From Asticcacaulis sp. MM231 (GTDB taxonomy: Bacteria; Pseudomonadota; Alphaproteobacteria; Caulobacterales; Caulobacteraceae), in assembly GCF_964186625.1 (NCBI RefSeq), contig NZ_OZ075109.1, positions 62,001 through 126,000 on the forward strand: a stretch of DNA of 64,000 bases, written 5' to 3'. A program made the position numbers and the translations under genes. The notes beneath the pieces were generated by a model. That model was not told the DNA's origin. It did not search any database and was given only the letters and a program-made list of their open reading frames with translations. This document shows positions 1-64,000 of the stretch, piece by piece; the first letter of the stretch is position 1, and every line of letters begins with the position of its first letter.

Positions 1-117
1 GCCGACGACACAACCTGCTTCCTGGGTCTCATGGTCGTGGCCAATGGCGAACTCAGCGCCGAAAGCTTTGCGAGCTGGATCCGCAGCCATATCACGCCGC
101 TAACGCGCGAAGATTAA
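1..117 (+). CDS. 3' end of an unidentified gene (partial)
   Basis: The first frame is open from the window edge to a TAA at 115-117 and gives 38 C-terminal residues (start ADDTTCFLGLM, end RSHITPLTRED). Codon choice is GC-rich like the rest of the replicon. The fragment is too short for me to assign a family. Nothing links it to the downstream hipBA operon, from which it is separated by about 280 bp holding the hipBA operators. Confidence 0.5.
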   Translation, partial: ADDTTCFLGLMVVANGELSAESFASWIRSHITPLTRED

Positions 118-275
118 TTCATTTATTGAATCAACCTGATACGTTTGAGCGAATTTCTCTGCGACCTTCTTAAACCGCCTTGCCCTGCTACCGATTGATG
201 TTGGCGCATGGCAACTCACTGGCTGGTAATGCCTGCTCGAAATCCTTGTGATATGGGCTCACCTCATAGTTCGGT

Positions 276-391
276 CTTACCGAACGGTAAGTTTTCTGAC
301 GTTCGCCGTAGACATTCTACGAATTCTTCCCGATCGGTAAGAATTCGCATTGACACGTGACCGAGACAAACATATCTTACCGATCGGGAAG
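276..391. promoter_or_regulatory. Three HipB-type palindromic operators at 50-bp intervals
   Basis: Three 16-bp palindromes lie at 276-291 (CTTACCGAACGGTAAG), 326-341 (CTTCCCGATCGGTAAG) and 376-391 (CTTACCGATCGGGAAG). Their starts are exactly 50 bp apart. The second and third are exact reverse complements of each other, and the middle one sits inside a longer palindrome, 321-346, bounded by GAATTC. HipB proteins are known to bind multiple palindromes upstream of hipBA and to repress cooperatively. Assignment to this HipB is inferred from position. Confidence 0.85.
350..378 (+). promoter_or_regulatory. hipBA promoter
   Basis: TTGACA at 350-355, a 17-bp spacer and TATCTT at 373-378 form a good sigma-70-type promoter. 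The third operator (376-391) overlaps the -10 and the expected start of transcription, and the second ends 8 bp before the -35, so a bound repressor would block both sides. The leader to the ATG at 400 is only about 15 nt. Confidence 0.7.
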
Positions 392-399
392 TTACGAAA

Positions 400-639
400 A
401 TGATCAGCAATGCAGAAAACTTTGGAACTATGGTTGCCCAGGCACGACGGGCCTTAGGCCTAACTCAGCGAGATTTGGCATTGGCAATTAACACAGGCGA
501 ACGGTTCATCGTCGATCTCGAAGCCGGCAAGCCTACCGCACAACTCGGCAAAGCACTGGCCGCCGCAAAGGCTGTAGGCATCCGCTTAGTCGATGCCGCA
601 GACACTTCAGAAAGCCGGCAGCAACGGTCGATGCTATGA
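400..639 (+). CDS. hipB: HipB-like antitoxin, XRE-family DNA-binding protein
   Basis: This 79-residue protein has a lambda-repressor-type helix-turn-helix at about residues 10-60 (LGLTQRDLALAINTGERFIV, then DLEAGKPTAQLGKAL). That is the usual size and layout of HipB antitoxins, which neutralise the HipA kinase and repress their own operon. The stop overlaps the hipA start (ATGA at 636-639), so translation is probably coupled. The short C-terminal tail after residue 65 is polar and looks flexible, as in HipB proteins targeted for proteolysis. Three palindromes upstream are its likely targets. The weak ribosome site GGGAAG at 386-391 overlaps the last operator. Confidence 0.9.
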   Translation: MISNAENFGTMVAQARRALGLTQRDLALAINTGERFIVDLEAGKPTAQLGKALAAAKAVGIRLVDAADTSESRQQRSML

Positions 640-1955
640 TCATGATTCCTCTCTTCAACGAACAAACGCAAGTCGGTTCGATCAAGAGAGCCGACGACGG
701 GCCGCAAATCCGCTACACGAACGCATGGCGGGCCTCGACCAAGGCATTCCCAATTTCACTCAGCATGCCGCTTAGTGCCGAGGATTGGGATACAAACGTT
801 TCAGTGCCATGGCTCATGAACCTGTTGCCAGAAGGCGAACCCCTCAGAGCCATGACCCAGGCACTTGGCGTCGCACGAGAGGACATTCTGGGGCTTATCT
901 TAGAGACCGGCCGTGATCTCGCTGGCGCGCTCACCATTGGTCAACAACCACCCCAAAACCATCCCGATCTGATCCTGATCAGCACACCTGACGCGTTAGA
1001 ACGCATCATTAATGAGATGCCGGCCAAACCTTTTCTTGTTGGTGAAGACGGCGTCTCGATGAGTCTGGCCGGTGCCCAGGAAAAGCTGCCGCTGACGATG
1101 AGAGACGGAAACCTCGCTATACCGATCAACGGTGCCGCATCGACGCACATTCTCAAGCCTGACAACCCAAGACTACCCGGAAGCGTGCAGAACGAAGCGC
1201 TTTGCATGGTGCTCGCGCGACGCTGTGGATTGCCAACGGCAGACGTCATCACCGGCATAGCCGGCGAGCGAAGTTATCTGTTGGTCACACGATACGATCG
1301 CTTCGACGACAATGGTCGCACGCGTCGACTTCACCAAGAAGATTTCTGCCAAGCTCTCGGCCGACCTCCGGCCGCCAAATACGAGCATGACGGTACCGGA
1401 CAACGTGGCCCTTCCCTTGCGGACATGTTCAATCTCGTCCGCGCTCACATGACGGCGCTCGACCTTACGCGCTTCCTCGATGCGGCAATCTTCAATATCG
1501 CAGTGGGCAATGTGGATTCGCACGCGAAAAATTACTCAATTCTGCTTAAGCCAACCCGTAGCGAGCTCGCGCCGTTATATGACCTGATGTCAGGCCTCAC
1601 TTGGCTCAACATTACTCAGAACCATGCACAAGATGTAGGAGGGCAGCGCCGCGGTCGGCATATTTACGCGCGCCATTGGCGTCGCTTGGCTGAATCTGCA
1701 GGCCTTTCCGGGACGGCCACAGTCCGCAGAGTCAGCCGCGTGACGGAACGCATACTCAGAGAATTGCCCGCAGCCATAAACGAAGTCGCCGCAATGCCGG
1801 CAGGCTCAACCCTGCTCGATGTGTTTGCAGACGCTATCGCCGAACGCACGCGCCTGATCCGAGAGAATGCCTTACGCCCCGATGGCGATGATACTGTCGG
1901 TGAGACCGCGGCGAACCTCCAGGACGAGATGCGCATCAACGGATCGTATGGATAA
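636..1955 (+). CDS. hipA: HipA-family serine/threonine kinase toxin
   Basis: This 439-residue protein is the normal length for HipA. The family phosphorylates cellular targets such as glutamyl-tRNA synthetase and causes growth arrest or persistence. The N-terminal subdomain (about 1-110) includes VPWLMNLLPEGEPLR. The kinase region contains LAGAQEKLPL (about 144), HILKPDN (about 170, ATP-site lysine), RYDRF (about 224), the catalytic loop NVDSHAKNYS (about 291) and the metal-binding segment LAPLYDLMSG (about 312). All expected catalytic elements are intact, so the toxin is predicted active. It is translationally coupled to hipB by a 4-base overlap. The substrate cannot be told from the sequence. 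Confidence 0.93.
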   Translation: MIMIPLFNEQTQVGSIKRADDGPQIRYTNAWRASTKAFPISLSMPLSAEDWDTNVSVPWLMNLLPEGEPLRAMTQALGVAREDILGLILETGRDLAGALTIGQQPPQNHPDLILISTPDALERIINEMPAKPFLVGEDGVSMSLAGAQEKLPLTMRDGNLAIPINGAASTHILKPDNPRLPGSVQNEALCMVLARRCGLPTADVITGIAGERSYLLVTRYDRFDDNGRTRRLHQEDFCQALGRPPAAKYEHDGTGQRGPSLADMFNLVRAHMTALDLTRFLDAAIFNIAVGNVDSHAKNYSILLKPTRSELAPLYDLMSGLTWLNITQNHAQDVGGQRRGRHIYARHWRRLAESAGLSGTATVRRVSRVTERILRELPAAINEVAAMPAGSTLLDVFADAIAERTRLIRENALRPDGDDTVGETAANLQDEMRINGSYG

Positions 1956-2032
1956 ACAGCGCAAAGCCTCCGGCTGTCGGCGCCACGGCTCTCCTGCTCC
2001 CCTACCCCGCCATAGCTGAACTGATGTGCTGA

Positions 2033-2782
2033 TCAGGTCGTCAAGCCGAAGTCAACGGGTACTGTCATGCTGATGCGCTCGCCCGCTACGTCCACGGGCG
2101 GTTTCGGCAGAGGCTGCGCGGCGGCCAGCATATCCAGCGCCGCCTGATCCAGCGCCGCCACGCCGGAAGATTTCGTCACCCGCGCTGTCAGCACACATCC
2201 CTGCCGGTCGATCACGAAGGTCAGTTGCACCACGCCGACCTGGTGCCGACGTCGCGCCTGAGGTGGATAGATCTTGAATGTCTCCAGATGCAGCCGAACG
2301 CGCGCCGCGTAGCTGGTTGCGTGTTTCGGCCCACCGCCTACGCTCTGACTTTGCGCCGGGCTCTGGGTTGGCGCCGGCCGGTTGGCAGGCGTCGGCTTGG
2401 CGGGGCCGTCAGCTTCAGACTGCGTCGTTGACGGATTCGCGGCAAGATTCGGGGCCGGGATCGGTGAAGACCCGCTGTCAGGCGAACGGGTTTGCTGTGG
2501 CGTAGACGCTTGCACAGCTTGTTCCATCGCCTCATTGAGCGCAGGCGCAGGCGGCGCCGTGGAAGGCAACGCAACCACCGCTACAGAGGACCCAGGCGGT
2601 GGCTGTGACGTGGCTGGCGCACCCTGCGTCGGCGCCGCCACCGTTTCCAGGGATACCCACAGCGTATCATCCACCAAGGGCGCCGCGGGTTTTGGGACGG
2701 TCAGGACAAGCAAGGCCAGAAGGGCTCCGTTGATCAAAACGGAGCCCCCGGTCGCCCATATGACATGCTTAGGCGAGGCCAT
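2033..2782 (-). CDS. tonB: TonB-family energy transducer
   Basis: This 249-residue protein has one N-terminal membrane anchor (VLINGALLALLVLTV, about residues 15-29), a long Pro/Ala/Ser/Gln-rich periplasmic spacer (about 35-155) and a C-terminal TonB domain (about 158-249) with YPPQARRRHQVGVVQLTFVI and a final PVDF segment. TonB spans the periplasm and passes proton-motive energy from ExbBD to outer-membrane receptors. It starts 4 bp after the stop of the upstream receptor gene on the same strand, so the two form an operon and this is probably a dedicated TonB. No exbB or exbD is in the window, so those must be shared from elsewhere. Confidence 0.9.
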   Translation of the reverse strand: MASPKHVIWATGGSVLINGALLALLVLTVPKPAAPLVDDTLWVSLETVAAPTQGAPATSQPPPGSSVAVVALPSTAPPAPALNEAMEQAVQASTPQQTRSPDSGSSPIPAPNLAANPSTTQSEADGPAKPTPANRPAPTQSPAQSQSVGGGPKHATSYAARVRLHLETFKIYPPQARRRHQVGVVQLTFVIDRQGCVLTARVTKSSGVAALDQAALDMLAAAQPLPKPPVDVAGERISMTVPVDFGLTT

Positions 2783-2786
2783 AGGT

Positions 2787-4892
2787 CTAGAACGTCTTGC
2801 CGACCGTGAGACGGACTGTCTGGCCTGCCGCCGGCAGGTAGCTCAGGTGCGGTTTGTAATAGTGGTCAAAGATATTGTCCCAGTTCAGACGCACATCGAT
2901 ACCTTCGAGCACGCCGGTGGCGGGCCGCCAGGTCAGAAACAGATTGTGGATGTCATAGGCATCGGTGGTCGAACTGACGGCGCCCGTCGTTGCAGAATAA
3001 GAATTCTGCCGGCCGGCGAATTCGCCACGCCAACCCAGCGACAGATTCCGCGATGGCAGGACCCAGCCCGCCGTCAGGTTCAGTTGCTCAGCCGGGATGG
3101 TGTTGAAGGCGATACCGGTCAGCTTGTTATAGCCATTGACGGTCGAATAAGCCGCGCGGGTATAGAACTGACCGGCGGCATATTCGGCTTCCAGTTCTGC
3201 CCCGGCATAACGTGCCTCGCCGACATTGGTATAGGCCGAAGACGTGGTCGTGGTGCGCGTGATCAGATTGGTGATATCGTTCTGATAAACGGTTAGCTTG
3301 AGGTTTAGCGCATCACGGCTGGCAAACAGACCGCGCTGGACATAGGAGGCCCCGATTTCTTTATTTTCTGAAACTTCCGGCTCCAGGTTGAGACTGATGC
3401 TCTGCGTGCTGCCGCGCGTATAGATTTCGTCAAGAATCGGGAGGCGTTCGGTGTGCGACAAGGAGCCGAACACATTGATGCGCGAGGTGACGGCATAAAG
3501 CACCGCCAGCTTGGGTGACCAGGCGTCAAGATCGACATCGGATGGCGTACCGGTCGCCCCGACGACGTAGGTGCCGGCACCAGGCTTCAGGCTGGACCTG
3601 TCGTAGCGGACGCCGGGAATAAGCGTCAATTTCTCGCCAATCAGGATTTCATCCTGCACATAGAGACTGGCGCGATTTATGTCACCTTCCGGGTGGGTCG
3701 TCGCGCCATGGGTGACTGTACCGGTCAGGCTATAGCGCGGATTACGGCGCTCCTGGTCATAGGTTTGCACACCCACGGTCAGGAAGTGATCGAGCGGCCC
3801 GGTCTTGAAGGTCGAGACGTTTTCGATCTTTGCCTGGACGGTCCGATAAATATATTGCGAGCTATAGCCAAGCGAGCCAGGCGAGAACTCGTTATCGGTC
3901 TGGTCAGTGGCCAATTCATCAAAGGCGATCTGCGCTTTCAAATCGAGCCAGTCATTCCCGACGAAGCTATTGTCATAGCCGATGACATAGTTGGTGTCCT
4001 CGGTCTGGCGGCGCACCATGCTGGTAAAGGCGGCAGCCTGCTGATCGTACATCTGGAAGGAATCACTGCGCCATTTTTGCGCCGACGCCCAAAGGCTGTG
4101 CTGTCGGTCACCGCCGATATAGTAGCGCGTTTTGATGAGAACTGAGTCACCGGACGCCTGCGACGGTGACACCGTATTGCCATTGCCGTCCTGATAGTCC
4201 TCCGAACTGCGGCTATTGGCCATGATCAGCAGGTCGAGATTTTGCGTTGGCCTGAAGGCAGCCATCAGCGAGGCTAGCGTGCCATCGCCATTACTGACAT
4301 AACCCGCCTTGGTGCGCAGGGCAAAGCGATCATCGCCCTTCAGGAAGTCAGAAGCATCCTTGGTCGTGAAATTGACGGTGCCGGCGAGTGCGCCCGTACC
4401 ATAGATCGTCGAGGAAGACGGACCTCTAAGCACCTCGACGCGCTTGTAGAGCTCCGGATCGGTGAACAGGCTGCCCATGCGATAGCCTTCGAAGAACTTG
4501 GTCACGCCGTCGATGGTAAAGACGACCCGGCTATCTGATTCCGACAGCGCCGTGCCCATGCCGCGGATATTGAGGCCCTGCCCCAGTGACGACACACCGC
4601 CGGCGGCATCCACACCGGCGACACTTTCGAGCAAATCGCCGACCGTGCCCGCCTGAGCGTTATCAATATCCTCCTGGTCGAGTACCGTTACAGATTGGGG
4701 CGTATCGATGGCAACCTTATCCTTACCGGCAGAAACCACGATCTTGCCCAAGGAGAGTTGCGCGGCGGCATCTTCCGTCACGGCTTGTTGTTCTGTTGTG
4801 TGGCTGGCGCTTTGAGCGAAGGCCTGATTGGTAAGCAGACCTACGGTCAAAGCCGTCGTCGCCATTAGGCGTCTATGTTTAAAAAGGGACAT
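2787..4892 (-). CDS. TonB-dependent receptor, probably heme or iron uptake
   Basis: This 701-residue outer-membrane receptor has a signal peptide ending at AFAQ (about residue 27), a TonB-box-like stretch LGKIVVSAG (about 48), a plug domain (about 60-180: PQSVTVLDQEDIDNAQAGTV, VEVLRGPSSSTIYGTGALAG) and a beta-barrel ending in an aromatic residue (VRLTVGKTF). The plug pattern resembles receptors of the heme/hemoglobin group; the ligand is inferred, not shown. A Fur box lies about 55 bp upstream of its start, and tonB follows 4 bp downstream, which supports an iron-responsive uptake operon. It is divergent from the DUF4198 gene. Confidence 0.88.
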   Translation of the reverse strand: MSLFKHRRLMATTALTVGLLTNQAFAQSASHTTEQQAVTEDAAAQLSLGKIVVSAGKDKVAIDTPQSVTVLDQEDIDNAQAGTVGDLLESVAGVDAAGGVSSLGQGLNIRGMGTALSESDSRVVFTIDGVTKFFEGYRMGSLFTDPELYKRVEVLRGPSSSTIYGTGALAGTVNFTTKDASDFLKGDDRFALRTKAGYVSNGDGTLASLMAAFRPTQNLDLLIMANSRSSEDYQDGNGNTVSPSQASGDSVLIKTRYYIGGDRQHSLWASAQKWRSDSFQMYDQQAAAFTSMVRRQTEDTNYVIGYDNSFVGNDWLDLKAQIAFDELATDQTDNEFSPGSLGYSSQYIYRTVQAKIENVSTFKTGPLDHFLTVGVQTYDQERRNPRYSLTGTVTHGATTHPEGDINRASLYVQDEILIGEKLTLIPGVRYDRSSLKPGAGTYVVGATGTPSDVDLDAWSPKLAVLYAVTSRINVFGSLSHTERLPILDEIYTRGSTQSISLNLEPEVSENKEIGASYVQRGLFASRDALNLKLTVYQNDITNLITRTTTTSSAYTNVGEARYAGAELEAEYAAGQFYTRAAYSTVNGYNKLTGIAFNTIPAEQLNLTAGWVLPSRNLSLGWRGEFAGRQNSYSATTGAVSSTTDAYDIHNLFLTWRPATGVLEGIDVRLNWDNIFDHYYKPHLSYLPAAGQTVRLTVGKTF

Positions 4893-4945
4893 CCCAACTC
4901 CTCAAATTCTAAAAAAACATTTTACCGGCGTCACCGGCAGCTATA

Positions 4946-4960
4946 TGAGAATAATTCTCA
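4946..4960. promoter_or_regulatory. Fur box between divergent iron genes
   Basis: The perfect palindrome TGAGAATAATTCTCA with a single central base matches the Fur-binding consensus. It lies between the receptor gene (minus strand, start 4892) and the DUF4198 gene (plus strand, start 5060), so it can serve both. A second, degenerate element (AAGAATCATTCGCATT) lies about 45 bp further right, near 5000-5012. Confidence 0.85.
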
Positions 4961-5059
4961 TTCACTATGATCGACACAATGTCAACCTATTGCAAACAAG
5001 AATCATTCGCATTACTAAGGTTTGGCATTTAAGCCACAGACCGGAAAGGTTCACACATC

Positions 5060-5854
5060 ATGCAGCGTCATCTGAGGATAAGCCTGCTCACAATTTCAGT
5101 TGCCAGCGTGCTCACCACGCCCGCCCTCGCGCATTCGCCCTATTTGAAACCCAACACCTTTACCGCGGAGAGCAAGCGCACGCATGTGACGGTGGAGGCC
5201 GCGTTTGCCGAAGGGGATTTGCGACCGGACGTCGCCATGAAGTCCGATGCTTTCCACGCGGTCGCCCCCGATGGCCAGATCTTCCCCCTCCCCCCTGCAG
5301 CCACGCTCTCGGATGCCACCTTCCTGGAAGTGCCACTAACACAGAACGGCACCTGGCTGATTACCTCTGGTGTGCGCCAGGGCCGTGTGGCCAAGGCAGC
5401 GCTCAAGGATGGCCAGATCCGCTTCTTAGAGGGCGGTGCCGCGCCCGGTGCCGGCGAGACCGCGATCGATGTGCGCAGCGTGACCCGTGCCGACGTCTAT
5501 GTCAGTCGCGGCACACCGGCCCTAAAAGACATCACAACTGAACCGGGCGTCGAAATTCATCCCGTAACCGCGCCGTATGACGCCTATGCCGGCGAGCCGT
5601 TCAAACTGTCCGTGCGCGAAGGCGGTAAGGGCCTTGCGGCGGCAGACGTCACCGTCACGGCCGACGGCGAAACCTATAACGGCAAGTCTGCGCCTGTCGA
5701 ACTGAAGACCGATGCATTAGGGCAAGCCAGCTTCACGCCATCAAAAGCCGGTCTCTACCTGATCCAGACACGGGTGCGTCGCGCATCTCCCGACACGCCT
5801 GGCCTGTGGCTCAGCAACACTGCCACCCTTACCCTCGAAGTCCTCCCCCAATAA
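5060..5854 (+). CDS. Periplasmic DUF4198 (NikM-like) protein
   Basis: This 264-residue secreted protein has a signal peptide (ISLLTISVASVLTTPALA, cleavage near residue 24) followed directly by HSPYLKP, a His-containing mature N-terminus typical of DUF4198 proteins. The family has Ig-like beta domains (here GEPFKLSVREGGKGLAAADV and DALGQASFTPSKAGLYLIQT) and often accompanies metal uptake genes. Position next to a Fur box and opposite a heme-type receptor suggests a periplasmic role in metal handling, which is inference. GGAAAGG at about 5042 is the likely ribosome site. The EF-hand gene follows after 16 bp. Confidence 0.8.
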   Translation: MQRHLRISLLTISVASVLTTPALAHSPYLKPNTFTAESKRTHVTVEAAFAEGDLRPDVAMKSDAFHAVAPDGQIFPLPPAATLSDATFLEVPLTQNGTWLITSGVRQGRVAKAALKDGQIRFLEGGAAPGAGETAIDVRSVTRADVYVSRGTPALKDITTEPGVEIHPVTAPYDAYAGEPFKLSVREGGKGLAAADVTVTADGETYNGKSAPVELKTDALGQASFTPSKAGLYLIQTRVRRASPDTPGLWLSNTATLTLEVLPQ

Positions 5855-5870
5855 GGCCCAAAAACAAGGT

Positions 5871-6377
5871 ATGAACATGAAAACCTCCCTTTCCATACTC
5901 GCGCTCGCCCTGCCACTCGTGATGGCATCTCCCCTGGCCCACGCCGCTTCACACTCCATAACCACCTTCATCGAGGAGCAGGATTTGAATGGTGACGGCA
6001 AGGTCTCGCTGGCTGAACTGAAGGCCGGCCGCCAGATCGGCTTCATGAAGGCCGATCTCGACGAAAACGGCACGCTCATTGAAGTGGAATATGTCGGTGA
6101 ATATGAAGGCCGACTGATGCTGAAACTCAGCAAGATCGCCGATCCGGAAAAACGTAAAGAAGAGCAACAGCGCCAGATGCGCCAGGCCAAGGTGCGCTTT
6201 AACGTACTCGACTCCGACAAGAGCGGCGCTATCGACATGACGGAATATATGGCCTCGGGCGTGAAAATGTTCGAGCGTCAGGACCGTGACAAGGATGGCT
6301 TCGTCACCGACAAGGACCGCATCCTGCTTGAGGCTGACACAAAGCAGGGCAAGGGTGACGATTTCATCGCGCCTTAA
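5871..6377 (+). CDS. Secreted EF-hand calcium-binding protein
   Basis: This 168-residue protein has a signal peptide (ILALALPLVMASPLAHAA, about residues 8-25). Four EF-hand-like loops are visible: DLNGDGKVSLAE (about 38), DLDENGTLIEVEY (about 60, with an altered last position), DSDKSGAIDMTEY (about 114) and DRDKDGFVTDKD (about 137). Loops 1, 3 and 4 have the regular D-x-D/N-x-D/S-G pattern. The central segment (about 75-105) is charged and helical. It is the second gene of the operon begun by DUF4198, under the same probable Fur control, and ends before a hairpin terminator. Its ligand (calcium or another divalent metal) and partner are unknown. ATG at 5877 is an alternative start. Confidence 0.85.
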   Translation: MNMKTSLSILALALPLVMASPLAHAASHSITTFIEEQDLNGDGKVSLAELKAGRQIGFMKADLDENGTLIEVEYVGEYEGRLMLKLSKIADPEKRKEEQQRQMRQAKVRFNVLDSDKSGAIDMTEYMASGVKMFERQDRDKDGFVTDKDRILLEADTKQGKGDDFIAP

Positions 6378-6476
6378 CACTCGCCAACCTAGCGCTTTAG
6401 CCGCGGTCAGGCGTCCGCTCGTCATATGAAACGCGTATGTGACGAGCGGATACCGCGCGCTGGCGCCTCCAATAAT

Positions 6477-6496
6477 GCCCTTTCAAAGGGCTTTTC
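6477..6496 (+). terminator. Rho-independent terminator after the EF-hand gene
   Basis: GCCCTTTCAAAGGGC (6477-6491) is a compact perfect inverted repeat followed at once by TTTTC. It lies about 100 bp after the EF-hand stop and would end the DUF4198 operon. Confidence 0.7.
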
Positions 6497-6928
6497 GACG
6501 TTCCTTACGCTGACAACGCTTGCGATTATGATCGTGTGTTCATGGCAATGGCACGGCGCTACCCGGTTGGGAGACATGTGGACACAGCGACGCGCCCACG
6601 CCCCCTACTCCGGCCTTAGATCTGCCTATGCCAGTGGCCTGTTCTGCATTTTATGCCGCCCGCTCTTGATATCAGGAGCGCTGTGGATTCGTGGACACCT
6701 TGACACGTAGCCCCCTCCCCTCCCCTGCCAATGCCTGTTGTAGAATGGATTAAACTGTGTCCCGGTCTGACCGGGTACGGCTGAGTACGGCCTGAACGTC
6801 TTTTGCCTTTCCCTGCCTTAATCTGTCCACGGCTACCGGCCTCACAAGCTCGACAAGAAGCCTTCAGTTTATAAAATATTTACCAATTTCGCCGAATCAT
6901 GCGCGTGGTACTGTCCACACGTGCCCCC

Positions 6929-7012
6929 GTCGTCAAGATGAAATGTTGTAAAGACAAAAATTTGTCTACCCAACACGCCAACAAGACGGGCTGTCGTCAC
7001 GATGAAGTGTTG
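6929..7012 (+). repeat. 20-bp direct repeat flanking a palindrome
   Basis: GTCGTCAAGATGAAATGTTG (6929-6948) and GTCGTCACGATGAAGTGTTG (6993-7012) differ at two bases and start 64 bp apart. The 16-bp palindrome AGACAAAAATTTGTCT lies between them at 6952-6967. The arrangement resembles binding sites of a partition or regulatory protein. Confidence 0.6.
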
Positions 7013-7250
7013 CTTTTTCGTGATGTCGGGAAGCACACACACCCTCACGCCGTCGCGTGGAAGTGTTTGGGTTTCAACCTGTCCCGACAAGGGCATGCGG
7101 ACAGAGCCACAAGACACGGATTTCGGGTGTCCATTTTTCAACGCGCCCGATCCTCCGCTCATCCACGTGTTGCCCGATCCACATGTCGGGCTGTAGTATA
7201 GAGGACGCCGCGTCATGTCGTCTCGCCCACGCGCTGAAAATTCGACACCC

Positions 7251-7268
7251 CGACCTGTGGACAGGTCG
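7251..7268. repeat. Perfect 8-bp-arm palindrome upstream of parA
   Basis: CGACCTGT (7251-7258), GG, ACAGGTCG (7261-7268) form a perfect inverted repeat with a 2-bp spacer, about 160 bp before the parA start. It is a candidate operator or parS-like site. Confidence 0.55.
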
Positions 7269-7429
7269 GCTCTGTCCACGCCCCCGCACGTCCGCGCAAC
7301 GCTCCACACAGCCACGTGGCCGCACCCCTACACCACGTCACGCGCACCTGCCGACACACCCGCACCCGGACCCGTCGGCGCGTCCACATACCAAACCGTC
7401 CGCACGTCCAGTTATCCAAAGGCTTACAC

Positions 7430-8143
7430 ATGAAAACCCTGGCCATAGTCTCCCAGAAGGGCGGCGTGGGTAAAACCACCATTGCTGTGCATATTGCCGT
7501 CGCGGCCGCCCGCGCCGGTTACAGCGTCGCCATCATCGACCTGGATCCCCAGGCCACCGCTGCCCAATGGGCAGACTGGCGCGGGGCAGGGGAGGGAGAT
7601 CACGATCCCAACCCGGTCGTCGTCGCCGCCCCTCATGCGCGACTGGCGCCCACTCTCAAAGAAGCCGAGAAGATGGGGGTCGATCTCGTTATTCTTGATT
7701 CGCCGCCGGCGGCGGACAGCGCCGCCGTCGCCGCCGCAAGGCAGGCCGATTACGTGCTTATCCCGACCCGCGCCTCGGCCTTCGACCTGCACGCCATCAA
7801 GACCACCGCCGAACTGGTGCGCGTTGCGCAAAAGCCTTCGGCCGTGCTGCTCAACGCCGTACCGGCCCGCGCCAACAGCCTGATCGACGAGGTCGCCTCA
7901 GTCATCCACAGCCTGCAACTGAATATTGCACCGGTGTGCCTGGTTGATCGCGCCGCCTTGCGCCACGCCGTCATCAACGGCCAGACCGCCAGCGAATACG
8001 AGCCGCTCGGCAAGGCTGCCGAGGAGGTCCGCGAGCTCTACAAGTGGGTGTGTGGACGCCTGGACATGCCCGCATATCCAAAAGCCGACAAAAAAGCCCT
8101 CAAGATTTTCAAAGAAAAACAACCCTTTAAAGGTGCCGCATGA
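7430..8143 (+). CDS. parA: ParA-family partition ATPase
   Basis: This 237-residue protein has the deviant Walker A box QKGGVGKTT (about residues 9-17), Walker A' IIDLDPQATAAQWADWR (about 37-53) and Walker B VDLVILDSPP (about 81-90). This is a short ParA without an N-terminal HTH, as in type Ib-like plasmid systems and MipZ/Soj relatives. It would segregate this replicon using ATP-dependent nucleoid binding with a centromere-binding partner. The ATG at 7430 is chosen because the P-loop then sits at the usual distance and AAAGG lies just upstream. Its stop overlaps the start of the RHH gene (ATGA, 8140-8143). Repeats upstream may be the centromere. Confidence 0.93.
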   Translation: MKTLAIVSQKGGVGKTTIAVHIAVAAARAGYSVAIIDLDPQATAAQWADWRGAGEGDHDPNPVVVAAPHARLAPTLKEAEKMGVDLVILDSPPAADSAAVAAARQADYVLIPTRASAFDLHAIKTTAELVRVAQKPSAVLLNAVPARANSLIDEVASVIHSLQLNIAPVCLVDRAALRHAVINGQTASEYEPLGKAAEEVRELYKWVCGRLDMPAYPKADKKALKIFKEKQPFKGAA

Positions 8144-8493
8144 GTAAATCCGCTTCCCGCCCCTCGCTCGCTGACCGACTAGCCGCCGTGGCCGGTCCGC
8201 AAATCTCGCCGTCCGCCGTTATCGAGAAGGAAGCCGGGCAGGCTGTCAAGGTCCAGGCGCCAAAGATATCAAAAGCGGCCGTTCGCGACCCCGAACCGGC
8301 ACCAGCCCCCGTGTCGAGCGTCACCAAGGCGCGCGTCGGCAAGACCATGATCGCCGGCTATTTCACACCGCAGATGGCCCGCGCCGTCAAGATGCTGGCG
8401 GTAGAGCGTGACACCACGGTCCAGGCCTTGATAGGGGAGGGGCTTGATGCCGTTCTGCACAAACACGGCAAGCATCCGATGGGTGAACGCTAA
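8140..8493 (+). CDS. Ribbon-helix-helix partner of ParA
   Basis: This 117-residue basic protein has a flexible N-terminal half (about 1-65, rich in Ala, Pro, Lys, Val) and a C-terminal ribbon-helix-helix-like segment (about 67-110: GKTMIAGYFTPQMARAVKML, AVERDTTVQALIGEGLDAVL). Small proteins of this layout directly after parA act as centromere-binding adaptors and often as autorepressors. It is translationally coupled to parA by a 4-base overlap. A longer ParB is absent, so this is the likely ParB equivalent. The DNA site is unknown; the repeats at 6929-7012 are candidates. Confidence 0.8.
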   Translation: MSKSASRPSLADRLAAVAGPQISPSAVIEKEAGQAVKVQAPKISKAAVRDPEPAPAPVSSVTKARVGKTMIAGYFTPQMARAVKMLAVERDTTVQALIGEGLDAVLHKHGKHPMGER

Positions 8494-8545
8494 CCGGTGC
8501 GCGAGATTCGACTCTGCTAAGGGAATCATGAAACGGTAAAAGACC

Positions 8546-9472
8546 ATGTCCAAACGCCGCGATCCCAATGCCGAGTTAGATCTCTTTATACCCTTGCTCC
8601 ACGATGTGGCGCTTAAGGATCAGCGCGAGACCATGGAGCGGCCGTTTTTCTCGCTGCAAAAGCGTAAAAGGCTGAAACCGATCGAGTACAAGAGCCCCGA
8701 CGGTGAGGTCTGGGTCAAGGTGGAAGCCATGCCGGCCTATGGCATGGCTACCATCTGGGACGCCGATATCATAATCTGGGCGGCTTCGGCGCTGAACCGT
8801 ATGAAGGCCCAAGGTGTGAACGATCTGCCGCGCACACTGAAAACCACCACCTATGACCTTTTGCGCGCCATCAAGCGCGATACCGGCGGCAAGAGCTATG
8901 CCGAACTGCAGGCGGCACTGCAACGGCTGGAAACCACCTCCATCCGGACGTCCCTACGCGCACCGACACGGCGTCAGGAGGCGCAATTCGGCTGGCTCGA
9001 CGGCTGGACGCTCGAGATCGACCCGGAAACCGGCCAGCCGCGCGGCATGACCCTGACCCTGTCCAACTGGGTCTATGAGGGCATTACCGGCGAACGCTCG
9101 CTCCTGACCATGCATCAGGACTATTTCCTGCTCACCGGCGGGCTGGAGCGCGCGCTTTACCGCATCGCCCGCAAACATGCCGGCGTGCAGCCCGAGGGCT
9201 GGGTGTGCAGGATCGAGGTTTTGCATAACAAGACGGGCTCTGACAGCCCGCCCAAGGAATTTAATCGCATGTTGCGCAAGGTGGTCGAACGCAACCAGAT
9301 GCCGGAATACGATATTTCCTTCACCAAGACGCAGGATGGCTCGCCCGCGGTGTTTATTATCTCGCGTTTGGCCCAGCTTGACGACCAGGTGGGTGGAGAA
9401 TTGGCCCTGCTGAACGCTCAGGATCAGGATATCGCCGTATCTGCCCCTAAAAAGACAGGTAAACGGGCCTGA
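8546..9472 (+). CDS. repA: Plasmid-type replication initiator (RPA family)
   Basis: This 308-residue protein matches the Replication initiator protein A family of alphaproteobacterial plasmids. Visible marks are the N-terminal FIPLLHDVALKDQRETMERP (about 14-33), MATIWDADIIIWAASALNRM (about 67-86), and a winged-helix-like core with RTLKTTTYDLLRAIKRDTGG (about 96-115), YAELQAALQRLETTSIRTSL (about 119-138) and WLDGWTLE. It would bind the iterons downstream and open the AT-rich part of the origin. It lies 52 bp after the RHH gene on the same strand. About 730 bp of non-coding DNA with iterons follow, the normal arrangement for an iteron replicon. It is not RepABC-type. Confidence 0.9.
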   Translation: MSKRRDPNAELDLFIPLLHDVALKDQRETMERPFFSLQKRKRLKPIEYKSPDGEVWVKVEAMPAYGMATIWDADIIIWAASALNRMKAQGVNDLPRTLKTTTYDLLRAIKRDTGGKSYAELQAALQRLETTSIRTSLRAPTRRQEAQFGWLDGWTLEIDPETGQPRGMTLTLSNWVYEGITGERSLLTMHQDYFLLTGGLERALYRIARKHAGVQPEGWVCRIEVLHNKTGSDSPPKEFNRMLRKVVERNQMPEYDISFTKTQDGSPAVFIISRLAQLDDQVGGELALLNAQDQDIAVSAPKKTGKRA

Positions 9473-9817
9473 ATCCTTCATTCCCAAGGGTTTGACGGGG
9501 ATAAGCACGGGGTATCGCACACCCGAAAGCCCGATAACCCTTTGCACACAAGGGAAGGGCAGGGGGCCTTATTCCGGGAATCATCGGGGTATCACACACC
9601 AAATGAAGGTTAACGAAGAATTAACACGTCCCTTAAGGTGCGCCAGACCAGCCAAACGAGTTGCCAAATAGGCACATTCAGGCCTTCGGGGGATTACACA
9701 CCCTCTGAAACGGACGAGCGACGGGATTGGGTTCCTCGCAAACAGAATTATCACCGTCATCGGGGGATCGCACACCGGCATCTCCACCCATTTTAGGCCG
9801 GGGCCTGTGGGTAAACT

Positions 9818-9826
9818 TGTGGATAA
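9818..9826 (-). promoter_or_regulatory. DnaA box in the origin
   Basis: TTATCCACA on the minus strand is a perfect consensus DnaA box. A one-mismatch box (TTACCCACA) is at 9806-9814, 12 bp away in the same orientation. DnaA probably assists the initiator here. Confidence 0.75.
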
Positions 9827-9860
9827 ATGGCATTTGAGAAACCGGCGCTGGCTTATTCCA

Positions 9861-9944
9861 CGGGGGAACGCCCACTAAAGCCTCGGGGGATGACACACAC
9901 TTGAAACGGGGTTTCACCCACTGAAGCACGGGGTATCTCACACC
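9861..9944 (+). repeat. Phased iteron array (22-23 bp period)
   Basis: Four iteron units start at 9861 (CGGGGGAACGCCCACT), 9884 (CGGGGGATGACACACA), 9907 (CGGGGTTTCACCCACT) and 9929 (CGGGGTATCTCACACC). The outer left unit and the third are degenerate. The spacing puts all four on one face of the helix, as in classical iteron origins. Confidence 0.75.
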
Positions 9945-10184
9945 AGAGATCCCCATAAGCCATTAAATAATAACAAAAAAAAGGCTTTCTGATTCGGCTT
10001 AACTTACTTAAGGTCTCTTATAAGACTCTCTTTAACCCTGAAAGGATCGGGTTACCGTGGACAGGGCGGGTCTCTGGCCTTTGAGGGGCCAGACCCGCCT
10101 CAATCTGAAAGCGGTGTGCGGACGTCTGATTACATTTGACTCTGCCAAGCTTCCCGACCTAGTGTTTACACGCACCCTAAGACG

Positions 10185-10200
10185 GGTGTGTGATAAAGGG
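10185..10200 (-). promoter_or_regulatory. Inverted iteron-like site at the DUF4129 start
   Basis: GGTGTGTGATA at 10185-10195 is the perfect reverse complement of the iteron half TATCACACACC; the rest of the unit (10196-10200) diverges, giving 12 of 16 matches. It ends 5 bp before the proposed GTG of the DUF4129 gene and overlaps its ribosome site. With CACGCACCC at 10170-10178 it also forms an imperfect inverted repeat. Confidence 0.55.
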
Positions 10201-10205
10201 CGGAC

Positions 10206-10973
10206 GTGGGGGCGTTCGCCAAAGATGGGGGATATCGCATTTTGACGCAGGCCGGGGCAAAAGACAGCGCCTTACAGGTGTCTGGACAGGTTGCCAGCCA
10301 GGCCGCCACCTCTGCGCCCCCGAATGCGCCGCTGGACCTCGCCGAAGCCAAAAAACTAATCGGGCAGGTCAACAGCCAGCACGATCTCCAGACCACCTTC
10401 AGCGCCATGCCCAAGCCCGATCTGAAAGCCCTGGCGTTCTGGAAGAGGGTCATGGATTCGATCGGACACTTTTTCGAGGGCGTCGCCAAGGTCTTCGCGC
10501 CGCTTGGCCCTTTTATGCCCTATATCCTGGGTGCCCTGGCCATCGCTCTGATCGCATTTCTGTTATCACCGGTCGTGCGTTTAATGATCAGCACACGCTT
10601 CCAGCGGTTGTTCCAGCGTGACCATCTGCGTGCCGATGCCCCGTGGCGCCCCACACGTGAGGCTGTGGTGGCCTTGCTGGCAGATATTGATGCCCTGGCC
10701 GCCCGGGGTGACTATGAGGAAGCTGTGCACCTCCTGCTGGCCCGCTCGGTAGCCGATATCAACGCTTTCCGCCCCAACATGGTGCGCAAACACTATTCCG
10801 CCCGTGATATCAGCTCACACCCGCTGTTGCCGGACGCGGCACGACCGGCCTTTGTCGAGATCGTGCGGTGGGTGGAAATGAGTTATTTCGCCGGTATTCC
10901 GGCTGGCAAAGCCGGTTTTGACGCCTGCCGCGCAGCCTATGTCGCCTTTGTCGCCGCCGAGGGGATCGCCTAA
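10206..10973 (+). CDS. DUF4129-domain membrane protein
   Basis: This 255-residue protein has an Ala-rich N-terminal region, one clear membrane helix (YILGALAIALIAFLLSPVVR, about 102-121) and a C-terminal DUF4129 domain (about 150-250) with RGDYEEAVHLLLARSVADIN, a YSARDI element and AFVEIVRWVEMSYFAG. DUF4129 proteins usually accompany MoxR, DUF58 and transglutaminase-type genes at the membrane. The start is uncertain; GTG at 10206 is preferred because AAAGGG lies 5 bp upstream. The stop overlaps the next start (TAATG at 10971). It begins a six-gene operon directly beside the origin, with an iteron-like site at its start. Confidence 0.8.
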   Translation: MGAFAKDGGYRILTQAGAKDSALQVSGQVASQAATSAPPNAPLDLAEAKKLIGQVNSQHDLQTTFSAMPKPDLKALAFWKRVMDSIGHFFEGVAKVFAPLGPFMPYILGALAIALIAFLLSPVVRLMISTRFQRLFQRDHLRADAPWRPTREAVVALLADIDALAARGDYEEAVHLLLARSVADINAFRPNMVRKHYSARDISSHPLLPDAARPAFVEIVRWVEMSYFAGIPAGKAGFDACRAAYVAFVAAEGIA

Positions 10974-12607
10974 TGCCCCGCAAGCCGAAATCCCACACAC
11001 CCAAAAAGACATTAGGCGAGCGCCTGGGGCATGCGTCCGGCTGGCTGCCGGCTGTGGCGGCGTTTCTCATCCTCTGCCTGTTCGCCGCGGCCGGTGCTGC
11101 GCTATTTGATGTCAATTCTATTCCCAAGACTGGTCAAAAAGCCAATGTCACGGGCTTGTCAGCGCAGGGCACAGCGGGCCTTGGCCGTTTGCTGGAGGCG
11201 AGGGGGCATGAGGTCGTCGTCAACCGCCTGGAAGATGGCCCGCTCATCGACCACGCGGCCCTGGAGATCATAACCCTTGATGATGATGGCGGTACGCTCA
11301 CCTATGCCTACCATTTCGATGAGGAGGACGCATCCTCGGCCTCCGAAGAGACCAGCAGTGCCAGTGAAAGCGATGAGGAGAACTACGGCGCGGTTCAGAT
11401 CCCTGATCCGAAGCGCTCGAAACATGTGCTGAGCGCGCCGCTCGGCAAGGTCGTGCTGATTGTGGCCCCGAAATGGAACGCTGGCCGCGATCCGCGCAAT
11501 CGGTACTGGGATCGCGGACCGTCGCTGGTGGCGAAGTCCAACGTGACCGAGAGCCTTGGTTTCCTGTCGCCGATGCACGAGGTCAAGGCACCCGAGGACG
11601 ACAAGGAAGCCGCTTTGAAAATGGCTGCGTCTCCACCTGGCACTAAAACCGTGCGCAATGGCGACATGCTGGTGACCTTCGATGACATGGCCTACGTGGT
11701 CAACCGCGACAGCCGCCTTGTGGTCACGCCGGCCGAGCCAAGCGGTGATACAAACTCAGACGCCATCGCCAATGAACTCAACAAGCTGACGCCGACCAGT
11801 GAACCCATGAAGCATCTGTGGGCCTTTACGCCTGCGCTGGGAGACAGCGCCTTCAAAACGCCGCTGACCGTGGGCGCCATCACAGCCCTGCAATCGATCA
11901 CCGGCCCCAATCTCCAGCCGGTTCTGGTGGGCCCCAATGGCGAGGCCGTGCTGTCGCGCTTGATCGTGACAGGGGGGCGGGCCCAGCCGAAGGTGCCGGT
12001 CTATCTGCTCAGCGACCCTGACCTGCTTAACAATCAGATCCTGTCGGATCCGCAAAAAGTCCTGAGCGCGCTCACCCTGATCGATACCATAAGCCCGAAA
12101 GCTACCAAGCCAGGCCGGGTGATCTTCAATCTGACCTTCAACGGCCTGTCGCTCGATCATGACCTGTTGCATGTCCTCAGCCGCCCGCCCTTCATCGGTG
12201 TGCCCTTATGCCTTCTGATCGCGGGCCTTGGCCTCATGTGGGCAGCCTTCGCACGCTTCGGACCGGCGCGGGAAGCGCCCGCTGGCGCGCCGCTTGGTCG
12301 TGGCGTGAAAATTCTCGCCGATAATGCCGCGCGGCTGATGGCGATCACCCTGAAAGAGGTGAAGCTTGGCCCGGCCTATGCCGATCTGGTGCGCGATCTG
12401 GTCATCAAGGACAAGGGCTACCGTGCAGGCATCAGCACCGAAAGCCCGGATGCGCTGGCCGACCGCATCGGCCGAACCCACTTAACCGCCGACACCTTTA
12501 CCGACCTGAAAACCCGCGCCGGCAAGGTCATGACGGTGCACCAGCTTATCGATATTACGCTCAAACTCCACGCCTGGAAGACGGAGATACAACGTGCTCA
12601 TACCTGA
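10973..12607 (+). CDS. DUF4350-domain membrane protein
   Basis: This 544-residue protein has an N-terminal membrane helix ([20 protein letters not shown], about 23-42), an extracytoplasmic DUF4350-like region (about 55-390) that begins [20 protein letters not shown] and includes an acidic Ser/Glu patch (about 120-140), a second membrane helix ([20 protein letters not shown], about 407-426) and a cytoplasmic tail. DUF4350 domains resemble GldG/ABC-associated periplasmic folds and co-occur with MoxR/DUF58. The start ATG overlaps the previous stop by one base. The end overlaps the MoxR gene by 14 bp. The function is unknown. Confidence 0.8.
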
Positions 12608-13547
12608 TATTCAAGCCCTGGCCGAGCGCCTGCGCGCCGAGATCGCCAAGGTCATCATCGGCCAGAAGGATACGGTCGACCTGTTGCTGACGGCGCTTTT
12701 TTCCGGCGGCCATATCCTGCTCGAAGGCCCGCCGGGCACGGCCAAGACCTTGCTGGCCAAGGTGTTTTGCCAGTCCTTGAGCCTCAAATTTGGCCGCATC
12801 CAGTTCACGCCGGACATGCTGCCGGGTGATGTTCTGGGCTCCAATCTCTTCAACTTCCAGACATCCAGCTTCACACTGACCAAGGGACCTATTTTCTGCG
12901 ACCTGCTGCTTGCCGATGAAATCAACCGCACGCCGCCGAAAACACAGGCCGCCTTGCTGGAAGCCATGCAGGAGCGTTCGGTGACGCTCGACGGAGTGCG
13001 CCATGACCTCGGTTCGCACTTCACCGTCATCGCCACGCAGAACCCGATCGAACAACAAGGCACCTATCCGCTGCCGGAAGCCCAGCTTGACCGCTTTCTG
13101 TTCAAGCACGTGCTGGGTTATCCTTCGCTTGAGGAAGAAAAGCGCATTGTCGATACCTCCGGCAATGCGGCCGCCAGCGATCCGGCAACCGCCGGCGTCG
13201 GGGCGGTCTTAAGCGCAGCTTCGCTGGCCGAGGCCATTCGTGTGGTCTCGACCGTGAAGCTCAATGACGCCAATCTGAACTACATCGTGGCCCTGATCCG
13301 CGCCACCCGTGAGACGCCGCAGCTTTCGGTCGGGGCTAGTCCACGAGCCGGCGCCCTGCTCGCGCGCGCCGCCCGTGCGCGCGCTGTGCTGGATGGTCGT
13401 GACTATGTGCTGCCCGATGACATCAAGGCGCTCTACCCGGCCTCTATGCGTCACCGCGTTCTGTTGTCGCCATCGGCCGAGATCGAGGGCGAGAGCGTCG
13501 ATCGGGTGTTGCAGGATCTGCTTGAGCGTATTGAGATCCCGCGCTGA
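12594..13547 (+). CDS. MoxR-family AAA+ ATPase
   Basis: This 317-residue protein has Walker [10 protein letters not shown] (about 43-51), Walker [16 protein letters not shown] (about 102-116), sensor-1 [20 protein letters not shown] (about 147-166) and a C-terminal lid with the [19 protein letters not shown] helix region (about 261-280). MoxR ATPases act as chaperones that assemble or activate membrane-linked complexes, commonly through VWA or DUF58 partners. The next gene is the DUF58 partner, overlapping by one base (TGATG at 13545). The start is within the DUF4350 gene, with strong translational coupling across the operon. Confidence 0.93.
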
Positions 13548-14863
13548 TGAACATCTATCCCACCCCCCGTCTTCTGGTGCTGTTAGCCTTAAGCGTACTG
13601 GTCGCGCTTGGTGTCGGCATCTTTGCGCCGGGTGTGTGGGCGTGGGTGCCGCTGGTGGCTGGGCTGTGCTTTGTCGCTGCCCTGCTCGATGGCGTGTTTG
13701 CGCCGGTAGGGGAGGGCCTGACCTTCCAGATGTCAGCGCCCGAGACACTCGGCGTTGGGCGCACTGTGGAGGTGCCCTTCTCCGTTCGTTTCACGCGCTG
13801 GCGGCAGCCGGGCATCATCGAATTGCGGCTGGGTCTGGGACGGGTTCTGGCGGCTTCGGAGTATCCGCGCAGACTGGTACGCCAGGACGGCGCCTTTACC
13901 GGCACCTTGAGCCTGAAAGCCACGGCGCGCGGACGCGGTGAGATTGACGCCGCCTTTGTGCGCTGGCAGGGCTTCGCCGGCCTGGTCTATGTCCAGAAAA
14001 AGCTGGTGCTCGATCATGAGATCGTCGTCACGCCGGATATTCACGGCGTCGAGCAGGACGCCGCCGATCTGTTTTCCCTCGATAACATCTATGGTGTGCG
14101 GGTTCAGAACCAGCTTTACAACGGCTCGGAATACCATGCGCTGCGCGAATACGATGCCAGCCAGGATCACCGCCGTATCGATTGGCGGTCCTCGGCGCGT
14201 CACATGAAACTGTTCAGCCGCGAATATCAGGCCGAGCGCAACCACCATATCGTTCTGGCCTACGATACCGGCCGTCTGATGGGCGAACCGCTGGCTGGCC
14301 TGAAACGCCTCGATCGCGCCATCTATGCCGGCCTGTTGCTCGGCTATACAGCCCTTAAAATCGGCGACAATGTCCGCACCTTCGCCTTTGCGTCCAAGCC
14401 CTACCATGTGGCGCCGGCCGTGACCGGCATCCATGGTTTCAACGCGCTCAAATATCAGTTGTCGGCGCTGGAAGACACGCCGGAGGAATCCAATCACACC
14501 CTGGCCCTGGCCGATCTTAACGCCAAGGTGGCGCGGCGTTCGCTGGTTATCCTGTTCAGCGATTTCATCGATGAGATCAGCGCCGACCTGATGGTGGAAA
14601 GTCTCAATCGCCTGTCGAAGAAGCATCTGGTGCTGTTCGTCGCTTTCAGGGACGAGGTGGTGGAGGACCTGATGACACGTCCACCTGTCGAACCTGAGGA
14701 CGTGACACGGGCGGTGTTCGCCAAGCGCCTGTCAGACCAGCGCGAGCGGGTGTTTGCGCAGCTACGCCGTCAGGGCGTCGAGGTGTTAGAAACCCCGACG
14801 GAACTGTTGGCGACGTCGATTGTCAGTAAATATCTTGCGCTTAAACGCGCCGATCGCCTGTAG
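13547..14863 (+). CDS. DUF58 protein with VWA-like fold
   Basis: This 438-residue protein has two N-terminal hydrophobic segments (LLVLLALSVLVALGVGIFAP, about 8-27, and VWAWVPLVAGLCFVAALLDG), a beta-rich region, the DUF58 signature (about 180-225: GSEYHALREYDASQDHRRID followed by WRSSARHMKLFSREYQ) and a VWA-like end with VILFSDFIDEIS (about 330). DUF58 proteins are the usual partners of MoxR ATPases. It is the fourth gene of the operon, followed 13 bp later by the SpoIIM-like gene with a GGGAGC ribosome site. Confidence 0.9.
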   Translation: MNIYPTPRLLVLLALSVLVALGVGIFAPGVWAWVPLVAGLCFVAALLDGVFAPVGEGLTFQMSAPETLGVGRTVEVPFSVRFTRWRQPGIIELRLGLGRVLAASEYPRRLVRQDGAFTGTLSLKATARGRGEIDAAFVRWQGFAGLVYVQKKLVLDHEIVVTPDIHGVEQDAADLFSLDNIYGVRVQNQLYNGSEYHALREYDASQDHRRIDWRSSARHMKLFSREYQAERNHHIVLAYDTGRLMGEPLAGLKRLDRAIYAGLLLGYTALKIGDNVRTFAFASKPYHVAPAVTGIHGFNALKYQLSALEDTPEESNHTLALADLNAKVARRSLVILFSDFIDEISADLMVESLNRLSKKHLVLFVAFRDEVVEDLMTRPPVEPEDVTRAVFAKRLSDQRERVFAQLRRQGVEVLETPTELLATSIVSKYLALKRADRL

Positions 14864-14876
14864 GGAGCCGCAAAGA

Positions 14877-15932
14877 ATGACCGATGAGCCAATCCCGCAC
14901 ACCGCCGCACCGAAGCCCGTTTTGCGTCTGAAGAGCCAGAAATTCCGTGAGGCCCGTCAGGGTGACTGGCGTTCGCTTTCCCGCCAACTCGACAAGGTCG
15001 AGAAGCGCGGTCTTGGCAGTTTCTCCATCGATGAACTGCTCAATCTGCCAGTGCTCTACCGTTCGGCCATGTCGTCCTTGTCGATGGCGCAGTCGATCTC
15101 GCTCGACCGCAACATGATCACCTATCTGCAGGCCCTGTGCGTGCGCGCCTATGTGTACATCTATGGGCCTCAAACCCGCCTCAAGGACGTGCTGAAGGGC
15201 TTCTTCATCCAAGCCTGGCCGTCGGCCGTGCGTCAGTTGGCGCGTGAGATCGCTCTGACCTTTACGATCTTTGTCACAGGTATTCTTGCCGGTTGGCTAT
15301 TATGCAGCAACGATTCAAGCTGGTATGGGCTGCTTTTGCCGGGAGAGCAGGGGAGCCGCGATGTTGGCTCTTCGGCGGCGGAGCTGCGCAAGACCATTGG
15401 CGATGGCGGTGATCATGCCCTCTCGCCGTTTGCCGTCTTTCTGATGACCCACAATGTCGGGGTCGCTATCTCGACCTTCGCGCTTGGCGCCTTTTTCGGC
15501 CTGCCGACCTTCGCGCTCATCCTCTATACCGGCATCACTATGGGCGCCATGGTCTGGTTGTTCTCGCAGAAGGGCATGGGCGTCGAATTTACCGCCTGGC
15601 TGACGATCCATGGCACTACAGAACTTTTCGCCATCATCATAGCGGGGGCCTGTGGCTTCCATATCGCGCGGCGCCTGATGTTCCCGGGTGACGCGAGCCG
15701 TCGCACAGCGCTGGCCGAAGCTGGCCTGCTGACCGGTACGGCCATGATCGGCGTTGCCATCATGCTGACCATTGCGGGATGCCTGGAAGGCATCGGTCGC
15801 CAGACGATAACCGACACCCTTGTGCGCTTCGCCATCGGCCTCGTCATGCTGACCATCTGGTGCTTCTACTTCACCGGTGTCGGACGCAACAAGGCTACGA
15901 GCGACCGCTTTGGCAAGAGCGGGGACGCCTGA
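14877..15932 (+). CDS. Stage II sporulation protein M-like membrane protein
   Basis: This 351-residue protein has a cytoplasmic N-terminal domain (about 1-115) and several membrane helices in the rest: LTFTIFVTGILAGWLLC (about 125), NVGVAISTFALGAFFGLPTF (about 195), ITMGAMVWLFSQ (about 221), LFAIIIAGACGFHIARR and two more near the end. The pattern with LTIHGTTELFAIIIAG is the SpoIIM family core. In non-sporulating bacteria the family accompanies MoxR/DUF58/RDD genes and its role is not established. ATG at 14877 is chosen over upstream codons for the GGGAGC site. The stop overlaps the RDD start (TGATG). Confidence 0.87.
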   Translation: MTDEPIPHTAAPKPVLRLKSQKFREARQGDWRSLSRQLDKVEKRGLGSFSIDELLNLPVLYRSAMSSLSMAQSISLDRNMITYLQALCVRAYVYIYGPQTRLKDVLKGFFIQAWPSAVRQLAREIALTFTIFVTGILAGWLLCSNDSSWYGLLLPGEQGSRDVGSSAAELRKTIGDGGDHALSPFAVFLMTHNVGVAISTFALGAFFGLPTFALILYTGITMGAMVWLFSQKGMGVEFTAWLTIHGTTELFAIIIAGACGFHIARRLMFPGDASRRTALAEAGLLTGTAMIGVAIMLTIAGCLEGIGRQTITDTLVRFAIGLVMLTIWCFYFTGVGRNKATSDRFGKSGDA

Positions 15933-16852
15933 TGGCTAAGCGCGAAAAACGCGACCTGATCAGCGATGCGCCCTACGGCGAATTTGGCCGTACCGCCAGC
16001 GAAATCCTGACGCCTGAAGGCGTGATTCTGCCCTTTATCAACGCTACCTTCGGCGAGCGGGTAGGGGCTCTGGTCATCGACATCGTGATCATGATCGTCA
16101 TGCCGGTATTTGTCTTTATCGTCTGGATCATCCTGCCGCTGGAGCACGTCTTCGAGGATAACAAGAACAAGGCGCTGGTCTCCTTCCTGCAGATCATCGC
16201 CCTGTTCTTCCTGTTCTTTTTACGCTCCGGCTATTTCATCTTTTTCGAGATGGGCGCGCGGGCCGCCACGCCGGGCAAACGCGTCATGAAGTTGCGCGTT
16301 ATTTCCCAGGATGGCGGCCGATTGACCCCGGCAGCGGTCTTTACACGCAACGCCATGCGCGAGGTTGAGCTTTACCTACCGGTACCCCTGGTCTTTGTCA
16401 TGGCGGCCGGCAGCCAAAGCCTCGGGGCATGGCTGGCGGGCCTGTGGGCGCTGGGTATGCTTTTGCTGCCTCTCTTTAACAAGCAGCACGCGCGACTGGG
16501 TGATTTCCTGGCAGGCACCCGCGTTGTGCATATGCCCAAGGCGTCGCTCAGCTATGATCTGGCCGATCTCGAAAGCGATCGTGGGCTAGGCATCAGCTTT
16601 ACGCCGGAGCAACTGGCCTATGGCGAAATGGAGCTGAGTGTGCTGGAACAGGTCTTGCGTGAGCGTAAATCTACGGTCATGCGGGCGGTGGCGCAGAAGA
16701 TCAAGGCGCGCATCGGCTGGGTCGATCCCCAAAACGATGCGCCAAACGACGAGACCTTTCTGCGCGCCTACTATGGCGCGTTGCGGGCCCATCTGGAAAG
16801 CCGGATGCTGCTCGGCAAACGCCGCAAGGATAAAAATGCCGCGCCGGTATAA
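15932..16852 (+). CDS. RDD-family membrane protein
   Basis: This 306-residue protein has an RDD-type domain: TFGERVGALVIDIVIMIVMP (about 37-56), a second helix (FLQIIALFFLFFLRSGYFIF, about 87-106), GARAATPGKRVMKLRVIS (about 109-126), then HARLGDFLAGTRVVHMPKAS near 190. The C-terminal tail (about 210-306) is soluble and charged. RDD proteins are often found with MoxR/DUF58 operons; transport roles are proposed for some members, not shown here. The start ATG (15932) overlaps the upstream stop. It is the last gene of the operon; ugd follows after 130 bp with its own promoter space. Confidence 0.85.
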   Translation: MAKREKRDLISDAPYGEFGRTASEILTPEGVILPFINATFGERVGALVIDIVIMIVMPVFVFIVWIILPLEHVFEDNKNKALVSFLQIIALFFLFFLRSGYFIFFEMGARAATPGKRVMKLRVISQDGGRLTPAAVFTRNAMREVELYLPVPLVFVMAAGSQSLGAWLAGLWALGMLLLPLFNKQHARLGDFLAGTRVVHMPKASLSYDLADLESDRGLGISFTPEQLAYGEMELSVLEQVLRERKSTVMRAVAQKIKARIGWVDPQNDAPNDETFLRAYYGALRAHLESRMLLGKRRKDKNAAPV

Positions 16853-16982
16853 CTCAGGCCAATGACAAAACGTGATCTGTCACAATCTGTAGCTATTTTT
16901 AGCTTGCCTTGAGGCGATCAATTGGGTTTGGGTCATGCTGCGGGTGCGAAAATAGTTTGCGACGAGAATAGGGTTTGGCTCG

Positions 16983-18305
16983 ATGAAGATAACGATGATT
17001 GGTTCGGGCTATGTCGGCCTGGTTTCGGGTGTGTGCTTTGCCGAATTCGGTCACGACGTCGTGTGTATGGATCTGAATGCCGATAAGATCGAAGGTCTGA
17101 AAAAGGGTGTTATCCCGATCTTCGAGCCAGGCCTTGAAGAAATGACGCTGGATAACGTCAAGGCCGGCCGCCTGACCTTCACGACCGATATCAAAGGCGC
17201 CGTCGCTGGGTCTGACGTTGTCTTTATCGGCGTCGGTACACCCACCAACAAGGAAACCGGCCACGCCGATCTGAAGTACGTCTATGCCGCCGCGCGAGAT
17301 ATCGCCCAAGCGGTCGAGGGCTTCACCATTGTTGTCACCAAGTCGACCGTGCCGGTCGGTACCGGTGATGAGGTCGAACGTATCATCCGCGAAACCAACC
17401 CGAACGCTGATGTCGCCGTGGTGTCAAATCCGGAATTCCTCCGCGAAGGCGCGGCGATCAAGGACTTCATGATCCCGAACCGCATTGTCGTCGGTATCGA
17501 GGATGAACGCGCCCGACCGGTCATGACCGAGGTCTACCGCCCGCTGTTTATCAACCAGTCGCCGTTGATGTTCACCACGCGCCGCACCTCTGAACTGATC
17601 AAGTATGCCGCCAACGCCTTCCTGGCCATGAAGATCACCTACATCAACGAAATGGCCGATCTGTGCGAAGCTGTGGGCGCCAATGTGCAGGAAGTGGCGC
17701 GCGGCATCGGTCTCGATAACCGTATTGGCACCAAGTTCCTTCATGCCGGCCCAGGCTATGGCGGTTCGTGCTTCCCGAAAGACACTCTGGCCCTGGTCAA
17801 GACGGCGCAGGATTTCGGTGCGCCGATCAAGCTGATCGAGGCCACTGTGGAAGTCAATGACGCGCGCAAGTCGAAGATGACGCAGAAGGTGATCAAGGCG
17901 CTGGGCGGCGAGGTCAAGGGCAAGACGGTGGCTGTGCTTGGCCTGACCTTCAAGCCGGAAACCGATGACATGCGCAACTCGCCATCCATCACCATCATAG
18001 AAGAACTGGTCGCTTCAGGTGCTACGATCCGGGCTTTCGACCCTGAGGGCATGGACAACGCCAAGTCGGTTCTTCCGCAAGAGGTTATCTATTGCGAAGG
18101 CCCCTATGATGCCACAGCCGGTGCTGATGCCGTCGTGGTCGTGACCGAATGGAATGAATTCCGCGCGCTCGATCTCAAACGCATCAAGTCGGTGGCCAAG
18201 GGCGCCGTGCTCGTTGACCTGCGCAATATTTACCGCAAGGATGAGGTGGCGCGCCACGGCTTCACCTATAGCTCTATCGGTCGCCCGGCCGAGGATATTA
18301 TCTAG
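16983..18305 (+). CDS. ugd: UDP-glucose 6-dehydrogenase
   Basis: This 440-residue enzyme oxidises UDP-glucose to UDP-glucuronate with two NAD+, supplying surface polysaccharide synthesis. Visible are the N-terminal Rossmann motif MIGSGYVGLVSGVCFAEFGH (about 4-23), VGTPTNKETGHADLKYV (about 83-99), STVPVGT, SNPEFLREGAAIKDF (about 146-160), and the catalytic cysteine in GPGYGGSCFPKDT (about 258-270). The C-terminal NAD/UDP domain has VLGLTFKPETDDMRNSPS (about 318-335). Length and motifs are complete. It ends directly against the convergent membrane-protein gene with no gap. Confidence 0.96.
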   Translation: MKITMIGSGYVGLVSGVCFAEFGHDVVCMDLNADKIEGLKKGVIPIFEPGLEEMTLDNVKAGRLTFTTDIKGAVAGSDVVFIGVGTPTNKETGHADLKYVYAAARDIAQAVEGFTIVVTKSTVPVGTGDEVERIIRETNPNADVAVVSNPEFLREGAAIKDFMIPNRIVVGIEDERARPVMTEVYRPLFINQSPLMFTTRRTSELIKYAANAFLAMKITYINEMADLCEAVGANVQEVARGIGLDNRIGTKFLHAGPGYGGSCFPKDTLALVKTAQDFGAPIKLIEATVEVNDARKSKMTQKVIKALGGEVKGKTVAVLGLTFKPETDDMRNSPSITIIEELVASGATIRAFDPEGMDNAKSVLPQEVIYCEGPYDATAGADAVVVVTEWNEFRALDLKRIKSVAKGAVLVDLRNIYRKDEVARHGFTYSSIGRPAEDII

Positions 18306-19055
18306 TTATTCAAAGACGGACGCGGTTTGTTCAGGCCCGCGTTTGTCCTTACTTTCGCGCAAGGTGACGTAGATCGCGGCGTAAAGCACGTTGCCGAACA
18401 CGCCCATGATGTCGCTGGCGGCTGTCGTCAGCGGGGTCAGGATGGTATCGGGCAGCAAGGACATCCGCATCGAACCTGCCACCATGCCGGTGAGTATGGC
18501 GACCAAGATACCGCTCACCAGAGCAATCAGGAAGATCGAGCCGCGGTGGTAGCGCGTCAGGAACAATGAGCGCTTAAGCGCACCGATGACGCCGAGATGG
18601 CGCTCACCGACATAGCATGGGATAACCACGCTCAGGCCCAGGCTAAGGATGATGCCGGGGATGATGAGGGCGATGAAACCGAGCCCGATCCACAAGGCGC
18701 TCAAGATCGAAATAGCGAGGATGGGCAGGGCGTTGTGCAGGGCGCTGGCGATAATCTGGCTGATACGAGGCTTTTTGCCGACGGCACGCAGAATGGCGAC
18801 TTCGGTAACCATCGAAATATTGATCAGGTACAAAAACACGCTTAGCAGGCCAACCACGAGGCCAACCCAGGACGAGGTTATAGAGGTGAAGACGTTATTA
18901 TACGCATCGTCGATACCCGCATAGATATTGCCGATAAAACTCAGGGCCAGATCGGGCAGGACATAGCTCAGCAGGCCGAGCAGGAAGATCAGTGGAAAAT
19001 TTTCGCTCAGCAGTTTGAAAAACCGATTGATAGCGACTGAAAACGAAAAGGTCAT
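18306..19055 (-). CDS. Multi-pass membrane protein, YciC/DUF975-like
   Basis: This 249-residue protein has about five or six membrane helices: FPLIFLLGLLSYVLPDLALS (about 20-39), SSWVGLVVGLLSVFLYLINI (about 61-80), ALPILAISILSALWIGLGFI (about 109-128), ALIIPGIILSLGLSVVIPCY (about 129-148), and IFLIALVSGILVAILTGMVA (about 173-192). The LSVVIPCYVGERHLGVIGAL then KRSLFLTRYHRG pattern resembles the glycerophosphoryl-diester-phosphodiesterase-associated membrane domain (YciC-like) group. The function is unknown. It is convergent with ugd and downstream of lacI on the same strand. Confidence 0.65.
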   Translation of the reverse strand: MTFSFSVAINRFFKLLSENFPLIFLLGLLSYVLPDLALSFIGNIYAGIDDAYNNVFTSITSSWVGLVVGLLSVFLYLINISMVTEVAILRAVGKKPRISQIIASALHNALPILAISILSALWIGLGFIALIIPGIILSLGLSVVIPCYVGERHLGVIGALKRSLFLTRYHRGSIFLIALVSGILVAILTGMVAGSMRMSLLPDTILTPLTTAASDIMGVFGNVLYAAIYVTLRESKDKRGPEQTASVFE

Positions 19056-19123
19056 GTCATTCCCCGATGATATGTCCCCGGATGCCGTGTCGCACGGTAG
19101 GACGCTCTTGACACCGTGCCAAG

Positions 19124-20206
19124 CTATTTCGTCTTGCCGCGCTTCAAAGGTGCGGTGGAGGCGCGCAGAACAATATCGTGCGGCAGGATCTGATGCGGGG
19201 CCGGATCGGGCCAGGAATTACCGTTGAGGGATGGGCCGCCCAGCGGTGACAGGCGGGTGAATAAAAGATCGCCGGCGGCGGCGCCCAGTCTTTCGACCGG
19301 CTGTCGAACCGTGGTCAAGGAAGGCCACAACATTTCCGAGGTTGAGATGTCGTCGAAACCAACGATGGAACAGTCGTCGGGCAGTTTCAGCCCCAATTCG
19401 TGTGCAACGGTGATGACGGCGGCCGCCATTTCATCATTACTGGCGAATATGGCGGTTGGACGGTCCGAACGGTCGAGCAAACGTTGTGCGCCCGGCATGG
19501 CGGCATGATAGCGGAACCCGCCATCTTCGATCAGACTAGGGTCTATGGTCAGGCCCGCCTCGTGCATCGCCTGCTCAAAGCCGGCGAAACGCAGGAGGGT
19601 GGCGGAATGGTTTGGCAGGCCGCGGACAAAGCCGATGCGACTATGGCCAAAGGCCAGAAGGTGCTGCGTCAGTTGGTAGGCGGCGCGTTTTTCGTCAATC
19701 TTGACCGAGGGCAGGTGGCGCAGTTCGGTCACGGGGGCTACGCGCACATAGGGCACGCCGGCATCATCGAGCACGCCCAGGACAATTTCGTTGTCGGTTA
19801 GGGGGGCGGTCAGCACAGCGCCGTCGAGCTTGAGGCGGCGAACCAGATCCTTGGTGCGGCGCTCGATATCGGGGCTTTGATAGTCCAGTTCCTCGACGAC
19901 CAGATGATAACCGAAATAGTGGCAACGGCTGAGCAGGCCGATCTGAACATCACTGGTGTAGGCCCCGCCGGGATCGCCGTAGAGCTGGGCCACGACATAG
20001 GATTTTTCCGGCGTCAGGCTACGCATGCCGCGCGCCGATTCATTGGCCTCAAAGCCCAGCTCGTTGACGGCTTGTCTGACCCGTTCGCGCATGGCGGCCG
20101 AGACATGCGGCTCGTCATTTATAACGCGCGATACGGTCTTGATGGACACGCCGGCGCGGGCCGCGACATCTATAATGGTGGGTTTACGGTCGGAACTGTC
20201 GGCCAT
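19124..20206 (-). CDS. LacI-family transcriptional regulator
   Basis: This 360-residue regulator has an N-terminal HTH (about 9-55: TIIDVAARAGVSIKTVSRVI, then NDEPHVSAAMRERVRQAV and the hinge) and a periplasmic-binding-like effector domain (about 65-340: FGHSRIGFVRGLPNH, PTAIFASNDEMAAAVITVAH, SIVGFDDISTSEMLWPSLTT). The start at 20206 gives the standard LacI N-terminus; the longer frame upstream is not typical. A perfect LacI-type palindrome lies at 20483-20496 upstream, and a close match lies upstream of the TonB receptor at 32903. GH16 and a symporter nearby suggest a carbohydrate effector. The ligand is unknown. Confidence 0.92.
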   Translation of the reverse strand: MADSSDRKPTIIDVAARAGVSIKTVSRVINDEPHVSAAMRERVRQAVNELGFEANESARGMRSLTPEKSYVVAQLYGDPGGAYTSDVQIGLLSRCHYFGYHLVVEELDYQSPDIERRTKDLVRRLKLDGAVLTAPLTDNEIVLGVLDDAGVPYVRVAPVTELRHLPSVKIDEKRAAYQLTQHLLAFGHSRIGFVRGLPNHSATLLRFAGFEQAMHEAGLTIDPSLIEDGGFRYHAAMPGAQRLLDRSDRPTAIFASNDEMAAAVITVAHELGLKLPDDCSIVGFDDISTSEMLWPSLTTVRQPVERLGAAAGDLLFTRLSPLGGPSLNGNSWPDPAPHQILPHDIVLRASTAPLKRGKTK

Positions 20207-20482
20207 GATGTCTTTGTCTGAATGGGTTTGTGTAAGGCTAACACGCGCAAGAACTGGCTGCAATAGGTGGGTGTCGAGGTAAGGCGCTGATATTGATAAG
20301 AAAATTCTCCTCTGAGAGCTGCGGATTAGATTGCGGAAGACAAAATTGTCTTGAATGGCGAAGAATATTGTCAAGATAGAAGGACAATAATTCCAGGACA
20401 AAGTGTAAACTACATCATAAAATTATATCAAAACATTAAATAAAACAAACATATGGCGTGTTTGTGTGGTGTTAACTGGTTG

Positions 20483-20496
20483 TGACAAGGTTGTCA
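20483..20496. promoter_or_regulatory. LacI-type operator upstream of lacI and an sRNA-like promoter
   Basis: TGACAAGGTTGTCA is a perfect palindrome of the LacI type with a central pair. It is 277 bp upstream of the lacI start and 7 bp before the -35 of a plus-strand promoter (TTGACG 20504-20509, 17 bp, TAGTCT 20527-20532). A near-identical site is at 33164-33177. Confidence 0.7.
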
Positions 20497-20538
20497 TAAT
20501 TTATTGACGTTTGTTTGAAATTTGTTTAGTCTGGAAAC

Positions 20539-20685
20539 GTCGCAAAACATCCCGAGCAAGACGGGACGCGGTCTTGCGATCTGCCTCGAAATGTATTTGG
20601 GGATAGGGTGTCGCCACGGAACAACAGTCGTGACGACAACTCAAAGCGCCTCCTGAGTTCCCGAGACTCAGGAGGCATTTTCTTC
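20539..20685 (+). ncRNA. Candidate small RNA between lacI and the GH16 gene
   Basis: A plus-strand promoter (TTGACG, 17-bp spacer, TAGTCT at 20527-20532) predicts a start near 20539. About 110 nt later comes a perfect 10-bp-stem hairpin (GCCTCCTGAG 20648-20657, CTCAGGAGGC 20667-20676) followed by ATTTTCTTC, which looks like an intrinsic terminator. No reading frame fits between them, and both flanking genes are on the minus strand. A LacI-type operator sits just upstream. The hairpin alone could instead be the terminator of the GH16 gene read from the other side, although its U-tract is better on this strand. Confidence 0.4.
20648..20685 (+). terminator. Strong hairpin, possibly bidirectional terminator
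   Basis: The perfect 10-bp stem GCCTCCTGAG / CTCAGGAGGC with a 9-nt loop is followed by ATTTTCTTC on the plus strand. It lies immediately beyond the GH16 stop (20684) on the minus strand, so it may end that gene too. Confidence 0.65.
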
Positions 20686-21550
20686 AGGGTTTCTGATAAA
20701 CGCGCACGTAATCGATCTTGAACTGCCACGGCATGGTCGTGTCATCAACGCCGGTCTTGCCGCCGAAATCACCGCCGACCGCGAGGTTGAGTATCAGCAT
20801 GTGGGCACGGTTGAAGGGCCAACTGGCCGTGTCGCCCTTGCCATCATTGCGGAATTCAAAGAAGAAGCGGCCATCTATGCCTTCCTTGATGACGTCGGGT
20901 GTCCACAGGAGACTGTAGGTATGCCATTGGCCGCAGACCGCCGGCATGGCCTTCAATATGCCCTTTTGCGTGCCCTTGACGTGGTTGTAGGCGCCAGTGT
21001 GAACGGTGTGATAGATGACGTCCTTGTCCCATCCCACATATTCCATGATGTCGATCTCGCCGTCGTCGGGCCAGCGCATGTTATCCATGGCGGGCAACTG
21101 CCAGATGGCCGGCCAGGTGCCGAGGCCGCATGGCAGTTGCGCCCGCACCTCGACATAGCCGTAGGTGTAGGTGGTCTTCGACAACAGACGGGCGGAGCTA
21201 TAATGCTGGCCGCCCCAGTCGGCCTTATCCTTCAGGTCTTCCCTGCGGGCTTCTATGATCAGATGGCCGTCTTCGATGCGTGAATTTTCCGGCCGCGCGT
21301 CGGCATAATATTGCGCTTCGTGATTGGCCCATCCGCGCTTATTGGCCTGGGTGTCGTAGCGCCACAGCTTTGCATCCGGCAGGCCAGGCGTCGTGAATTC
21401 ATCCGACCAGGTGAGCTTGTAGCCTGAGGGCACGCCGCTTGCTTGATCGATGGTCAGGGTGTCGGCCGCCGGCTTCACGGACGGATCGGCGTAAGCGACC
21501 ATGGGCAGGATGAGGGCTGCGAGGGGGATCAGTTTTACGAAGGACAGCAT
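20684..21550 (-). CDS. GH16 beta-glucanase (laminarinase-like)
   Basis: This 288-residue secreted enzyme has a signal peptide (LIPLAALILPMVAYA, about 7-21) and a GH16 domain with the catalytic E-x-D-x-x-E motif in GEIDIMEYVG (about 164-173). Other family marks are SGYKLTWSDEF (about 42), ENSRIEDGHLIIEAR (about 89), TYTYGYVEVRAQLPCG and FNRAHMLILNLAVGG. The -DIME- spelling fits beta-1,3- or mixed-linkage glucanases. It would hydrolyse extracellular beta-glucan. The symporter gene lies 81 bp upstream on the same strand and could take up the product. Confidence 0.92.
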   Translation of the reverse strand: MLSFVKLIPLAALILPMVAYADPSVKPAADTLTIDQASGVPSGYKLTWSDEFTTPGLPDAKLWRYDTQANKRGWANHEAQYYADARPENSRIEDGHLIIEARREDLKDKADWGGQHYSSARLLSKTTYTYGYVEVRAQLPCGLGTWPAIWQLPAMDNMRWPDDGEIDIMEYVGWDKDVIYHTVHTGAYNHVKGTQKGILKAMPAVCGQWHTYSLLWTPDVIKEGIDGRFFFEFRNDGKGDTASWPFNRAHMLILNLAVGGDFGGKTGVDDTTMPWQFKIDYVRVYQKP

Positions 21551-21631
21551 ACGGTTAACTCCCTGAAAGCGTTCGGTTTGGTGTTGCGCACCATGCCTTT
21601 GTGGCTTGATCAGGAGGCTATCAGATTATGT

Positions 21632-23236
21632 TTATGCAAACCAGACTACAATGGCGCCAGTCAGGAGCAGCAGTGCTACGCTGAGATAGCGATAGTTCTG
21701 ATACCATTTGACCGTTTTCAGATGCTCTGTTTCCGCCTTCCAGACGTCTTTTGCAAACATCATGTGCCCGACGACGGCTGGGTCGGGCGGCGGTGCGGTG
21801 AGGCTGCCGAGAAATAGTGCCACCAGGGAAATCGCGAAAATGACGATAGCAGCGACGAGGAAATGCAAGGGTATGGCGTGGAAGACCTCGACGCCGAAGA
21901 ACAGCACAAAACTGGATATCGTCCCGACCACGAGGGCTGCGCCGGCGCCTGGCACATTGGCGCGCTTGATGAACAGGCCGGCGATGAAGACCGCAGCGAT
22001 CGGTGGCACGAAGTAGCACAGGATGGCTTGCAGATAGGACCACAGGTCGCCGAAATGGACGATCTGCGGCGCCCAGACGATCGAGATGGCCATCAGCACA
22101 ACGGTCGTCACCTGTCCGGTGCGGATCAGCGCCATCTCACTCATGCCGGGGCGCAGCTTGCGGATAAAGTCCATGGTCAGGAGGGTGGAGGTCGAGTTGT
22201 AGATACCCGACAGATTGGCCAAAATCGAGATCAGACAGGCGGCGAGGATCAGCCCTACCAGTCCGGGTGGCATCACCCCGAAAACGATATGCGAGAAGAC
22301 CTGATCGGGATTGTCGAGTTTTGGAAACAAAAGCACGGCCGCAGCACCCGGTATAATGACAAGAAACAGATTGGTCAGTTTCATGGCGCCGCCCATCAGG
22401 GACCCCCAACGCCCATGATCGAGCGACTTGGCCGCCAGAACGCGCTGCACCATGATCTGGTTGGCGCACCAGAAATAAAAGCCTATCAGGGGCACGCCGG
22501 TCAGGAGGCCCGTCCACGGCATTGAGGGATCACTGGCCGGCATGATCAGCTTCAGGTGTGTGGGATCTAGCGTCTGCATCACATGGGTCCAGCCGCCGGT
22601 AACGCTGCCGCCGCCCACGGCCTTGAAGGTAAAGAAGGCAAGGCTGGCGCAGGTGATCACAAGGATCAGACCCTGCACGGACTCGACCATGATGACAGCG
22701 CGCAAGCCCCCCGCAATGAGGAAGGCACCCGCCAGTACGGCCAGTAGGGCGCACACCTGCCAAAGCGGCCAGTCGGGGAACATGATCTGGAACAGAACCG
22801 CTCCGGCGAACAGGCCGCCGGCGGCGTCCAGAAAAACGCCGAGCGCGACACCGAGTCCCGACACATAGGTCCGGACGAACTTGCCGTATCTTAGTTCGAG
22901 AAATTCCGGCACGGTGAAGACCTGCGATCTTATATAGGTCGGCAACACGAAGGCGCAGAAGATGGTGAGCACGATCGCCGCCATCCATTCGTAATTATAG
23001 ACCGCAATGCCATGGGCGTAGGCCGAGCCGGTCAGGCCAACGAGGGAAGTGGCGGAAATGGTTGAGGCATAGAGCGCAAAGCCGATCCTGGGCCATGAGG
23101 CCGAATTGCCAGCGAGGAAGTGATCGCGCGCCACCTGCATGCGTTTGCGATCGCGCAGTCCCACCAGGATCAGCCCGCCGATATAGGCGCAGAAGATGCC
23201 GACATCGAGCCAGGTAAGATGGATCGCCAAGGGCAT
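21632..23236 (-). CDS. Sodium:solute symporter (SSS family, SglT-like)
   Basis: This 534-residue inner-membrane protein has about 13-14 helices. Features include GLILVGLRDRKRMQVARDHF (about 20-39), WPRIGFALYASTISATSLVG then LTGSAYAHGIAVYNYEW, VPEFLELRYG (about 108), FLIAGGLRAVIMVESVQGLI (about 172) and LACLISILANLSGIYNSTST-like segment near 335. These match sodium/glucose or galactose cotransporters of the SSS family. Upstream of and co-oriented with the GH16 gene, it probably imports the sugar released. The exact sugar is inference. Confidence 0.9.
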   Translation of the reverse strand: MPLAIHLTWLDVGIFCAYIGGLILVGLRDRKRMQVARDHFLAGNSASWPRIGFALYASTISATSLVGLTGSAYAHGIAVYNYEWMAAIVLTIFCAFVLPTYIRSQVFTVPEFLELRYGKFVRTYVSGLGVALGVFLDAAGGLFAGAVLFQIMFPDWPLWQVCALLAVLAGAFLIAGGLRAVIMVESVQGLILVITCASLAFFTFKAVGGGSVTGGWTHVMQTLDPTHLKLIMPASDPSMPWTGLLTGVPLIGFYFWCANQIMVQRVLAAKSLDHGRWGSLMGGAMKLTNLFLVIIPGAAAVLLFPKLDNPDQVFSHIVFGVMPPGLVGLILAACLISILANLSGIYNSTSTLLTMDFIRKLRPGMSEMALIRTGQVTTVVLMAISIVWAPQIVHFGDLWSYLQAILCYFVPPIAAVFIAGLFIKRANVPGAGAALVVGTISSFVLFFGVEVFHAIPLHFLVAAIVIFAISLVALFLGSLTAPPPDPAVVGHMMFAKDVWKAETEHLKTVKWYQNYRYLSVALLLLTGAIVVWFA

Positions 23237-23377
23237 GATGCCTCTTTCCCCCTATTTTTGCGCCAGCCTAACGGATTTCGTCCTAGGCGCAAGTGTCGTC
23301 AGCATCGCGATGATATCGCTTGAAACTGTCAGGCCACGCTCTATGGTCACGGGCCTGTCTTTTGTGGAGTGTATCCT

Positions 23378-25282
23378 GTGAGCTTTATCGCTGCCCTTGT
23401 CGTATCTGCCGCGCTTTCCGGCGATGTTGCCATCCTGCATAAATATGACGGTTTGTCCCTGTCGCCCGACGGCAAGACCCTCGCCACCTTCGACTCAGCC
23501 GCACCCGTGGGCTCCGTGGCATCGGTGCATTCCGTGCTGACCCTGCGTGATACGGCCGGCAAGATTATCGCCACCAACGATCCTTGTGCCGAGTGCAAGT
23601 ATGACGCCCTGGCCTGGTCGCCGGACAGCCTGGCCCTGGCCTTTCTGGCGGCTGATCGCAAGTCCGGCGTGACCACGCTCTATGTGCTGGAGGGTAAGAC
23701 CGCGCGCATTGTGACCACGATCAAGGGCAATGCCGGACGGCCGCGCTGGTCACCCGATGGCAAGACCCTGGCGGTTCTGGCAACGGTCGGCGCACGCAAG
23801 GAAACCGGCGCGACGCAAGCGGGTGCCGCCCTGGTGGGTGAAATCGGTGTGGCGGGCGCGATTGATGAACAGCGCATCGCCACCGTGCCGGCGGCCGGGG
23901 GCGACTTAAGTTTTGTCTCGCCCGCCGATACCTGGGTCTATGAATATAGCTGGCTGCCGGATGGCACCGGTTTTGTCGGCACGGCCGCCAAGGGCGATGG
24001 CGACAACAACTGGTGGACGGCGAAACTGGAAGCCTTCGGACGCGACGGCTCGGAACGGGTGATCGCTGCGCCGAAGCTGCAGATGAACATGCCAAAGGTC
24101 TCACCCGATGGTCAGAACGTCCTCTTTATCGGCGGCCTGATGAGCGATTTTGGCGTGGTGGGTGGCGACGTCTACAGCATACCTTTGACAGGCGGAGAAT
24201 TGCGCAACCTGACGCCGGATTATAAGGCCAGTTTCACCAGCCTGAGTGTGACGAAAAGCGGCGTACTGGCGACCCTGATCACCGGCGGCGATACCGGCGT
24301 TGCGCGCATCGACCCGGTCAGGGGTGGCGTGACCGTACTGTCGAGCGGCCCGGTGTCCTCCAGCGCCGGCGAGGGGCGCATGGCGTTCGATACCGCGGGC
24401 ACCACAGCCGCCGCCGTGGTGGAAAGCTTCACCCAGGCGCCGCGCATCGCTTTTGGCAAGCCGGGGGATCTGAAGCCGGTGACCTCCGACAATGACGCGG
24501 TGACGGTCTCGTTCTCGGCCAAGAGCGTCACCTGGACGCATGACGGTTACGAGGTGCAAGGCTGGCTGCTCGCCCCGGCCGATGTGGAAAAGGGCAAGAC
24601 CTATCCGATGGTCACCCTCGTCCATGGCGGCCCGGCCTCGGCGGTGACGCCGCGCTTTTCGGCGTCCGGTTCGATGTATGAACTGCTCAAAGGCGGCTAC
24701 TATATCTTCCAGCCCAATCCACGCGGCTCCTTCGGGCAGGGCCAGGCCTTTACCCGCGCCAATGTGCGTGATTTCGGCGGGGCGGATCTGGGCGATATTC
24801 TGGCAGGCATCAACGCGGTAGAGAGAATAGCGCCGGTCGATGACAAGCGCCTGGGTGTCTTTGGCCACTCCTACGGCGGCTTTATGACCATGTGGACCGT
24901 GACGCATTCCAAGCGCTTTAAGGCGGCCGTGGCCGGCGCCGGCATCGCCAACTGGATCAGCTATTACGGCCAGAACGGCATCGACCAGTGGATGATCCCC
25001 TTCTTCGGCGCCTCGGCCTATGACGATCCGGCGATCTACGACAAGCTGTCGCCGATCCGCTACATCAAGACCGCGGTGACACCGACCTTCATCTATGTCG
25101 GTGAGCGCGATGTCGAATGTCCGCCGGCACAATCGATGGAGATGTGGCACGGATTGAAGGCGCAGGGCGTGCCGACCTCACTGGTTATCTATGAAGGCGA
25201 GGGGCATGGCATCCGCAAGCCGGAACATATCCGCGATCTGAACAACCGCATCACCGGCTGGTTCGATACCTATCTGAAATAG
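23378..25282 (+). CDS. S9 family peptidase (prolyl oligopeptidase / acylaminoacyl peptidase type)
   Basis: This 634-residue protein has a short N-terminal hydrophobic segment (MSFIAALVVSAALSG), a seven-bladed beta-propeller-like region (about 20-380, with repeated SPDG.. units) and an alpha/beta hydrolase domain (about 390-630). The nucleophile serine is in FGHSYGGFM (about 503-511), the acid in YVGERDVECPPAQS (about 575-588) and the histidine in EGEGHGIRKPEH (about 610). GTG at 23378 is preferred because GGAG lies 8 bp upstream; a GTG 9 bp earlier is possible. It cleaves short peptides. No functional link to neighbours is evident. Confidence 0.9.
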   Translation: MSFIAALVVSAALSGDVAILHKYDGLSLSPDGKTLATFDSAAPVGSVASVHSVLTLRDTAGKIIATNDPCAECKYDALAWSPDSLALAFLAADRKSGVTTLYVLEGKTARIVTTIKGNAGRPRWSPDGKTLAVLATVGARKETGATQAGAALVGEIGVAGAIDEQRIATVPAAGGDLSFVSPADTWVYEYSWLPDGTGFVGTAAKGDGDNNWWTAKLEAFGRDGSERVIAAPKLQMNMPKVSPDGQNVLFIGGLMSDFGVVGGDVYSIPLTGGELRNLTPDYKASFTSLSVTKSGVLATLITGGDTGVARIDPVRGGVTVLSSGPVSSSAGEGRMAFDTAGTTAAAVVESFTQAPRIAFGKPGDLKPVTSDNDAVTVSFSAKSVTWTHDGYEVQGWLLAPADVEKGKTYPMVTLVHGGPASAVTPRFSASGSMYELLKGGYYIFQPNPRGSFGQGQAFTRANVRDFGGADLGDILAGINAVERIAPVDDKRLGVFGHSYGGFMTMWTVTHSKRFKAAVAGAGIANWISYYGQNGIDQWMIPFFGASAYDDPAIYDKLSPIRYIKTAVTPTFIYVGERDVECPPAQSMEMWHGLKAQGVPTSLVIYEGEGHGIRKPEHIRDLNNRITGWFDTYLK

Positions 25283-25320
25283 CCCCGAAATAGTCTTGTA
25301 TCAGGCCGTGCCTAGCCTAC

Positions 25321-25845
25321 ATGACAGCCATGGATAAGTTCGGCCCGCTACCGCCTGATCATGTGCCCGACCTGCTGACGACGGGTCTGAAGGTCGTGTT
25401 TTGCGGCACGGCGCTGGGTCGCGTCTCGGCGGAGAAGCGCGCCTATTACGCCAATCCGGGCAACTTTTTCTGGCGCGCCCTGCACGAGGCGGGTTTGACG
25501 CCGCACCGGATCAGGCCGCAGGACTATGCCTTATTGCTCGATTACGGCATCGGCCTGACGGATCTGTGCAAGGCGCATTTTGGCAATGACAACCAGTTGC
25601 CGCAGGGTGCGCTCGACGCGGCGGCCCTGCGCGCCAAGATCGAGCTGTACCAGCCGGACGTCCTTGCCTTCACCAGCAAGACCGGCGCAAGTGTCTTTCT
25701 CAATCGCCCGACCGGCCGCATCACGCTCGGTTTCCAGCCGGAGCAGATCGGCCGCACGCGCCTCTGCGTACTGCCGTCGCCCTCAGGTCAGGCGCGCGTC
25801 TATTGGAACGCCCAGGCGTGGCAGGATCTGGCGGCGGAGCTCTGA
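25321..25845 (+). CDS. mug: G/U mismatch-specific DNA glycosylase
   Basis: This 174-residue protein matches Mug/TDG. The catalytic motif is NPGNFFWRALHEAG (about 42-55), with the active Asn at 45, and the DNA-intercalation motif appears as VLPSPSGQARVYWN (about 150-163). It removes uracil or ethenocytosine opposite G in base excision repair. It starts 38 bp after the peptidase stop. ATG at 25330 is an alternative start. Directly behind its stop lies a perfect, inverted copy of the origin iteron (25855-25870). Confidence 0.92.
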   Translation: MTAMDKFGPLPPDHVPDLLTTGLKVVFCGTALGRVSAEKRAYYANPGNFFWRALHEAGLTPHRIRPQDYALLLDYGIGLTDLCKAHFGNDNQLPQGALDAAALRAKIELYQPDVLAFTSKTGASVFLNRPTGRITLGFQPEQIGRTRLCVLPSPSGQARVYWNAQAWQDLAAEL

Positions 25846-25854
25846 TGCGCCTTT

Positions 25855-25870
25855 GGTGTGTGATCCCCCG
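25855..25870 (-). repeat. Distal iteron, perfect match, intergenic
   Basis: GGTGTGTGATCCCCCG is the exact reverse complement of CGGGGGATCACACACC, a form fully consistent with the origin iterons (CGGGGKATNNCACACC). It lies in the 89-bp gap between mug and the Nudix gene, about 16 kb from the origin. Confidence 0.8.
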
Positions 25871-25934
25871 ATGCTCTTGCTCTTGTGCGCCGATCATGTC
25901 TTCTGACGCTTCGAACTAACAAAGGACGTACCAC

Positions 25935-26873
25935 ATGACGCTTGACGCTTCCACGTTTGCGATGGCCGGACGCTTCGCCCCCCTGACACGCGACGAGGCG
26001 GCGCTGCTTTTGGATGCTTGCGCCGGTTATGGTCAGGTGGTGATACGCATTACAGGCGCGGATTGCGCGCCTTCGACGCAAACGCCGTGGTCCGCAGGCG
26101 AACGAGAAGCCATGATCCGTGCGGCTCTGGGCCCGTTAACTGAGCGTGTGACGTTCCAGCATGTCCGCGACTATCGCTATCGCCCTGATCTGGCGTCAAA
26201 AGCCATGGTCGAAACCTTACCGGTTGAAAGCCTGCCGGATGTCGCAGCACCTATCCGCGCGGCTTTTCTGCGCGAAGGGCCTGCCGGTGTGCGGGATCTG
26301 GTGCCGGAGGCTGTGCTGGCCTGGCTGCAGGCGTTTGCATCAACGCCCGCTTTTGAGCACCTGCACGCCGAGCAGGTCTATATCGACGACTATCGCAAGA
26401 GCTGGGCGGTCGCGCCCTATCCACCGATCTTCGTGATGGTGGATGCGGTGATTGAACATGGCGAGCATGTTCTTCTGGTCAAACGCGGTGGCCAGCCGGG
26501 CAGGGGGCAATGGGCCTTGCCGGGTGGTTTTGTCGATGACAATGAAACCCTGCTGGATGCGGCCCTGCGGGAGGTCGTTGAGGAAACCGGCCTTGATCTC
26601 GCGCCGGGAACTGTTTCCAAGCATTTGCTTGGCAATCATGTCTTTGATGATCCGAAGCGTTCGGCGCGCGGCCGCACCATCACCCACGCCTTTCATTTCC
26701 GCTTCTCAGAGGGAGAGGTTCCCAAGGTAGAGGCTGCAGACGATGCTGCACAAGCCCTTTGGGTGCCCATTTACAAACTCGAAAGCCTGCGCGATCAGCT
26801 CTTCGAGGATCACGGCGATATTCTTGATTATTTCGGCCTTATAGCCAGCGATGGCGGTATGCGCGGCGACTAG
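25935..26873 (+). CDS. Nudix hydrolase with a degenerate NMN-adenylyltransferase-like N-terminus
   Basis: This 312-residue protein ends in a Nudix domain (about 165-305) with the Nudix box GGFVDDNETLLDAALREVVE then ETGLDL (about 197-222), preceded by YPPIFVMVDAVIEHGEHVLL (about 161-180). The segment YIDDYRKSWAVAPYPP and the overall layout match bifunctional NadM-type NMN adenylyltransferase / ADP-ribose pyrophosphatase. The first 150 residues keep the GRFAPL start and PWSAGEREAMIRAAL, but the nucleotidyltransferase HxGH motif is replaced (TRDE follows GRFAPL) and the C-terminal ISSTxxR motif is not seen. The Nudix part is predicted active on ADP-ribose-like substrates; the N-part probably inactive. 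The stop overlaps the convergent halogenase gene by 4 bp. Confidence 0.85.
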   Translation: MTLDASTFAMAGRFAPLTRDEAALLLDACAGYGQVVIRITGADCAPSTQTPWSAGEREAMIRAALGPLTERVTFQHVRDYRYRPDLASKAMVETLPVESLPDVAAPIRAAFLREGPAGVRDLVPEAVLAWLQAFASTPAFEHLHAEQVYIDDYRKSWAVAPYPPIFVMVDAVIEHGEHVLLVKRGGQPGRGQWALPGGFVDDNETLLDAALREVVEETGLDLAPGTVSKHLLGNHVFDDPKRSARGRTITHAFHFRFSEGEVPKVEAADDAAQALWVPIYKLESLRDQLFEDHGDILDYFGLIASDGGMRGD

Positions 26874-28363
26874 ATATATTTCGCCACGAAATCGGCATGG
26901 CGCATCTGAGCCGCGGCGGTGCGTGCCATGATATCGCGCAGGGAGTTGAGCGCCTTCACCACATTTTCCAGCGGCAGGGCGTCGGCTAGCGGATCGTACG
27001 CGGTGGGCATGATGCCCTGTCCCATCATGACCGCCAGCCAGTTCGGCAGCTTGAAGAGCTCCTGCTCCGTGACAAACACCCGGCCACTTGCGGCAAAAAG
27101 CGCCATACGGTGCTTCAGGCTGTCGGAGACAGTGTTGTGTTTGTTGTAAGACCAGAAAGGTGTGTCATCGCGTTCCGTCGCTTTGTAGTGCAGGACGAGA
27201 AAATCACGGACGTCTTCGTAATCGAAGGCTGTCTGCTGGTTGAAAGTCTCGATCAGTTCCGGTTCGAAGCCCATATCGGGTAGGCACTTAATCAGCTTGG
27301 TGACGCCTTTCTGGATAAGATGGATCGAGGTCGATTCCAGCGGCTCCAGGAAGCCGGCCGATAGACCAATAGCGACGACATTCTTTTTCCAGGCTTTGGC
27401 GCGCCGGCCGGTCTGGAAACGAATGAGGCGCGGATCGGCCAGGGCCTTGCCATCAAGATGGCGCATAAGCATGTCGGTGGCGTCATCATCGCTGACGAAT
27501 CCGGAGGAAAAGACATAGCCGTTGCCGGTGCGGTGCTGCAAAGGAATGCGCCATTGCCAGCCTGCGTCGCGTGCGGTTGAGCGCGTATACGGGGTGAGGT
27601 CACCGACGCCTTCGCACGGCACGGCCACGGCGCGATCGCAGGGTAGAAGACTTGACCAGTCGATATAGCCGGTCTTGAGTGTCTTCTCGATCAATAGGCC
27701 GGCAAAGCCGGTGCAGTCGATAAAGTAATCACCGGCCACCTCACGGCTATCGCTTAGACTGACGCCTGTGACGAAGCCGGTTTCAGGATGCTGGCCGACA
27801 TGAGTGATCCGGCCTTCGATGCGCGTGACGCCGCGTGCCTCGGCATAATCCCGCAGATATCTGGCATAGAGTGAGGCATCGAAATGATAAGCATGGCGGA
27901 CGGTCGAGAGCGCGCTGGCCGGATCGCTGGAGGGGGGGGCGAAGCGGTTGTCACGCGCCAGCAGGGCGCTCAGGCAATAATCGTCAAGGTCACCGCCATG
28001 CCCGGCAGCGCGCGCTTTAAGCCAATAGTGGTGAAAATCGCACGCATCGAGCGGATGACCATAGATGCCAAACGGGTGGAAATAGCGGTGGCCTTTGCGT
28101 GTCCAGTCGACGAACTCGATGGCGAGCTTGAAGGTGGCCTGCGTGCGGCGCATGAAGTCGCGCTCATCGATGCCGAGAAGTTGATTGAAAATAGCAAGTG
28201 GCGGGATGCTGGCCTCGCCAACGCCTATGGTGCCGATTTCATCGGATTCGATCAGGGTGATGCGCGTGCTCGTCTTGCCGAGAAAGCGCGACAGGCCCGC
28301 CGCCGTCATCCAGCCGGCCGTACCGCCACCGACAATGACAATGTGACCGAGGGGCTCAGCCAT
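26870..28363 (-). CDS. Flavin-dependent tryptophan halogenase homologue (second of pair)
   Basis: This 497-residue protein is close to the usual length. It has the FAD motif VGGGTAGWMTAAGLSRFLG (about 10-28), the halogenase lysine context ATFKLAIEFVDW (about 80-91), the family motif GWQWRIPLQHRTGNG (about 268-282) and FLEPLESTSIHLIQ (about 341-354), which holds the glutamate equivalent to the catalytic partner in PrnA/RebH. Both catalytic residues are present. In Caulobacteraceae such genes sit behind TonB receptors in sugar-uptake loci and the true substrate is unknown. Its start overlaps the end of the first halogenase gene by 8 bp. It relies on a flavin reductase not seen here. Confidence 0.9.
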   Translation of the reverse strand: MAEPLGHIVIVGGGTAGWMTAAGLSRFLGKTSTRITLIESDEIGTIGVGEASIPPLAIFNQLLGIDERDFMRRTQATFKLAIEFVDWTRKGHRYFHPFGIYGHPLDACDFHHYWLKARAAGHGGDLDDYCLSALLARDNRFAPPSSDPASALSTVRHAYHFDASLYARYLRDYAEARGVTRIEGRITHVGQHPETGFVTGVSLSDSREVAGDYFIDCTGFAGLLIEKTLKTGYIDWSSLLPCDRAVAVPCEGVGDLTPYTRSTARDAGWQWRIPLQHRTGNGYVFSSGFVSDDDATDMLMRHLDGKALADPRLIRFQTGRRAKAWKKNVVAIGLSAGFLEPLESTSIHLIQKGVTKLIKCLPDMGFEPELIETFNQQTAFDYEDVRDFLVLHYKATERDDTPFWSYNKHNTVSDSLKHRMALFAASGRVFVTEQELFKLPNWLAVMMGQGIMPTAYDPLADALPLENVVKALNSLRDIMARTAAAQMRHADFVAKYI

Positions 28364-29906
28364 GCACGGCGTTGAGAAAATTATCGGACGGGCAATGCTG
28401 GGCGATGAACTGGGCGTGCGTCGGCAATTGCGCCACGACCTGCCGTATGCCGTCGCGTCGCTTCTGCACCAAAGCGCGTAGTTCGGCTTCGGATATGCGG
28501 TCGGCCAGTGGATCGTAGGCCTCAGGGATCATACCCTGGCCATTATAGATGGATATCCATGACGGTTCGGCGAAATGGTCGTATTTGCGCAGGATGACCT
28601 CACCGCGTCGGCGGTAGAGTTCCATCTTGTAGGACAGATCGTCCGGGATTGGCATGTCGGCGCAGTAACGCCACAGCGCTTCATCGCGACGGTTGAGACG
28701 GTAGTGCAGCACGATGAAATCGCGAACCTTTTCATAGGCGTCGAGCGTGCGGGCATTGTATTCATCACGCAGGAAAGGATCGATATCGCGGGATGGAAAC
28801 AGTTCCAGCAGGCGGATGATGCCGAGCTGTATAAAGTTGATGGAGGTTGATTCCAAAGGTTCCAGAAAACCGGAAGAGAGCCCGACGCAGATGCAGTTCT
28901 TATCCCAGAACCTGTTGCGATGGCCGGTGACGAACCGGATCAGCGTGGGGTCTTTGAGCGCGGGCGCGTCGAGATTGTTCAGCAGAATGTCGCGGGCGGT
29001 ATCATCGTCCATAAAGCGACTGGAATAGACGTGGCCGTTACCGGTGCGGTGCTGGAGCGGAATGCGCCATTGCCAGCCCGCCGCATGAGCGGTTGAGCGC
29101 GTGTACGGGATCAACTCCGTATTCTTTAGCCCTACCGCTGAGTTACTTGTGGGCTTTGATGTCGGCACGGCCCATGCGCGGTCCACCGGCAGGTAGTCCG
29201 ACCAGTCAGTATAGCCTGCTTTGAGCGCGCCTTCGATCAGCAGGCCGCGAAAGCCGGTACAATCGACGAAGAGATCCGCGGTTTCCATGCTGCCGTCGTC
29301 AAGCGTGAGGCTCTCGATCGAACCGTCCTCGCTGCACAGATTGACTGCACTGATCTTCGCGTTACGACGTTTCACACCGCGCGCCTCGCAATGGCTACGC
29401 AGGAATTTGGCATAAAGCGATGCGTCGAAATGAAAGGCGTAGCTGTAATCGTGCATCGGCGAGCGCGGATCCGGATTGGGCGGAAAGAACTTGCCGGCAT
29501 AGGCCATCTGGGTCGCCAAGCTGTAGGCTTCCAACGGTGTGTGATCCCCCGAGGCCCGGAGCTTGCGCCAGATCTGGTGCGCGGCGAGCCCTTCGTGCAT
29601 GGCGCCGTAGTCACCGAAGGGGTGGAAATAGCGGTTGCCCTTGTGCCCCCAGTCACGGAATTCGATGCCGAGCTTGAAGGTGGCCTCGGTGGCGCGGATG
29701 AATTCGGCCTCATTCACGCCGATATGATCGTTGAAAACGCGCATGGTCGGTATGGTGGCTTCGCCGACGCCAATGATGCCGATATCCTCGGATTCGATCA
29801 GCAGGATTTCGACCGTTTTGCCGAGGCCCGCCGTCAGCGCCGCCGCGGACATCCAGCCGGCGGTGCCGCCGCCTGCAATGATGATCTTCCGGATAGGTTC
29901 GGCCAT
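28356..29906 (-). CDS. Flavin-dependent tryptophan halogenase homologue (first of pair)
   Basis: This 516-residue protein is a paralogue of the downstream gene. It has the FAD motif AGGGTAGWMSAAALTAGLG (about 10-28), ATFKLGIEFRDW (about 74-85) with the presumed catalytic Lys, GWQWRIPLQHRTGNG (about 278-292) and FLEPLESTSINFIQ with the catalytic Glu (about 350-363). It is longer than its partner by an insertion before the WxWxIP motif (TSKPTSNSAVGLKNTELIPY). It follows the large TonB receptor, with a terminator hairpin in the gap (29950-29982). A perfect origin-iteron sequence lies inside the gene at 29536-29551. Confidence 0.9.
   Translation of the reverse strand: MAEPIRKIIIAGGGTAGWMSAAALTAGLGKTVEILLIESEDIGIIGVGEATIPTMRVFNDHIGVNEAEFIRATEATFKLGIEFRDWGHKGNRYFHPFGDYGAMHEGLAAHQIWRKLRASGDHTPLEAYSLATQMAYAGKFFPPNPDPRSPMHDYSYAFHFDASLYAKFLRSHCEARGVKRRNAKISAVNLCSEDGSIESLTLDDGSMETADLFVDCTGFRGLLIEGALKAGYTDWSDYLPVDRAWAVPTSKPTSNSAVGLKNTELIPYTRSTAHAAGWQWRIPLQHRTGNGHVYSSRFMDDDTARDILLNNLDAPALKDPTLIRFVTGHRNRFWDKNCICVGLSSGFLEPLESTSINFIQLGIIRLLELFPSRDIDPFLRDEYNARTLDAYEKVRDFIVLHYRLNRRDEALWRYCADMPIPDDLSYKMELYRRRGEVILRKYDHFAEPSWISIYNGQGMIPEAYDPLADRISEAELRALVQKRRDGIRQVVAQLPTHAQFIAQHCPSDNFLNAVHG
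29536..29551 (-). repeat. Distal iteron, perfect match, inside a halogenase gene
   Basis: GGTGTGTGATCCCCCG again, identical over all 16 bp to the site at 25855-25870 and the reverse complement of an origin iteron form. Here it falls in coding sequence (residues of the segment GDHTP, about 120-124). Confidence 0.75.
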
Positions 29907-29949
29907 GTTCGTCTCCCGCAGGGCCGTTATAGTCGCTTGGTCCTTACAT

Positions 29950-29982
29950 AAAAAGCCCCTTCCGATGGGTACAGGAAGGGGC
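29950..29982 (-). terminator. Terminator between the TonB receptor and the halogenases
   Basis: On the minus strand GCCCCTTCC-type arms (29955-29963 and 29974-29982, perfect 9-bp stem, 10-nt loop) are followed by a run of U (A at 29950-29954). It lies between the receptor stop (30054) and the halogenase start (29906), so halogenase expression is likely attenuated or partly independent. Confidence 0.75.
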
Positions 29983-30009
29983 CAGGTCAGGAGAAGCCGT
30001 CCGGGGAGG

Positions 30010-30040
30010 ACGAAACCGGCTGGACGAGGACCGGTTTCGT
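30010..30040 (-). other. Perfect 10-bp hairpin just after the TonB receptor
   Basis: ACGAAACCGG (30010-30019) and CCGGTTTCGT (30031-30040) form a perfect 10-bp stem with an 11-nt loop, starting 14 bp beyond the receptor stop. No U-run follows. It may stabilise the receptor mRNA 3' end, with the true terminator at 29950-29982. Confidence 0.6.
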
Positions 30041-30053
30041 TACATCGATGCGT

Positions 30054-32903
30054 TTAGTACGTGGCGCGCAGCACGACGGAGATACGACGGTCCGTCTTGA
30101 TGGCCGAATACCATTGGGTTTCCAGCGGGTTGGTCAGATCGCTGGATACCAGTTGCTTGGTGGTGGAGTGACCCAGATTCACTGCCTGGACGCCGATCTT
30201 GTAATTCGCATTGATCGTATAGAAGATTGAGCCATCGAGCTGACCATAGTCGTCAGACCACAGCGGACGATTTACGTTGGCTGCCGACGTGGTGTAGAGG
30301 TATTTGGAACGCCAGTTGTAGGCCAGGCGAGCCGAGATACCGTACTTTTCATACATGAGCGCCGCATTGTAGCTGTCCGGCGACATGCCTTCCAACGGCA
30401 GGGCGTTGAGTGCGCTGCCATCGGTTGCGCCGGAGTTACGGCCACCCGACGAGTTGATATGGGTGTAGTTCGCCTGGACGCCCAGGCCATTGAACGGCGC
30501 GGGAAGGAAATCGTAGAACTGCTGGTAAGCGACTTCGAAGCCCTCGGCCTTACCTTCGACACTTCCGTTGAAGCGGCGCGCCACTTCAAAGTCAAGGGTG
30601 ATGCCGTTGTTGGTGTAGGTTTCAGTTTGGGTACCGTTGTAGATGTAGTTCGACAGGTCCTTCTTGAACAGATCCACCGTGAAGCTGCCGGTGGGCGAGA
30701 AATACCATTCGGCCGTGAGGTCATATTGATTGGCTTCAATCGGCTTAAGATCGGGATTGCCACCCGAACCTGTCAGTTGGTAATCCGTCAGTTCCCCGGC
30801 AGTTGTCAGCGTGAAGCTGGAACTGAGAGCTGTATAGGGGCTCAACCAGGCGAGATCAGGACGAACCATGCCTTTGGATGCAGCAAAGCGGAATTGAAGC
30901 TGGTCGCTCCATTTCAGGCGCACATTCAGGCTCGGCAGCGTGTTCGTATATTTATGGCTCCCGCCGTAGGACTGGAAGAAGGGATTGCCATTGCCACCCG
31001 TGAAGGTGAAGACATCATTGTAAACATCGCAGTTGGTCACGCAGGGCTGGGCCGTGGTCGGCACCGCCATGTAAATGTAGCTTTCACCGTCAGATTTGGT
31101 CTCTACGACGCGAACACCGAAGTTACCATCCAGGATATGACCGTTCACTTCTCCGCCAAATTTGGCTGTGATATAGCCGGCCGTTGTTTTTTCGTTTTGC
31201 GAATTAAGACCATTACCGTTTGTACCGCCGGTGAAGTCCTGGAGCGGACTCCAGCCCCAGCCCGAGGTGTTCGCGGAAGCCAGCATGGCAGCGGTTGCAG
31301 CCGTGCCTTGATTGACGACGGAGGCGTCCGGGAACACCACTGTGCCTGGAACAGGCACGTCGCCATTCATGAAGTTGCTGAAATCGCGTATGTCATAGGT
31401 ACCTGAACCCGTATCGGTTGCATACTCGGTATTGCCGGCATTGCCCCAGTATTGGGCAGACAGGAAGCCCCAGTTGTAAGTCGATTGGCGGGTAATGTAG
31501 TCCTTGTCCGTTGTGCGGACGCCGAACTTGAAGCTTTTGAGCCAGCCTGCATCGATCTCGTAGTCGCCGTCGATACGGGCGGCGATTTCCTTGCCTTGGT
31601 TCTTTTCGATATGATCCATCGCAGCCGACCACCAGTAGGTCGACGGATCGGCAGTGGTGTTGGGCGATGAAATGCCGATCACCGGTAGGTCACCGCTGAT
31701 ATCGATTGACGCGTCTACCTTGTTGGCAATTTGCAAAAACGCCGTGTTCGAGAGCACATTGGCGGTGGAGCGAACATACTGCACGTCGCCCGCAAGTGTC
31801 AGCTTGTCATTCACATTCCAACGGCCGTGCAGCGAAACATCGGTCGTTTCATTATGGTCTTCGCCGTAACGTGTATTCGACGTGATGCCCGCATTTTTGA
31901 CCGTACCGCTTTTGAAGACGCCGTTGGAGTCATATTGGTAGGTAGCCATGGAATCTGCCGACGAAAATTCGCTGCTGTCGTTATAGAAACCAACATTGTA
32001 TTCGGTGTTCTTCGGCTCGGCTTTGGCATTCAGCACCGAAAGGGTGAATTCCAGATCATCGCTCGGGCGCCATTGCAAAGCGCCATTGATGGCGGTGCGC
32101 TTTTGGTTCCATTCGATGGTGCGCCAGCCCATTGTATTCGGTATCAACTTGTCGCCAACCTGATTGTAACGATCAACGGCGATGACATTGGTCATATTGC
32201 CTTCGCTGACCAGCGAATAATTAAGCAGTGCGCCGATTTCACCGATCGATGTATCCCAGCGGTTCGAATAGATGGCGCTGGCGGAATAGTGGTTCTTCTT
32301 TTGCAGATCGCCTTCGGTCGCGTCGACAGAGAATGCCATGATAGGTTTCTTCTGGTCAAAAGGCAGGCGTGTGCGCAGGTTAACCGTGCCACCTATGCCG
32401 CCTTCGATCATGTCAGCCGATGCGTTTTTGTAAACGTCCACGCCGGCGAGCAGGTCGGCGGAGACGTCACCCCAGGACAGGCCGCGACCGTTCTTGGCCG
32501 AGAAAATATCTCGTCCGTTGGTTTCAGAACGCACCCATTGCAGGCCGCGGATTTCGACGCCACCGGCTTCAGCCGTCATGCGGATCGGATCATTGGCTTC
32601 AGCCGCGCGCTGGATGGTGACGCCGGAAATGCGTTGCAAAGCGTCGGCGACCGAACGGTCGGGCAGGGCGCCGATATCGACGGCGGTGACCGAGTTGACG
32701 ATGACGTCCAAATCTTTTTTGATCTTTTGCGAGCTCTTGAGCTGGGCGCGTTGGCCGGTGACAACCACGATCGTTTCGTCGGCCGCAGGGGCGGGTGCCG
32801 CGGCATCCTGCGCGTGAGCCATGCCGCTAAGCGACAGAACGGCCAGAACGGCCATGGAAGCGGTGCCTGTGAGCAGGCCCGATTTTTTCGTAGAGGTTAT
32901 CAT
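30054..32903 (-). CDS. TonB-dependent receptor, Xanthomonas/Caulobacter type
   Basis: This 949-residue outer-membrane receptor has a signal peptide (about 1-32, ending MAHAQ), a TonB-box-like ETIVVVTGQRA (about 45), a plug (about 60-190: ALPDRSVADALQRISGVTIQ, GGVEIRGLQW, ADMIEGGIGGTVNLRTR) and a large barrel ending SVVLRATY. The plug wording is typical of the receptors abundant in Xanthomonas and Caulobacter for plant or algal carbohydrates. ATG at 32903 is chosen for the strong GGGAG upstream. A LacI-type operator lies 261 bp upstream (33164-33177). The halogenase genes follow on the same strand. Confidence 0.93.
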   Translation of the reverse strand: MITSTKKSGLLTGTASMAVLAVLSLSGMAHAQDAAAPAPAADETIVVVTGQRAQLKSSQKIKKDLDVIVNSVTAVDIGALPDRSVADALQRISGVTIQRAAEANDPIRMTAEAGGVEIRGLQWVRSETNGRDIFSAKNGRGLSWGDVSADLLAGVDVYKNASADMIEGGIGGTVNLRTRLPFDQKKPIMAFSVDATEGDLQKKNHYSASAIYSNRWDTSIGEIGALLNYSLVSEGNMTNVIAVDRYNQVGDKLIPNTMGWRTIEWNQKRTAINGALQWRPSDDLEFTLSVLNAKAEPKNTEYNVGFYNDSSEFSSADSMATYQYDSNGVFKSGTVKNAGITSNTRYGEDHNETTDVSLHGRWNVNDKLTLAGDVQYVRSTANVLSNTAFLQIANKVDASIDISGDLPVIGISSPNTTADPSTYWWSAAMDHIEKNQGKEIAARIDGDYEIDAGWLKSFKFGVRTTDKDYITRQSTYNWGFLSAQYWGNAGNTEYATDTGSGTYDIRDFSNFMNGDVPVPGTVVFPDASVVNQGTAATAAMLASANTSGWGWSPLQDFTGGTNGNGLNSQNEKTTAGYITAKFGGEVNGHILDGNFGVRVVETKSDGESYIYMAVPTTAQPCVTNCDVYNDVFTFTGGNGNPFFQSYGGSHKYTNTLPSLNVRLKWSDQLQFRFAASKGMVRPDLAWLSPYTALSSSFTLTTAGELTDYQLTGSGGNPDLKPIEANQYDLTAEWYFSPTGSFTVDLFKKDLSNYIYNGTQTETYTNNGITLDFEVARRFNGSVEGKAEGFEVAYQQFYDFLPAPFNGLGVQANYTHINSSGGRNSGATDGSALNALPLEGMSPDSYNAALMYEKYGISARLAYNWRSKYLYTTSAANVNRPLWSDDYGQLDGSIFYTINANYKIGVQAVNLGHSTTKQLVSSDLTNPLETQWYSAIKTDRRISVVLRATY

Positions 32904-33580
32904 AACATCTCCCTGGTGATCCTTGGCGGCCGCCCTTATTAGGTACGATCGCCGACTAAACAACATGCAGAGGCAGGGAAAGGATGCGTCGCGTTGACTC
33001 CGCGTGCATATGAAGCAGTATTTAAATGTAAAACCTTAATTCGGCCTGTTTAGGCCGGCATCAAGCGTTCGCCAATCCTGAATTCTTTCCCAACTTTTGC
33101 AGACACGATACTCGCCGGCGGCTTTCGCTATGGTAGCGATCACAGCCCTGGGTTCGCGTTCGTTGACAACGTTATCATACAGTCGGAAAAGTAAAAGTTC
33201 TTATTCCGGTTTGTCATATAATTGATGGTGTGTTGCCAAAAATGACACACAAACCCTTGAAATAACACAAACTATTTTAAGTGTGATAAATTGAAGTTTA
33301 TAAATTTCAAATTTGAAACTCATTTCACACACGTAACATATCCGTGCTAATTGATATCGGTAAATCTACTATAGGAAATTTAATATAAATATTCACCTTA
33401 AAGTATTTTGCATGTGAATGCGCTTTCAGCATTTTGAGCATCAGAACACCGCCCTTCGAAAGGTCCGTCTGTGACATAAATGCGCGTATCGCCGTTATTT
33501 CGCCGGTGAGGCGATACAGATGACGCCTCATGCGTTGCGCATTGGTTAATATTTGTTAACTCTAGGGCGGGGACGCCAAA
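32904..33580. other. Intergenic control region of the TonB receptor
   Basis: This holds a 677-bp gap between the receptor start (minus strand) and the next plus-strand gene. It contains the LacI-type operator at 33164-33177 and an AT-rich stretch (about 33180-33420). No credible gene: the one open frame at 33325-33531 lacks a ribosome site and family resemblance. Confidence 0.6.
33164..33177. promoter_or_regulatory. LacI-type operator upstream of the TonB receptor
   Basis: TGACAACGTTATCA matches the palindrome TGACAAGGTTGTCA found upstream of lacI (20483-20496), differing at the centre and one arm base. It is a plausible target of the LacI regulator encoded at 19124-20206. Confidence 0.65.
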
Positions 33581-34968
33581 ATGGCATCCGGTTCTACGGG
33601 GGTAGACGTGGGCTCGTTATTACCTGACTCGGTCGATGTGGCGGCGGGGCTGGTCTTTGTGTACCTGCTGATGAGCCTGCTCACCACGGTCGTGCGCGAG
33701 GCGATCGAAGGTCTGTGCAAGCGACGTGCTGTCAATCTCGAAAAGGGTTTGATCGAGATCCTGTGCGATCACCCGCCCGAACATGCCACCAGTAAGACAG
33801 CCAAGGTGGGGCCGGATTTCACCGGCTACGAGATGCTGAAAAATTTCTACGATCACCCGCTCACCATGTCGCTCTATCGTGGGCGCTACACCGCGCCCAA
33901 CAAGCGCACACTGTTCGGTGGTCGCCACCTGCCATCCTACATCCCGAGCGGTCACTTCGCGTTCGTCGTGCTTGACATGCTGGCCAGTCGCGGCGGTCAG
34001 CAGACCGAAGGCCGTCTAGATCCGCAGGCCATCCTGACCGCCTCGCGTGACCTGCCCAATGCCCGCCTGGCCAAGATGGTTCAGTTCGCCGTCAGCAATT
34101 CGGGGGGGATATCGACAAGGCGCGGCTGTTCATGGAGAACTGGTACAATGCCACGATGGACCGCGTGTCAGGCTGGTATCGCCATGAAACCCAGACCCTG
34201 ATCTTCTGGCTGGCGCTCGTCGTCTGTGTCGTGCTCAATGTCAACACGGTGGTTATCGCCCAGAGCCTTTATCTCAGCCCGTCCCTGCGCAAAGCGGTCG
34301 AGGCGTCGTCGCAGCAATATTACACCACGCACTCGACGCTTGAGACCTCGGCGATGACGCTGGAGTCATCGAAAAACCCCTTGAGCGCCCTCGACCTGCC
34401 GCTGGGCTGGAACGACACGACGATCGACACCATGAATCACCTTTTCCGCTTTTGTAGTCCGAAAGCTTCGGGCGGTTGTCCGGAGCCGGTCAAGGTGACG
34501 AAGATGCCGAAGTGGGCCGGCACGACCTGGGATAACCTGCCGACCAAGCTCAGCCAGTCATGGCAGAATATCTCTGAGCGCACGGTTAATCTCTACAGAG
34601 GCACGCCGTCACTCGGTGACAATGCCCTGTTCAACATCCTGCCCTTGATCTCACTCTTTATGGGCTGGCTCATGACCGCCTTTGCCGTCACACTGGGCGC
34701 GCCGTTCTGGTTCGATATCCTGTCCAAGCTGATGACCGTGCGCTCGACGCTCAAGCCCAAGGATGGTGGTGGCGGTGTGACCGGCTTTGATGGTCTGGGC
34801 GCGCTGGCCACGGCCTTCGCTCCGGCGCCGGCCGCAACGCAAACAATGGCGCAGCTTGACTATCAGCCGGCACTGGTGGCTTCCTCGGGCGCCACAGCGA
34901 CACCCGACGATGGCGACCTGGCCTATCTCAAGGCGCTCGATCCCGCCATGCGCCCGCGCGACGCTTGA
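33581..34968 (+). pseudogene. Membrane protein of unknown function, frameshifted at a G7 run
   Basis: Two overlapping frames (33581-34201 and 34132-34968) are parts of one gene of about 460 codons. The first part has a membrane helix (VDVAAGLVFVYLLMSLLTTV) and reads correctly to AVSNSGG at about 34105; there a run of seven G (34102-34108) shifts the frame, and the continuation DIDKARLFMENWYNATMDRV is in the second frame. The C-terminal part has two further helices (LIFWLALVVCVVLNVNTVVI; ILPLISLFMGWLMTAFAVTL). A change to eight or five G would restore it. The murein-hydrolase gene starts 16 bp downstream, so they form an operon. I do not recognise the family. A homopolymer miscall is as likely as true decay. 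Confidence 0.75.
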
Positions 34969-34984
34969 AACAGGGCAGGGGGTC

Positions 34985-36058
34985 ATGACCATCATCACGC
35001 CCGAACGGTTGCAAGCGCTGGCCCCGTCCATCCGTATAGATCGGGCTGCGGCCTATGCACCAGCGCTGGAAGCTGCGCTGGCCATGGGCGAGATTACGAC
35101 GCGCCTGCGGCTGGTGCATTTCCTGGCGCAACTGGCGCATGAGAGCGGCGGGTTTCGGGCCTTGGTGGAGAACCTCAACTACAGTCCCGAAGTGCTGCTG
35201 GCCGTGTTCCGTGCCCGTGTGCAGACGCTGGCCAAAGCGCAGGAACTGGTGGCGGCGGGCAAGGATGTGATCGCCGAGTTCGTCTACGGCAATCGTCCGG
35301 CGCTCGGTAATATCAATCCGGGTGATGGCGCGAAGTTCATCGGACGCGGCTTTATCATGATCACCGGCCGCGCCAACTACACCACCTATGCGGCGCTGAT
35401 CGGCCAGCCTCTGCTCGATCAGCCAGCGCTGCTGGAAAACCCGGTTTATGCCGCACAAGGCGCGGCAGCCTTCTGGAAGCAGAATGGGCTGAATACCCTG
35501 GCCGATGCCGATGACATTGAGGGCATTACCCGTATCGTCAATGGCGGCGTCAATGGTCTGGCCGATCGTCAACAATGGCTGGCGCGCGCCAAGATGGCCT
35601 TTCCGGCCCTGGCGCCGGCCGAGCCCGCCAACAGCTTCAGTCAGTATTTCACGCTCGATGAATTGACTCATACCGAGCATCGCACCATCGACAACACGCC
35701 GCCGCCCGAGATCGTGACGACCCTGAAAGCGACCGCGCAGCAGATGGATCACGTGCGAACCCTACTCGGCAAGCCGATCCGTGTGAACAGTGGCTATCGC
35801 TCGCCTTCGCTCAATGCGGCGGTAGGCGGTGCGCCGACCTCTGCCCATATGGCTGGCTATGCGGTCGATTTCGTCTGTCCGGGGTTCGGCACGCCGCGAC
35901 AGATCTGTCAGAAGATCGTGGCGAGCGACATTAGGTACGATCAGTTGATACAGGAAGGTACCTGGGTGCACATCTCGTTTGATCCGCGCTTACGCATGAA
36001 ACAGATGACCGCCACCTTTACGGCGAACGGAACGGTCTATTCGGACGGCGTATCTTAG
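34985..36058 (+). CDS. Bifunctional murein hydrolase: GH19-type plus M15 peptidase domain
   Basis: This 357-residue protein has an N-terminal GH19 chitinase/lysozyme-like domain (about 1-205) with FLAQLAHESGGFRALVENLN (about 39-58, catalytic Glu in HESGG) and GDGAKFIGRGFIMITGRANY (about 113-132). A C-terminal peptidase M15_3-like domain follows (about 215-355), with RVNSGYRSPSLNAAVGG, SAHMAGYAVDF (zinc ligands His and Asp) and TWVHISF (third His). Such pairs are typical of phage endolysins. There is no signal peptide, so export would need a holin-like route or the upstream membrane protein. ATG at 34985 fits the domain start. No other phage genes surround it. Confidence 0.87.
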   Translation: MTIITPERLQALAPSIRIDRAAAYAPALEAALAMGEITTRLRLVHFLAQLAHESGGFRALVENLNYSPEVLLAVFRARVQTLAKAQELVAAGKDVIAEFVYGNRPALGNINPGDGAKFIGRGFIMITGRANYTTYAALIGQPLLDQPALLENPVYAAQGAAAFWKQNGLNTLADADDIEGITRIVNGGVNGLADRQQWLARAKMAFPALAPAEPANSFSQYFTLDELTHTEHRTIDNTPPPEIVTTLKATAQQMDHVRTLLGKPIRVNSGYRSPSLNAAVGGAPTSAHMAGYAVDFVCPGFGTPRQICQKIVASDIRYDQLIQEGTWVHISFDPRLRMKQMTATFTANGTVYSDGVS

Positions 36059-36444
36059 GCAAAGTTCGTGTCGATGGTGACGCCCTGTTTCAGCGTCTTG
36101 GTGACGGGGGTGCGTTCGGTTACCTGCGCCAGGCGTTCAAGCTGCTCAGGACTTAAATCCCCATCCAGCTTGACCGTGCGTTCGATGATCTCCTTGTCGC
36201 CGTCGCGGTAAAAATGCAGCGCCACATCGATGCTGCGTAAGGTCCAGCCCTTTCGGTCAGCATACATCCGAAGCGTAATGGCGGTACACGAGGCGAGGGC
36301 CGACAGCAGGAAGTCGTAGGGTGCCAGTCCCACATCCTTGCCGCCATTGCTGTAGGGCTCATCGGCGAGCAGGGTGCGACCTGAGACCTTGATGGTGGTG
36401 GCGTAAGCATCGCCGGTGGAAATATGGGCAGTCGCGCGGGCCAT
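36055..36444 (-). CDS. OsmC-family peroxiredoxin-like protein
   Basis: This 129-residue protein shows the OsmC/Ohr fold marks: GGKDVGLAPYDFLLSALASC (about 36-55) with the first reactive Cys at 55, TAITLRMYADRKGW, and a C-terminal RLAQVTERTPVTKTLKQGV. Ohr/OsmC proteins reduce organic hydroperoxides with two cysteines. The second cysteine, usual in the later (C)PV motif, is here ERTPVTKT, so it is missing. The protein is therefore in the OsmC-like (YhfA-type) group and peroxidase activity is doubtful. ATG at 36444 is used. The end overlaps the convergent murein-hydrolase stop by 4 bp. Confidence 0.85.
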   Translation of the reverse strand: MARATAHISTGDAYATTIKVSGRTLLADEPYSNGGKDVGLAPYDFLLSALASCTAITLRMYADRKGWTLRSIDVALHFYRDGDKEIIERTVKLDGDLSPEQLERLAQVTERTPVTKTLKQGVTIDTNFA

Positions 36445-36465
36445 TGTGGATATCCTGTGGATAAA

Positions 36466-36491
36466 GGGCGCGGCCCTTTTCGACCGCGCCC
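36466..36491 (-). terminator. Hairpin between wrbA and the OsmC gene
   Basis: GGGCGCGG (36466-36473) and CCGCGCCC (36484-36491) form a perfect 8-bp GC-rich stem; on the minus strand it is followed by TTTAT. A second bipartite hairpin (36551-36584, outer arms GACGGG/CCCGTC) lies nearer the wrbA stop. Confidence 0.5.
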
Positions 36492-36588
36492 CGGGAGATT
36501 TAAGCCTTGCCATGATGGCTGTCGAGATCAAAACAGGCCGGGCCTCTGATGACGGGTCTTCCCCCTTGAGAGGGGCGCCCCGTCACAA

Positions 36589-37188
36589 TTAACCGTGCAG
36601 CTTGATGGCCGTTTCGGCGATCTTCTGGCCCTGATAACGCGCGCCGGTCAGCTCATTCTCGGTCGGCTGACGCGAACCGTCGCCGCCGGTGATGGTGGAG
36701 GCGCCATAGGGGCTGCCGCCGGTCACTTCATCCAGCGTCATCTGACCGGCGTGGCCATAGTCCATGCCGACCACGACCATACCGAAGTGCAGCAAAGAGG
36801 TGATGATCGAGAACAGGGTGGTTTCCTGACCGCCGTGTTGCGTGGCGGTCGAGGTGAAGGCGCCGCCGACCTTGCCATGGAGCGCACCGCGCGCCCACAG
36901 GCCACCGGCCTGGTCGAGGAAGGCGGCCATTTGCGAAGCGAGGCGACCAAAACGCGTGCCGACGCCGATGATGATGGCGTCATAGTTTTCCAGATCGGCG
37001 ATGGTGGCGATCGGCGCTTCCTGATCGAGCTTGAAGTGCGCGGCCTTGGCCACCGCTTCTGGCGCGGTTTCGGGCACGCGCTTGATGTCGACCAGGGCGC
37101 CGGCGGCGCGGGCGCCTTCGGCCACCGCCTTGGCCATGGTTTCGATGTGACCGTAGGATGAATAGTAGAGAACAAGAACCTTAGCCAT
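36589..37188 (-). CDS. wrbA: NAD(P)H:quinone oxidoreductase, WrbA type
   Basis: This 199-residue flavodoxin-like protein has [20 protein letters not shown] (about 3-22, FMN phosphate loop), [20 protein letters not shown] (about 76-95) and [20 protein letters not shown] (about 111-130). These are WrbA signatures. It performs two-electron reduction of quinones and protects from oxidative stress. Start ATG at 37188 has AGGAAT upstream. Co-oriented with the pirin gene upstream, both possibly answering to the divergent LysR regulator. Confidence 0.95.
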
Positions 37189-37259
37189 GATGATATTCCT
37201 TGAGGTTGAGGGGAGGGGTTTAAAAGGTGTCGATGTTAAAAAGCGAGAGGGAAAAGGCT

Positions 37260-37282
37260 CCAGAACCACTCTATGGTTCTGG
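37260..37282 (-). terminator. Terminator after the pirin gene
   Basis: CCAGAACC (37260-37267) and GGTTCTGG (37275-37282) form a perfect 8-bp stem; on the minus strand it is followed by AGCCTTTTCC. It lies about 55 bp beyond the pirin stop. Confidence 0.6.
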
Positions 37283-37338
37283 CAAGGCCGAGTGCCCGCC
37301 CGAGCTCATGCGAGGAGCCTGCGTGGCCTATGAGTGCA

Positions 37339-38205
37339 TCAGATAATCTGTCCCATGCGGCCGGCGTAGTAGTCGCGGACGGTGCGTTCCATCTCATCGA
37401 TGGTGTTCATGACAAAGGGGCCATGACGGACAATGGGCGCATCGAGCGGATCGCCGCCGACGATCAGGATTTCACTGTCCTGATCGGCCTGCAGGGAGAC
37501 TGTATCGCCCGCGCCGAAGCGCACCAGGTCGCCAGGCTCGACCGTCTGGCCGGGCAGCATGGCTGCACCGGTCATGGTGTAGAGCGCCAGTTCCTGAGCA
37601 GCGTGGGTATCTAAAGTCATCGATCCGCCGGCTTTCAAAGACACATGGATGACCACGGGGTTGCCATGGCTAGTCAGCGGGCCGGTGACATCACCGACGT
37701 GACCAGCGACGATACGAGCGTGCGCCTTGTCGCCTTTGATCAGTGGAATGTCGCTGGCGACGAAATGCCGATAGGCCGGATCGTCGTGCTTTTTACCCTT
37801 GGGCATGTTGAGCCAGAGCTGAATGCCATGGTTGCGGCCACCTGTGCGACGGATCTCGGCGTCGGGGCCTTCGTCATGGACGATGCCGCGGCCGGCGCGC
37901 ATCCACTGGACTTCTCCGGGCTGCATCACGCTGGTATTGCCCAGACTGTCCTTATGGATGCTGCGGCCTTCCAGCAGCAGGGTCAGGGTTTCAATGCCGG
38001 CGTGCGGATGGGCCGAGGCGCCCTTGGCTTCACCAGGCAGGAACGCGATGGGACCGAAATGATCGAGGAAGATGAAGGGACCGACCGCCTCATAAGCCTT
38101 GGCAGGAATAGCACGGCGTACTTCAAAGCCGTCGCCTTCCAGGGTTCGGAAAGCGGTATGCGTGCTGGTGATAGAGCGCTCTCTGGTTTGGGTCAGGGTA
38201 TCCAT
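37339..38205 (-). CDS. Pirin-family protein
   Basis: This 288-residue double-cupin protein has the pirin core GPFIFLDHFGP (about 42-52), SAHPHAGIETLTLLLEGRSI (about 63-82; metal-binding His residues), VMQPGEVQWMRAGRGIVHDE (about 92-111) and IQLWLNMPKGKKHDDP. Bacterial pirins include quercetin dioxygenases and redox sensors. It is divergent from a LysR regulator (115 bp gap). A decayed copy of its 3' part lies at 41228-41514. Confidence 0.93.
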   Translation of the reverse strand: MDTLTQTRERSITSTHTAFRTLEGDGFEVRRAIPAKAYEAVGPFIFLDHFGPIAFLPGEAKGASAHPHAGIETLTLLLEGRSIHKDSLGNTSVMQPGEVQWMRAGRGIVHDEGPDAEIRRTGGRNHGIQLWLNMPKGKKHDDPAYRHFVASDIPLIKGDKAHARIVAGHVGDVTGPLTSHGNPVVIHVSLKAGGSMTLDTHAAQELALYTMTGAAMLPGQTVEPGDLVRFGAGDTVSLQADQDSEILIVGGDPLDAPIVRHGPFVMNTIDEMERTVRDYYAGRMGQII

Positions 38206-38320
38206 CGGGGCAATCTCCTTGAAAAGGTGTCTGCGTGGTGTGTCGATGAGTGATATTTAAAACAATTGCGCTGACCTGAAAATCAGTATAATTTAGAATG
38301 AACATTTCAGAAATTTAGAT

Positions 38321-39214
38321 ATGTCAAATCCCGGCACGCCAACACTCGATCAATTGCAGGTGCTGCTCTGTGTCGTGGAAACGGGCAGTTTCGCTGCCGC
38401 CGCCCGTCGGCTGAACCGCGCCACCTCGGCGATAAGTTACGCCATCGATCATCTCGAACTCCAGCTCGGTCTGCCTGTGTTCGATCGCGTCGGCACGCGC
38501 AAGCCCGAACTGACCGAGGCCGGCAAGGCGGTGCTGGCCGAGGCGCGCACGGTGACGCACGGCGTTGATATGATGCGTGCCCGCGTGAAGGGTTTGCTCG
38601 AAGGTCTGGAGGCGGAGGTCTCCATCGCGGTCGATGTCATGCTGCCGACAGCGCGCCTGGTCGATGCCTTGCAGGCGTTTCAGGTCTCCTTCCCGACCAT
38701 CCCTTTGCGTCTCCATGTCGAGGCACTGGGCGCCATCACCCAACTGGTGCTGGAGAAAACGGCGGTTATCGGTATCAGCGGTCCGCTCAACACCTCGCTC
38801 GAAGGGCTGGATCGCCGCCATATCGGCGCGGTGCGTCTGGTGCCGGTGGCGGCGCCCTTTCACCCCCTGGCGCGGCACGGCAAAAAATCACCTGGAGATG
38901 CGCGCAATCATATCCAGCTTGTCCTGACCGATCGTTCCAATGTGACGGCGGGTCAGGACTTTGGCGTCATCGGCGTCAAGACCTGGCGGCTGGCCGATCT
39001 TGGGTCAAAGCATGCCCTGCTGCTGGCGGGTGTCGGCTGGGGCTCGATGCCGGAGGCTATGGTGCGCGGCGATATCGAAGCCGGCCGGCTGGTGCCGCTC
39101 GACCTGCCCGACTGGCACGTCAATACCTATGATATGCACGCCATTTATCGCACCGACACCCCGCCGGGGCCGGCGGCGCAATGGCTGATCGAACGCTTCG
39201 CCGGGCAAGCCTAA
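38321..39214 (+). CDS. LysR-family transcriptional regulator
   Basis: This 297-residue protein has an N-terminal winged HTH (about 6-65: LDQLQVLLCVVETGSFAAAA, RRLNRATSAISYAIDHLELQ, LGLPVFDR) and a substrate-binding domain (about 90-295). The divergent arrangement with pirin is the usual layout for LysR target control, so it probably regulates pirin and perhaps wrbA. Its 3' end abuts a remnant of a GH15 gene. Confidence 0.93.
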   Translation: MSNPGTPTLDQLQVLLCVVETGSFAAAARRLNRATSAISYAIDHLELQLGLPVFDRVGTRKPELTEAGKAVLAEARTVTHGVDMMRARVKGLLEGLEAEVSIAVDVMLPTARLVDALQAFQVSFPTIPLRLHVEALGAITQLVLEKTAVIGISGPLNTSLEGLDRRHIGAVRLVPVAAPFHPLARHGKKSPGDARNHIQLVLTDRSNVTAGQDFGVIGVKTWRLADLGSKHALLLAGVGWGSMPEAMVRGDIEAGRLVPLDLPDWHVNTYDMHAIYRTDTPPGPAAQWLIERFAGQA

Positions 39215-39292
39215 CGGATCGCGGTCCACGGGCGGCTGAGCAGGGTGGCGCGGAATAGGTGTGGACGCGCGCCCGTGTGCGGAATTCCCAAA
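39213..39292 (-). pseudogene. Remnant of a GH15 gene with internal deletion
   Basis: Two short blocks match the intact GH15 gene on the same strand: 39213-39250 resembles 41549-41586 (its 3' end, including GCCTAACGGATCG), and 39251-39290 resembles 42114-42153 (with GGACGCGCGCCCGTGTGCGG in both). About 0.5 kb between them is missing. It marks the left edge of the hipBA islet. Confidence 0.75.
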
Positions 39293-39354
39293 AGCCACTT
39301 TCGTTCATGACTTAGGTCTCGGGAAATTGCCCCTTGTCAAGATACTGTTGCAGT

Positions 39355-40572
39355 TCAGCTATTCGTGCGCTCGGCAGATCCAGATCGATAGCAATTGACC
39401 GCCAATTTGCAATGGCCTCCGAGACTTCGATCTATTTCTGCTGAGGCCTCGCGCTCGGTAATTGACGTAATCCTAGCGATTTCCAGCATATGCTTTTGAC
39501 CAGGATTTCGTCCTTCATTGGCAATAGTCGTGCAATGCTCGCCGCCGGGACCGCTGGAAAGCGTCAGGTCATAAGCAGGCGATAATTTCCAAATTCCCTC
39601 CCAATTCATAAGGAGTGCATGATTTTTAGCGTGATCGTCTCTGTTGTGTGCAAGCACATTGAAGACCATCCGGCGGTACATGCGCAGGACCTCTTGATGG
39701 TCGCGTGTCATCATGTGAACCACCTTTAGGACGTCCTTATAATCGAGGGATGGGGTACGATGATCGGCATGGACCAGTCCCGAGACAGTGTGCATATGGA
39801 GGCGACCATTTTCGTTCCGGTCAAAACGGCGTGTTGCGAAAAGTCGCTTACCCTTTGCCGTTTCAATAAGGCGGGTTTCAGCCATGTCGACGCCCGCGGC
39901 ACGGGCTATACGTGCATAGGCTTCTTCCTCCGCCCCTATCTCTTGGGGGTCGTTTGAGCTTCTGAACTTGACTAACCATGGCTCGTAGCCCGCCGGCAAG
40001 GGTTGGCCATAGTCAATCACGATGTGTTTTCGGTCCTTTGATAACCCAACCATGATCTTCGGCCGAGCGCCGGCCGAGCCGCCTTGAGCTCCTTGCAGGG
40101 TTTCAATCTCAGTGATGCTCAATTCTTCTTGAATTCTCGAAATTTCTTCGGCGAACCAGTCCATATCCGTAGATGGGTCAAGCCCTTTGGGCGAAGGCAA
40201 TTCCGGCTGGTAGCTTAATGCGCCCATGCCCGTAGCGCCAACTGCGGCAAGGCGGTCTATGGGTGTTAAAGCATGATGGTCTATGCCGTGCTTTTGGAGG
40301 CGCCGGTCAAGGAGAAGGCGCCCCCAACCGTCTGGCAGGCTGTCGTTAAATATGCCGTGCAGACCTTCGAACGGTTCGCGCTTGGCGGGTTGTGCGCCTG
40401 ACTTGGCAGGCAGGTAGAATGGCGAAACCGTATAGGGGTCGTTTAGATAGCCGCCGTCGAATTCGAAAAAGGCGCACCGCTCCTGATGGCTCCAGGCCAT
40501 TTCACCTAAGCAACGTGACGCGCCTTCGATGTCGAGCGTTACCTTCAGTCGGCTGACGGGTTTGTACTTCAT
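39355..40572 (-). CDS. hipA: Second HipA-family kinase, C-terminus frameshifted
   Basis: This 405-residue protein has an N-terminal subdomain with GIFNDSLPDGWGRLLLDRRL (about 74-93), then AQGGSAGARPKIMVGLSKD (about 163-181, ATP loop), WLVKFRSSNDP (about 200), RRFDRNENGR (about 250), the catalytic NRDDHAKNHALL (about 311-322) and LSPAYDLTLSSG (about 331-342). The kinase core is intact. From about residue 381 the frame shifts: the expected tail EVSEAIANWRSIAIDLDLPS continues in another frame to a TAA at 39312-39314. One extra base near 39429-39433 explains this, replacing about 40 residues by 25. The toxin may be attenuated, or the base may be a sequencing error. It overlaps hipB by 4 bp. Confidence 0.88.
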   Translation of the reverse strand: MKYKPVSRLKVTLDIEGASRCLGEMAWSHQERCAFFEFDGGYLNDPYTVSPFYLPAKSGAQPAKREPFEGLHGIFNDSLPDGWGRLLLDRRLQKHGIDHHALTPIDRLAAVGATGMGALSYQPELPSPKGLDPSTDMDWFAEEISRIQEELSITEIETLQGAQGGSAGARPKIMVGLSKDRKHIVIDYGQPLPAGYEPWLVKFRSSNDPQEIGAEEEAYARIARAAGVDMAETRLIETAKGKRLFATRRFDRNENGRLHMHTVSGLVHADHRTPSLDYKDVLKVVHMMTRDHQEVLRMYRRMVFNVLAHNRDDHAKNHALLMNWEGIWKLSPAYDLTLSSGPGGEHCTTIANEGRNPGQKHMLEIARITSITEREASAEIDRSLGGHCKLAVNCYRSGSAERTNS

Positions 40573-40868
40573 GGTTTGCGCACGCGCTGGCGAATGGGAC
40601 GAGCAATTACATCATCAAGGCTCTTAGGCGGTCGGGCAGGGAAGAGGTTTTGAAATTCGTCTTCCGCGTCTAGGGCGAAGGCGATTTTGACTACAGATTC
40701 GAACGCTCCCTTGCCTTGGTCCTCTATTAGGCGAAGAGACGCATATGGAACGCCGGAACGGGATGCCAATTCTCTTTGGGTTAGGTTGGCATCTATGCGG
40801 CGCCGTTTTAGGCGTTGCGCAACACCCTGTAAAATTTCGTGCACTGAGATTAATTTAAATGATTGCAT
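40569..40868 (-). CDS. hipB: Second HipB-like antitoxin, XRE family
   Basis: This 99-residue protein has an XRE helix-turn-helix (about 20-70: RLKRRRIDANLTQRELASRS, GVPYASLRLIEDQGKGAFES) and a proline-rich, basic C-terminal tail (ARPPKSLDDVIARPIRQRVR). Genes of this layout pair with hipA. It overlaps the hipA start (ATGA, 40569-40572). The upstream gap carries a pair of 12-bp inverted repeats. It is not closely similar to the HipB at 400-639, so the two systems are not recent duplicates. Confidence 0.87.
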   Translation of the reverse strand: MQSFKLISVHEILQGVAQRLKRRRIDANLTQRELASRSGVPYASLRLIEDQGKGAFESVVKIAFALDAEDEFQNLFPARPPKSLDDVIARPIRQRVRKP

Positions 40869-40966
40869 GTTGGCAATTATATATCGTTTTGGCGTTAAGT
40901 GCTATTATAATAAAAATAATGATTTCAAAACACCCGTGGTTTATGCTCCATTTGATAATTGCCAAC
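40869..40966. promoter_or_regulatory. Inverted 12-bp repeats upstream of the second hipBA
   Basis: GTTGGCAATTAT (40869-40880) and ATAATTGCCAAC (40955-40966) are exact reverse complements. They bracket an AT-rich promoter region of about 74 bp. One touches the hipB start. They are probable HipB operators able to loop, and differ from the CTTMCCGATCGGKAAG type of the first system. Confidence 0.65.
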
Positions 40967-41227
40967 TAAATGGCGCTTAAGTCGCGATTGTGTTATTAAA
41001 TGTTAATTTATTAGCGCATTTTGGCCGAGGGTTGCCCTTATCGTCCATAGTGCCTCTATGGCGCTCAGCCGAAATTGCCTTCGCGAATATGCCGGTTCAG
41101 TCGAACTGACGGATTCGCGAAAGGGCAGTCTAGGCGAATATAACCATGTCCCACTAGATTTTCACGATTTGAGAAGTGGCTACGGCTACTCGCCAATCTT
41201 AAACATACCATATGCCTGCGCGACGCC

Positions 41228-41514
41228 TGAGCGCCTTAGATAATTTGTCCCATGCGGAGGGCGTAGTGCTCACGGATGGTGCATTCCATCTCATTGATTG
41301 TGTTCATGACGAAGGGGGCATGACGCATGGTCGGGGCGTCGAGCAGGTCACCGCCTACGATCAGGGTTTCGTTGTCCCGATTGGTCCGCAGGAAGCTGTA
41401 TCGGCGGCGCCAAAGCGCACCAGATCGCCGCGCGCTATCGTCTGACCGGGCAGAATGGTTGCGCTGGTCATCGTGTAGAGTCCCAGTTCCTGCGTGGCCT
41501 GAGTATACAACTTG
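41228..41514 (-). pseudogene. Remnant of a pirin gene (3' part)
   Basis: About 285 bp align over their whole length with the 3' part of the pirin gene (37336-37612), at roughly 80% identity by eye, including CATTCCATCTCATTGATTGT against CGTTCCATCTCATCGATGGT and GTGTTCATGAC. The remnant has frame-breaking changes and no start. It lies just downstream of the GH15 stop and marks the right edge of the hipBA islet. Confidence 0.8.
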
Positions 41515-41548
41515 ATCGCGCGGCAGGCGTCTATCCAGCCGGTCAAGC

Positions 41549-43348
41549 CTAACGGATCGCCGTCCAGGGGCGGCTGAGCAGGGTGGCGCAGGTGATCAGG
41601 CCGACCAGCGAATAGGTCTGCGGGAAATTGCCCCATAGTTCGCCGGTATCGACCTTGACGTCTTCGGACAGCAGGCCCGAATGAGTGCGCCGCGCCAGCA
41701 TGGCCTCGAAGAGGTCGCGCGCCTCCTCGACACGCCCCTGCATATAGAGCGCTTCGATGTACCAGAAGGTGCAGAAGTTGAACGCCGTCTCCGGTTCGCC
41801 GAAATCATCGGGCTCGACGTAGCGATAGAGATTATCGCCCTTGCGCAACTGGCGCTCAACCTCGGCGAAGGTGGCGACGCAGCGCGGATCATCGGCCGGC
41901 AGGAAGCCCAGTTCGAACAGTTGCAGCAGGCTGGCGTCGACCTCATCGCCACCAAACGAACCGGTGAAGATGCCAAGCGTCTCGTTCCACGCCTTTTCCT
42001 CGATGGCCTTGCGGATGATCTTCGCGCGGTGGGTCCAGTGTTCGCTGCGTTCGGTGAGGCCAAGCGAGGCCGCCGCATTGCCCAGCCGGTCACAGGCCGC
42101 CCAGCACAGAAGTGCCGAATAGGTATGGACGCGCGCCCGTGTGCGGAATTCCCACAGACCGGCGTCGGGCTGATCATAGACGGTGAAGGCGCGCTCGCCC
42201 ACGCGCTCCATGGCGGCAAAATCGCTTTCGGTGCCCAGCCGCAAAAAGCGTTCGTCGAAGAAGGCCTGGGTCAACGGCAGGATCATCTGGCCATAGACGT
42301 CGTGCTGGTGATGCTCAAAGGCCTGGTTGCCGACACGCACCGGCCCCATGCCATGATAGCCCTGCATGTCAGGGGCGATCCGCTCGACCAGATCGGCCTC
42401 AAGCCCAACGCTGTAAAGGGGTTGCACATGTCCACCGGCGGACATGTCCACAAGATTACGCAGATAAACCAGGTAGGATTCCAGCATGTCGGCGGCGCCC
42501 AGCCGGTTCAGTGCACGCACCACATAATAGGCATCGCGTATCCAGCAGTAGCGGTAATCCCAGTTGCGCTGCGATCCCGGCGCTTCGGGAATGGAGGTGG
42601 TCATGGCCGCGACGATGGCGCCGGTCTCTTCATAGGCGCACAGCTTGAGCGTGATAGCCGCGCGGATGACGGCGGTTTGCCACTCCAGCGGCAGGGAGAG
42701 GGTGCGCACCCAGCCCTGCCAGTAGGCGGTCGTGGCGTGCAGCATATGCTCGGAATCAGCCAGCACGTCGTTGGGGTAGGGCTCGTCCGGACCGAGATGG
42801 AAGGCCAGGGGCTTCTCGAGCCGGAAGATATGGGCGTTGCGGACATAGGTCAGGGGGGCGTTGGTGGTCAGGCGCATATCGACCGGCCCGCATTCATAGC
42901 GGATATGGCTGGAGCCGGCGGTCTCACGCGCCAGATCCCGCCCCCAGTTACCCGTCGGCGTCAGGCGGATGCGGATACGCGGCGCGCCTTTGAGCGGTCG
43001 CACCAGGCGGTAAAATGCCCACGGCCGGTAGGTGCGGTTAAGATGGTGCAGGCGCGGCGCGAAATCGATCACCTCAAGCGCGTTGCCGTGGGTGTCGCGC
43101 ATCACCGTGCGCAGCACCGCGGTATTGCGGATATAGGCCTGTTCGATCTCGGCCTGATCCTCGATTTCGACCGACCAGTAACCGGCGCCGTCTCCCGCCG
43201 TTGGATCGAGCAGGGCGGAAAACACCGGCTCGCCATCTACGCGCGGACAGCAGGCCCAGACAAAACGCCCTTGCCGATCAATCAGGGCTGTGGCGGCGCA
43301 ATTGCCGATCGGCGACAGATCGAGCGTGTGGGGCGGTGATGGGGTCAT
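41549..43348 (-). CDS. GH15 glycoside hydrolase (glucoamylase/trehalase type)
   Basis: This 599-residue enzyme has the N-terminal beta domain (LSPIGNCAATALIDRQGRFV, about 10-29) and an (alpha/alpha)6 barrel with RNWDYRYCWIRDAYYVVRAL (about 268-287) and a C-terminal ETAFNFCTFWYIEALYMQGR region (about 530-549), both typical of bacterial GH15. It lacks a signal peptide, so it is cytoplasmic. Opposite lie otsB-otsA, which fits GH15-type trehalases that recycle trehalose; glucoamylase is the alternative. ATG at 43348 gives the standard N-terminus. Partial copies of its 3' end lie at 39213-39292. Confidence 0.9.
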   Translation of the reverse strand: MTPSPPHTLDLSPIGNCAATALIDRQGRFVWACCPRVDGEPVFSALLDPTAGDGAGYWSVEIEDQAEIEQAYIRNTAVLRTVMRDTHGNALEVIDFAPRLHHLNRTYRPWAFYRLVRPLKGAPRIRIRLTPTGNWGRDLARETAGSSHIRYECGPVDMRLTTNAPLTYVRNAHIFRLEKPLAFHLGPDEPYPNDVLADSEHMLHATTAYWQGWVRTLSLPLEWQTAVIRAAITLKLCAYEETGAIVAAMTTSIPEAPGSQRNWDYRYCWIRDAYYVVRALNRLGAADMLESYLVYLRNLVDMSAGGHVQPLYSVGLEADLVERIAPDMQGYHGMGPVRVGNQAFEHHQHDVYGQMILPLTQAFFDERFLRLGTESDFAAMERVGERAFTVYDQPDAGLWEFRTRARVHTYSALLCWAACDRLGNAAASLGLTERSEHWTHRAKIIRKAIEEKAWNETLGIFTGSFGGDEVDASLLQLFELGFLPADDPRCVATFAEVERQLRKGDNLYRYVEPDDFGEPETAFNFCTFWYIEALYMQGRVEEARDLFEAMLARRTHSGLLSEDVKVDTGELWGNFPQTYSLVGLITCATLLSRPWTAIR

Positions 43349-43730
43349 AGGAAAACTTTCAGGCCGGAAGGGCGTGAGGTCAAGCAACCCATGACCATGG
43401 CTAAATTATGGGCGAAGCTTCACGGCAGATAACGTGTCTGATCACAGAAACGAGAGATCGGCTAAAAACATAGGTATGAGGGTAGACACGACATGATCAT
43501 ATGTCTAACCTTGCCTCAACGGCATATTTTCGCCTTTATGAATATTTTATTTTTTGAGATTTTCTTTCACATCTAAGACGATACTCAAATCTATATCGGT
43601 ATTTGATGCTATATTGCTTATGTAGGGTGAGTTCATCAGGCTTTTGGACTGTAGAACACGTAGCAGACCAAAAGGAGATTCCGGCTATGGCAGATGTGTC
43701 GCGCCCCCTGCACTGTGGGCGGGCGGTATC
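43349..43730. promoter_or_regulatory. Divergent control region between GH15 and otsBA
   Basis: About 380 bp with an AT-rich core (43530-43630) separate two divergent operons. This region must hold both promoters. I see no clear operator or RNA gene. Confidence 0.4.
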
Positions 43731-44543
43731 ATGATGATGTCGCAGGTTGAGCATGCCGCGCAAGGTACAGGCGGCCAAATGACGCTGACGATGGCGCACG
43801 TGTCGCTGTTCCTTGACCTTGATGGCACGCTTGCGCCTTTCGCGCCTGTGCCTGAAGGGGTCGGGCCAGATGCCGCGCGCAACAGCCTGCTGCGCGACAT
43901 GCAACTGCGCCTGAGCGGCCGGATGGCGATTGTCAGCGGCCGTTCGATCGCTGATCTCGACCGTATTCTCGAAGGCACTATTGTCGCCATGGCTGGCAGT
44001 CATGGCCTGCAACGCCGTGACGCTCGCCTCGATATGCTGACGGCGCGGCCCCATCCCAAACTGGCGCAGGCTGTGCGAGACATCGCGGCTTTTGCCGAAA
44101 AATACCCGGGCGTCGTGGTCGAGACCAAGCCGCTCAGCGTGGCGCTGCACTACCGCAACGCCGCCGATATCGAGGTGCAGGTCGGCGCCTTCGCTGATGA
44201 TCTGGCGGATCGAACCGGCCTCAAGCTGCAACGTGGCGTCATGGTGGCGGAGTTCCTGTCACCCGGCATGGACAAGGGCCGCGCGGTGCGGGCCTTCATG
44301 GTCGAACCGCCCTTTTTCGGCACGATGCCGCTCTTTATCGGCGATGACCTGACCGATGAGGACGCCTTTCGCGCGGTCAACGCCTTTGGCGGCGTCGGCA
44401 TTCTGGTCGGGCCGCCGCGTCAAACCTTTGCGCGCTTCCGTCTGGACAGCGTGGACGCAGTCCATGCCTGGCTGGCGCGGGCGCTGCAAACTGAAGTGTT
44501 CAAACTGGAGGTGCCTGTTGGGCCGTCTTATCGTCGTATCTAA
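43731..44543 (+). CDS. otsB: Trehalose-6-phosphate phosphatase
   Basis: This 270-residue HAD enzyme removes phosphate from trehalose-6-phosphate. It has motif I SLFLDLDGTLAPF (about 25-37; nucleophile Asp), motif II MAIVSGRSIADLDRIL (about 65-80), SPGMDKGRAVRAFM (about 178-191, Lys) and motif IV FIGDDLTDEDAF (about 202-213). The ATG at 43731 is one of three in a row; ATG at 43779 is a shorter option. otsA overlaps its end by 26 bp, so the two are translationally coupled. Confidence 0.92.
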   Translation: MMMSQVEHAAQGTGGQMTLTMAHVSLFLDLDGTLAPFAPVPEGVGPDAARNSLLRDMQLRLSGRMAIVSGRSIADLDRILEGTIVAMAGSHGLQRRDARLDMLTARPHPKLAQAVRDIAAFAEKYPGVVVETKPLSVALHYRNAADIEVQVGAFADDLADRTGLKLQRGVMVAEFLSPGMDKGRAVRAFMVEPPFFGTMPLFIGDDLTDEDAFRAVNAFGGVGILVGPPRQTFARFRLDSVDAVHAWLARALQTEVFKLEVPVGPSYRRI

Positions 44544-45891
44544 TCGTGTAAATCCGCCAGCCGATTCCGGCGTCGGCACCGCCGGCGGCCTCGCCATGGC
44601 GCTGGCGGCGGCCTTGCGCGAAGACAAGGGTCTGTGGTTCGGCTGGAGCGGCCAGACGGTCGAGACCTATACCGGCCAGATGTCGATGCAGAAGGTCGGC
44701 GGCGTCACCGTGGCCCTGCTCGATCTGGAGGAGCAGGACCAGAGCGAATATTACAACGGCTATGCCAATCGCACGTTGTGGCCGCTCTTTCACTACCGCA
44801 CCGATCTGGTCGCCTATGAGCGCAGCTTCGATGAGGGGTATACCCGCGTCAATACGCGCTTCGCCGAAACCCTGCTGCCTTTGATCGGACCGGACGACCT
44901 CATCTGGGTGCAGGACTATCACCTGATCCCGCTGGCGCGCGAACTGCGCAAGCGCGGCGTCACCAACCGCATCGGCTTCTTCCTGCATATTCCGTGGCCG
45001 GCGCGCAGCATCTTAAGCACCCTGCCGCGCCACGGTGAACTGGTCGAGGCCCTGTTCAGCTATGATCAGATTGGTTTCCAGACCGAGGACGACTGCGAAA
45101 ACTTCGTCGATTACGCCGTCCATGATGTGCAGGCGGTGGTCTCAGACGGCGGTCTGGTCGAGGCCTATGACAAGAAGGTACGCGCCAAGGCCTTCCCCAT
45201 TGGTATTGACGCCGAGGATTTCGAGGAAACGCTGAAGAGCGACGCGGCAGAGGCCTATCGCAAGCTGATGGTCAAGAGCCAGGCGGGCCGCAAGATGGTG
45301 CTGGGCGTCGATCGGCTCGACTATTCCAAGGGGCTGGAGGAGCGCTTTGCCGCCTACGAGACCCTGCTGGCCGATAATCCCGATCTTCACGAGCATCTCT
45401 TCATGCTTCAGATCGCCACGCGCTCGCGCGATGACGTCGATGCCTATCAGGATTTGCGGGCAAGGCTGGACACCATATCCGGCCAGATCAACGGGGCCTA
45501 TGCGACGGTCGACTGGGTGCCGCTGCGCTATGTCAACCGGCCTTACCGGCGTGACGAACTGGCCGGCATTTACCGCGCCGCCCATATCGGACTGGTGACG
45601 CCCTTACGTGATGGTATGAACCTCGTCGCCAAGGAATTTGTGGCAGCGCAAGACCCGGCCAATCCGGGCGTGCTGGTCTTGTCGCAGTTCGCTGGCGCCG
45701 CCGAGCACATGAAGGAGGCGTTGATCGTTAACCCGCTCAGCCGAGAAGATATGTCCGAAGCGATCAAGAAGGGGCTGGCCATGCCGTTGAAAGAACGCAA
45801 GGCGCGCTGGGAAGCGCTCTATGACAATGTCCGTACGCATGATGTGGCGCGTTGGCGCGATCAGTTCGTCGCGTGTCTCAAGGCGGCCTAA
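44518..45891 (+). CDS. otsA: Trehalose-6-phosphate synthase
   Basis: This 457-residue GT20 enzyme makes trehalose-6-phosphate from UDP-glucose and glucose-6-phosphate. It has GRLIVVSNRVNPP (2-14), WVQDYHLIPLARELRKRG (about 131-148), GFFLHIPWPARS (about 153-164), LGVDRLDYSKGLEERF (about 262-277) and PLRDGMNLVAKEFVAAQ (about 362-378). I chose a TTG start at 44518 because GGAGGT lies 5 bp upstream and the standard N-terminus follows at once. The enzyme makes an osmoprotectant whose turnover may be done by the GH15 hydrolase opposite. Confidence 0.94.
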   Translation: MGRLIVVSNRVNPPADSGVGTAGGLAMALAAALREDKGLWFGWSGQTVETYTGQMSMQKVGGVTVALLDLEEQDQSEYYNGYANRTLWPLFHYRTDLVAYERSFDEGYTRVNTRFAETLLPLIGPDDLIWVQDYHLIPLARELRKRGVTNRIGFFLHIPWPARSILSTLPRHGELVEALFSYDQIGFQTEDDCENFVDYAVHDVQAVVSDGGLVEAYDKKVRAKAFPIGIDAEDFEETLKSDAAEAYRKLMVKSQAGRKMVLGVDRLDYSKGLEERFAAYETLLADNPDLHEHLFMLQIATRSRDDVDAYQDLRARLDTISGQINGAYATVDWVPLRYVNRPYRRDELAGIYRAAHIGLVTPLRDGMNLVAKEFVAAQDPANPGVLVLSQFAGAAEHMKEALIVNPLSREDMSEAIKKGLAMPLKERKARWEALYDNVRTHDVARWRDQFVACLKAA

Positions 45892-45980
45892 ATCCAGTTG
45901 TAATGGATTACAATATGTGGCAACCCTAACAAAAATGCCATAAACTTGTCGGATGTTGGCGCTTACAGGCTGGAGATCCT

Positions 45981-46391
45981 ATGAAACTCATTCACGCTCT
46001 CATATTGACCGTCTGTCTGGGCAGCATGCCCGCGGCGGTGATGGCCAAGCCCGCTAAGCCGGCGCCGGTTGATCCGGCCACCCTGGCTCTGGGGGAGCGC
46101 GCCTTTGCACAGTGCAAGGCCTGCCACAGCATCGAGGCCGGCAAGCGTGACGGCGTCGGGCCCAATCTCTACGGATTTTACGGCAGCAAGGCCGGCGGCC
46201 ACTCGGCGACCTTCAAATACAGCGCCGCGATGAAGGCCTATGGCGTCACCTGGGATGACAAGACGCTCGACACCTTCCTGACCGCTCCGACCAAGGCTGT
46301 GCCAGGCACACGCATGGCGTTTCGCGGCGTGACCGACCCGAAGGCCCGCGCGGCTCTGGTCGATTATTTGCGCGTGAAGTCGAGCCAGTAG
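45981..46391 (+). CDS. Class I cytochrome c
   Basis: This 136-residue protein has a signal peptide (LIHALILTVCLGSMPAAVMA, about 3-22), the heme motif CKACH (about 48-52), GVGPNLYGFYG (about 62-72) and the axial methionine in GTRMAFRGV (about 112-120). It resembles cytochrome c2 / c-556-like mobile carriers of alphaproteobacteria. Periplasmic electron carrier; partners are not in the window. It starts 89 bp after otsA and probably has its own promoter. Confidence 0.93.
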   Translation: MKLIHALILTVCLGSMPAAVMAKPAKPAPVDPATLALGERAFAQCKACHSIEAGKRDGVGPNLYGFYGSKAGGHSATFKYSAAMKAYGVTWDDKTLDTFLTAPTKAVPGTRMAFRGVTDPKARAALVDYLRVKSSQ

Positions 46392-47190
46392 GTTCGCTAT
46401 AATTGAAAGAAGGGGCATGGACTTAGAGGCAGGCGTGAGTGCTCCATCGGTTATTTGTCCGGAACTTAGTGAGTTCCTAGTATCTCATCCGCGACCCTAT
46501 GTACGACAGTCAGTGACTATGAAATGATCTGAGTGCGTCGGTTCTTTTATATCCGCTTCTGTAACGGGCGCCTAATGGGATAATCAAATCGGCATCAGGG
46601 GCGCGCGAAGCATGATTCGAGTGCCTGGTTAAGTGAGCGCAATTACTAGGAAGGCCCGCTGCCGCAGTCCCTCAGAACTCTCATGTCTTCTGTAAGGCAT
46701 TACGCGTCCAAAGGTCATAAAGGCAGATTGTCTGCGTTTATATCAGGTTATTGGGAATTCTATTAAGTAAGGCTGCCCGCCTTGGTTCAGTCGGCTCTGA
46801 ACTGTGGTATCAAACATGTGGCGGGGCCGGTCGCGCATTTAGGCAACAATCTTAGCGGTCCTTCGAAACTTCGATCGATCCGGGGGCTTTGCGTCTGCAT
46901 CCGGGTGATGGCACCAGCATAGGTGTGGTCGAGATGAGCCTTTTCACAAGGGCCCCTTGGGCATGATCGCAAAACAATAGCCGACGATCACCATGCGAAT
47001 GGTCGGCCCTTTATCGACTGGGGGCAATCGGTCGCGCTTTAATCATTCTCTAAACAAGCACGCAGGTATCGAGATCATCGGACCTGTCTCCGACCTGCCA
47101 TGCGGTAAGGATTGGTTGCGGCTTTCGCGTGGCAATCAACCGTGAAGCGCTTGAAAATGTCAAAAAGCTCAAATTCCAATCGTGACGAAC
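46392..47190. other. Intergenic region without recognised genes
   Basis: About 0.8 kb between the cytochrome c and the TonB receptor. I found no credible gene, tRNA or repeat in it; the open frame at 46787-46972 (minus) has no family resemblance. The promoter of the receptor lies at its right edge. Confidence 0.5.
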
Positions 47191-47223
47191 TTGACACGAA
47201 AAGATGATATATATATTACATAT
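47191..47223 (+). promoter_or_regulatory. TonB receptor promoter with regulon motif (site A)
   Basis: TTGACA at 47191-47196 with TATTAC at 47214-47219 (17-bp spacer) is a likely promoter. The regulon motif TATATTACATATG (47212-47224) covers the -10. It shares TATAWTACATAT with three other promoter regions of the galactose locus. Confidence 0.65.
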
Positions 47224-47304
47224 GTTGAGGGCGGGCAATCAAGGTTAGGCGCCGCTTTTTGTCAACTTGAAGCCAGCAGTGGTATATCAAAGAGAGGGAG
47301 AGAT

Positions 47305-50157
47305 ATGCGGAATAAGTTTCTAAGAGGGACGAGCGTTCTTGCGGTTGCCGGTGCGTTGTCGTCGTTTATCCTGCCGGTTATGGCCCACGCGCAAGCGCCG
47401 GCGCCAGCCGGCGATGAAGAGGCGGTAGAGGTTATCGTTACGGGTATTCGCGGAAGTCTGTCGGCTGCCGCCCGTATCAAGCGTCAGTCTGTAGTGGGGC
47501 TCGATTCCATTACATCAGAAGACCTGGGTAAGTTTCCTGATGGCAATGTGGCAGAATCCTTGCAACGCATTCCGGGTGTATCGATCGACCGAAGCCTGGG
47601 CGAAGGGTCGAGTGTCACCGTCAGAGGTTTCGGTCCGCAATTTAACAACGTTCTGCTTAACGGTCGGACGATTGCCAATGACAGCGGCGGCCGCGGCTTC
47701 GGTTTTGACAATATTGCTGCGGAGTTGATCAGCGGTGCCGATGTCTACAAGACCTCGCGGGCGTCGATCCCGGAGGGCGGTATTGGTTCTACCATCAATC
47801 TTAAAACGCCCCGTCCGCTTGATATCGGTGCTACAAAGGGGGTGGTGAGTCTGAAGGCGCATAATGAGAGCCTGAGCGGCAAGACCACGCCGAGCGCATT
47901 TGCGCTGTACAGCACGACGTTCTATGATGGCAAGATGGGCTTGATGGTCTCGGCGTCTTATCAGTTGCGCGATGCGCGCGAGGATTCGTTCAATGTCAGC
48001 GGCTATGTCCCGAACGCTTCGATCGGCACGCAAGCCGGTCAAACGAACGGATACGGTTCCAATATCAGCCCCAATGTGCCTCTTTTCACGAACGTTCGCT
48101 TTCCCCGCAATTACAATCTCAATCTGAGTGAGCAGCGCCAGGAGCGGACCGGGCTCACTGCGACCTATCAGTATCGCCCCAGTGACGAACTCACCTTCAC
48201 GGCTGATGCGCTGTTTAGCCGCTACAATATCAAGCGCACCGTCGCGACCGGTGCGTTCTACTTCCTGGAAAATCAGGTGCGCACCGCCGCCATCGATGCC
48301 AATCGCGACGTCATTGAGCAGACTGAAAACGGGCAGTGGGACATGGTAATGCAGGCCTATCCTCGCAAGTCCGATACAACGGCCTTCGGCATTAATATGG
48401 ATTGGCACCCCACTGATCAGTTGACGATTGTCGGTGACCTGTCGACGTCCGATGCCAGCAATGTTGGCGGCTCGGGATCCTATTATATTGTGGTCGGCAT
48501 TCCGACCAATGTTACCTGGAAGCAACCGTCGGACGGCAGTTTGCCGCAACTTGAGGTCCTGGGTGCCAGTATCTCCGATCCAAGCAATGCACGGGCACAC
48601 TATGCGACGCGAGGCGGTAGCAACACTTCGACATCTGTTCAGGAAGGACGCCTTGATGCGACCTACATCGTGGACCGCGGTGTCTTCAGTTCTGTCATGT
48701 TGGGTGTCGCGTTCAATGACACGCGCAAGGAGAACGAGTTGTTCGGTATCGGTGACGCCTATTGCACCTACTGTGGTTACCCGGTTGTCCTGCCGGAGCG
48801 TTTTCTCACGCCTCTTGACCTGGGCAATGACTTCCTGGGCGGTGGCCTGGGCGCCAATGCACCTTTGAAGTTCTTCTCCTTCGATGGTTTGGAGTTGCTC
48901 GATTATCTGGCTTCGCCTGAAGCGCTGGCGCAACTGGACACCTATTACGGTCGGGCACCCGGATCTGTGGCGGCTCAACTTGAGGCGAATGGCGGTTACA
49001 CGCTTAAGCGCCAGCCCAGTTCGTACTGGGTGGAGGAGAAGACCTCATCGGCCTATATCGAGACCAACTTCGCGGGCGAGGTAGCGGACATGCCCTGGTC
49101 CCTCAATCTGGGGGCGCGCTATATCAGCACGAAGGTTCGTGCGTCTGGATCGGATCGTCAGCTGGTCGATGTCAAGTGGATATCCGAAGGTAACCAGACG
49201 CCGGTCTATGCCAGCGCAACGCCCGTTGAGCGTACAGTTGAGGCTAACTACAGCAAGCTTCTGCCCAGCCTCAATGTCAAACTGAACATAACCCGACACC
49301 TGCTGGCGCGCTTTGGTGCCTCGGAAACCCTTACCCGGCCGAGCCCGAGCGACATGCGTCCGAACACCTCCATTGACGATGCGCGTCAGGGCAATATGCT
49401 CGCCAGCGGCGGCAACCCGGCCTTGAAGCCTTACCTGTCGAAGAACCTTGATCTGTCGCTCGAGTGGTATCCGAAGAAAAACCTTAACCTGGCCGCGGCC
49501 ATCTTCAGCAAGGATGTGAGCGACTTCATCGATTACGGAGTTGCCTCTGAAGCCTTCACCATCACCAACGCGCAACGTCTTGATACAACCAGCGTCATAG
49601 ACGGCAGGACCCACCTGGCTGACCCGGCCTTTACGGCCACGACGGCCACCTTCCTGACCCGGCGTCCCCGCAACTTGGCAAAGACGCGTGCCGAAGGGAT
49701 CGAGCTGGCGGGCACGTACTCCTTTGACTTCCTGCCCGGCTGGTGGAGTGGCTTCGGTGTTACTGCGAACGCGACCCTGGTCGACAGCAACGCCAAGGTG
49801 TCAAATTCGACAGAGGTTGCGGGTCGTACCTTCGCGCTGCCGGGGCTGGGCAACTCGTACAACCTGATCGGATTCTATGAAAAGGGCCCGCTTTCGGTTC
49901 GTGTGGCCTACAACAAGCGTGATCGGTTCTTATCCAGCCTGAGCGGCGATGGTTCGGGCGGGCCGGTCTTTACGCAAGCCTACGATCAGATTGATATGCG
50001 TGCCTCCTATCAGATCACCCCGCGCGTGGATGTGTTCATCGAGGGCACAAACCTGACCAAGGAGCATCTGGTCCAAAAGGGATATTATGAGGCCGAACTC
50101 CTGAGCGATAATCTCGACGGCGCCTTCTATAATGTAGGGTTCCGTATGACCTTCTGA
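47305..50157 (+). CDS. TonB-dependent receptor, Xanthomonas/Caulobacter type
   Basis: This 950-residue receptor has a signal peptide (about 1-30, ending VMAHAQ), a TonB-box-like VEVIVTGIRGSL (about 44), a plug (about 60-180: LGKFPDGNVAESLQRIPGVS, SVTVRGFGPQFNNVLLNGRT, PEGGIGSTINLKTPRP) and a barrel ending NVGFRMTF. It would import a galactose-containing oligosaccharide or conjugate, judging by the locus. ATG at 47305 is preferred because GAGAGGGAG precedes it and the signal peptide follows; upstream ATGs give an unlikely N-terminus. A terminator follows at 50196-50229. Confidence 0.93.
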   Translation: MRNKFLRGTSVLAVAGALSSFILPVMAHAQAPAPAGDEEAVEVIVTGIRGSLSAAARIKRQSVVGLDSITSEDLGKFPDGNVAESLQRIPGVSIDRSLGEGSSVTVRGFGPQFNNVLLNGRTIANDSGGRGFGFDNIAAELISGADVYKTSRASIPEGGIGSTINLKTPRPLDIGATKGVVSLKAHNESLSGKTTPSAFALYSTTFYDGKMGLMVSASYQLRDAREDSFNVSGYVPNASIGTQAGQTNGYGSNISPNVPLFTNVRFPRNYNLNLSEQRQERTGLTATYQYRPSDELTFTADALFSRYNIKRTVATGAFYFLENQVRTAAIDANRDVIEQTENGQWDMVMQAYPRKSDTTAFGINMDWHPTDQLTIVGDLSTSDASNVGGSGSYYIVVGIPTNVTWKQPSDGSLPQLEVLGASISDPSNARAHYATRGGSNTSTSVQEGRLDATYIVDRGVFSSVMLGVAFNDTRKENELFGIGDAYCTYCGYPVVLPERFLTPLDLGNDFLGGGLGANAPLKFFSFDGLELLDYLASPEALAQLDTYYGRAPGSVAAQLEANGGYTLKRQPSSYWVEEKTSSAYIETNFAGEVADMPWSLNLGARYISTKVRASGSDRQLVDVKWISEGNQTPVYASATPVERTVEANYSKLLPSLNVKLNITRHLLARFGASETLTRPSPSDMRPNTSIDDARQGNMLASGGNPALKPYLSKNLDLSLEWYPKKNLNLAAAIFSKDVSDFIDYGVASEAFTITNAQRLDTTSVIDGRTHLADPAFTATTATFLTRRPRNLAKTRAEGIELAGTYSFDFLPGWWSGFGVTANATLVDSNAKVSNSTEVAGRTFALPGLGNSYNLIGFYEKGPLSVRVAYNKRDRFLSSLSGDGSGGPVFTQAYDQIDMRASYQITPRVDVFIEGTNLTKEHLVQKGYYEAELLSDNLDGAFYNVGFRMTF

Positions 50158-50195
50158 TGCCAGGCGTCTAAATCCTCCCAATGACGACTGTCCTT

Positions 50196-50229
50196 CGCGG
50201 TGCCCTAAAAAGCACCGCGCTTTTTTTTG
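50196..50229 (+). terminator. Rho-independent terminator after the TonB receptor
   Basis: CGCGGTGC (50196-50203) and GCACCGCG (50212-50219) form a perfect 8-bp stem, followed by C and eight T. It is a textbook intrinsic terminator and separates the receptor from the GntR gene. Confidence 0.92.
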
Positions 50230-50357
50230 ACACAAAGCCATTGGCCGGGCTTGATTTGGTGAAATTTCTGAGATTGGCATTTCTATCAGGAGCCAGGTCT
50301 GTTACGAGTCACGATCTGGCTGTATGCTGGAGATTGCAGGATTAATAGGCACGACAT

Positions 50358-51077
50358 ATGCGAGCAAGACTGACCCCAACGAACCTTACACAGTCTATCG
50401 TTCAAGACCTTGGTATAGAGATTGTTACAGGAAAGTACCGAGACCAGGTCTTCCCAAAAGAGGTTGAACTTTCGCAGCGCTACAATGCCGCGCGCACGGT
50501 GACGCGTGAAGCGGTCAAGATGCTGACGTCGAAAGGCCTGCTGTCGGCGCGACCGCGTCAGGGGACGCGCGTCGAGCCCGAAGATCACTGGAATCTTCTT
50601 GACCCCGAGGTGTTGCGCTGGCTTCTCGAACGTAATTTCTCGCTGGGTCTGCTTATAGAGTTCACGCAAATTCGGCTCAGCGTCGAGCCAGGCGCTGCCT
50701 GTCTCGCGGCCAGGGTCGCCACGGGTGAGCAGCGGGCGGCGATCAACAGCGCGATTGGACGTATGTTTGCGGCCGAACGCGGTGAAGACGACGCACTCAC
50801 CTCCGACATTGATTTCCATGTCGCCGTACTCGAGGCGAGCGGCAATCGATTCTATCGCCAGATGCGCGAGATGATCGAAACTGCTTTGCGGTTCAGCATT
50901 CGAAAAACGAATGATTTTAAAGGTGTGCGGTTAGCGAGTGTCGTCGATCACAAACGTGTCGCCGATGCTATCCTGGCCGGTGACAGTGCCGAAGCTGAAA
51001 CCCGGATGCGCGATCTGATTCAAGGCGCGCTTGACCTGATGGTCAAGGTCCAGGCCGACCAGACGCCTCAGCGCTAG
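50358..51077 (+). CDS. GntR-family (FadR/FCD) transcriptional regulator
   Basis: This 239-residue protein has an N-terminal winged HTH (about 8-75: LTQSIVQDLGIEIVTGKYRD, LSQRYNAARTVTREAVKMLT, GLLSARPRQGTRVEP) and a C-terminal FCD effector domain (about 95-230), with DIDFHVAVLEASGNRFYRQM (about 152-171) and DHKRVADAILAGDSAEAETR giving metal- and ligand-binding His/Asp residues. Regulators of this type control galactonate and other sugar-acid genes (DgoR is one). Position inside the galactose locus suggests galactonate or a relative as ligand, and TATAWTACATATR as its site. Both are inference. Confidence 0.93.
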   Translation: MRARLTPTNLTQSIVQDLGIEIVTGKYRDQVFPKEVELSQRYNAARTVTREAVKMLTSKGLLSARPRQGTRVEPEDHWNLLDPEVLRWLLERNFSLGLLIEFTQIRLSVEPGAACLAARVATGEQRAAINSAIGRMFAAERGEDDALTSDIDFHVAVLEASGNRFYRQMREMIETALRFSIRKTNDFKGVRLASVVDHKRVADAILAGDSAEAETRMRDLIQGALDLMVKVQADQTPQR

Positions 51078-51279
51078 GCGCTCCACGCGTCTGTCCCTAA
51101 AACGCACGGGCACATGATCCGTACCCTTGATGTCCCATAAGCGCCAGCTTAGGGGTTGCTTTCACATGTGGATGAGTTCAGGGCAAGCGATGCCCAGAGC
51201 CGCTTTGGCGCGCCTGCCCAGCGCGCATCTCATCAGTCTGGATCCGGACCATCTTTGCAATCTTTAGACATATTTGCGA

Positions 51280-51319
51280 TTGACAAGGCGTCGACACGTC
51301 GCTCATTATATGTAATATA
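51280..51319 (+). promoter_or_regulatory. M24-acylase operon promoter with regulon motif (site B)
   Basis: TTGACA at 51280-51285 is followed by TATATGTAATATA at 51307-51319, which is the reverse complement of TATATTACATATA. It overlaps the -10 region (CATTAT at 51304-51309, 18-bp spacer). The surrounding gap (51078-51480) holds nothing else that I can identify. Confidence 0.65.
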
Positions 51320-51480
51320 AGTATTAGTAAATGGCGGATGCGGGGTGGACTTTGAGTCGCTCTGTCCACGCCTAACCTGGCCAATTTTTCAACTTGATCA
51401 TTCGGGTTTCAGACGCGCCACATAAGCTTGGTGCCGCAGGTCTAAATTCCATGACGATCCGTCTTTGTAAGGCATAAAAC

Positions 51481-52842
51481 ATGACCGTCGAACTTGCGCC
51501 CGTATCCGTACCTGATTTCGGGCTACCTCTTCAAAAGCCCTCGGTCCCGGTTCACACCTACGATCTGCGTTGTCGAGAGACCTATGCCCGCGCTGGCTGC
51601 GACTGGGTAGCTGTCTATGCGGATCGCGAACACTTTTCCAACATCGCCTATCTTTGTGATTTCGAGCCGCGGTTCGAAGAAGCGATCTTGATGCTGGGGC
51701 CGGAAGACGCCCGCGTGATCATCACTGGCAATGAATGTGTCTCGTTCGCGCAAGCCATGACACGCCTCTCGAGCTTTGAGGTGAGGCTTTGCCAGGCGAT
51801 GAGCCTTCCGGGCCAGGACCGAAGCCGTGCGCCCAGCCTGTTGGCGGTGTTAAAAGATATCGGCATCCGTGCCGGTCAACGTATTGGCCTTGTGGGCTGG
51901 AAGCCGCCTGCGCTTGAGGCAGGTGAAGACGCGGGCTTTTTCTTCCCGTCTGTCTATGTCGATGCGTTGCGTCGGTCCGCGGGCGATCCGTTGGCGGTTG
52001 TGGATCGGACCGAAAGCCTCATGCATCCGGAACAGGGATTGCGGGCGATCGTGGACGCCGACCAGATCGCCGCCTTCGAGTGGGCCGCGTCCCGGGCCAC
52101 GGCGGCTGTCTGGCGGATTGTGACCCAGGTGAGGGAGGGCGACAGCGAACTTGAGGCTGCGGCGCGGATGGCTTACGCAGGTGAGCCGCTCAGCGCGCAC
52201 GTTATGCTGGCCTCGAGCGACGCCTCAGGGCCGGTGGTCGGCTTGCGCAGTCCGACGGCGCGGCGATTGTCGCGAGGCGACGGCGTGACGACGGCGGTCG
52301 GCTACTGGGGCGGCTTGTCCGCCAGGGCCGGCTTGATCAGCGACGGGGACGATGATTTCCTGAAGACGGCATCGGCCTATTTCAAGGGCTTGCTTACGTG
52401 GTATGAGACTGTTGATATCGGCATTGCCGGGACAGAGGTTTTTTCGCGCGTCAGCGAAACCCTGGCGCAAGGGGGCTTGGCCTCCATGCTCAATCCGGGG
52501 CATCTGTGTGGTCACGAGGAGTGGGTTAATACCCCGATCCGTCCGACCGGGGATTACCGGCTCAGGTCTGGCATGGTCTTCCAGGTGGACATCATCCCGA
52601 CGCCGATGCCGTTGGGTTGGGCTTTGAACTGTGAAGACCCGGTTGTTCTGGCGGACGCTGCGTTAAGATCCGAGATCGCCACGCGCCATCCCGACGTCAT
52701 GAGCCGTATCGACGCCCGACGTAGCTTTATGTCTGAAGCCTTAGGCGTAAACTTAGGTCCGTCCATTCTGCCCCTGGGTCAGACACCCGGCTGTCTGGCG
52801 CCATTCTGGTTGAAATCCGGACATTTGCTGGTGAAGGGTTAA
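51481..52842 (+). CDS. M24-fold (creatinase/aminopeptidase P-like) protein, metal ligands altered
   Basis: This 453-residue protein has an N-terminal creatinase-like domain (about 20-195, YADREHFSNIAYLCDFEPRF) and a C-terminal pita-bread domain (about 200-450). Usual M24 enzymes have two Asp ligands in a D-x11-D stretch; here the equivalent strand reads VTTAVGYWGGLSARAGL (about 270-286) and both aspartates are gone. A His remains in LCGHEEW (about 342-348) and an acidic pair in NCEDPVV (about 381). So it may be a metal-free hydrolase, like creatinase, or a binding protein. The acylase gene starts 14 bp downstream with a strong ribosome site, so the two form an operon. Confidence 0.82.
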   Translation: MTVELAPVSVPDFGLPLQKPSVPVHTYDLRCRETYARAGCDWVAVYADREHFSNIAYLCDFEPRFEEAILMLGPEDARVIITGNECVSFAQAMTRLSSFEVRLCQAMSLPGQDRSRAPSLLAVLKDIGIRAGQRIGLVGWKPPALEAGEDAGFFFPSVYVDALRRSAGDPLAVVDRTESLMHPEQGLRAIVDADQIAAFEWAASRATAAVWRIVTQVREGDSELEAAARMAYAGEPLSAHVMLASSDASGPVVGLRSPTARRLSRGDGVTTAVGYWGGLSARAGLISDGDDDFLKTASAYFKGLLTWYETVDIGIAGTEVFSRVSETLAQGGLASMLNPGHLCGHEEWVNTPIRPTGDYRLRSGMVFQVDIIPTPMPLGWALNCEDPVVLADAALRSEIATRHPDVMSRIDARRSFMSEALGVNLGPSILPLGQTPGCLAPFWLKSGHLLVKG

Positions 52843-52856
52843 GGGGAGGGCGACCG

Positions 52857-55109
52857 GTGGGAGTGCGGAGTGATATAGACGCTGTGAGGCCTTCAGGTGG
52901 TCGCTCTGCCAGTCTCAGGCGAGTTTGTGCCAGGCTGTTGGGATGGTGCGGTGCGCCGCGACACCTCGGCATGGGCATGCTTTGGTTAGGCCTGACCTGT
53001 CTTACGCTTCCAACGTCGGGGCTGGCCCACACCCGGGATGTCACCATTACGCGGGATGACTGGGGTATTGCACACGTCCATGGCGCGACGGACGCCGATG
53101 CTGTTTTTGGCATGATGTACGCGCAGGCTGAGGACGATTTCGGGCGCATCGAACGCAATTACCTTCAGGCCCTGGGCCGAACGGCCGAAGTCGACGGCGA
53201 AGCCGCCATCTGGACGGATTTACGTCAGCGTATGTTCACCGACCCGAAGACCCTGCAGGCTGACTATGCGCGTAGCCCCGCGTGGCTGCGTGCGCTGATG
53301 GTCGCCTGGGCCGATGGGCTCAACACCTATCTTGCCAAGCATCCGGAGGTGCGCCCGAAAGTTCTCACGCATTTCGAGCCTTGGATGGCCCTCAGTTTCT
53401 CCGAAGGCAGTATTGGTGGCGATATAGAGCAGGTGCCACTTGGCCGGCTGAAGAGCTTTTACGAGGGAACCAGCCTGGCTTTATCGGATGTCGAGCGGGG
53501 GGTGGCCTATGAGGAGCCAACAGGTTCGAACGGTATAGCTCTGGCGCCGTCGCGCACGCGCGATGGCCACGCGCTCCTCTTGATAAACCCCCACACAAGC
53601 TTCTTCTTTCGGGCAGAACAGCAGGTGACAAGCGACGAGGGGCTGAATGTTTACGGGGCGGCGACCTGGGGCCAATTTTTCATTTATCAGGGGTTCAACG
53701 CTTCCGCCGGATGGATGCACACCTCAAGTGGCGTCGATGCCATTGACGAGTTTGCCGAAACGGTCAGGGCTCGGTCCGGCGGCCGCTTTGTGTATCGGGA
53801 TGGAAAGCGCTGGCGTCTTTTGAAGCAGCGCCGCATCACCATCACCTACCGTCTGCCGTCCGGAGCGCCGGCCAATCGCACTTTCACCGTCTACACAACT
53901 CACAACGGTCCTGTTATGGGGCTGGTTGACGGGAAGTGGATAGCCGTGGCGCTTATGAACCGCCCCCTGGCCGCCCTCCAGCAGTCCTTTCTGCGTACCA
54001 AGGCGACGGACCTTGATGGCTTTTTAGAGATTGCCAGGCTTCGCGCCAATTCGTCCAATGACACGATCTTCGCCGACCAGAAGGGTGACATCGCCTATCT
54101 CCATCCCCAGTTTGTGCCTCTGCGCGACGATCGCTTTGATTATACTTCGCCTGTCGACGGCCGTGATCCGACGACGCGTTGGAAAGGACTCCATAGCCTC
54201 GAAAGCCTGCCGCATGTCTATAACCCAAAGACGGGCTACGTGTTCAACACGAACAACTGGCCGTGGACGGCGGCCGGTGAGGATAGCCCTAAGGCCAGTG
54301 ACTATCCGCGGTACATGGACCAGGCCGGCGAAAATCCGCGCGGCCTCCATGCGGTAAAGCTGCTTCAGACGGCAGACAAGGTAACGCTGGAGGGGCTGCG
54401 CGACCTTGCTTATGACCCGTGGCTGCCGACCTTTGACAGGCTTTTACCGAATCTCGGCAGCGCTTTTGACGCCCTGCCGCCGACCGATCCGCGCCATGCA
54501 GGCTTAGCGGCACCTATGCGGCTTCTCCTCGACTGGGACCGGCGATGGAGCAGCAACTCGCAGGCCACGTCGCTGGCGGTCTTCTGGGGCGAGGCGCTGT
54601 GGCGCCGGGCGGCGCCCCTTGCCGCGGGATCGAAGATGAGCGTTTGGGATTATATGGAGCAGAAAAGTTCTCCTGAAGATCGATTGCAGGCTCTACAGGA
54701 AGCCGTTGCCCGGCTGAACTCAGATTTTGGCTCCTGGCGGGTGGCGTGGGGCGATATCAATCGCTTCCAGCGTAATGATGGCGAGGTTGAACAGGTGTTT
54801 GACGATGTCAAGCCGAGCTACCCTGTGCCGTTTACATCTAATCAGTGGGGGGCGCTCGCGTCCTTCGGCGCGAAGGCCTATCCCGGCACGCGTCGCTACT
54901 ACGGCACGTCAGGGAACAGCTTTGTCGCTGTCGTCGAGTTTGGGCCGCGCGTGCGCGCCTATGCGATCAGCATCGGGGGGCAGAGCGGCCATCCCCAGTC
55001 CGCTCATTTCTCAGACCAGGTGGATCGGTATGTGGCGGGGAATCTGCGTCCGATCTATTTTTATGCTGATGACCTCAAAGGACATGTGGAGGCGATCTAC
55101 ACGCCATAA
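52857..55109 (+). CDS. Penicillin-acylase-family Ntn hydrolase
   Basis: This 750-residue precursor has an N-terminal signal region (about 40-62, MGMLWLGLTCLTLPTSGLAH), an alpha-subunit part (about 65-220) with DDWGIAHVHGATDADAVFG (about 64-82), and a beta-subunit that begins at the Ser of EEPTGSNGIALAPSRT (about 222-237), where autocleavage between Gly and Ser makes the N-terminal nucleophile. LLINPHTSFF and the THNGPVMG segment (about 347) support the family. It cleaves amide-linked acyl chains; relatives include lactone acylases and cephalosporin acylases. GTG at 52857 has AGGGGAGGG 7 bp upstream. Its place in a galactose locus suggests de-acylation of an amide-bearing glycoconjugate, which is inference. 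Confidence 0.9.
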   Translation: MGVRSDIDAVRPSGGRSASLRRVCARLLGWCGAPRHLGMGMLWLGLTCLTLPTSGLAHTRDVTITRDDWGIAHVHGATDADAVFGMMYAQAEDDFGRIERNYLQALGRTAEVDGEAAIWTDLRQRMFTDPKTLQADYARSPAWLRALMVAWADGLNTYLAKHPEVRPKVLTHFEPWMALSFSEGSIGGDIEQVPLGRLKSFYEGTSLALSDVERGVAYEEPTGSNGIALAPSRTRDGHALLLINPHTSFFFRAEQQVTSDEGLNVYGAATWGQFFIYQGFNASAGWMHTSSGVDAIDEFAETVRARSGGRFVYRDGKRWRLLKQRRITITYRLPSGAPANRTFTVYTTHNGPVMGLVDGKWIAVALMNRPLAALQQSFLRTKATDLDGFLEIARLRANSSNDTIFADQKGDIAYLHPQFVPLRDDRFDYTSPVDGRDPTTRWKGLHSLESLPHVYNPKTGYVFNTNNWPWTAAGEDSPKASDYPRYMDQAGENPRGLHAVKLLQTADKVTLEGLRDLAYDPWLPTFDRLLPNLGSAFDALPPTDPRHAGLAAPMRLLLDWDRRWSSNSQATSLAVFWGEALWRRAAPLAAGSKMSVWDYMEQKSSPEDRLQALQEAVARLNSDFGSWRVAWGDINRFQRNDGEVEQVFDDVKPSYPVPFTSNQWGALASFGAKAYPGTRRYYGTSGNSFVAVVEFGPRVRAYAISIGGQSGHPQSAHFSDQVDRYVAGNLRPIYFYADDLKGHVEAIYTP

Positions 55110-55185
55110 CCCGAGATCGTCTTCGATAAAAATCGAAAATAAATATTATATAACTGTCAAGGGAGCCCGATTTGCGGAGGTGTCT

Positions 55186-55224
55186 ATGTCGAAAAATGAC
55201 GCACTAAAGCAATATAAGGAATAA
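55186..55224 (+). CDS. Possible 12-residue peptide (MSKNDALKQYKE)
   Basis: ATG at 55186 is preceded by GCGGAGG at 55174-55180, a near-perfect ribosome site at 5-bp spacing, and the frame closes at TAA 55222-55224. It lies 76 bp after the acylase gene. It could be a small protein, a decayed gene start or a chance match; there is no family evidence. Confidence 0.25.
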   Translation: MSKNDALKQYKE

Positions 55225-55473
55225 TATATAGTAGTATAGTGAAATATAAAAATGACAAATGCCAACTTTTCGTATCAATATATAAAGTTCAAATCAGATT
55301 TATGTTCATGTTTGGGCGAGTTGATCCTATCTTGGCACTACTTTGGATGATTTTTGTCGCATGAAAGGCCGTTATGTGAATGATGTGTGATATTTATATT
55401 TAATATTCAAAATTATAGATGGTCGAAAAAATCTGTCGGCGGAGACGATCAATCGGAGGTCTTGCCCCTTATT

Positions 55474-55486
55474 TATAATACATATA
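55474..55486 (+). promoter_or_regulatory. Regulon motif upstream of dgoD (site C)
   Basis: TATAATACATATA, identical over 13 bp to site D at 60146-60158. It is directly followed by a TTGACG -35-like element (55487-55492), so a bound repressor would cover the promoter. Confidence 0.65.
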
Positions 55487-55546
55487 TTGACGTTTCGGCC
55501 GCAACATAATATTTGTGGATATGGCTGATCGCGTGCGACAGGCGGA

Positions 55547-56776
55547 ATGAAATGCGAGTTTTTTATGCAGATATTTGAGCAAAATCCTGTGGCGAGGGAA
55601 GCGGACTTGGAGCGACGGGAAACCGGTCAGAGGTCCAAGATTATCCGAATTGAGACCTTCCCGGTTCCGCCGCGTTGGATGTTTGTACGTGTGGAAACCG
55701 ATGACGGTCTCGTCGGGTGGGGGGAGGCCAGTCTTGAGGGGCACACTGAGGCCGTCGTCGGCGCCTACGCGGCTCTAAGGGATCGTTTCCTTGGCTTCGA
55801 GGCCGACCGTATTGAGGACGTATGGCAGACGGCTTATCGGCTCGGCTTCTATCGCGGCGGGCCTGTGTTGATGTCGGCGCTGTCTGGGCTGGATCAGGCG
55901 CTTTGGGATATAAAAGGCAAGCGATTGGGCGTGCCTGTGCATCAGCTTCTGGGCGGGCAGGTGCGGGACAGGGTCGCGGTCTATGCCTGGGTGGGCGGTG
56001 ACCGCCCGTCGGACGTGCTTGACGCGGCGCGGGTGCGCCTGCAGCAGGGCTTTAAATCGGTCAAGATGAACGCTACGGAGGATGCCGCCTGGCTTGACAG
56101 TCCACGCTCCCTGGACGGCGTCGTCCAACGGCTCTCGGACGTCCAGTCGCTGGGCTTGGACGCAGGGCTGGATTTCCACGGTCGCCTGCACAAGCCTATG
56201 GCTAAACAACTGGCCATGCTTCTGGAGCCATTGCGGCCGCTCTTTATCGAGGAGCCGCTTTTGAGCGAGCACCCTGAGGCGATCAAGCAGCTGTCGCTTC
56301 TGACGCGCATTCCGATCGCCATGGGCGAGCGGCTCTATTCGCGCTGGGATATCAAGCCCTTTCTCGAGGTCGCGTGCATCGACATTCTCCAACCCGACCT
56401 TAGTCATGCAGGCGGTATCTCCGAGGTCAGGCGCATGGCTGCCATGGCCGAGGCCTACGATGTCGCCCTTGCGCCTCACTGTCCGCTCGGACCGATTGCC
56501 TTGGCGTCTTGCATGCAAATTGGCCTTGCGACGCCAAACTTTGCTATTCAGGAAATGTCACTCGGTATCCACTACAATACGGATGACCATGATCTTTTGG
56601 CCTATGTGAAAAATCCGGAGATATTTGATGTCAAGGACGGTATGGTCGAGGCATTTTTCGGCTCAGGGCTTGGCGTTGTTGTTGATGAAGAGAAGGTCCG
56701 TGAACTCAGCCGTGACTGTCCGCCCTGGCGTAATCCTGCCTGGCGTGGGGCCGATGGCTATGTGCGGGAATGGTGA
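55547..56776 (+). CDS. dgoD: D-galactonate dehydratase
   Basis: This 409-residue enolase-superfamily enzyme dehydrates D-galactonate to 2-keto-3-deoxygalactonate. Marks are KIIRIETFPVPPRWMFVRVE (about 30-49), ALSGLDQALWDIKGKRLGVP (about 111-130), GLDFHGRLHKPMAK (about 208-221; Asp metal ligand and His), FIEEPLLSEHPEAIK (about 234-248, Glu ligand) and AMGERLYSRWDIKPF (about 261-275, Glu ligand), then LAPHCPLGPIAL (catalytic His). The length exceeds typical DgoD by about 25 residues at the N-terminus, so the start may be a later codon. It overlaps the SDR gene by 7 bp. Confidence 0.93.
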   Translation: MKCEFFMQIFEQNPVAREADLERRETGQRSKIIRIETFPVPPRWMFVRVETDDGLVGWGEASLEGHTEAVVGAYAALRDRFLGFEADRIEDVWQTAYRLGFYRGGPVLMSALSGLDQALWDIKGKRLGVPVHQLLGGQVRDRVAVYAWVGGDRPSDVLDAARVRLQQGFKSVKMNATEDAAWLDSPRSLDGVVQRLSDVQSLGLDAGLDFHGRLHKPMAKQLAMLLEPLRPLFIEEPLLSEHPEAIKQLSLLTRIPIAMGERLYSRWDIKPFLEVACIDILQPDLSHAGGISEVRRMAAMAEAYDVALAPHCPLGPIALASCMQIGLATPNFAIQEMSLGIHYNTDDHDLLAYVKNPEIFDVKDGMVEAFFGSGLGVVVDEEKVRELSRDCPPWRNPAWRGADGYVREW

Positions 56777-57519
56777 AAAGCATGCGGTTTTCAGATAAGA
56801 CAGCCCTCGTGACGGGCGCTCTCGGTGGCATTGGATTGGCGTGTGCGCGGCGCTTGGCCGCTGAGGGGGCCAGCCTGGTGCTGGTTGATCGGTTAGCGGA
56901 GCCTTCCGCCGATGTGGTGACGGAGCTGCTTGGCCTTGGCGCCCCCAAAGTCATTTTCACACGCTGTGACGTCGCCTCCGAAGGTGATGTGGTGGCAGCG
57001 TGTCAATGCGCCATGGATGAGACCGGTCAGCTCGACGTTGTGATCAACGTCGCCGGGATGATGATCTACAAGCCGCTCGTGGAGCTTACAGCCGCAGACT
57101 GGCACCAATTGTTGGGTGTGAATCTGGTGGGGGCTGCCTTGTTCACGCGTGAGGCGTTTCGTCACATGACGCCCGGTGGCGCCATTGTGAACGTATCCAG
57201 TATACATGCCTTCCAGACCTCGCCCCTGGTCGCACCCTATGCGGCCGCTAAAGCGGCGCTTGCCTCCCTGACACGATCGAGCGCCATTGAAGGCGCGGCG
57301 CTCGGAATCCGCGCCAACGCTGTGCTGCCAGGCGCCATTGACACGCCGATGCTGTGGGCCAGCCCGAACCTCCAGTCCGGGGCTGAAGTGCTGGAAAAGG
57401 GTGATATCGGATACCCGCACGATATCGCGCATGCCGCCGCGTTTCTGGCCAGCGACGAAGCCGCCTTTATCACGGGCGCAAGCCTGAACGTGGACGGTGG
57501 CCGACTGGCGAAGCTATGA
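56770..57519 (+). CDS. Short-chain dehydrogenase, probable galactose 1-dehydrogenase
   Basis: This 249-residue SDR has the nucleotide motif ALVTGALGGIGLACA (about 12-26), VINVAGMMIYKP (about 89-100), the catalytic Ser in VNVSSIHAF (about 140-148), Tyr-x-x-x-Lys in PYAAAKAAL (about 156-164) and a C-terminal FITGASLNVDGG. Placed between dgoD and a mutarotase, it likely oxidises galactose to galactonolactone. SDR substrate cannot be fixed from sequence. ATG at 56782 gives a more standard N-terminus (MRFSDKTALVTG). The stop overlaps the next start (ATGA). Confidence 0.85.
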   Translation: MVKSMRFSDKTALVTGALGGIGLACARRLAAEGASLVLVDRLAEPSADVVTELLGLGAPKVIFTRCDVASEGDVVAACQCAMDETGQLDVVINVAGMMIYKPLVELTAADWHQLLGVNLVGAALFTREAFRHMTPGGAIVNVSSIHAFQTSPLVAPYAAAKAALASLTRSSAIEGAALGIRANAVLPGAIDTPMLWASPNLQSGAEVLEKGDIGYPHDIAHAAAFLASDEAAFITGASLNVDGGRLAKL

Positions 57520-58544
57520 GCCGCGGCAAGGTCTTCGGCTGTCTGGCCGATGGCGTAAAGGTCCACAGCATGACCCTGGCCAAGAGGGGAGGCCTGAGTG
57601 TGGAGGTCATGACCTACGGGGCGACCCTACGCAGCCTCAAGGCGCCATCGGCCGAGGGGCTTGTCGAGACCATAGTTGGCTTTGAGCGTTTGTCTGACTA
57701 CGAAGCCGATAAGACCTACCAGGCCTGTATCGTCGGGCGTACGGTCAATCGCCTCAGACAGGCAAGCTTCCGCTGCGATGATGCGGTGTGGCAGGTGACG
57801 CGAAATGAAGGTCCGAACCACCTTCATGGTGGCGCAAAGGGCCTGAGCCGGCGTGTCTGGCGGGCGGACGCGAGGCCTTCAGATGAGGCCCCGCTGGTTT
57901 TGCGCTACGTTTCACCGGCCGGCGAGGAGGGGTATCCCGGTGTCCTGGCGGTCGAGGTAACCTTGTCGCTGCCCGAGGCGATGATGCTGCAAATCGATTA
58001 CAAGGCCGAGGTCGATGCGCCGTGCCCCGTCGACCTGACGCATCATCTCTATTTCAACCTGGACCAGACGCCCGGCGGGGATCTCTTGGATCATAGTCTG
58101 GGTATAAGAGGGGACGAAATTCTGCAGGTTGACGAGGCTTGTCTGGCGACGGGACTACGGTTGCCGGTGACCGACACGCTCTTCGATCTTCATCAACCCC
58201 AACCCCTATCGGCGATACTGTCCCGGAAACATCCGCAATTGACGCAGATTGGCCTCAATCAGAGCTGGGTCCTCGGGGCTGACACGGGGCTGGACACCGC
58301 GCCCGCCGCCACATTGTATGCGCCCAGATCCGGGCTCGAAATGGCGCTCTATACCGACCAGCCCTGCCTGCAGGCCTATGCCGGCTTGTCACGCGCCGTT
58401 GCAGCATGGGGTGCCGTGGCGCTTGAACCTCAGGGGTTCATCGATGCGGTAAGCCAGCCGGCATTTCCGAGCCCCTGGCTCAAACCGGGCCAGGTCTACC
58501 GCCGCACCAGTCGCTATAGATTTCAAAATCTGGGCGAGGTCTGA
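57516..58544 (+). CDS. galM: Aldose 1-epimerase (mutarotase)
   Basis: This 342-residue beta-sandwich enzyme interconverts alpha and beta anomers of galactose or glucose. It has VEVMTYGATLRSLKAPS (about 29-45), GRTVNRLRQASF (about 75-86), NEGPNHLHGGAKGLSRRVWR (about 97-116, catalytic His), TLSLPEAMML and VDLTHHLYFNLD (about 171-182, second His). The catalytic glutamate is likely in VALEPQGFIDAV (about 306-317). It is coupled to the SDR gene by a 4-base overlap and ends the dgoD operon. It supplies the beta anomer that dehydrogenases use. Confidence 0.92.
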   Translation: MSRGKVFGCLADGVKVHSMTLAKRGGLSVEVMTYGATLRSLKAPSAEGLVETIVGFERLSDYEADKTYQACIVGRTVNRLRQASFRCDDAVWQVTRNEGPNHLHGGAKGLSRRVWRADARPSDEAPLVLRYVSPAGEEGYPGVLAVEVTLSLPEAMMLQIDYKAEVDAPCPVDLTHHLYFNLDQTPGGDLLDHSLGIRGDEILQVDEACLATGLRLPVTDTLFDLHQPQPLSAILSRKHPQLTQIGLNQSWVLGADTGLDTAPAATLYAPRSGLEMALYTDQPCLQAYAGLSRAVAAWGAVALEPQGFIDAVSQPAFPSPWLKPGQVYRRTSRYRFQNLGEV

Positions 58545-58606
58545 CGGGCTCCGTGGCCTGCGAACGCGTCCTCCAACAGGCGTCGGAGGACGGTCCGCTT
58601 TTACCC

Positions 58607-60055
58607 CTACCGTTGTTTGGTCAGGCTGGCTTCGATCTCTTCCAGGGTTTTACCCTTGGTTTCCGGAACGAAGAGGGCGATAAAGATGACACCCAGGAGG
58701 CAGAAGGCGCCGTAACACCAGAAGGTTCCCGCGGCCCCCAGGAGCTTGTTGAGAATCGGGAAGGTGTAGGTCACCGCGAAGCAGGCAATCCACAAGGCGG
58801 ATACGGCAATCGACATCGCCAATCCCCGGATGCGATTGGGGAAGATTTCCGACAGCAACACCCATGTGACGGGCGCCAGAGACGTGGCGTAGGCGGCGAT
58901 CACCGCAAGGGTAAGGCCCAGGATCAGCGGCCCTTTGATGCCCAGGAAAAAGGCGATGCCCAACAGACCGTGTATAACCGTAATGACGACTGTGCCCCAC
59001 AGCATGAGCGCCCGACGGCCCAGGCGGTCTACGGTGAAGGTGGCGACCAGGGTGAACAAGAGATTGATCGCGCCAGTGATGACGATATTGAACATCACAC
59101 CGCTCAGGTCATAGCCGGCGCCGCGATAAATCTCTTCGGCGTAGTTGAAGATGACATTGGTGCCGCTCCATTGCTGCAGCACCGCCAGGCCAATCCCGAT
59201 CAAAACCAGACCAAAGACCATTGGCCGGAAAAGGTCTCGCCAAGCGCCCTGTTCTGAGCGCTCGCTGGCCAGCGCGCTGTCAACATCGCGTATCTCCGCC
59301 TCAGCATAGTCAGCACCGCCGATGCGCGTCAGGACAGCCCTCGCTTTTTCGGTTTGTCCTTTTTTCACGAGCCAGCGCGGGCTTTCGGGCACCAAGAAAG
59401 CGCAAAAGAAGAAGGTCAGGGACGGGATGGCGACGGCACAGAACATCCACCTCCAGCCATACTGCCCTTGCCAGGAATTGCGGATCATGTCCGCCGTCGC
59501 GCCGTCGGCAATGTTGCCGGCGATCAAAAGGTTGACGATCTGGGCGGCGAGAATGCCGACAACCACGGTCAATTGGTTGAGCGTGACCAGACGGCCTCGC
59601 CATTGGGCGGGAGCAATTTCTGCGATGTAGGTGGGCGACACATTGGACGCTATGCCGATGGCAACGCCGCCCAGAATGCGCCACAGAATAAAGGTGTCAA
59701 ATGTATGCGCCCACCCGGTCGCCACAGATGAAATGCCAAATAAGGATGCTGCGGCGATCAGAAGCTTCTTGCGCCCGAGGCCATCGCTAAAGACGCCCGA
59801 GCATATGGAGCCGATCAGGCAGCCCAGCAGGGCGCAACTGTTGGCCCAGCCAATCTGGGCTTCGGATGTGAGGTTGAAATAGGGCTCATAAAAGGGCTTG
59901 GCGCCCCCGATGACCACCCAGTCATAGCCGAACAAGAGCCCGCCCAGCGCGGCTATCGAAGAGATCATCCAGACATAGCCCAGATTGAACTTGTAAGGCG
60001 ACGGTGCGCTATTGGCGCCAACCTCCTTGGACACGATATGCATATGTGCTGTCAT
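58607..60055 (-). CDS. MFS sugar transporter (sugar porter family)
   Basis: This 482-residue protein has 12 helices. Marks are GGLLFGYDWVVIGGAKPFYE (about 38-57), the loop motif GVFSDGLGRKKLLI, GGVAIGIASNVSPTYIAEIA (about 133-152), PESPRWLVKKGQTEKARAVL (about 228-247), VDRLGRRALMLWG, and a C-terminal VPETKGKTLEEIE (about 462-474). These are sugar porter signatures (galactose, glucose, xylose proton symporters). Divergent from the GH36 gene, with regulon motif D in between. It imports the sugar across the inner membrane. Confidence 0.95.
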   Translation of the reverse strand: MTAHMHIVSKEVGANSAPSPYKFNLGYVWMISSIAALGGLLFGYDWVVIGGAKPFYEPYFNLTSEAQIGWANSCALLGCLIGSICSGVFSDGLGRKKLLIAAASLFGISSVATGWAHTFDTFILWRILGGVAIGIASNVSPTYIAEIAPAQWRGRLVTLNQLTVVVGILAAQIVNLLIAGNIADGATADMIRNSWQGQYGWRWMFCAVAIPSLTFFFCAFLVPESPRWLVKKGQTEKARAVLTRIGGADYAEAEIRDVDSALASERSEQGAWRDLFRPMVFGLVLIGIGLAVLQQWSGTNVIFNYAEEIYRGAGYDLSGVMFNIVITGAINLLFTLVATFTVDRLGRRALMLWGTVVITVIHGLLGIAFFLGIKGPLILGLTLAVIAAYATSLAPVTWVLLSEIFPNRIRGLAMSIAVSALWIACFAVTYTFPILNKLLGAAGTFWCYGAFCLLGVIFIALFVPETKGKTLEEIEASLTKQR

Positions 60056-60311
60056 CCCTGCAGAATTTATTTTGAGTTGCCGTCACCAGTGGTAGGATAG
60101 GGCCCTTGCCTCCCACCTTAGGGAGGTCGGCGTGCATCGTCAATATATAATACATATAGTTTTCTTTTTACGCTTAAAATTTGGCGCCCAAGGGATCACA
60201 GGGGTGCTATTCGTTTGCATAAAAGAGATAACATCATTTTGAGCGCCAGCGGCTCTTGACCGTTCGTAGCACCTCTGCGATATGGATATATAATATAAAT
60301 GGAGGTGCGTC
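60056..60311. promoter_or_regulatory. Divergent promoter region of MFS and GH36 genes (site D)
   Basis: TATAATACATATA at 60146-60158 matches site C exactly over 13 bp. On the minus strand TTGACG follows it, as at site C. A related AT-rich palindromic stretch (about 60284-60300) lies next to the GH36 start, perhaps a second site. Confidence 0.65.
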
Positions 60312-62538
60312 ATGGGTGTTTCGGGTCTAAGTCGGCGGGCGGCTTGTCTAAGTCTCATGGGGGGGCTGGTTGCGGCGGCCCTGCCCATGCGCTCAACGGC
60401 CAGTGTTGGCTTCAATCCCGCGTCACGGGTGTTTCGTCTGGATGGTGAGGGTGTAACCTATGCCTTCGGGATCGACAGCGCCGGCCAGGTGCAGTCCCTG
60501 CACTGGGGTGGGCCGCTGGCCCTTGACGACCAGCTCGCACCGGCACCGAAGCCCTCGGACTATTCCGGTTTTGACCGCGCCAACTCGGTCACCCCTCTGG
60601 AGTTTGTGGCTTTCGGGGGCGGTCTGGTCACCGAACCGTCTCTGAAGGTAGCCTTCCCGAGCGGTGTGCGCGATCTGGTCCTGAAATATCTGGACCACAC
60701 GCTTAACTCCGAGGGTATTACCCTGCGGATGAAAGATATTTCGACGGAAGTGTACGTCGAACTCAGGTACAGTATGGACAAGGCCACGGGCCTTCTGGCC
60801 CGATCCGCTGTCGTCGACAACAGGACCAAGGCGTGGCTGAGGATTGACCAGATGGCGGCCGCCACGCTGAACCTGCCTTTCGGCGAAGACTATGAGGTCA
60901 ATTATCTCACCGGCCGCTGGGCGGCGGAATGGACCCTGCAAAAGCGCCCGCTCGAAGCCGGCGCGACCGTGCTCGAGAGCCGGCTCGGCATGACCGGTTC
61001 GCAGAACAACCCGTGGCTTGCCATTGGCCGGGCCGGGCAGACCGACGAAGACAATGGCCCGGTCTGGTTTGGCGCGCTGGCGTGGAGCGGCGCCTGGCGG
61101 ATCACGGTGGAAAAGGACATTGTTGGTCATCCCAGGATTACAGCCGGCTACAATCCGTTTGACTTTGCCTATCGCCTGAAACCAGGCGAGCGCCTTGAAA
61201 CACCCGTCTTCTATGCCGGTTATAGCCAAGACGGTATGGGCGGCGCCTCCCGCCGTATGCATCGCTTTCAGCGTTCGGTGATCTTGCCTGGCGCGCCCGA
61301 GCCCAAATTGCGCCCAGTGCTTTACAATTCTTGGGAGGCCACGGAGTTCGCCGTCAATGAAGCCGGGCAAATCGCCCTGGCTGAGAAGGCCGCCACCTTA
61401 GGCGTAGAACGCTTTGTCATGGACGACGGCTGGTTTGGAAAGCGGAACAATGATCATGCGGGCCTTGGCGACTGGACGGTCAACCCGGAGAAATTTCCAA
61501 ACGGTCTGGGGCCGCTGATCAGTCGCGTGCGTGGTCTTGGCATGGAGTTTGGCCTTTGGGTGGAACCGGAGATGGTGAACCCGGATAGCCAGCTTTATCG
61601 CGAACATCCTGATTGGGTAATCAACTTCAAAGGCCGCCCGCGTACCGAGGGGCGGAACCAGCTGGTCTTGAATTTGGCACGTTTTGACGTACGCGACTAT
61701 GTGCTGAAGTCGCTTGATCTGCTCCTGCGCGACAACGACATCGCGTTCCTGAAATGGGATCATAACAGGAGCTGGTCCGAGCCGGGCTGGCCGGAGCGCG
61801 CGCCGGAGGATCAACAGAAGCTCTATGTCGATTATACAAAGAACCTGTATTGGATATTGGCGGAACTTCGGCGCCGTCACCCGAAACTGGAGATCGAGTT
61901 CGTGCGCCGGTGGCGGCGGTCGGGTGGATCTGGGGATTATGCATGTGACCGATCAGGTTTGGCCCACGGATAACACCGATCCCTTTGATCGTCTGAAAAT
62001 GCAGGATGGCTTTTCGCATGCCTACATGCCGGGCGTCATGATGGCCTGGGTGACAGCATCGCCAAACTGGGTGAACAAGCGCGCAACCTCCCTTGAGTAC
62101 AGGTTCCTATCCGCCATGCAGGGGTGTTTGGGTATTGGTGACAATCTCAATCACTGGGGCCCGGAGGATTTTGCCACGGCAAAGCGTCTGGTTGCGGAGT
62201 ATAAATCCATCCGACAGACCGTGCAGAGGGGCGATCTTTATCGTTTGATCTCTCCGCAAGGGGGGGCGGAGCGCTCTGCGACCCTGACCGTATCGGAGGC
62301 AAAACGCCAGGCCGTCCTTTTCACGTTCCTGCACTCCAGTTCAACCTTCGATGCGACGCCGCTTATCCAGTTGCAGGGGCTTGACCCGCAAGCCCGATAT
62401 GCGGTCCGGAGCCTCGTCGGGGCGATGGAGGCCGATACGCCCAAGATCGCCAGCGGATCCTATTGGATGCACCACGGTGTCAGAATTCCATTGAAAGGCG
62501 ATTTTCAGGCCGCAGCGCTCGTCCTTGACGTCGTTTGA
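60312..62538 (+). pseudogene. GH36 alpha-galactosidase interrupted by a +1 frameshift
   Basis: Two frames (60312-61973 and 61825-62538) make one gene of about 741 codons, the normal GH36 length. The N-terminus has a Tat-like signal (LSRRAACLSLMGGLVAAALP). The nucleophile Asp is in FLKWDHNR (about 481-488). The expected next motif ESCAGGGGRVDLG is broken: at 61899-61900 an extra T changes GAG-TCG-TGC so that the first frame reads FVRRWRRSG and stops at 61973. The second frame then carries GGGGRVDLG and DQVWPTDNTDP with the acid/base Asp. If the base is real the enzyme is lost; if it is a sequencing error the gene is intact. It would release galactose from alpha-galactosides. Confidence 0.9.
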
Positions 62539-62555
62539 ATTAGGAGTGTTTGCCC

Positions 62556-63569
62556 TTGTCGATCCCCTTTGACGCGACCAGTTTCGCGCAATCCTTAAGC
62601 GGCGCTGTGGCTGAACTGGACCGCGCCGCGGCCTACGGTCAGGCGATCGCGCCTGACATAGATCGCATTTACTTTGTGGCTCCTGGCGCTCCCAACCGCA
62701 TCATGCAAGGGATGCGGTACTGGATCGAAACCTTAAGTAAGAAGCTGGAGGTTCGGTGCTATTACCCGGCTGAGTTTATGGCCATGAACCCGCCGCGTCT
62801 TGATGAGCGAACCTTGGTCATCATGGCATCAAAGTCTGGAAAAACACTGGAATCCGTCGCGGCGGCTCAGTTTCTTCAGGACATGCCCTGTCGGAAACTT
62901 GTCATTACACAGGCGGCTGACAGGCCGATTGCGCACTATATTGAGACACGGTTTCTCCTGGGTGAGACTCACGAGCCATTCTACGGCGTTTTCATGATTC
63001 TGCAGGCGCTTATAGGCGGCGTACTGGCCGGCGCGGAGGGCTGGCCGAATCTGTCGTGTTTGGTCGCCTCCTTAAAAGCCTTACCCGCGGTGCTGGCGAG
63101 TACGGTGGTTCAACAAGACGCGCGCGCCGCGAAGGAAGCGGAAGCCTACAAGGACGATCGGGTCATGTACCTTTTGGGGGCAGGCCCTGTTTTTACCATG
63201 ACCTATTATGTGGGCGTCTGCATCCTGCAGGAAAGTCAGTGGATGCACTGTATCCCCGTCGAGGCGGCCGAATTCTTCCACGGCCCTTTCGAGGCCATAG
63301 ATGAATCCGTTCCGGTGATCCTCATGCTGGGAGAAGACGCGAGCCGGCCCCTGACCGAACGGGCATTGACCTTCTGCCAGCGTTTTACCCCACGGACGAT
63401 TGTGTATGATTCCCGTGATCTGCCTATGCCGGGTATTGATCCGATCGTCAGGCCGATGCTGGCCCCCTATGTGCTCGGCATTGCCGTCGAACGCGTCGCA
63501 GCGCATCTGGCGCAATGGCATAAGCAGCCGCTGAGCACGACACGCTATATGGGCAAGCTTTCATATTGA
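62556..63569 (+). CDS. SIS-domain sugar isomerase / deglycase-like protein
   Basis: This 337-residue protein has two SIS domains (about 35-165 and 190-330), with VIMASKSGKTLESVAAAQFL (about 88-107, phosphosugar Ser/Thr loop) and VEAAEFFHGPFEAIDESVPV (about 233-252, EFxHGP motif as in GlmS isomerase and FrlB). It resembles fructoselysine-6-P deglycase or AgaS-type enzymes, acting on a phosphorylated amino or ketose sugar. TTG at 62556 is preferred because AGGAG lies 9 bp upstream; TTG at 62550 is possible. It follows GH36 by 17 bp and shares its operon. The substrate is unknown. Confidence 0.85.
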   Translation: MSIPFDATSFAQSLSGAVAELDRAAAYGQAIAPDIDRIYFVAPGAPNRIMQGMRYWIETLSKKLEVRCYYPAEFMAMNPPRLDERTLVIMASKSGKTLESVAAAQFLQDMPCRKLVITQAADRPIAHYIETRFLLGETHEPFYGVFMILQALIGGVLAGAEGWPNLSCLVASLKALPAVLASTVVQQDARAAKEAEAYKDDRVMYLLGAGPVFTMTYYVGVCILQESQWMHCIPVEAAEFFHGPFEAIDESVPVILMLGEDASRPLTERALTFCQRFTPRTIVYDSRDLPMPGIDPIVRPMLAPYVLGIAVERVAAHLAQWHKQPLSTTRYMGKLSY

Positions 63570-63701
63570 GCTCCACAGAAAGCTTGTAGAGGCATTGAAT
63601 ACGGCAGTTTAGATACTATTGGCGGCCAAGGCCCCGAATATGCGTATGTGCTCCTAAAGCGGTGTTCCGCAAGGCCGGTGACAGATAAGACAAAGAAAAT
63701 C

Positions 63702-63878
63702 CTACATAAGCCAAGAAAGACGTGGCTCAGAAATGACTGAATGTCGAGCCACCTGAGATAGCGGGCAGGTGCCGTCGAGTGCGATGAATGCCTCAGGCGC
63801 GAGATTGGCACCTTCCGTATCGGCCTCATCGTTTGTTCCGAACTGCAGGCCTGAGGCGAGAGGGGGTATGTCCTTCAT
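63702..63878 (-). CDS. Possible small protein, unrecognised
   Basis: The ATG at 63878 opens a 58-codon frame beginning MKDIPPLASGLQFGTND. AAGG lies just upstream. The composition is acidic in the first half and unlike the neighbours. No family is recognised. It may be a real small gene or a decayed fragment of a gene continuing to the right. Confidence 0.25.
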   Translation of the reverse strand: MKDIPPLASGLQFGTNDEADTEGANLAPEAFIALDGTCPLSQVARHSVISEPRLSWLM

Positions 63879-63969
63879 AGCCTTACCCTTTTTGAGCGGC
63901 GGCCTTCGTTCCTTTCTTAGCAAAGATCAGGGCCGCGGGTGCCACTGGGCTTAAAAAAGACGCCTCTTT

Positions 63970-64000
63970 TTATATCGCCCCGGCCTTGACCTGCTTTACG
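63970..64000 (-). CDS. Possible 3' end of a minus-strand gene running off the window
   Basis: On the minus strand the last 31 bases read VKQVKAGAI then TAA (63970-63972). A symmetric AAAAAGA-GGCG-TCTTTTT stretch follows at once (63953-63970). The fragment is too short to identify. Confidence 0.25.
   Translation of the reverse strand, partial: VKQVKAGAI

Follow-up and report, generated by a model that had tools for sequence, protein, structure and literature searches.

The window (the whole stretch of 64,000 nucleotides that we analyzed, C2:62001-126000) comes from a genome of three contigs (C1, C2, and C3). C2 is a secondary replicon of 618,632 bp and bears both the origin iterons and the remote copies that we describe here. 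Its replication initiator gene, repA (8546..9472, + strand; positions are those of the window unless a contig is named), encodes a 308-amino-acid protein of the RPA family (PF10134; the Pfam RPA score is 254.7 bits, with a cut-off of 27). RPA initiators are widespread, and tblastn gave matches to RPA in 1,174 plasmid records. Ahead of repA is a partition gene for a ParA-family ATPase (7316..8143, + strand, start uncertain; identified by Pfam). It overlaps by 4 bases with a gene for a 117-amino-acid protein (8140..8493, + strand; from Pfam and the list of open reading frames) that ends in a ribbon-helix-helix domain (PF20605) and is probably ParA's partition partner.

The origin iteron array (9508..9944, + strand) lies 3' of repA and contains six directly repeated iterons, which start at 9508, 9585, 9687, 9761, 9884, and 9929 and are all on the + strand. 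Five of them match CGGGGKATNNCACACC exactly, and the copy at 9884 has one mismatch. Two more, degenerate iterons were located by a matrix scan at about 9860 and about 9906. C2 therefore has two of the features of an RPA-type iteron replicon: an RPA initiator gene and a direct-repeat iteron array beside it. The GC skew switches sign just beyond the array. This supports an origin here that fires in both directions, and the remote sites would then be duplicated early.

Two copies of the iteron lie well outside the array. The first-pass annotation reported the 16-mer CGGGGGATCACACACC, inverted, at 25855-25870 and 29536-29551. Both copies are indeed on the - strand, and with one more flanking base (a leading T) they form the identical 17-mer TCGGGGGATCACACACC. 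Remote iteron 1 (25855..25871) is in the 89-bp gap between mug, a gene of the uracil-DNA-glycosylase family (25321..25845, + strand; Pfam UDG), and a Nudix gene (25935..26873, + strand; Pfam), 10 bp past the stop codon of the former and 64 bp ahead of the start of the latter. Remote iteron 2 (29536..29552) is inside a Trp-halogenase gene (28356..29906, - strand; Pfam), where it encodes SGDHTP. Open reading frames and Pfam agree with the placements first given for both copies. The last origin iteron is 15.9 kb from the first copy and 19.6 kb from the second, and both copies point towards the origin. Both of these copies are real, and the set is larger than had been claimed: three further identical copies lie outside the window on the + strand (C2:1899, 4505, and 5813), which makes five, three of them 66-70 kb before the origin and two 16-20 kb after it. 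All five are oriented toward the origin. The sites at 1899 and 4505 are between convergent genes, and the one at 5813 follows a stop codon by 5 bp and precedes another gene's start by 75 bp. Overall, 4 of the 5 remote sites are intergenic, compared to 9.8% of positions (P = 4e-4).

A chance origin for the whole set can be rejected. By a third-order Markov model, 64 kb should contain 1.4e-5 exact copies of the 16-mer, so the original figure of fewer than 0.001 chance matches stands, and just 1.4e-4 are expected per contig, as against the five remote copies found. Within the window there were 8 matches to the motif with up to 2 mismatches, versus a mean of 0.08 in dinucleotide shuffles. The remote copies reach the highest possible matrix score, 30.1 (origin iterons score 22-30). 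The matrix scan covered the first 126 kb of C2, where nothing else outside the array scored 15 or more; 8 simulated sequences of 126 kb gave no such score. The remainder of C2 was searched with the pattern, allowing one mismatch. In the own-genome search at one mismatch there were 13 + 3 matches (2 + 1 for the reversed-pattern control), and the one-mismatch matches away from the origin, of which C1 has three and C2 another two (264649 and 432064), are at about the level expected by chance. A pattern search of C1 and C3 found no exact match to the consensus; random copies on other replicons, which the first-pass annotation named as evidence against its reading, are thus not seen. Initiator-type sites are present beyond chance on the same replicon, 16-70 kb from the origin, and these are two of the properties by which titration sites would be recognized. 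The five copies have unrelated flanks, so they are not a mobile repeat. The motif had no match in viral contigs, which excludes a phage motif, and there was no Rfam match (known RNA element) in 25000-30500 and no terminator-like match in 25700-26100.

The iteron is tied to the type of RPA protein. Across 84,980 species, we found the 17-mer in 27 stretches, of which 17 adjoin an RPA gene, and some of these are in other orders. In particular, RPA proteins from sphingomonads with 68-78% identity carry the same iteron. The partition proteins do not follow it: BLAST found no homolog of the ribbon-helix-helix protein in the sphingomonads that share the iteron, and their ParA, where found, is just 33-35% identical. 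So across lineages, it is the RPA protein that the iteron type follows, rather than the detectable partition proteins. Among 25 Asticcacaulis genomes, TCGGGGNWTNNCACACC is present in 5/5 with this RPA type and in 1/20 without it (G003). The looser pattern CGGGGKATNNCACACC has one exact match each in 4 of those 20 (G003, G005, G010, and G019) and one match each in 8 of 365 other genomes of the family; reversed-pattern controls in the exact searches of the genus and the family gave 0. The first-pass annotation had proposed remote initiator sites for an RPA-family RepA. The adjacency to RPA genes in other orders and the tracking of the RPA protein support this, and as a prediction from sequence comparisons, it is well supported that 25855 and 29536 are such sites. 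We found no remote copy in 15 genomes outside of Asticcacaulis that have this iteron, which implies that such initiators as such do not need remote sites. Plasmid p1 of Caulobacter sp. FWC26 (150 kb of 298 kb scanned) has isolated sites no more than 3 kb from the origin.

The remote sites differ in their conservation. In all 4 genomes in which the Nudix gene lies on a replicon of this RPA type (G000, G002, G009, and G022), the 25855 site is retained ahead of that gene, at 15-17 kb from the origin and on either side of it. Elsewhere, Nudix homologs had the full site in 0/15 cases and a near-site in 1/15 (21 of 30 loci were scanned, namely those without weak matches); the near-site is in G011, where it is retained even though the only RPA there is of another type. 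Apart from this genome, the nearest relative alone was found to have the sites beside cysQ and the GMP gene (20 of 30 cysQ loci and 28 of 28 GMP loci scanned). A. benevestitus has six exact copies of the 17-mer away from its origin array. G020 has the same RPA type and a single remote site on a 250-kb replicon; its cysQ and GMP genes lie on this RPA type and have no adjoining sites. In the nearest relative, all 4 alignable remote sites are unchanged, versus 13.8% of 2,448 intergenic 17-mers. The 29536 site is absent from all 15 halogenase orthologs at 64-77% identity and is known only from this genome. Conservation thus points to selection on 25855 and, from the nearest relative only, on three other sites, and not on 29536. 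The Nudix-side site is the only old one of the remote set.

Similar sites accompany a sister RPA system, which is found on contig C3 of this genome and in relatives (iteron CGGGGGAWNNGTGACC; RPA 65-71% identical). These replicons also have the origin array 3' of repA, as well as single copies far from it, of which some occupy conserved spots. They differ in the half-site, which is GTGACC in place of CACACC, and in that their far copies are fewer and less uniformly oriented. One of these copies is 527 kb from its own origin, which is too distant for "early" duplication. Furthermore, sites of the type described here also occur on other RPA replicons, 10-25 kb from their repA (G002, G009, G020, and G022). 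A bolder possibility, to which we give a small chance, is that the secondary replicons of Asticcacaulis rely on a network of single initiator sites, each of the best affinity and directed toward the origin, which lineages have acquired and lost and which are placed partly near other RPA origins of the same cell. Duplicating the origin region of one replicon would then adjust the free initiator for another. This would be a distributed device for firing several secondary replicons that evolved apart from Vibrio's.

Extra, negatively acting iterons outside of the minimal origin are known from plasmids (incC of mini-F and incA of P1). These adjoin the plasmid origin, whereas the Asticcacaulis sites are 16-70 kb away; the isolated near-origin sites of Caulobacter sp. 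FWC26 p1 resemble them more. The first-pass annotation compared the remote copies to the RctB sites of Vibrio chromosome 2, and the comparison is apt. In V. cholerae, five remote iterons and a 39-mer span 74 kb, about 40 kb from the origin; these sites bind RctB, lower the copy number of an origin plasmid, and inhibit replication, and extra RctB relieved the drop in copy number for most of them (PMC3937223). The two systems are alike in that single iteron-type sites lie outside the origin of a secondary replicon, tens of kb off, over a span of about 75 kb. (That each has five iteron sites is a coincidence.) The initiators are also predicted to be alike: the best fold match of a modelled RPA, in a comparison by VIA over 1,000 Foldseek chains, was Vibrio RctB, and RepE and pi in their iteron-bound forms matched the model as well. 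Nevertheless, RctB has no recognizable sequence relationship to RPA, and a profile of 27 RPA proteins gave no match among PDB sequences up to E = 1. In Asticcacaulis, unlike in Vibrio, the single high-scoring iterons are on both sides of the origin, no site like the 39-mer is known, and the sites are candidates predicted from sequence. Sites for DnaA outside of oriC in E. coli are similar in being initiator sites near the origin that are duplicated early; among them, datA is one cluster that promotes the hydrolysis of DnaA-ATP (PMC3937223). In contrast to the single datA cluster, the Asticcacaulis remote sites are dispersed singles. We know of no nucleotide switch in RPA.

Our preferred explanation, which we hold with slightly better than even confidence, is that the five single top-scoring candidate RepA sites, all lying no more than about 70 kb from the origin, are duplicated early, have high affinity, and restrain re-initiation. 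It builds on the identity to the iterons, the confinement of exact copies to C2, the tie to the RPA type, the conservation of one site, and the mainly intergenic placement; from these we infer binding, the negative sign of the effect, and the mechanism. RepA would bind the origin iterons and replication would start; forks would soon pass the remote sites and double them. The doubled sites might then draw off free RepA (titration), and bound RepA might pair remote sites with origin sites (handcuffing). Either effect would make it less likely that replication starts twice in one cell cycle. By analogy to the distant sites that restrain replication of V. cholerae chromosome 2, the Asticcacaulis sites probably do likewise. 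If they do titrate or pair RepA, then early-duplicated remote initiator sites arose on the secondary replicons of two distant bacterial groups whose initiators appear to share a fold. We did not find a description of remote RPA sites in the open-access papers that we searched. Control of alphaproteobacterial chromids and megaplasmids to one round per cycle is known mainly from RepABC replicons, and the Caulobacterales are a main model for once-per-cycle replication. The predicted restraint lends itself to direct testing, because the sites are short (17 bp), small in number, and mostly intergenic.

Several other roles would account for parts of these data. RepA might organize or segregate the origin region, with the remote sites acting in tethering or as centromere-like sites, perhaps along with ParA and the ribbon-helix-helix protein, rather than mainly in replication control. 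Dispersed singles near the origin look like a parS layout, this replicon does have the ParA and ribbon-helix-helix pair, and in Vibrio, ParB2 binds the 39-mer of RctB, which links segregation to initiation (PMC3688505). We consider this role for RepA unlikely: the 17-mer is no palindrome, and it accompanies RPA rather than the detectable partition genes, which argues against a parS-type site. However, a small gene between ParA and RepA in sphingomonad plasmids may encode a partner too diverged for BLAST to have found, so a role in segregation keeps its standing. It is somewhat less likely again that RepA acts as a transcription factor at the remote sites, for instance on the Nudix gene. The conserved site is within about 70 bp upstream of the Nudix start in all four genomes mentioned above, but the other sites share no promoter position (they are in convergent gaps, after a stop codon, or within a gene), a scan of 25700-26100 found no sigma-70-like promoter, and Nudix homologs off this RPA type lack the full site. 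A polar timing signal, in which the sites report the passage of a fork and their origin-ward orientation is part of the message, seems improbable to us. All 10 remote instances on contigs with this origin type (7 independent positions) face the origin, as do 3 of the 4 independent positions more than 5 kb out in the sister system. But 7/7 carries little weight (two-sided P = 0.016) and was spotted post hoc, inversion about the origin by itself preserves direction, and one site on another RPA replicon points away (C13:85951 in G002). Also, unlike with Vibrio crtS, the site on chromosome I that triggers chromosome II, the main chromosome has no exact match (C1 has three with one mismatch), so there is no evidence for a crtS-like partner, albeit that crtS need not resemble an iteron.

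It is very improbable that the sites are functionless relics of fused or moved origins that were spread by recombination. Homology with the nearest relative does begin 9 bp before C2:1899, and the sites on other RPA replicons would fit. But the remote sites here each stand alone, without another iteron or an RPA gene beside them; their scores are maximal rather than decayed, they are unchanged between species, and they are decayed or missing where the initiator type is absent. With neither an RPA gene nor an iteron array, the five are not second origins either. For the halogenase copy, there is a minor but appreciable chance that it is a coincidence. As noted above, none of the 15 orthologs carries it; the check for conservation in related genomes that the first-pass annotation proposed for both window copies was passed by 25855 and failed by 29536. 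It also sits in a conserved stretch of the protein (xGDxTPL), and given SGDHTP, the needed codons have a probability of about 1e-3 under the codon usage of the window. On the other hand, its 17 bases are identical to those of the four intergenic copies, and it uses two rare codons (GGG, 12%, and ACA, 12%).

Contig C2 of Asticcacaulis sp. MM231 (618,632 bp; one of three contigs in a genome of 4,647,610 bp), of which the window covers bases 62001-126000, encodes the replication initiator RepA at window positions 8546-9472 (Pfam RPA, 254.7 bits), and the origin iterons lie directly 3' of repA, at 9508-9944. The GC skew is negative in every bin from 20 kb before the start of C2 (a run that presupposes that C2 is circular) to 76 kb, and positive in every bin from 76 kb to 124 kb. 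This change of sign at about 76 kb indicates that bidirectional replication of C2 starts at the iteron/repA region. The partition pair at 7316-8493 consists of ParA and a ribbon-helix-helix protein; in plasmids of Caulobacter FWC26 and Phenylobacterium, RPA is adjoined by a ParA/ParB pair instead. The partition module around RPA is freely swapped.

The first-pass annotation had reported two inverted copies of the 16-mer CGGGGGATCACACACC, at 25855-25870 and 29536-29551. Both are real and lie on the minus strand, and each is preceded by a T, which gives the same 17-mer at both places, but the set was incomplete. In a whole-genome search, CGGGGKATNNCACACC has ten exact matches, and every one of them is on C2. 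Half are in the origin; the other five are remote from it, at C2:1899, C2:4505, and C2:5813 (plus strand) and at C2:87855 and C2:91536 (minus strand; window 25855 and 29536). The 17-mer is identical at all five remote positions. By a third-order Markov estimate, the exact 16-mer is expected 1.4e-4 times on C2. A weight matrix was built from 27 iterons in the origins of five replicons, which themselves score 22.4-30.1. With it, all five remote copies reach the maximum of 30.1, and nothing else outside the array scores 13 or more within the first 126 kb of C2; among 8 simulated sequences of 126 kb, none contains a match of 15 or more. Allowing one mismatch adds six matches: one in the origin, three on C1, and two elsewhere on C2 (C2:264649 and C2:432064). 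The sequence at C2:264649, CGGGGTTTCACACACC, matches a form that also occurs in the origins of sphingomonads.

The motif is an iteron of RPA initiators. Among contigs of 84,980 species, we found the exact 17-mer in 27 stretches (the search may omit very near records). An RPA reading frame adjoins it in 17 of these, mostly from Sphingomonadales; the other 10 are seven Asticcacaulis and three MAGs of unrelated groups. In the 15 motif-bearing genomes outside Asticcacaulis, TCGGGGNWTYACACACC has 42 matches, in one cluster of at most ~215 bp per genome, and no remote match. RPA of the sphingomonads shares 68-78% identity with RepA of C2, while no ribbon-helix-helix homologue was found in their loci with this iteron and their ParA, where found, is 33-35% identical to that of C2; a sister type of RPA (65-71% identical to C2 RepA) uses another iteron, CGGGGGAWNNGTGACC. 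From this combination it follows that the motif tracks RPA. A caveat is that in the plasmids of two sphingomonads, ParA and RPA are separated by a small unnamed gene, which could be a diverged partition partner.

Within Asticcacaulis, five of 25 genomes (MM231, or G000; A. benevestitus, G002; A. solisilvae, G009; G020; and an uncultured Asticcacaulis, G022) have CACACC iterons and an RPA at 82-100% identity. TCGGGGNWTNNCACACC is present in all five but in just one of the 20 others (P = 1.1e-4, Fisher's exact test), with 23 matches outside origin arrays in the five genomes versus one in the other 20. With a looser pattern, 4 of those 20 carry one match.

Conservation in relatives, which the annotation had put forward as a check, separates its two sites. 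The site at 25855, before a Nudix gene, is kept in A. benevestitus, A. solisilvae (C13:34994), and the uncultured Asticcacaulis (C21:4681); in the latter two the Nudix protein is only 45-50% identical, yet the site is at the same place. (In A. solisilvae it reads TCGGGGTTTCACACACC, a form found in sphingomonad origins.) Among 19 Nudix genes (21 loci scanned), the site is present in all four on this RPA type, and the full site is absent from the 15 others. At this place, the sequence of G011 is CCGGGGTGTCACACACC, which departs from the consensus at one position (score 15.4), and that of G017, a genome without RPA, is TCGTGGGATCATACGCA (score 6.1). In the four genomes the site is 14.8-16.8 kb from the origin array, but its side differs: 5' of repA in two genomes (G009, G022), 3' in the other two (G000, G002). 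The segment has therefore been inverted around the origin and has retained its distance and direction. Initiator sites outside the origin are of a kind already known from RctB and DnaA; in the open-access literature, we found no description of dispersed single RPA-initiator sites kept across an origin inversion and no paper on iterons in Asticcacaulis.

The site at 29536, in contrast, is absent from all 15 halogenase orthologues (64-77% identity; at least 4 mismatches). Given the peptide SGDHTP, the codons of this site have a probability of ~1e-3, and it may be functional or coincidental. The halogenase (region 26870-29906) has 24 matches in its own genome and up to 32 in relatives, and the copy at C2:408766-410238 is interrupted by two internal stops.

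The four intergenic 17-mers of C2 have no overlap with genes of the greedy gene set; gene-free positions make up 9.8%, and 4 of 5 remote sites being gene-free has P = 4e-4. C2:1899 and C2:4505 are each flanked by convergent genes; C2:4505 follows a cysQ-like gene by 7 bp, and C2:5813 follows a GMP-transferase-like gene by 5 bp (gene names read from the sequence). Four remote sites can be aligned with A. benevestitus: all 17 bases are identical in each, compared with 40-90% identity in the 20-bp flanks and with a background of 13.8% unchanged among 2,448 aligned intergenic 17-mers. The cysQ and GMP sites are confined to these two genomes (20 cysQ and 28 GMP loci scanned) and are therefore recent gains on the C2 replicon. 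Homology between the two genomes starts 9 bp before C2:1899, with a different gene on the far side; this edge reflects either recombination at the site or coincidence. A. benevestitus has an extra site (C21:65985) in a region without a counterpart in MM231.

Where an origin of this type is on the same contig, each of the 10 remote instances (from 7 independent positions) is directed towards the origin, as are 3 of 4 independent positions of sister sites more than 5 kb from an array. We consider this a lead only, because it was noticed afterwards and because inversion about the origin would preserve it.

Sites of this type also occur on RPA replicons that use different iterons, 10-25 kb from their repA: G009 C3:399010 and C9:133975, G022 C175:6894, G020 C3:102888, and G002 C13:85951. 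G009 C3:399010 and G022 C175:6894 share one gene neighbourhood in two species. Cross-talk between replicons is possible. G003 and G010, which lack this RPA type, have sites ~15.5 kb from an RPA of a different type (G003 C1:64055; G010 C32:50371 and 50516); across that repA, at a distance of 8-10 kb, each of these contigs has a single GTGACC site. At G009 C13:19004, a good iteron match (score 20.0) lies inside the repA gene itself.

The sister type, with GTGACC iterons, is present on C3 of MM231, which has one remote copy (C3:383471), 32.7 kb from the array. Outside arrays, GTGACC matches number 15 in the 11 array-bearing genomes versus 2 in the 14 others (G003 and G010). Some of the outlying sites are 0.5-2.2 kb from the array; in the 150 kb scanned of p1 from Caulobacter sp. 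FWC26, isolated GTGACC sites are found only up to 3 kb away from its array. Far sites recur in shared gene neighbourhoods: three lie where the same gene ends, at its 3' end (G006 C2:324458, G013 C10:56245, and G001 C1:524886), and two share a position between two genes (G001 C10:133751 and G013 C9:67408). The G006 site is 527 kb from the origin by the shorter way on a contig of 1,315,949 bp. Sister-type replicons of six genomes have in common an isolated iteron ~2 kb past the array, in the array direction at G004 C11:108526, G006 C2:1111860, G015 C187:8764, and G019 C317:6449, and inverted at G001 C10:42390 and G013 C9:4502.
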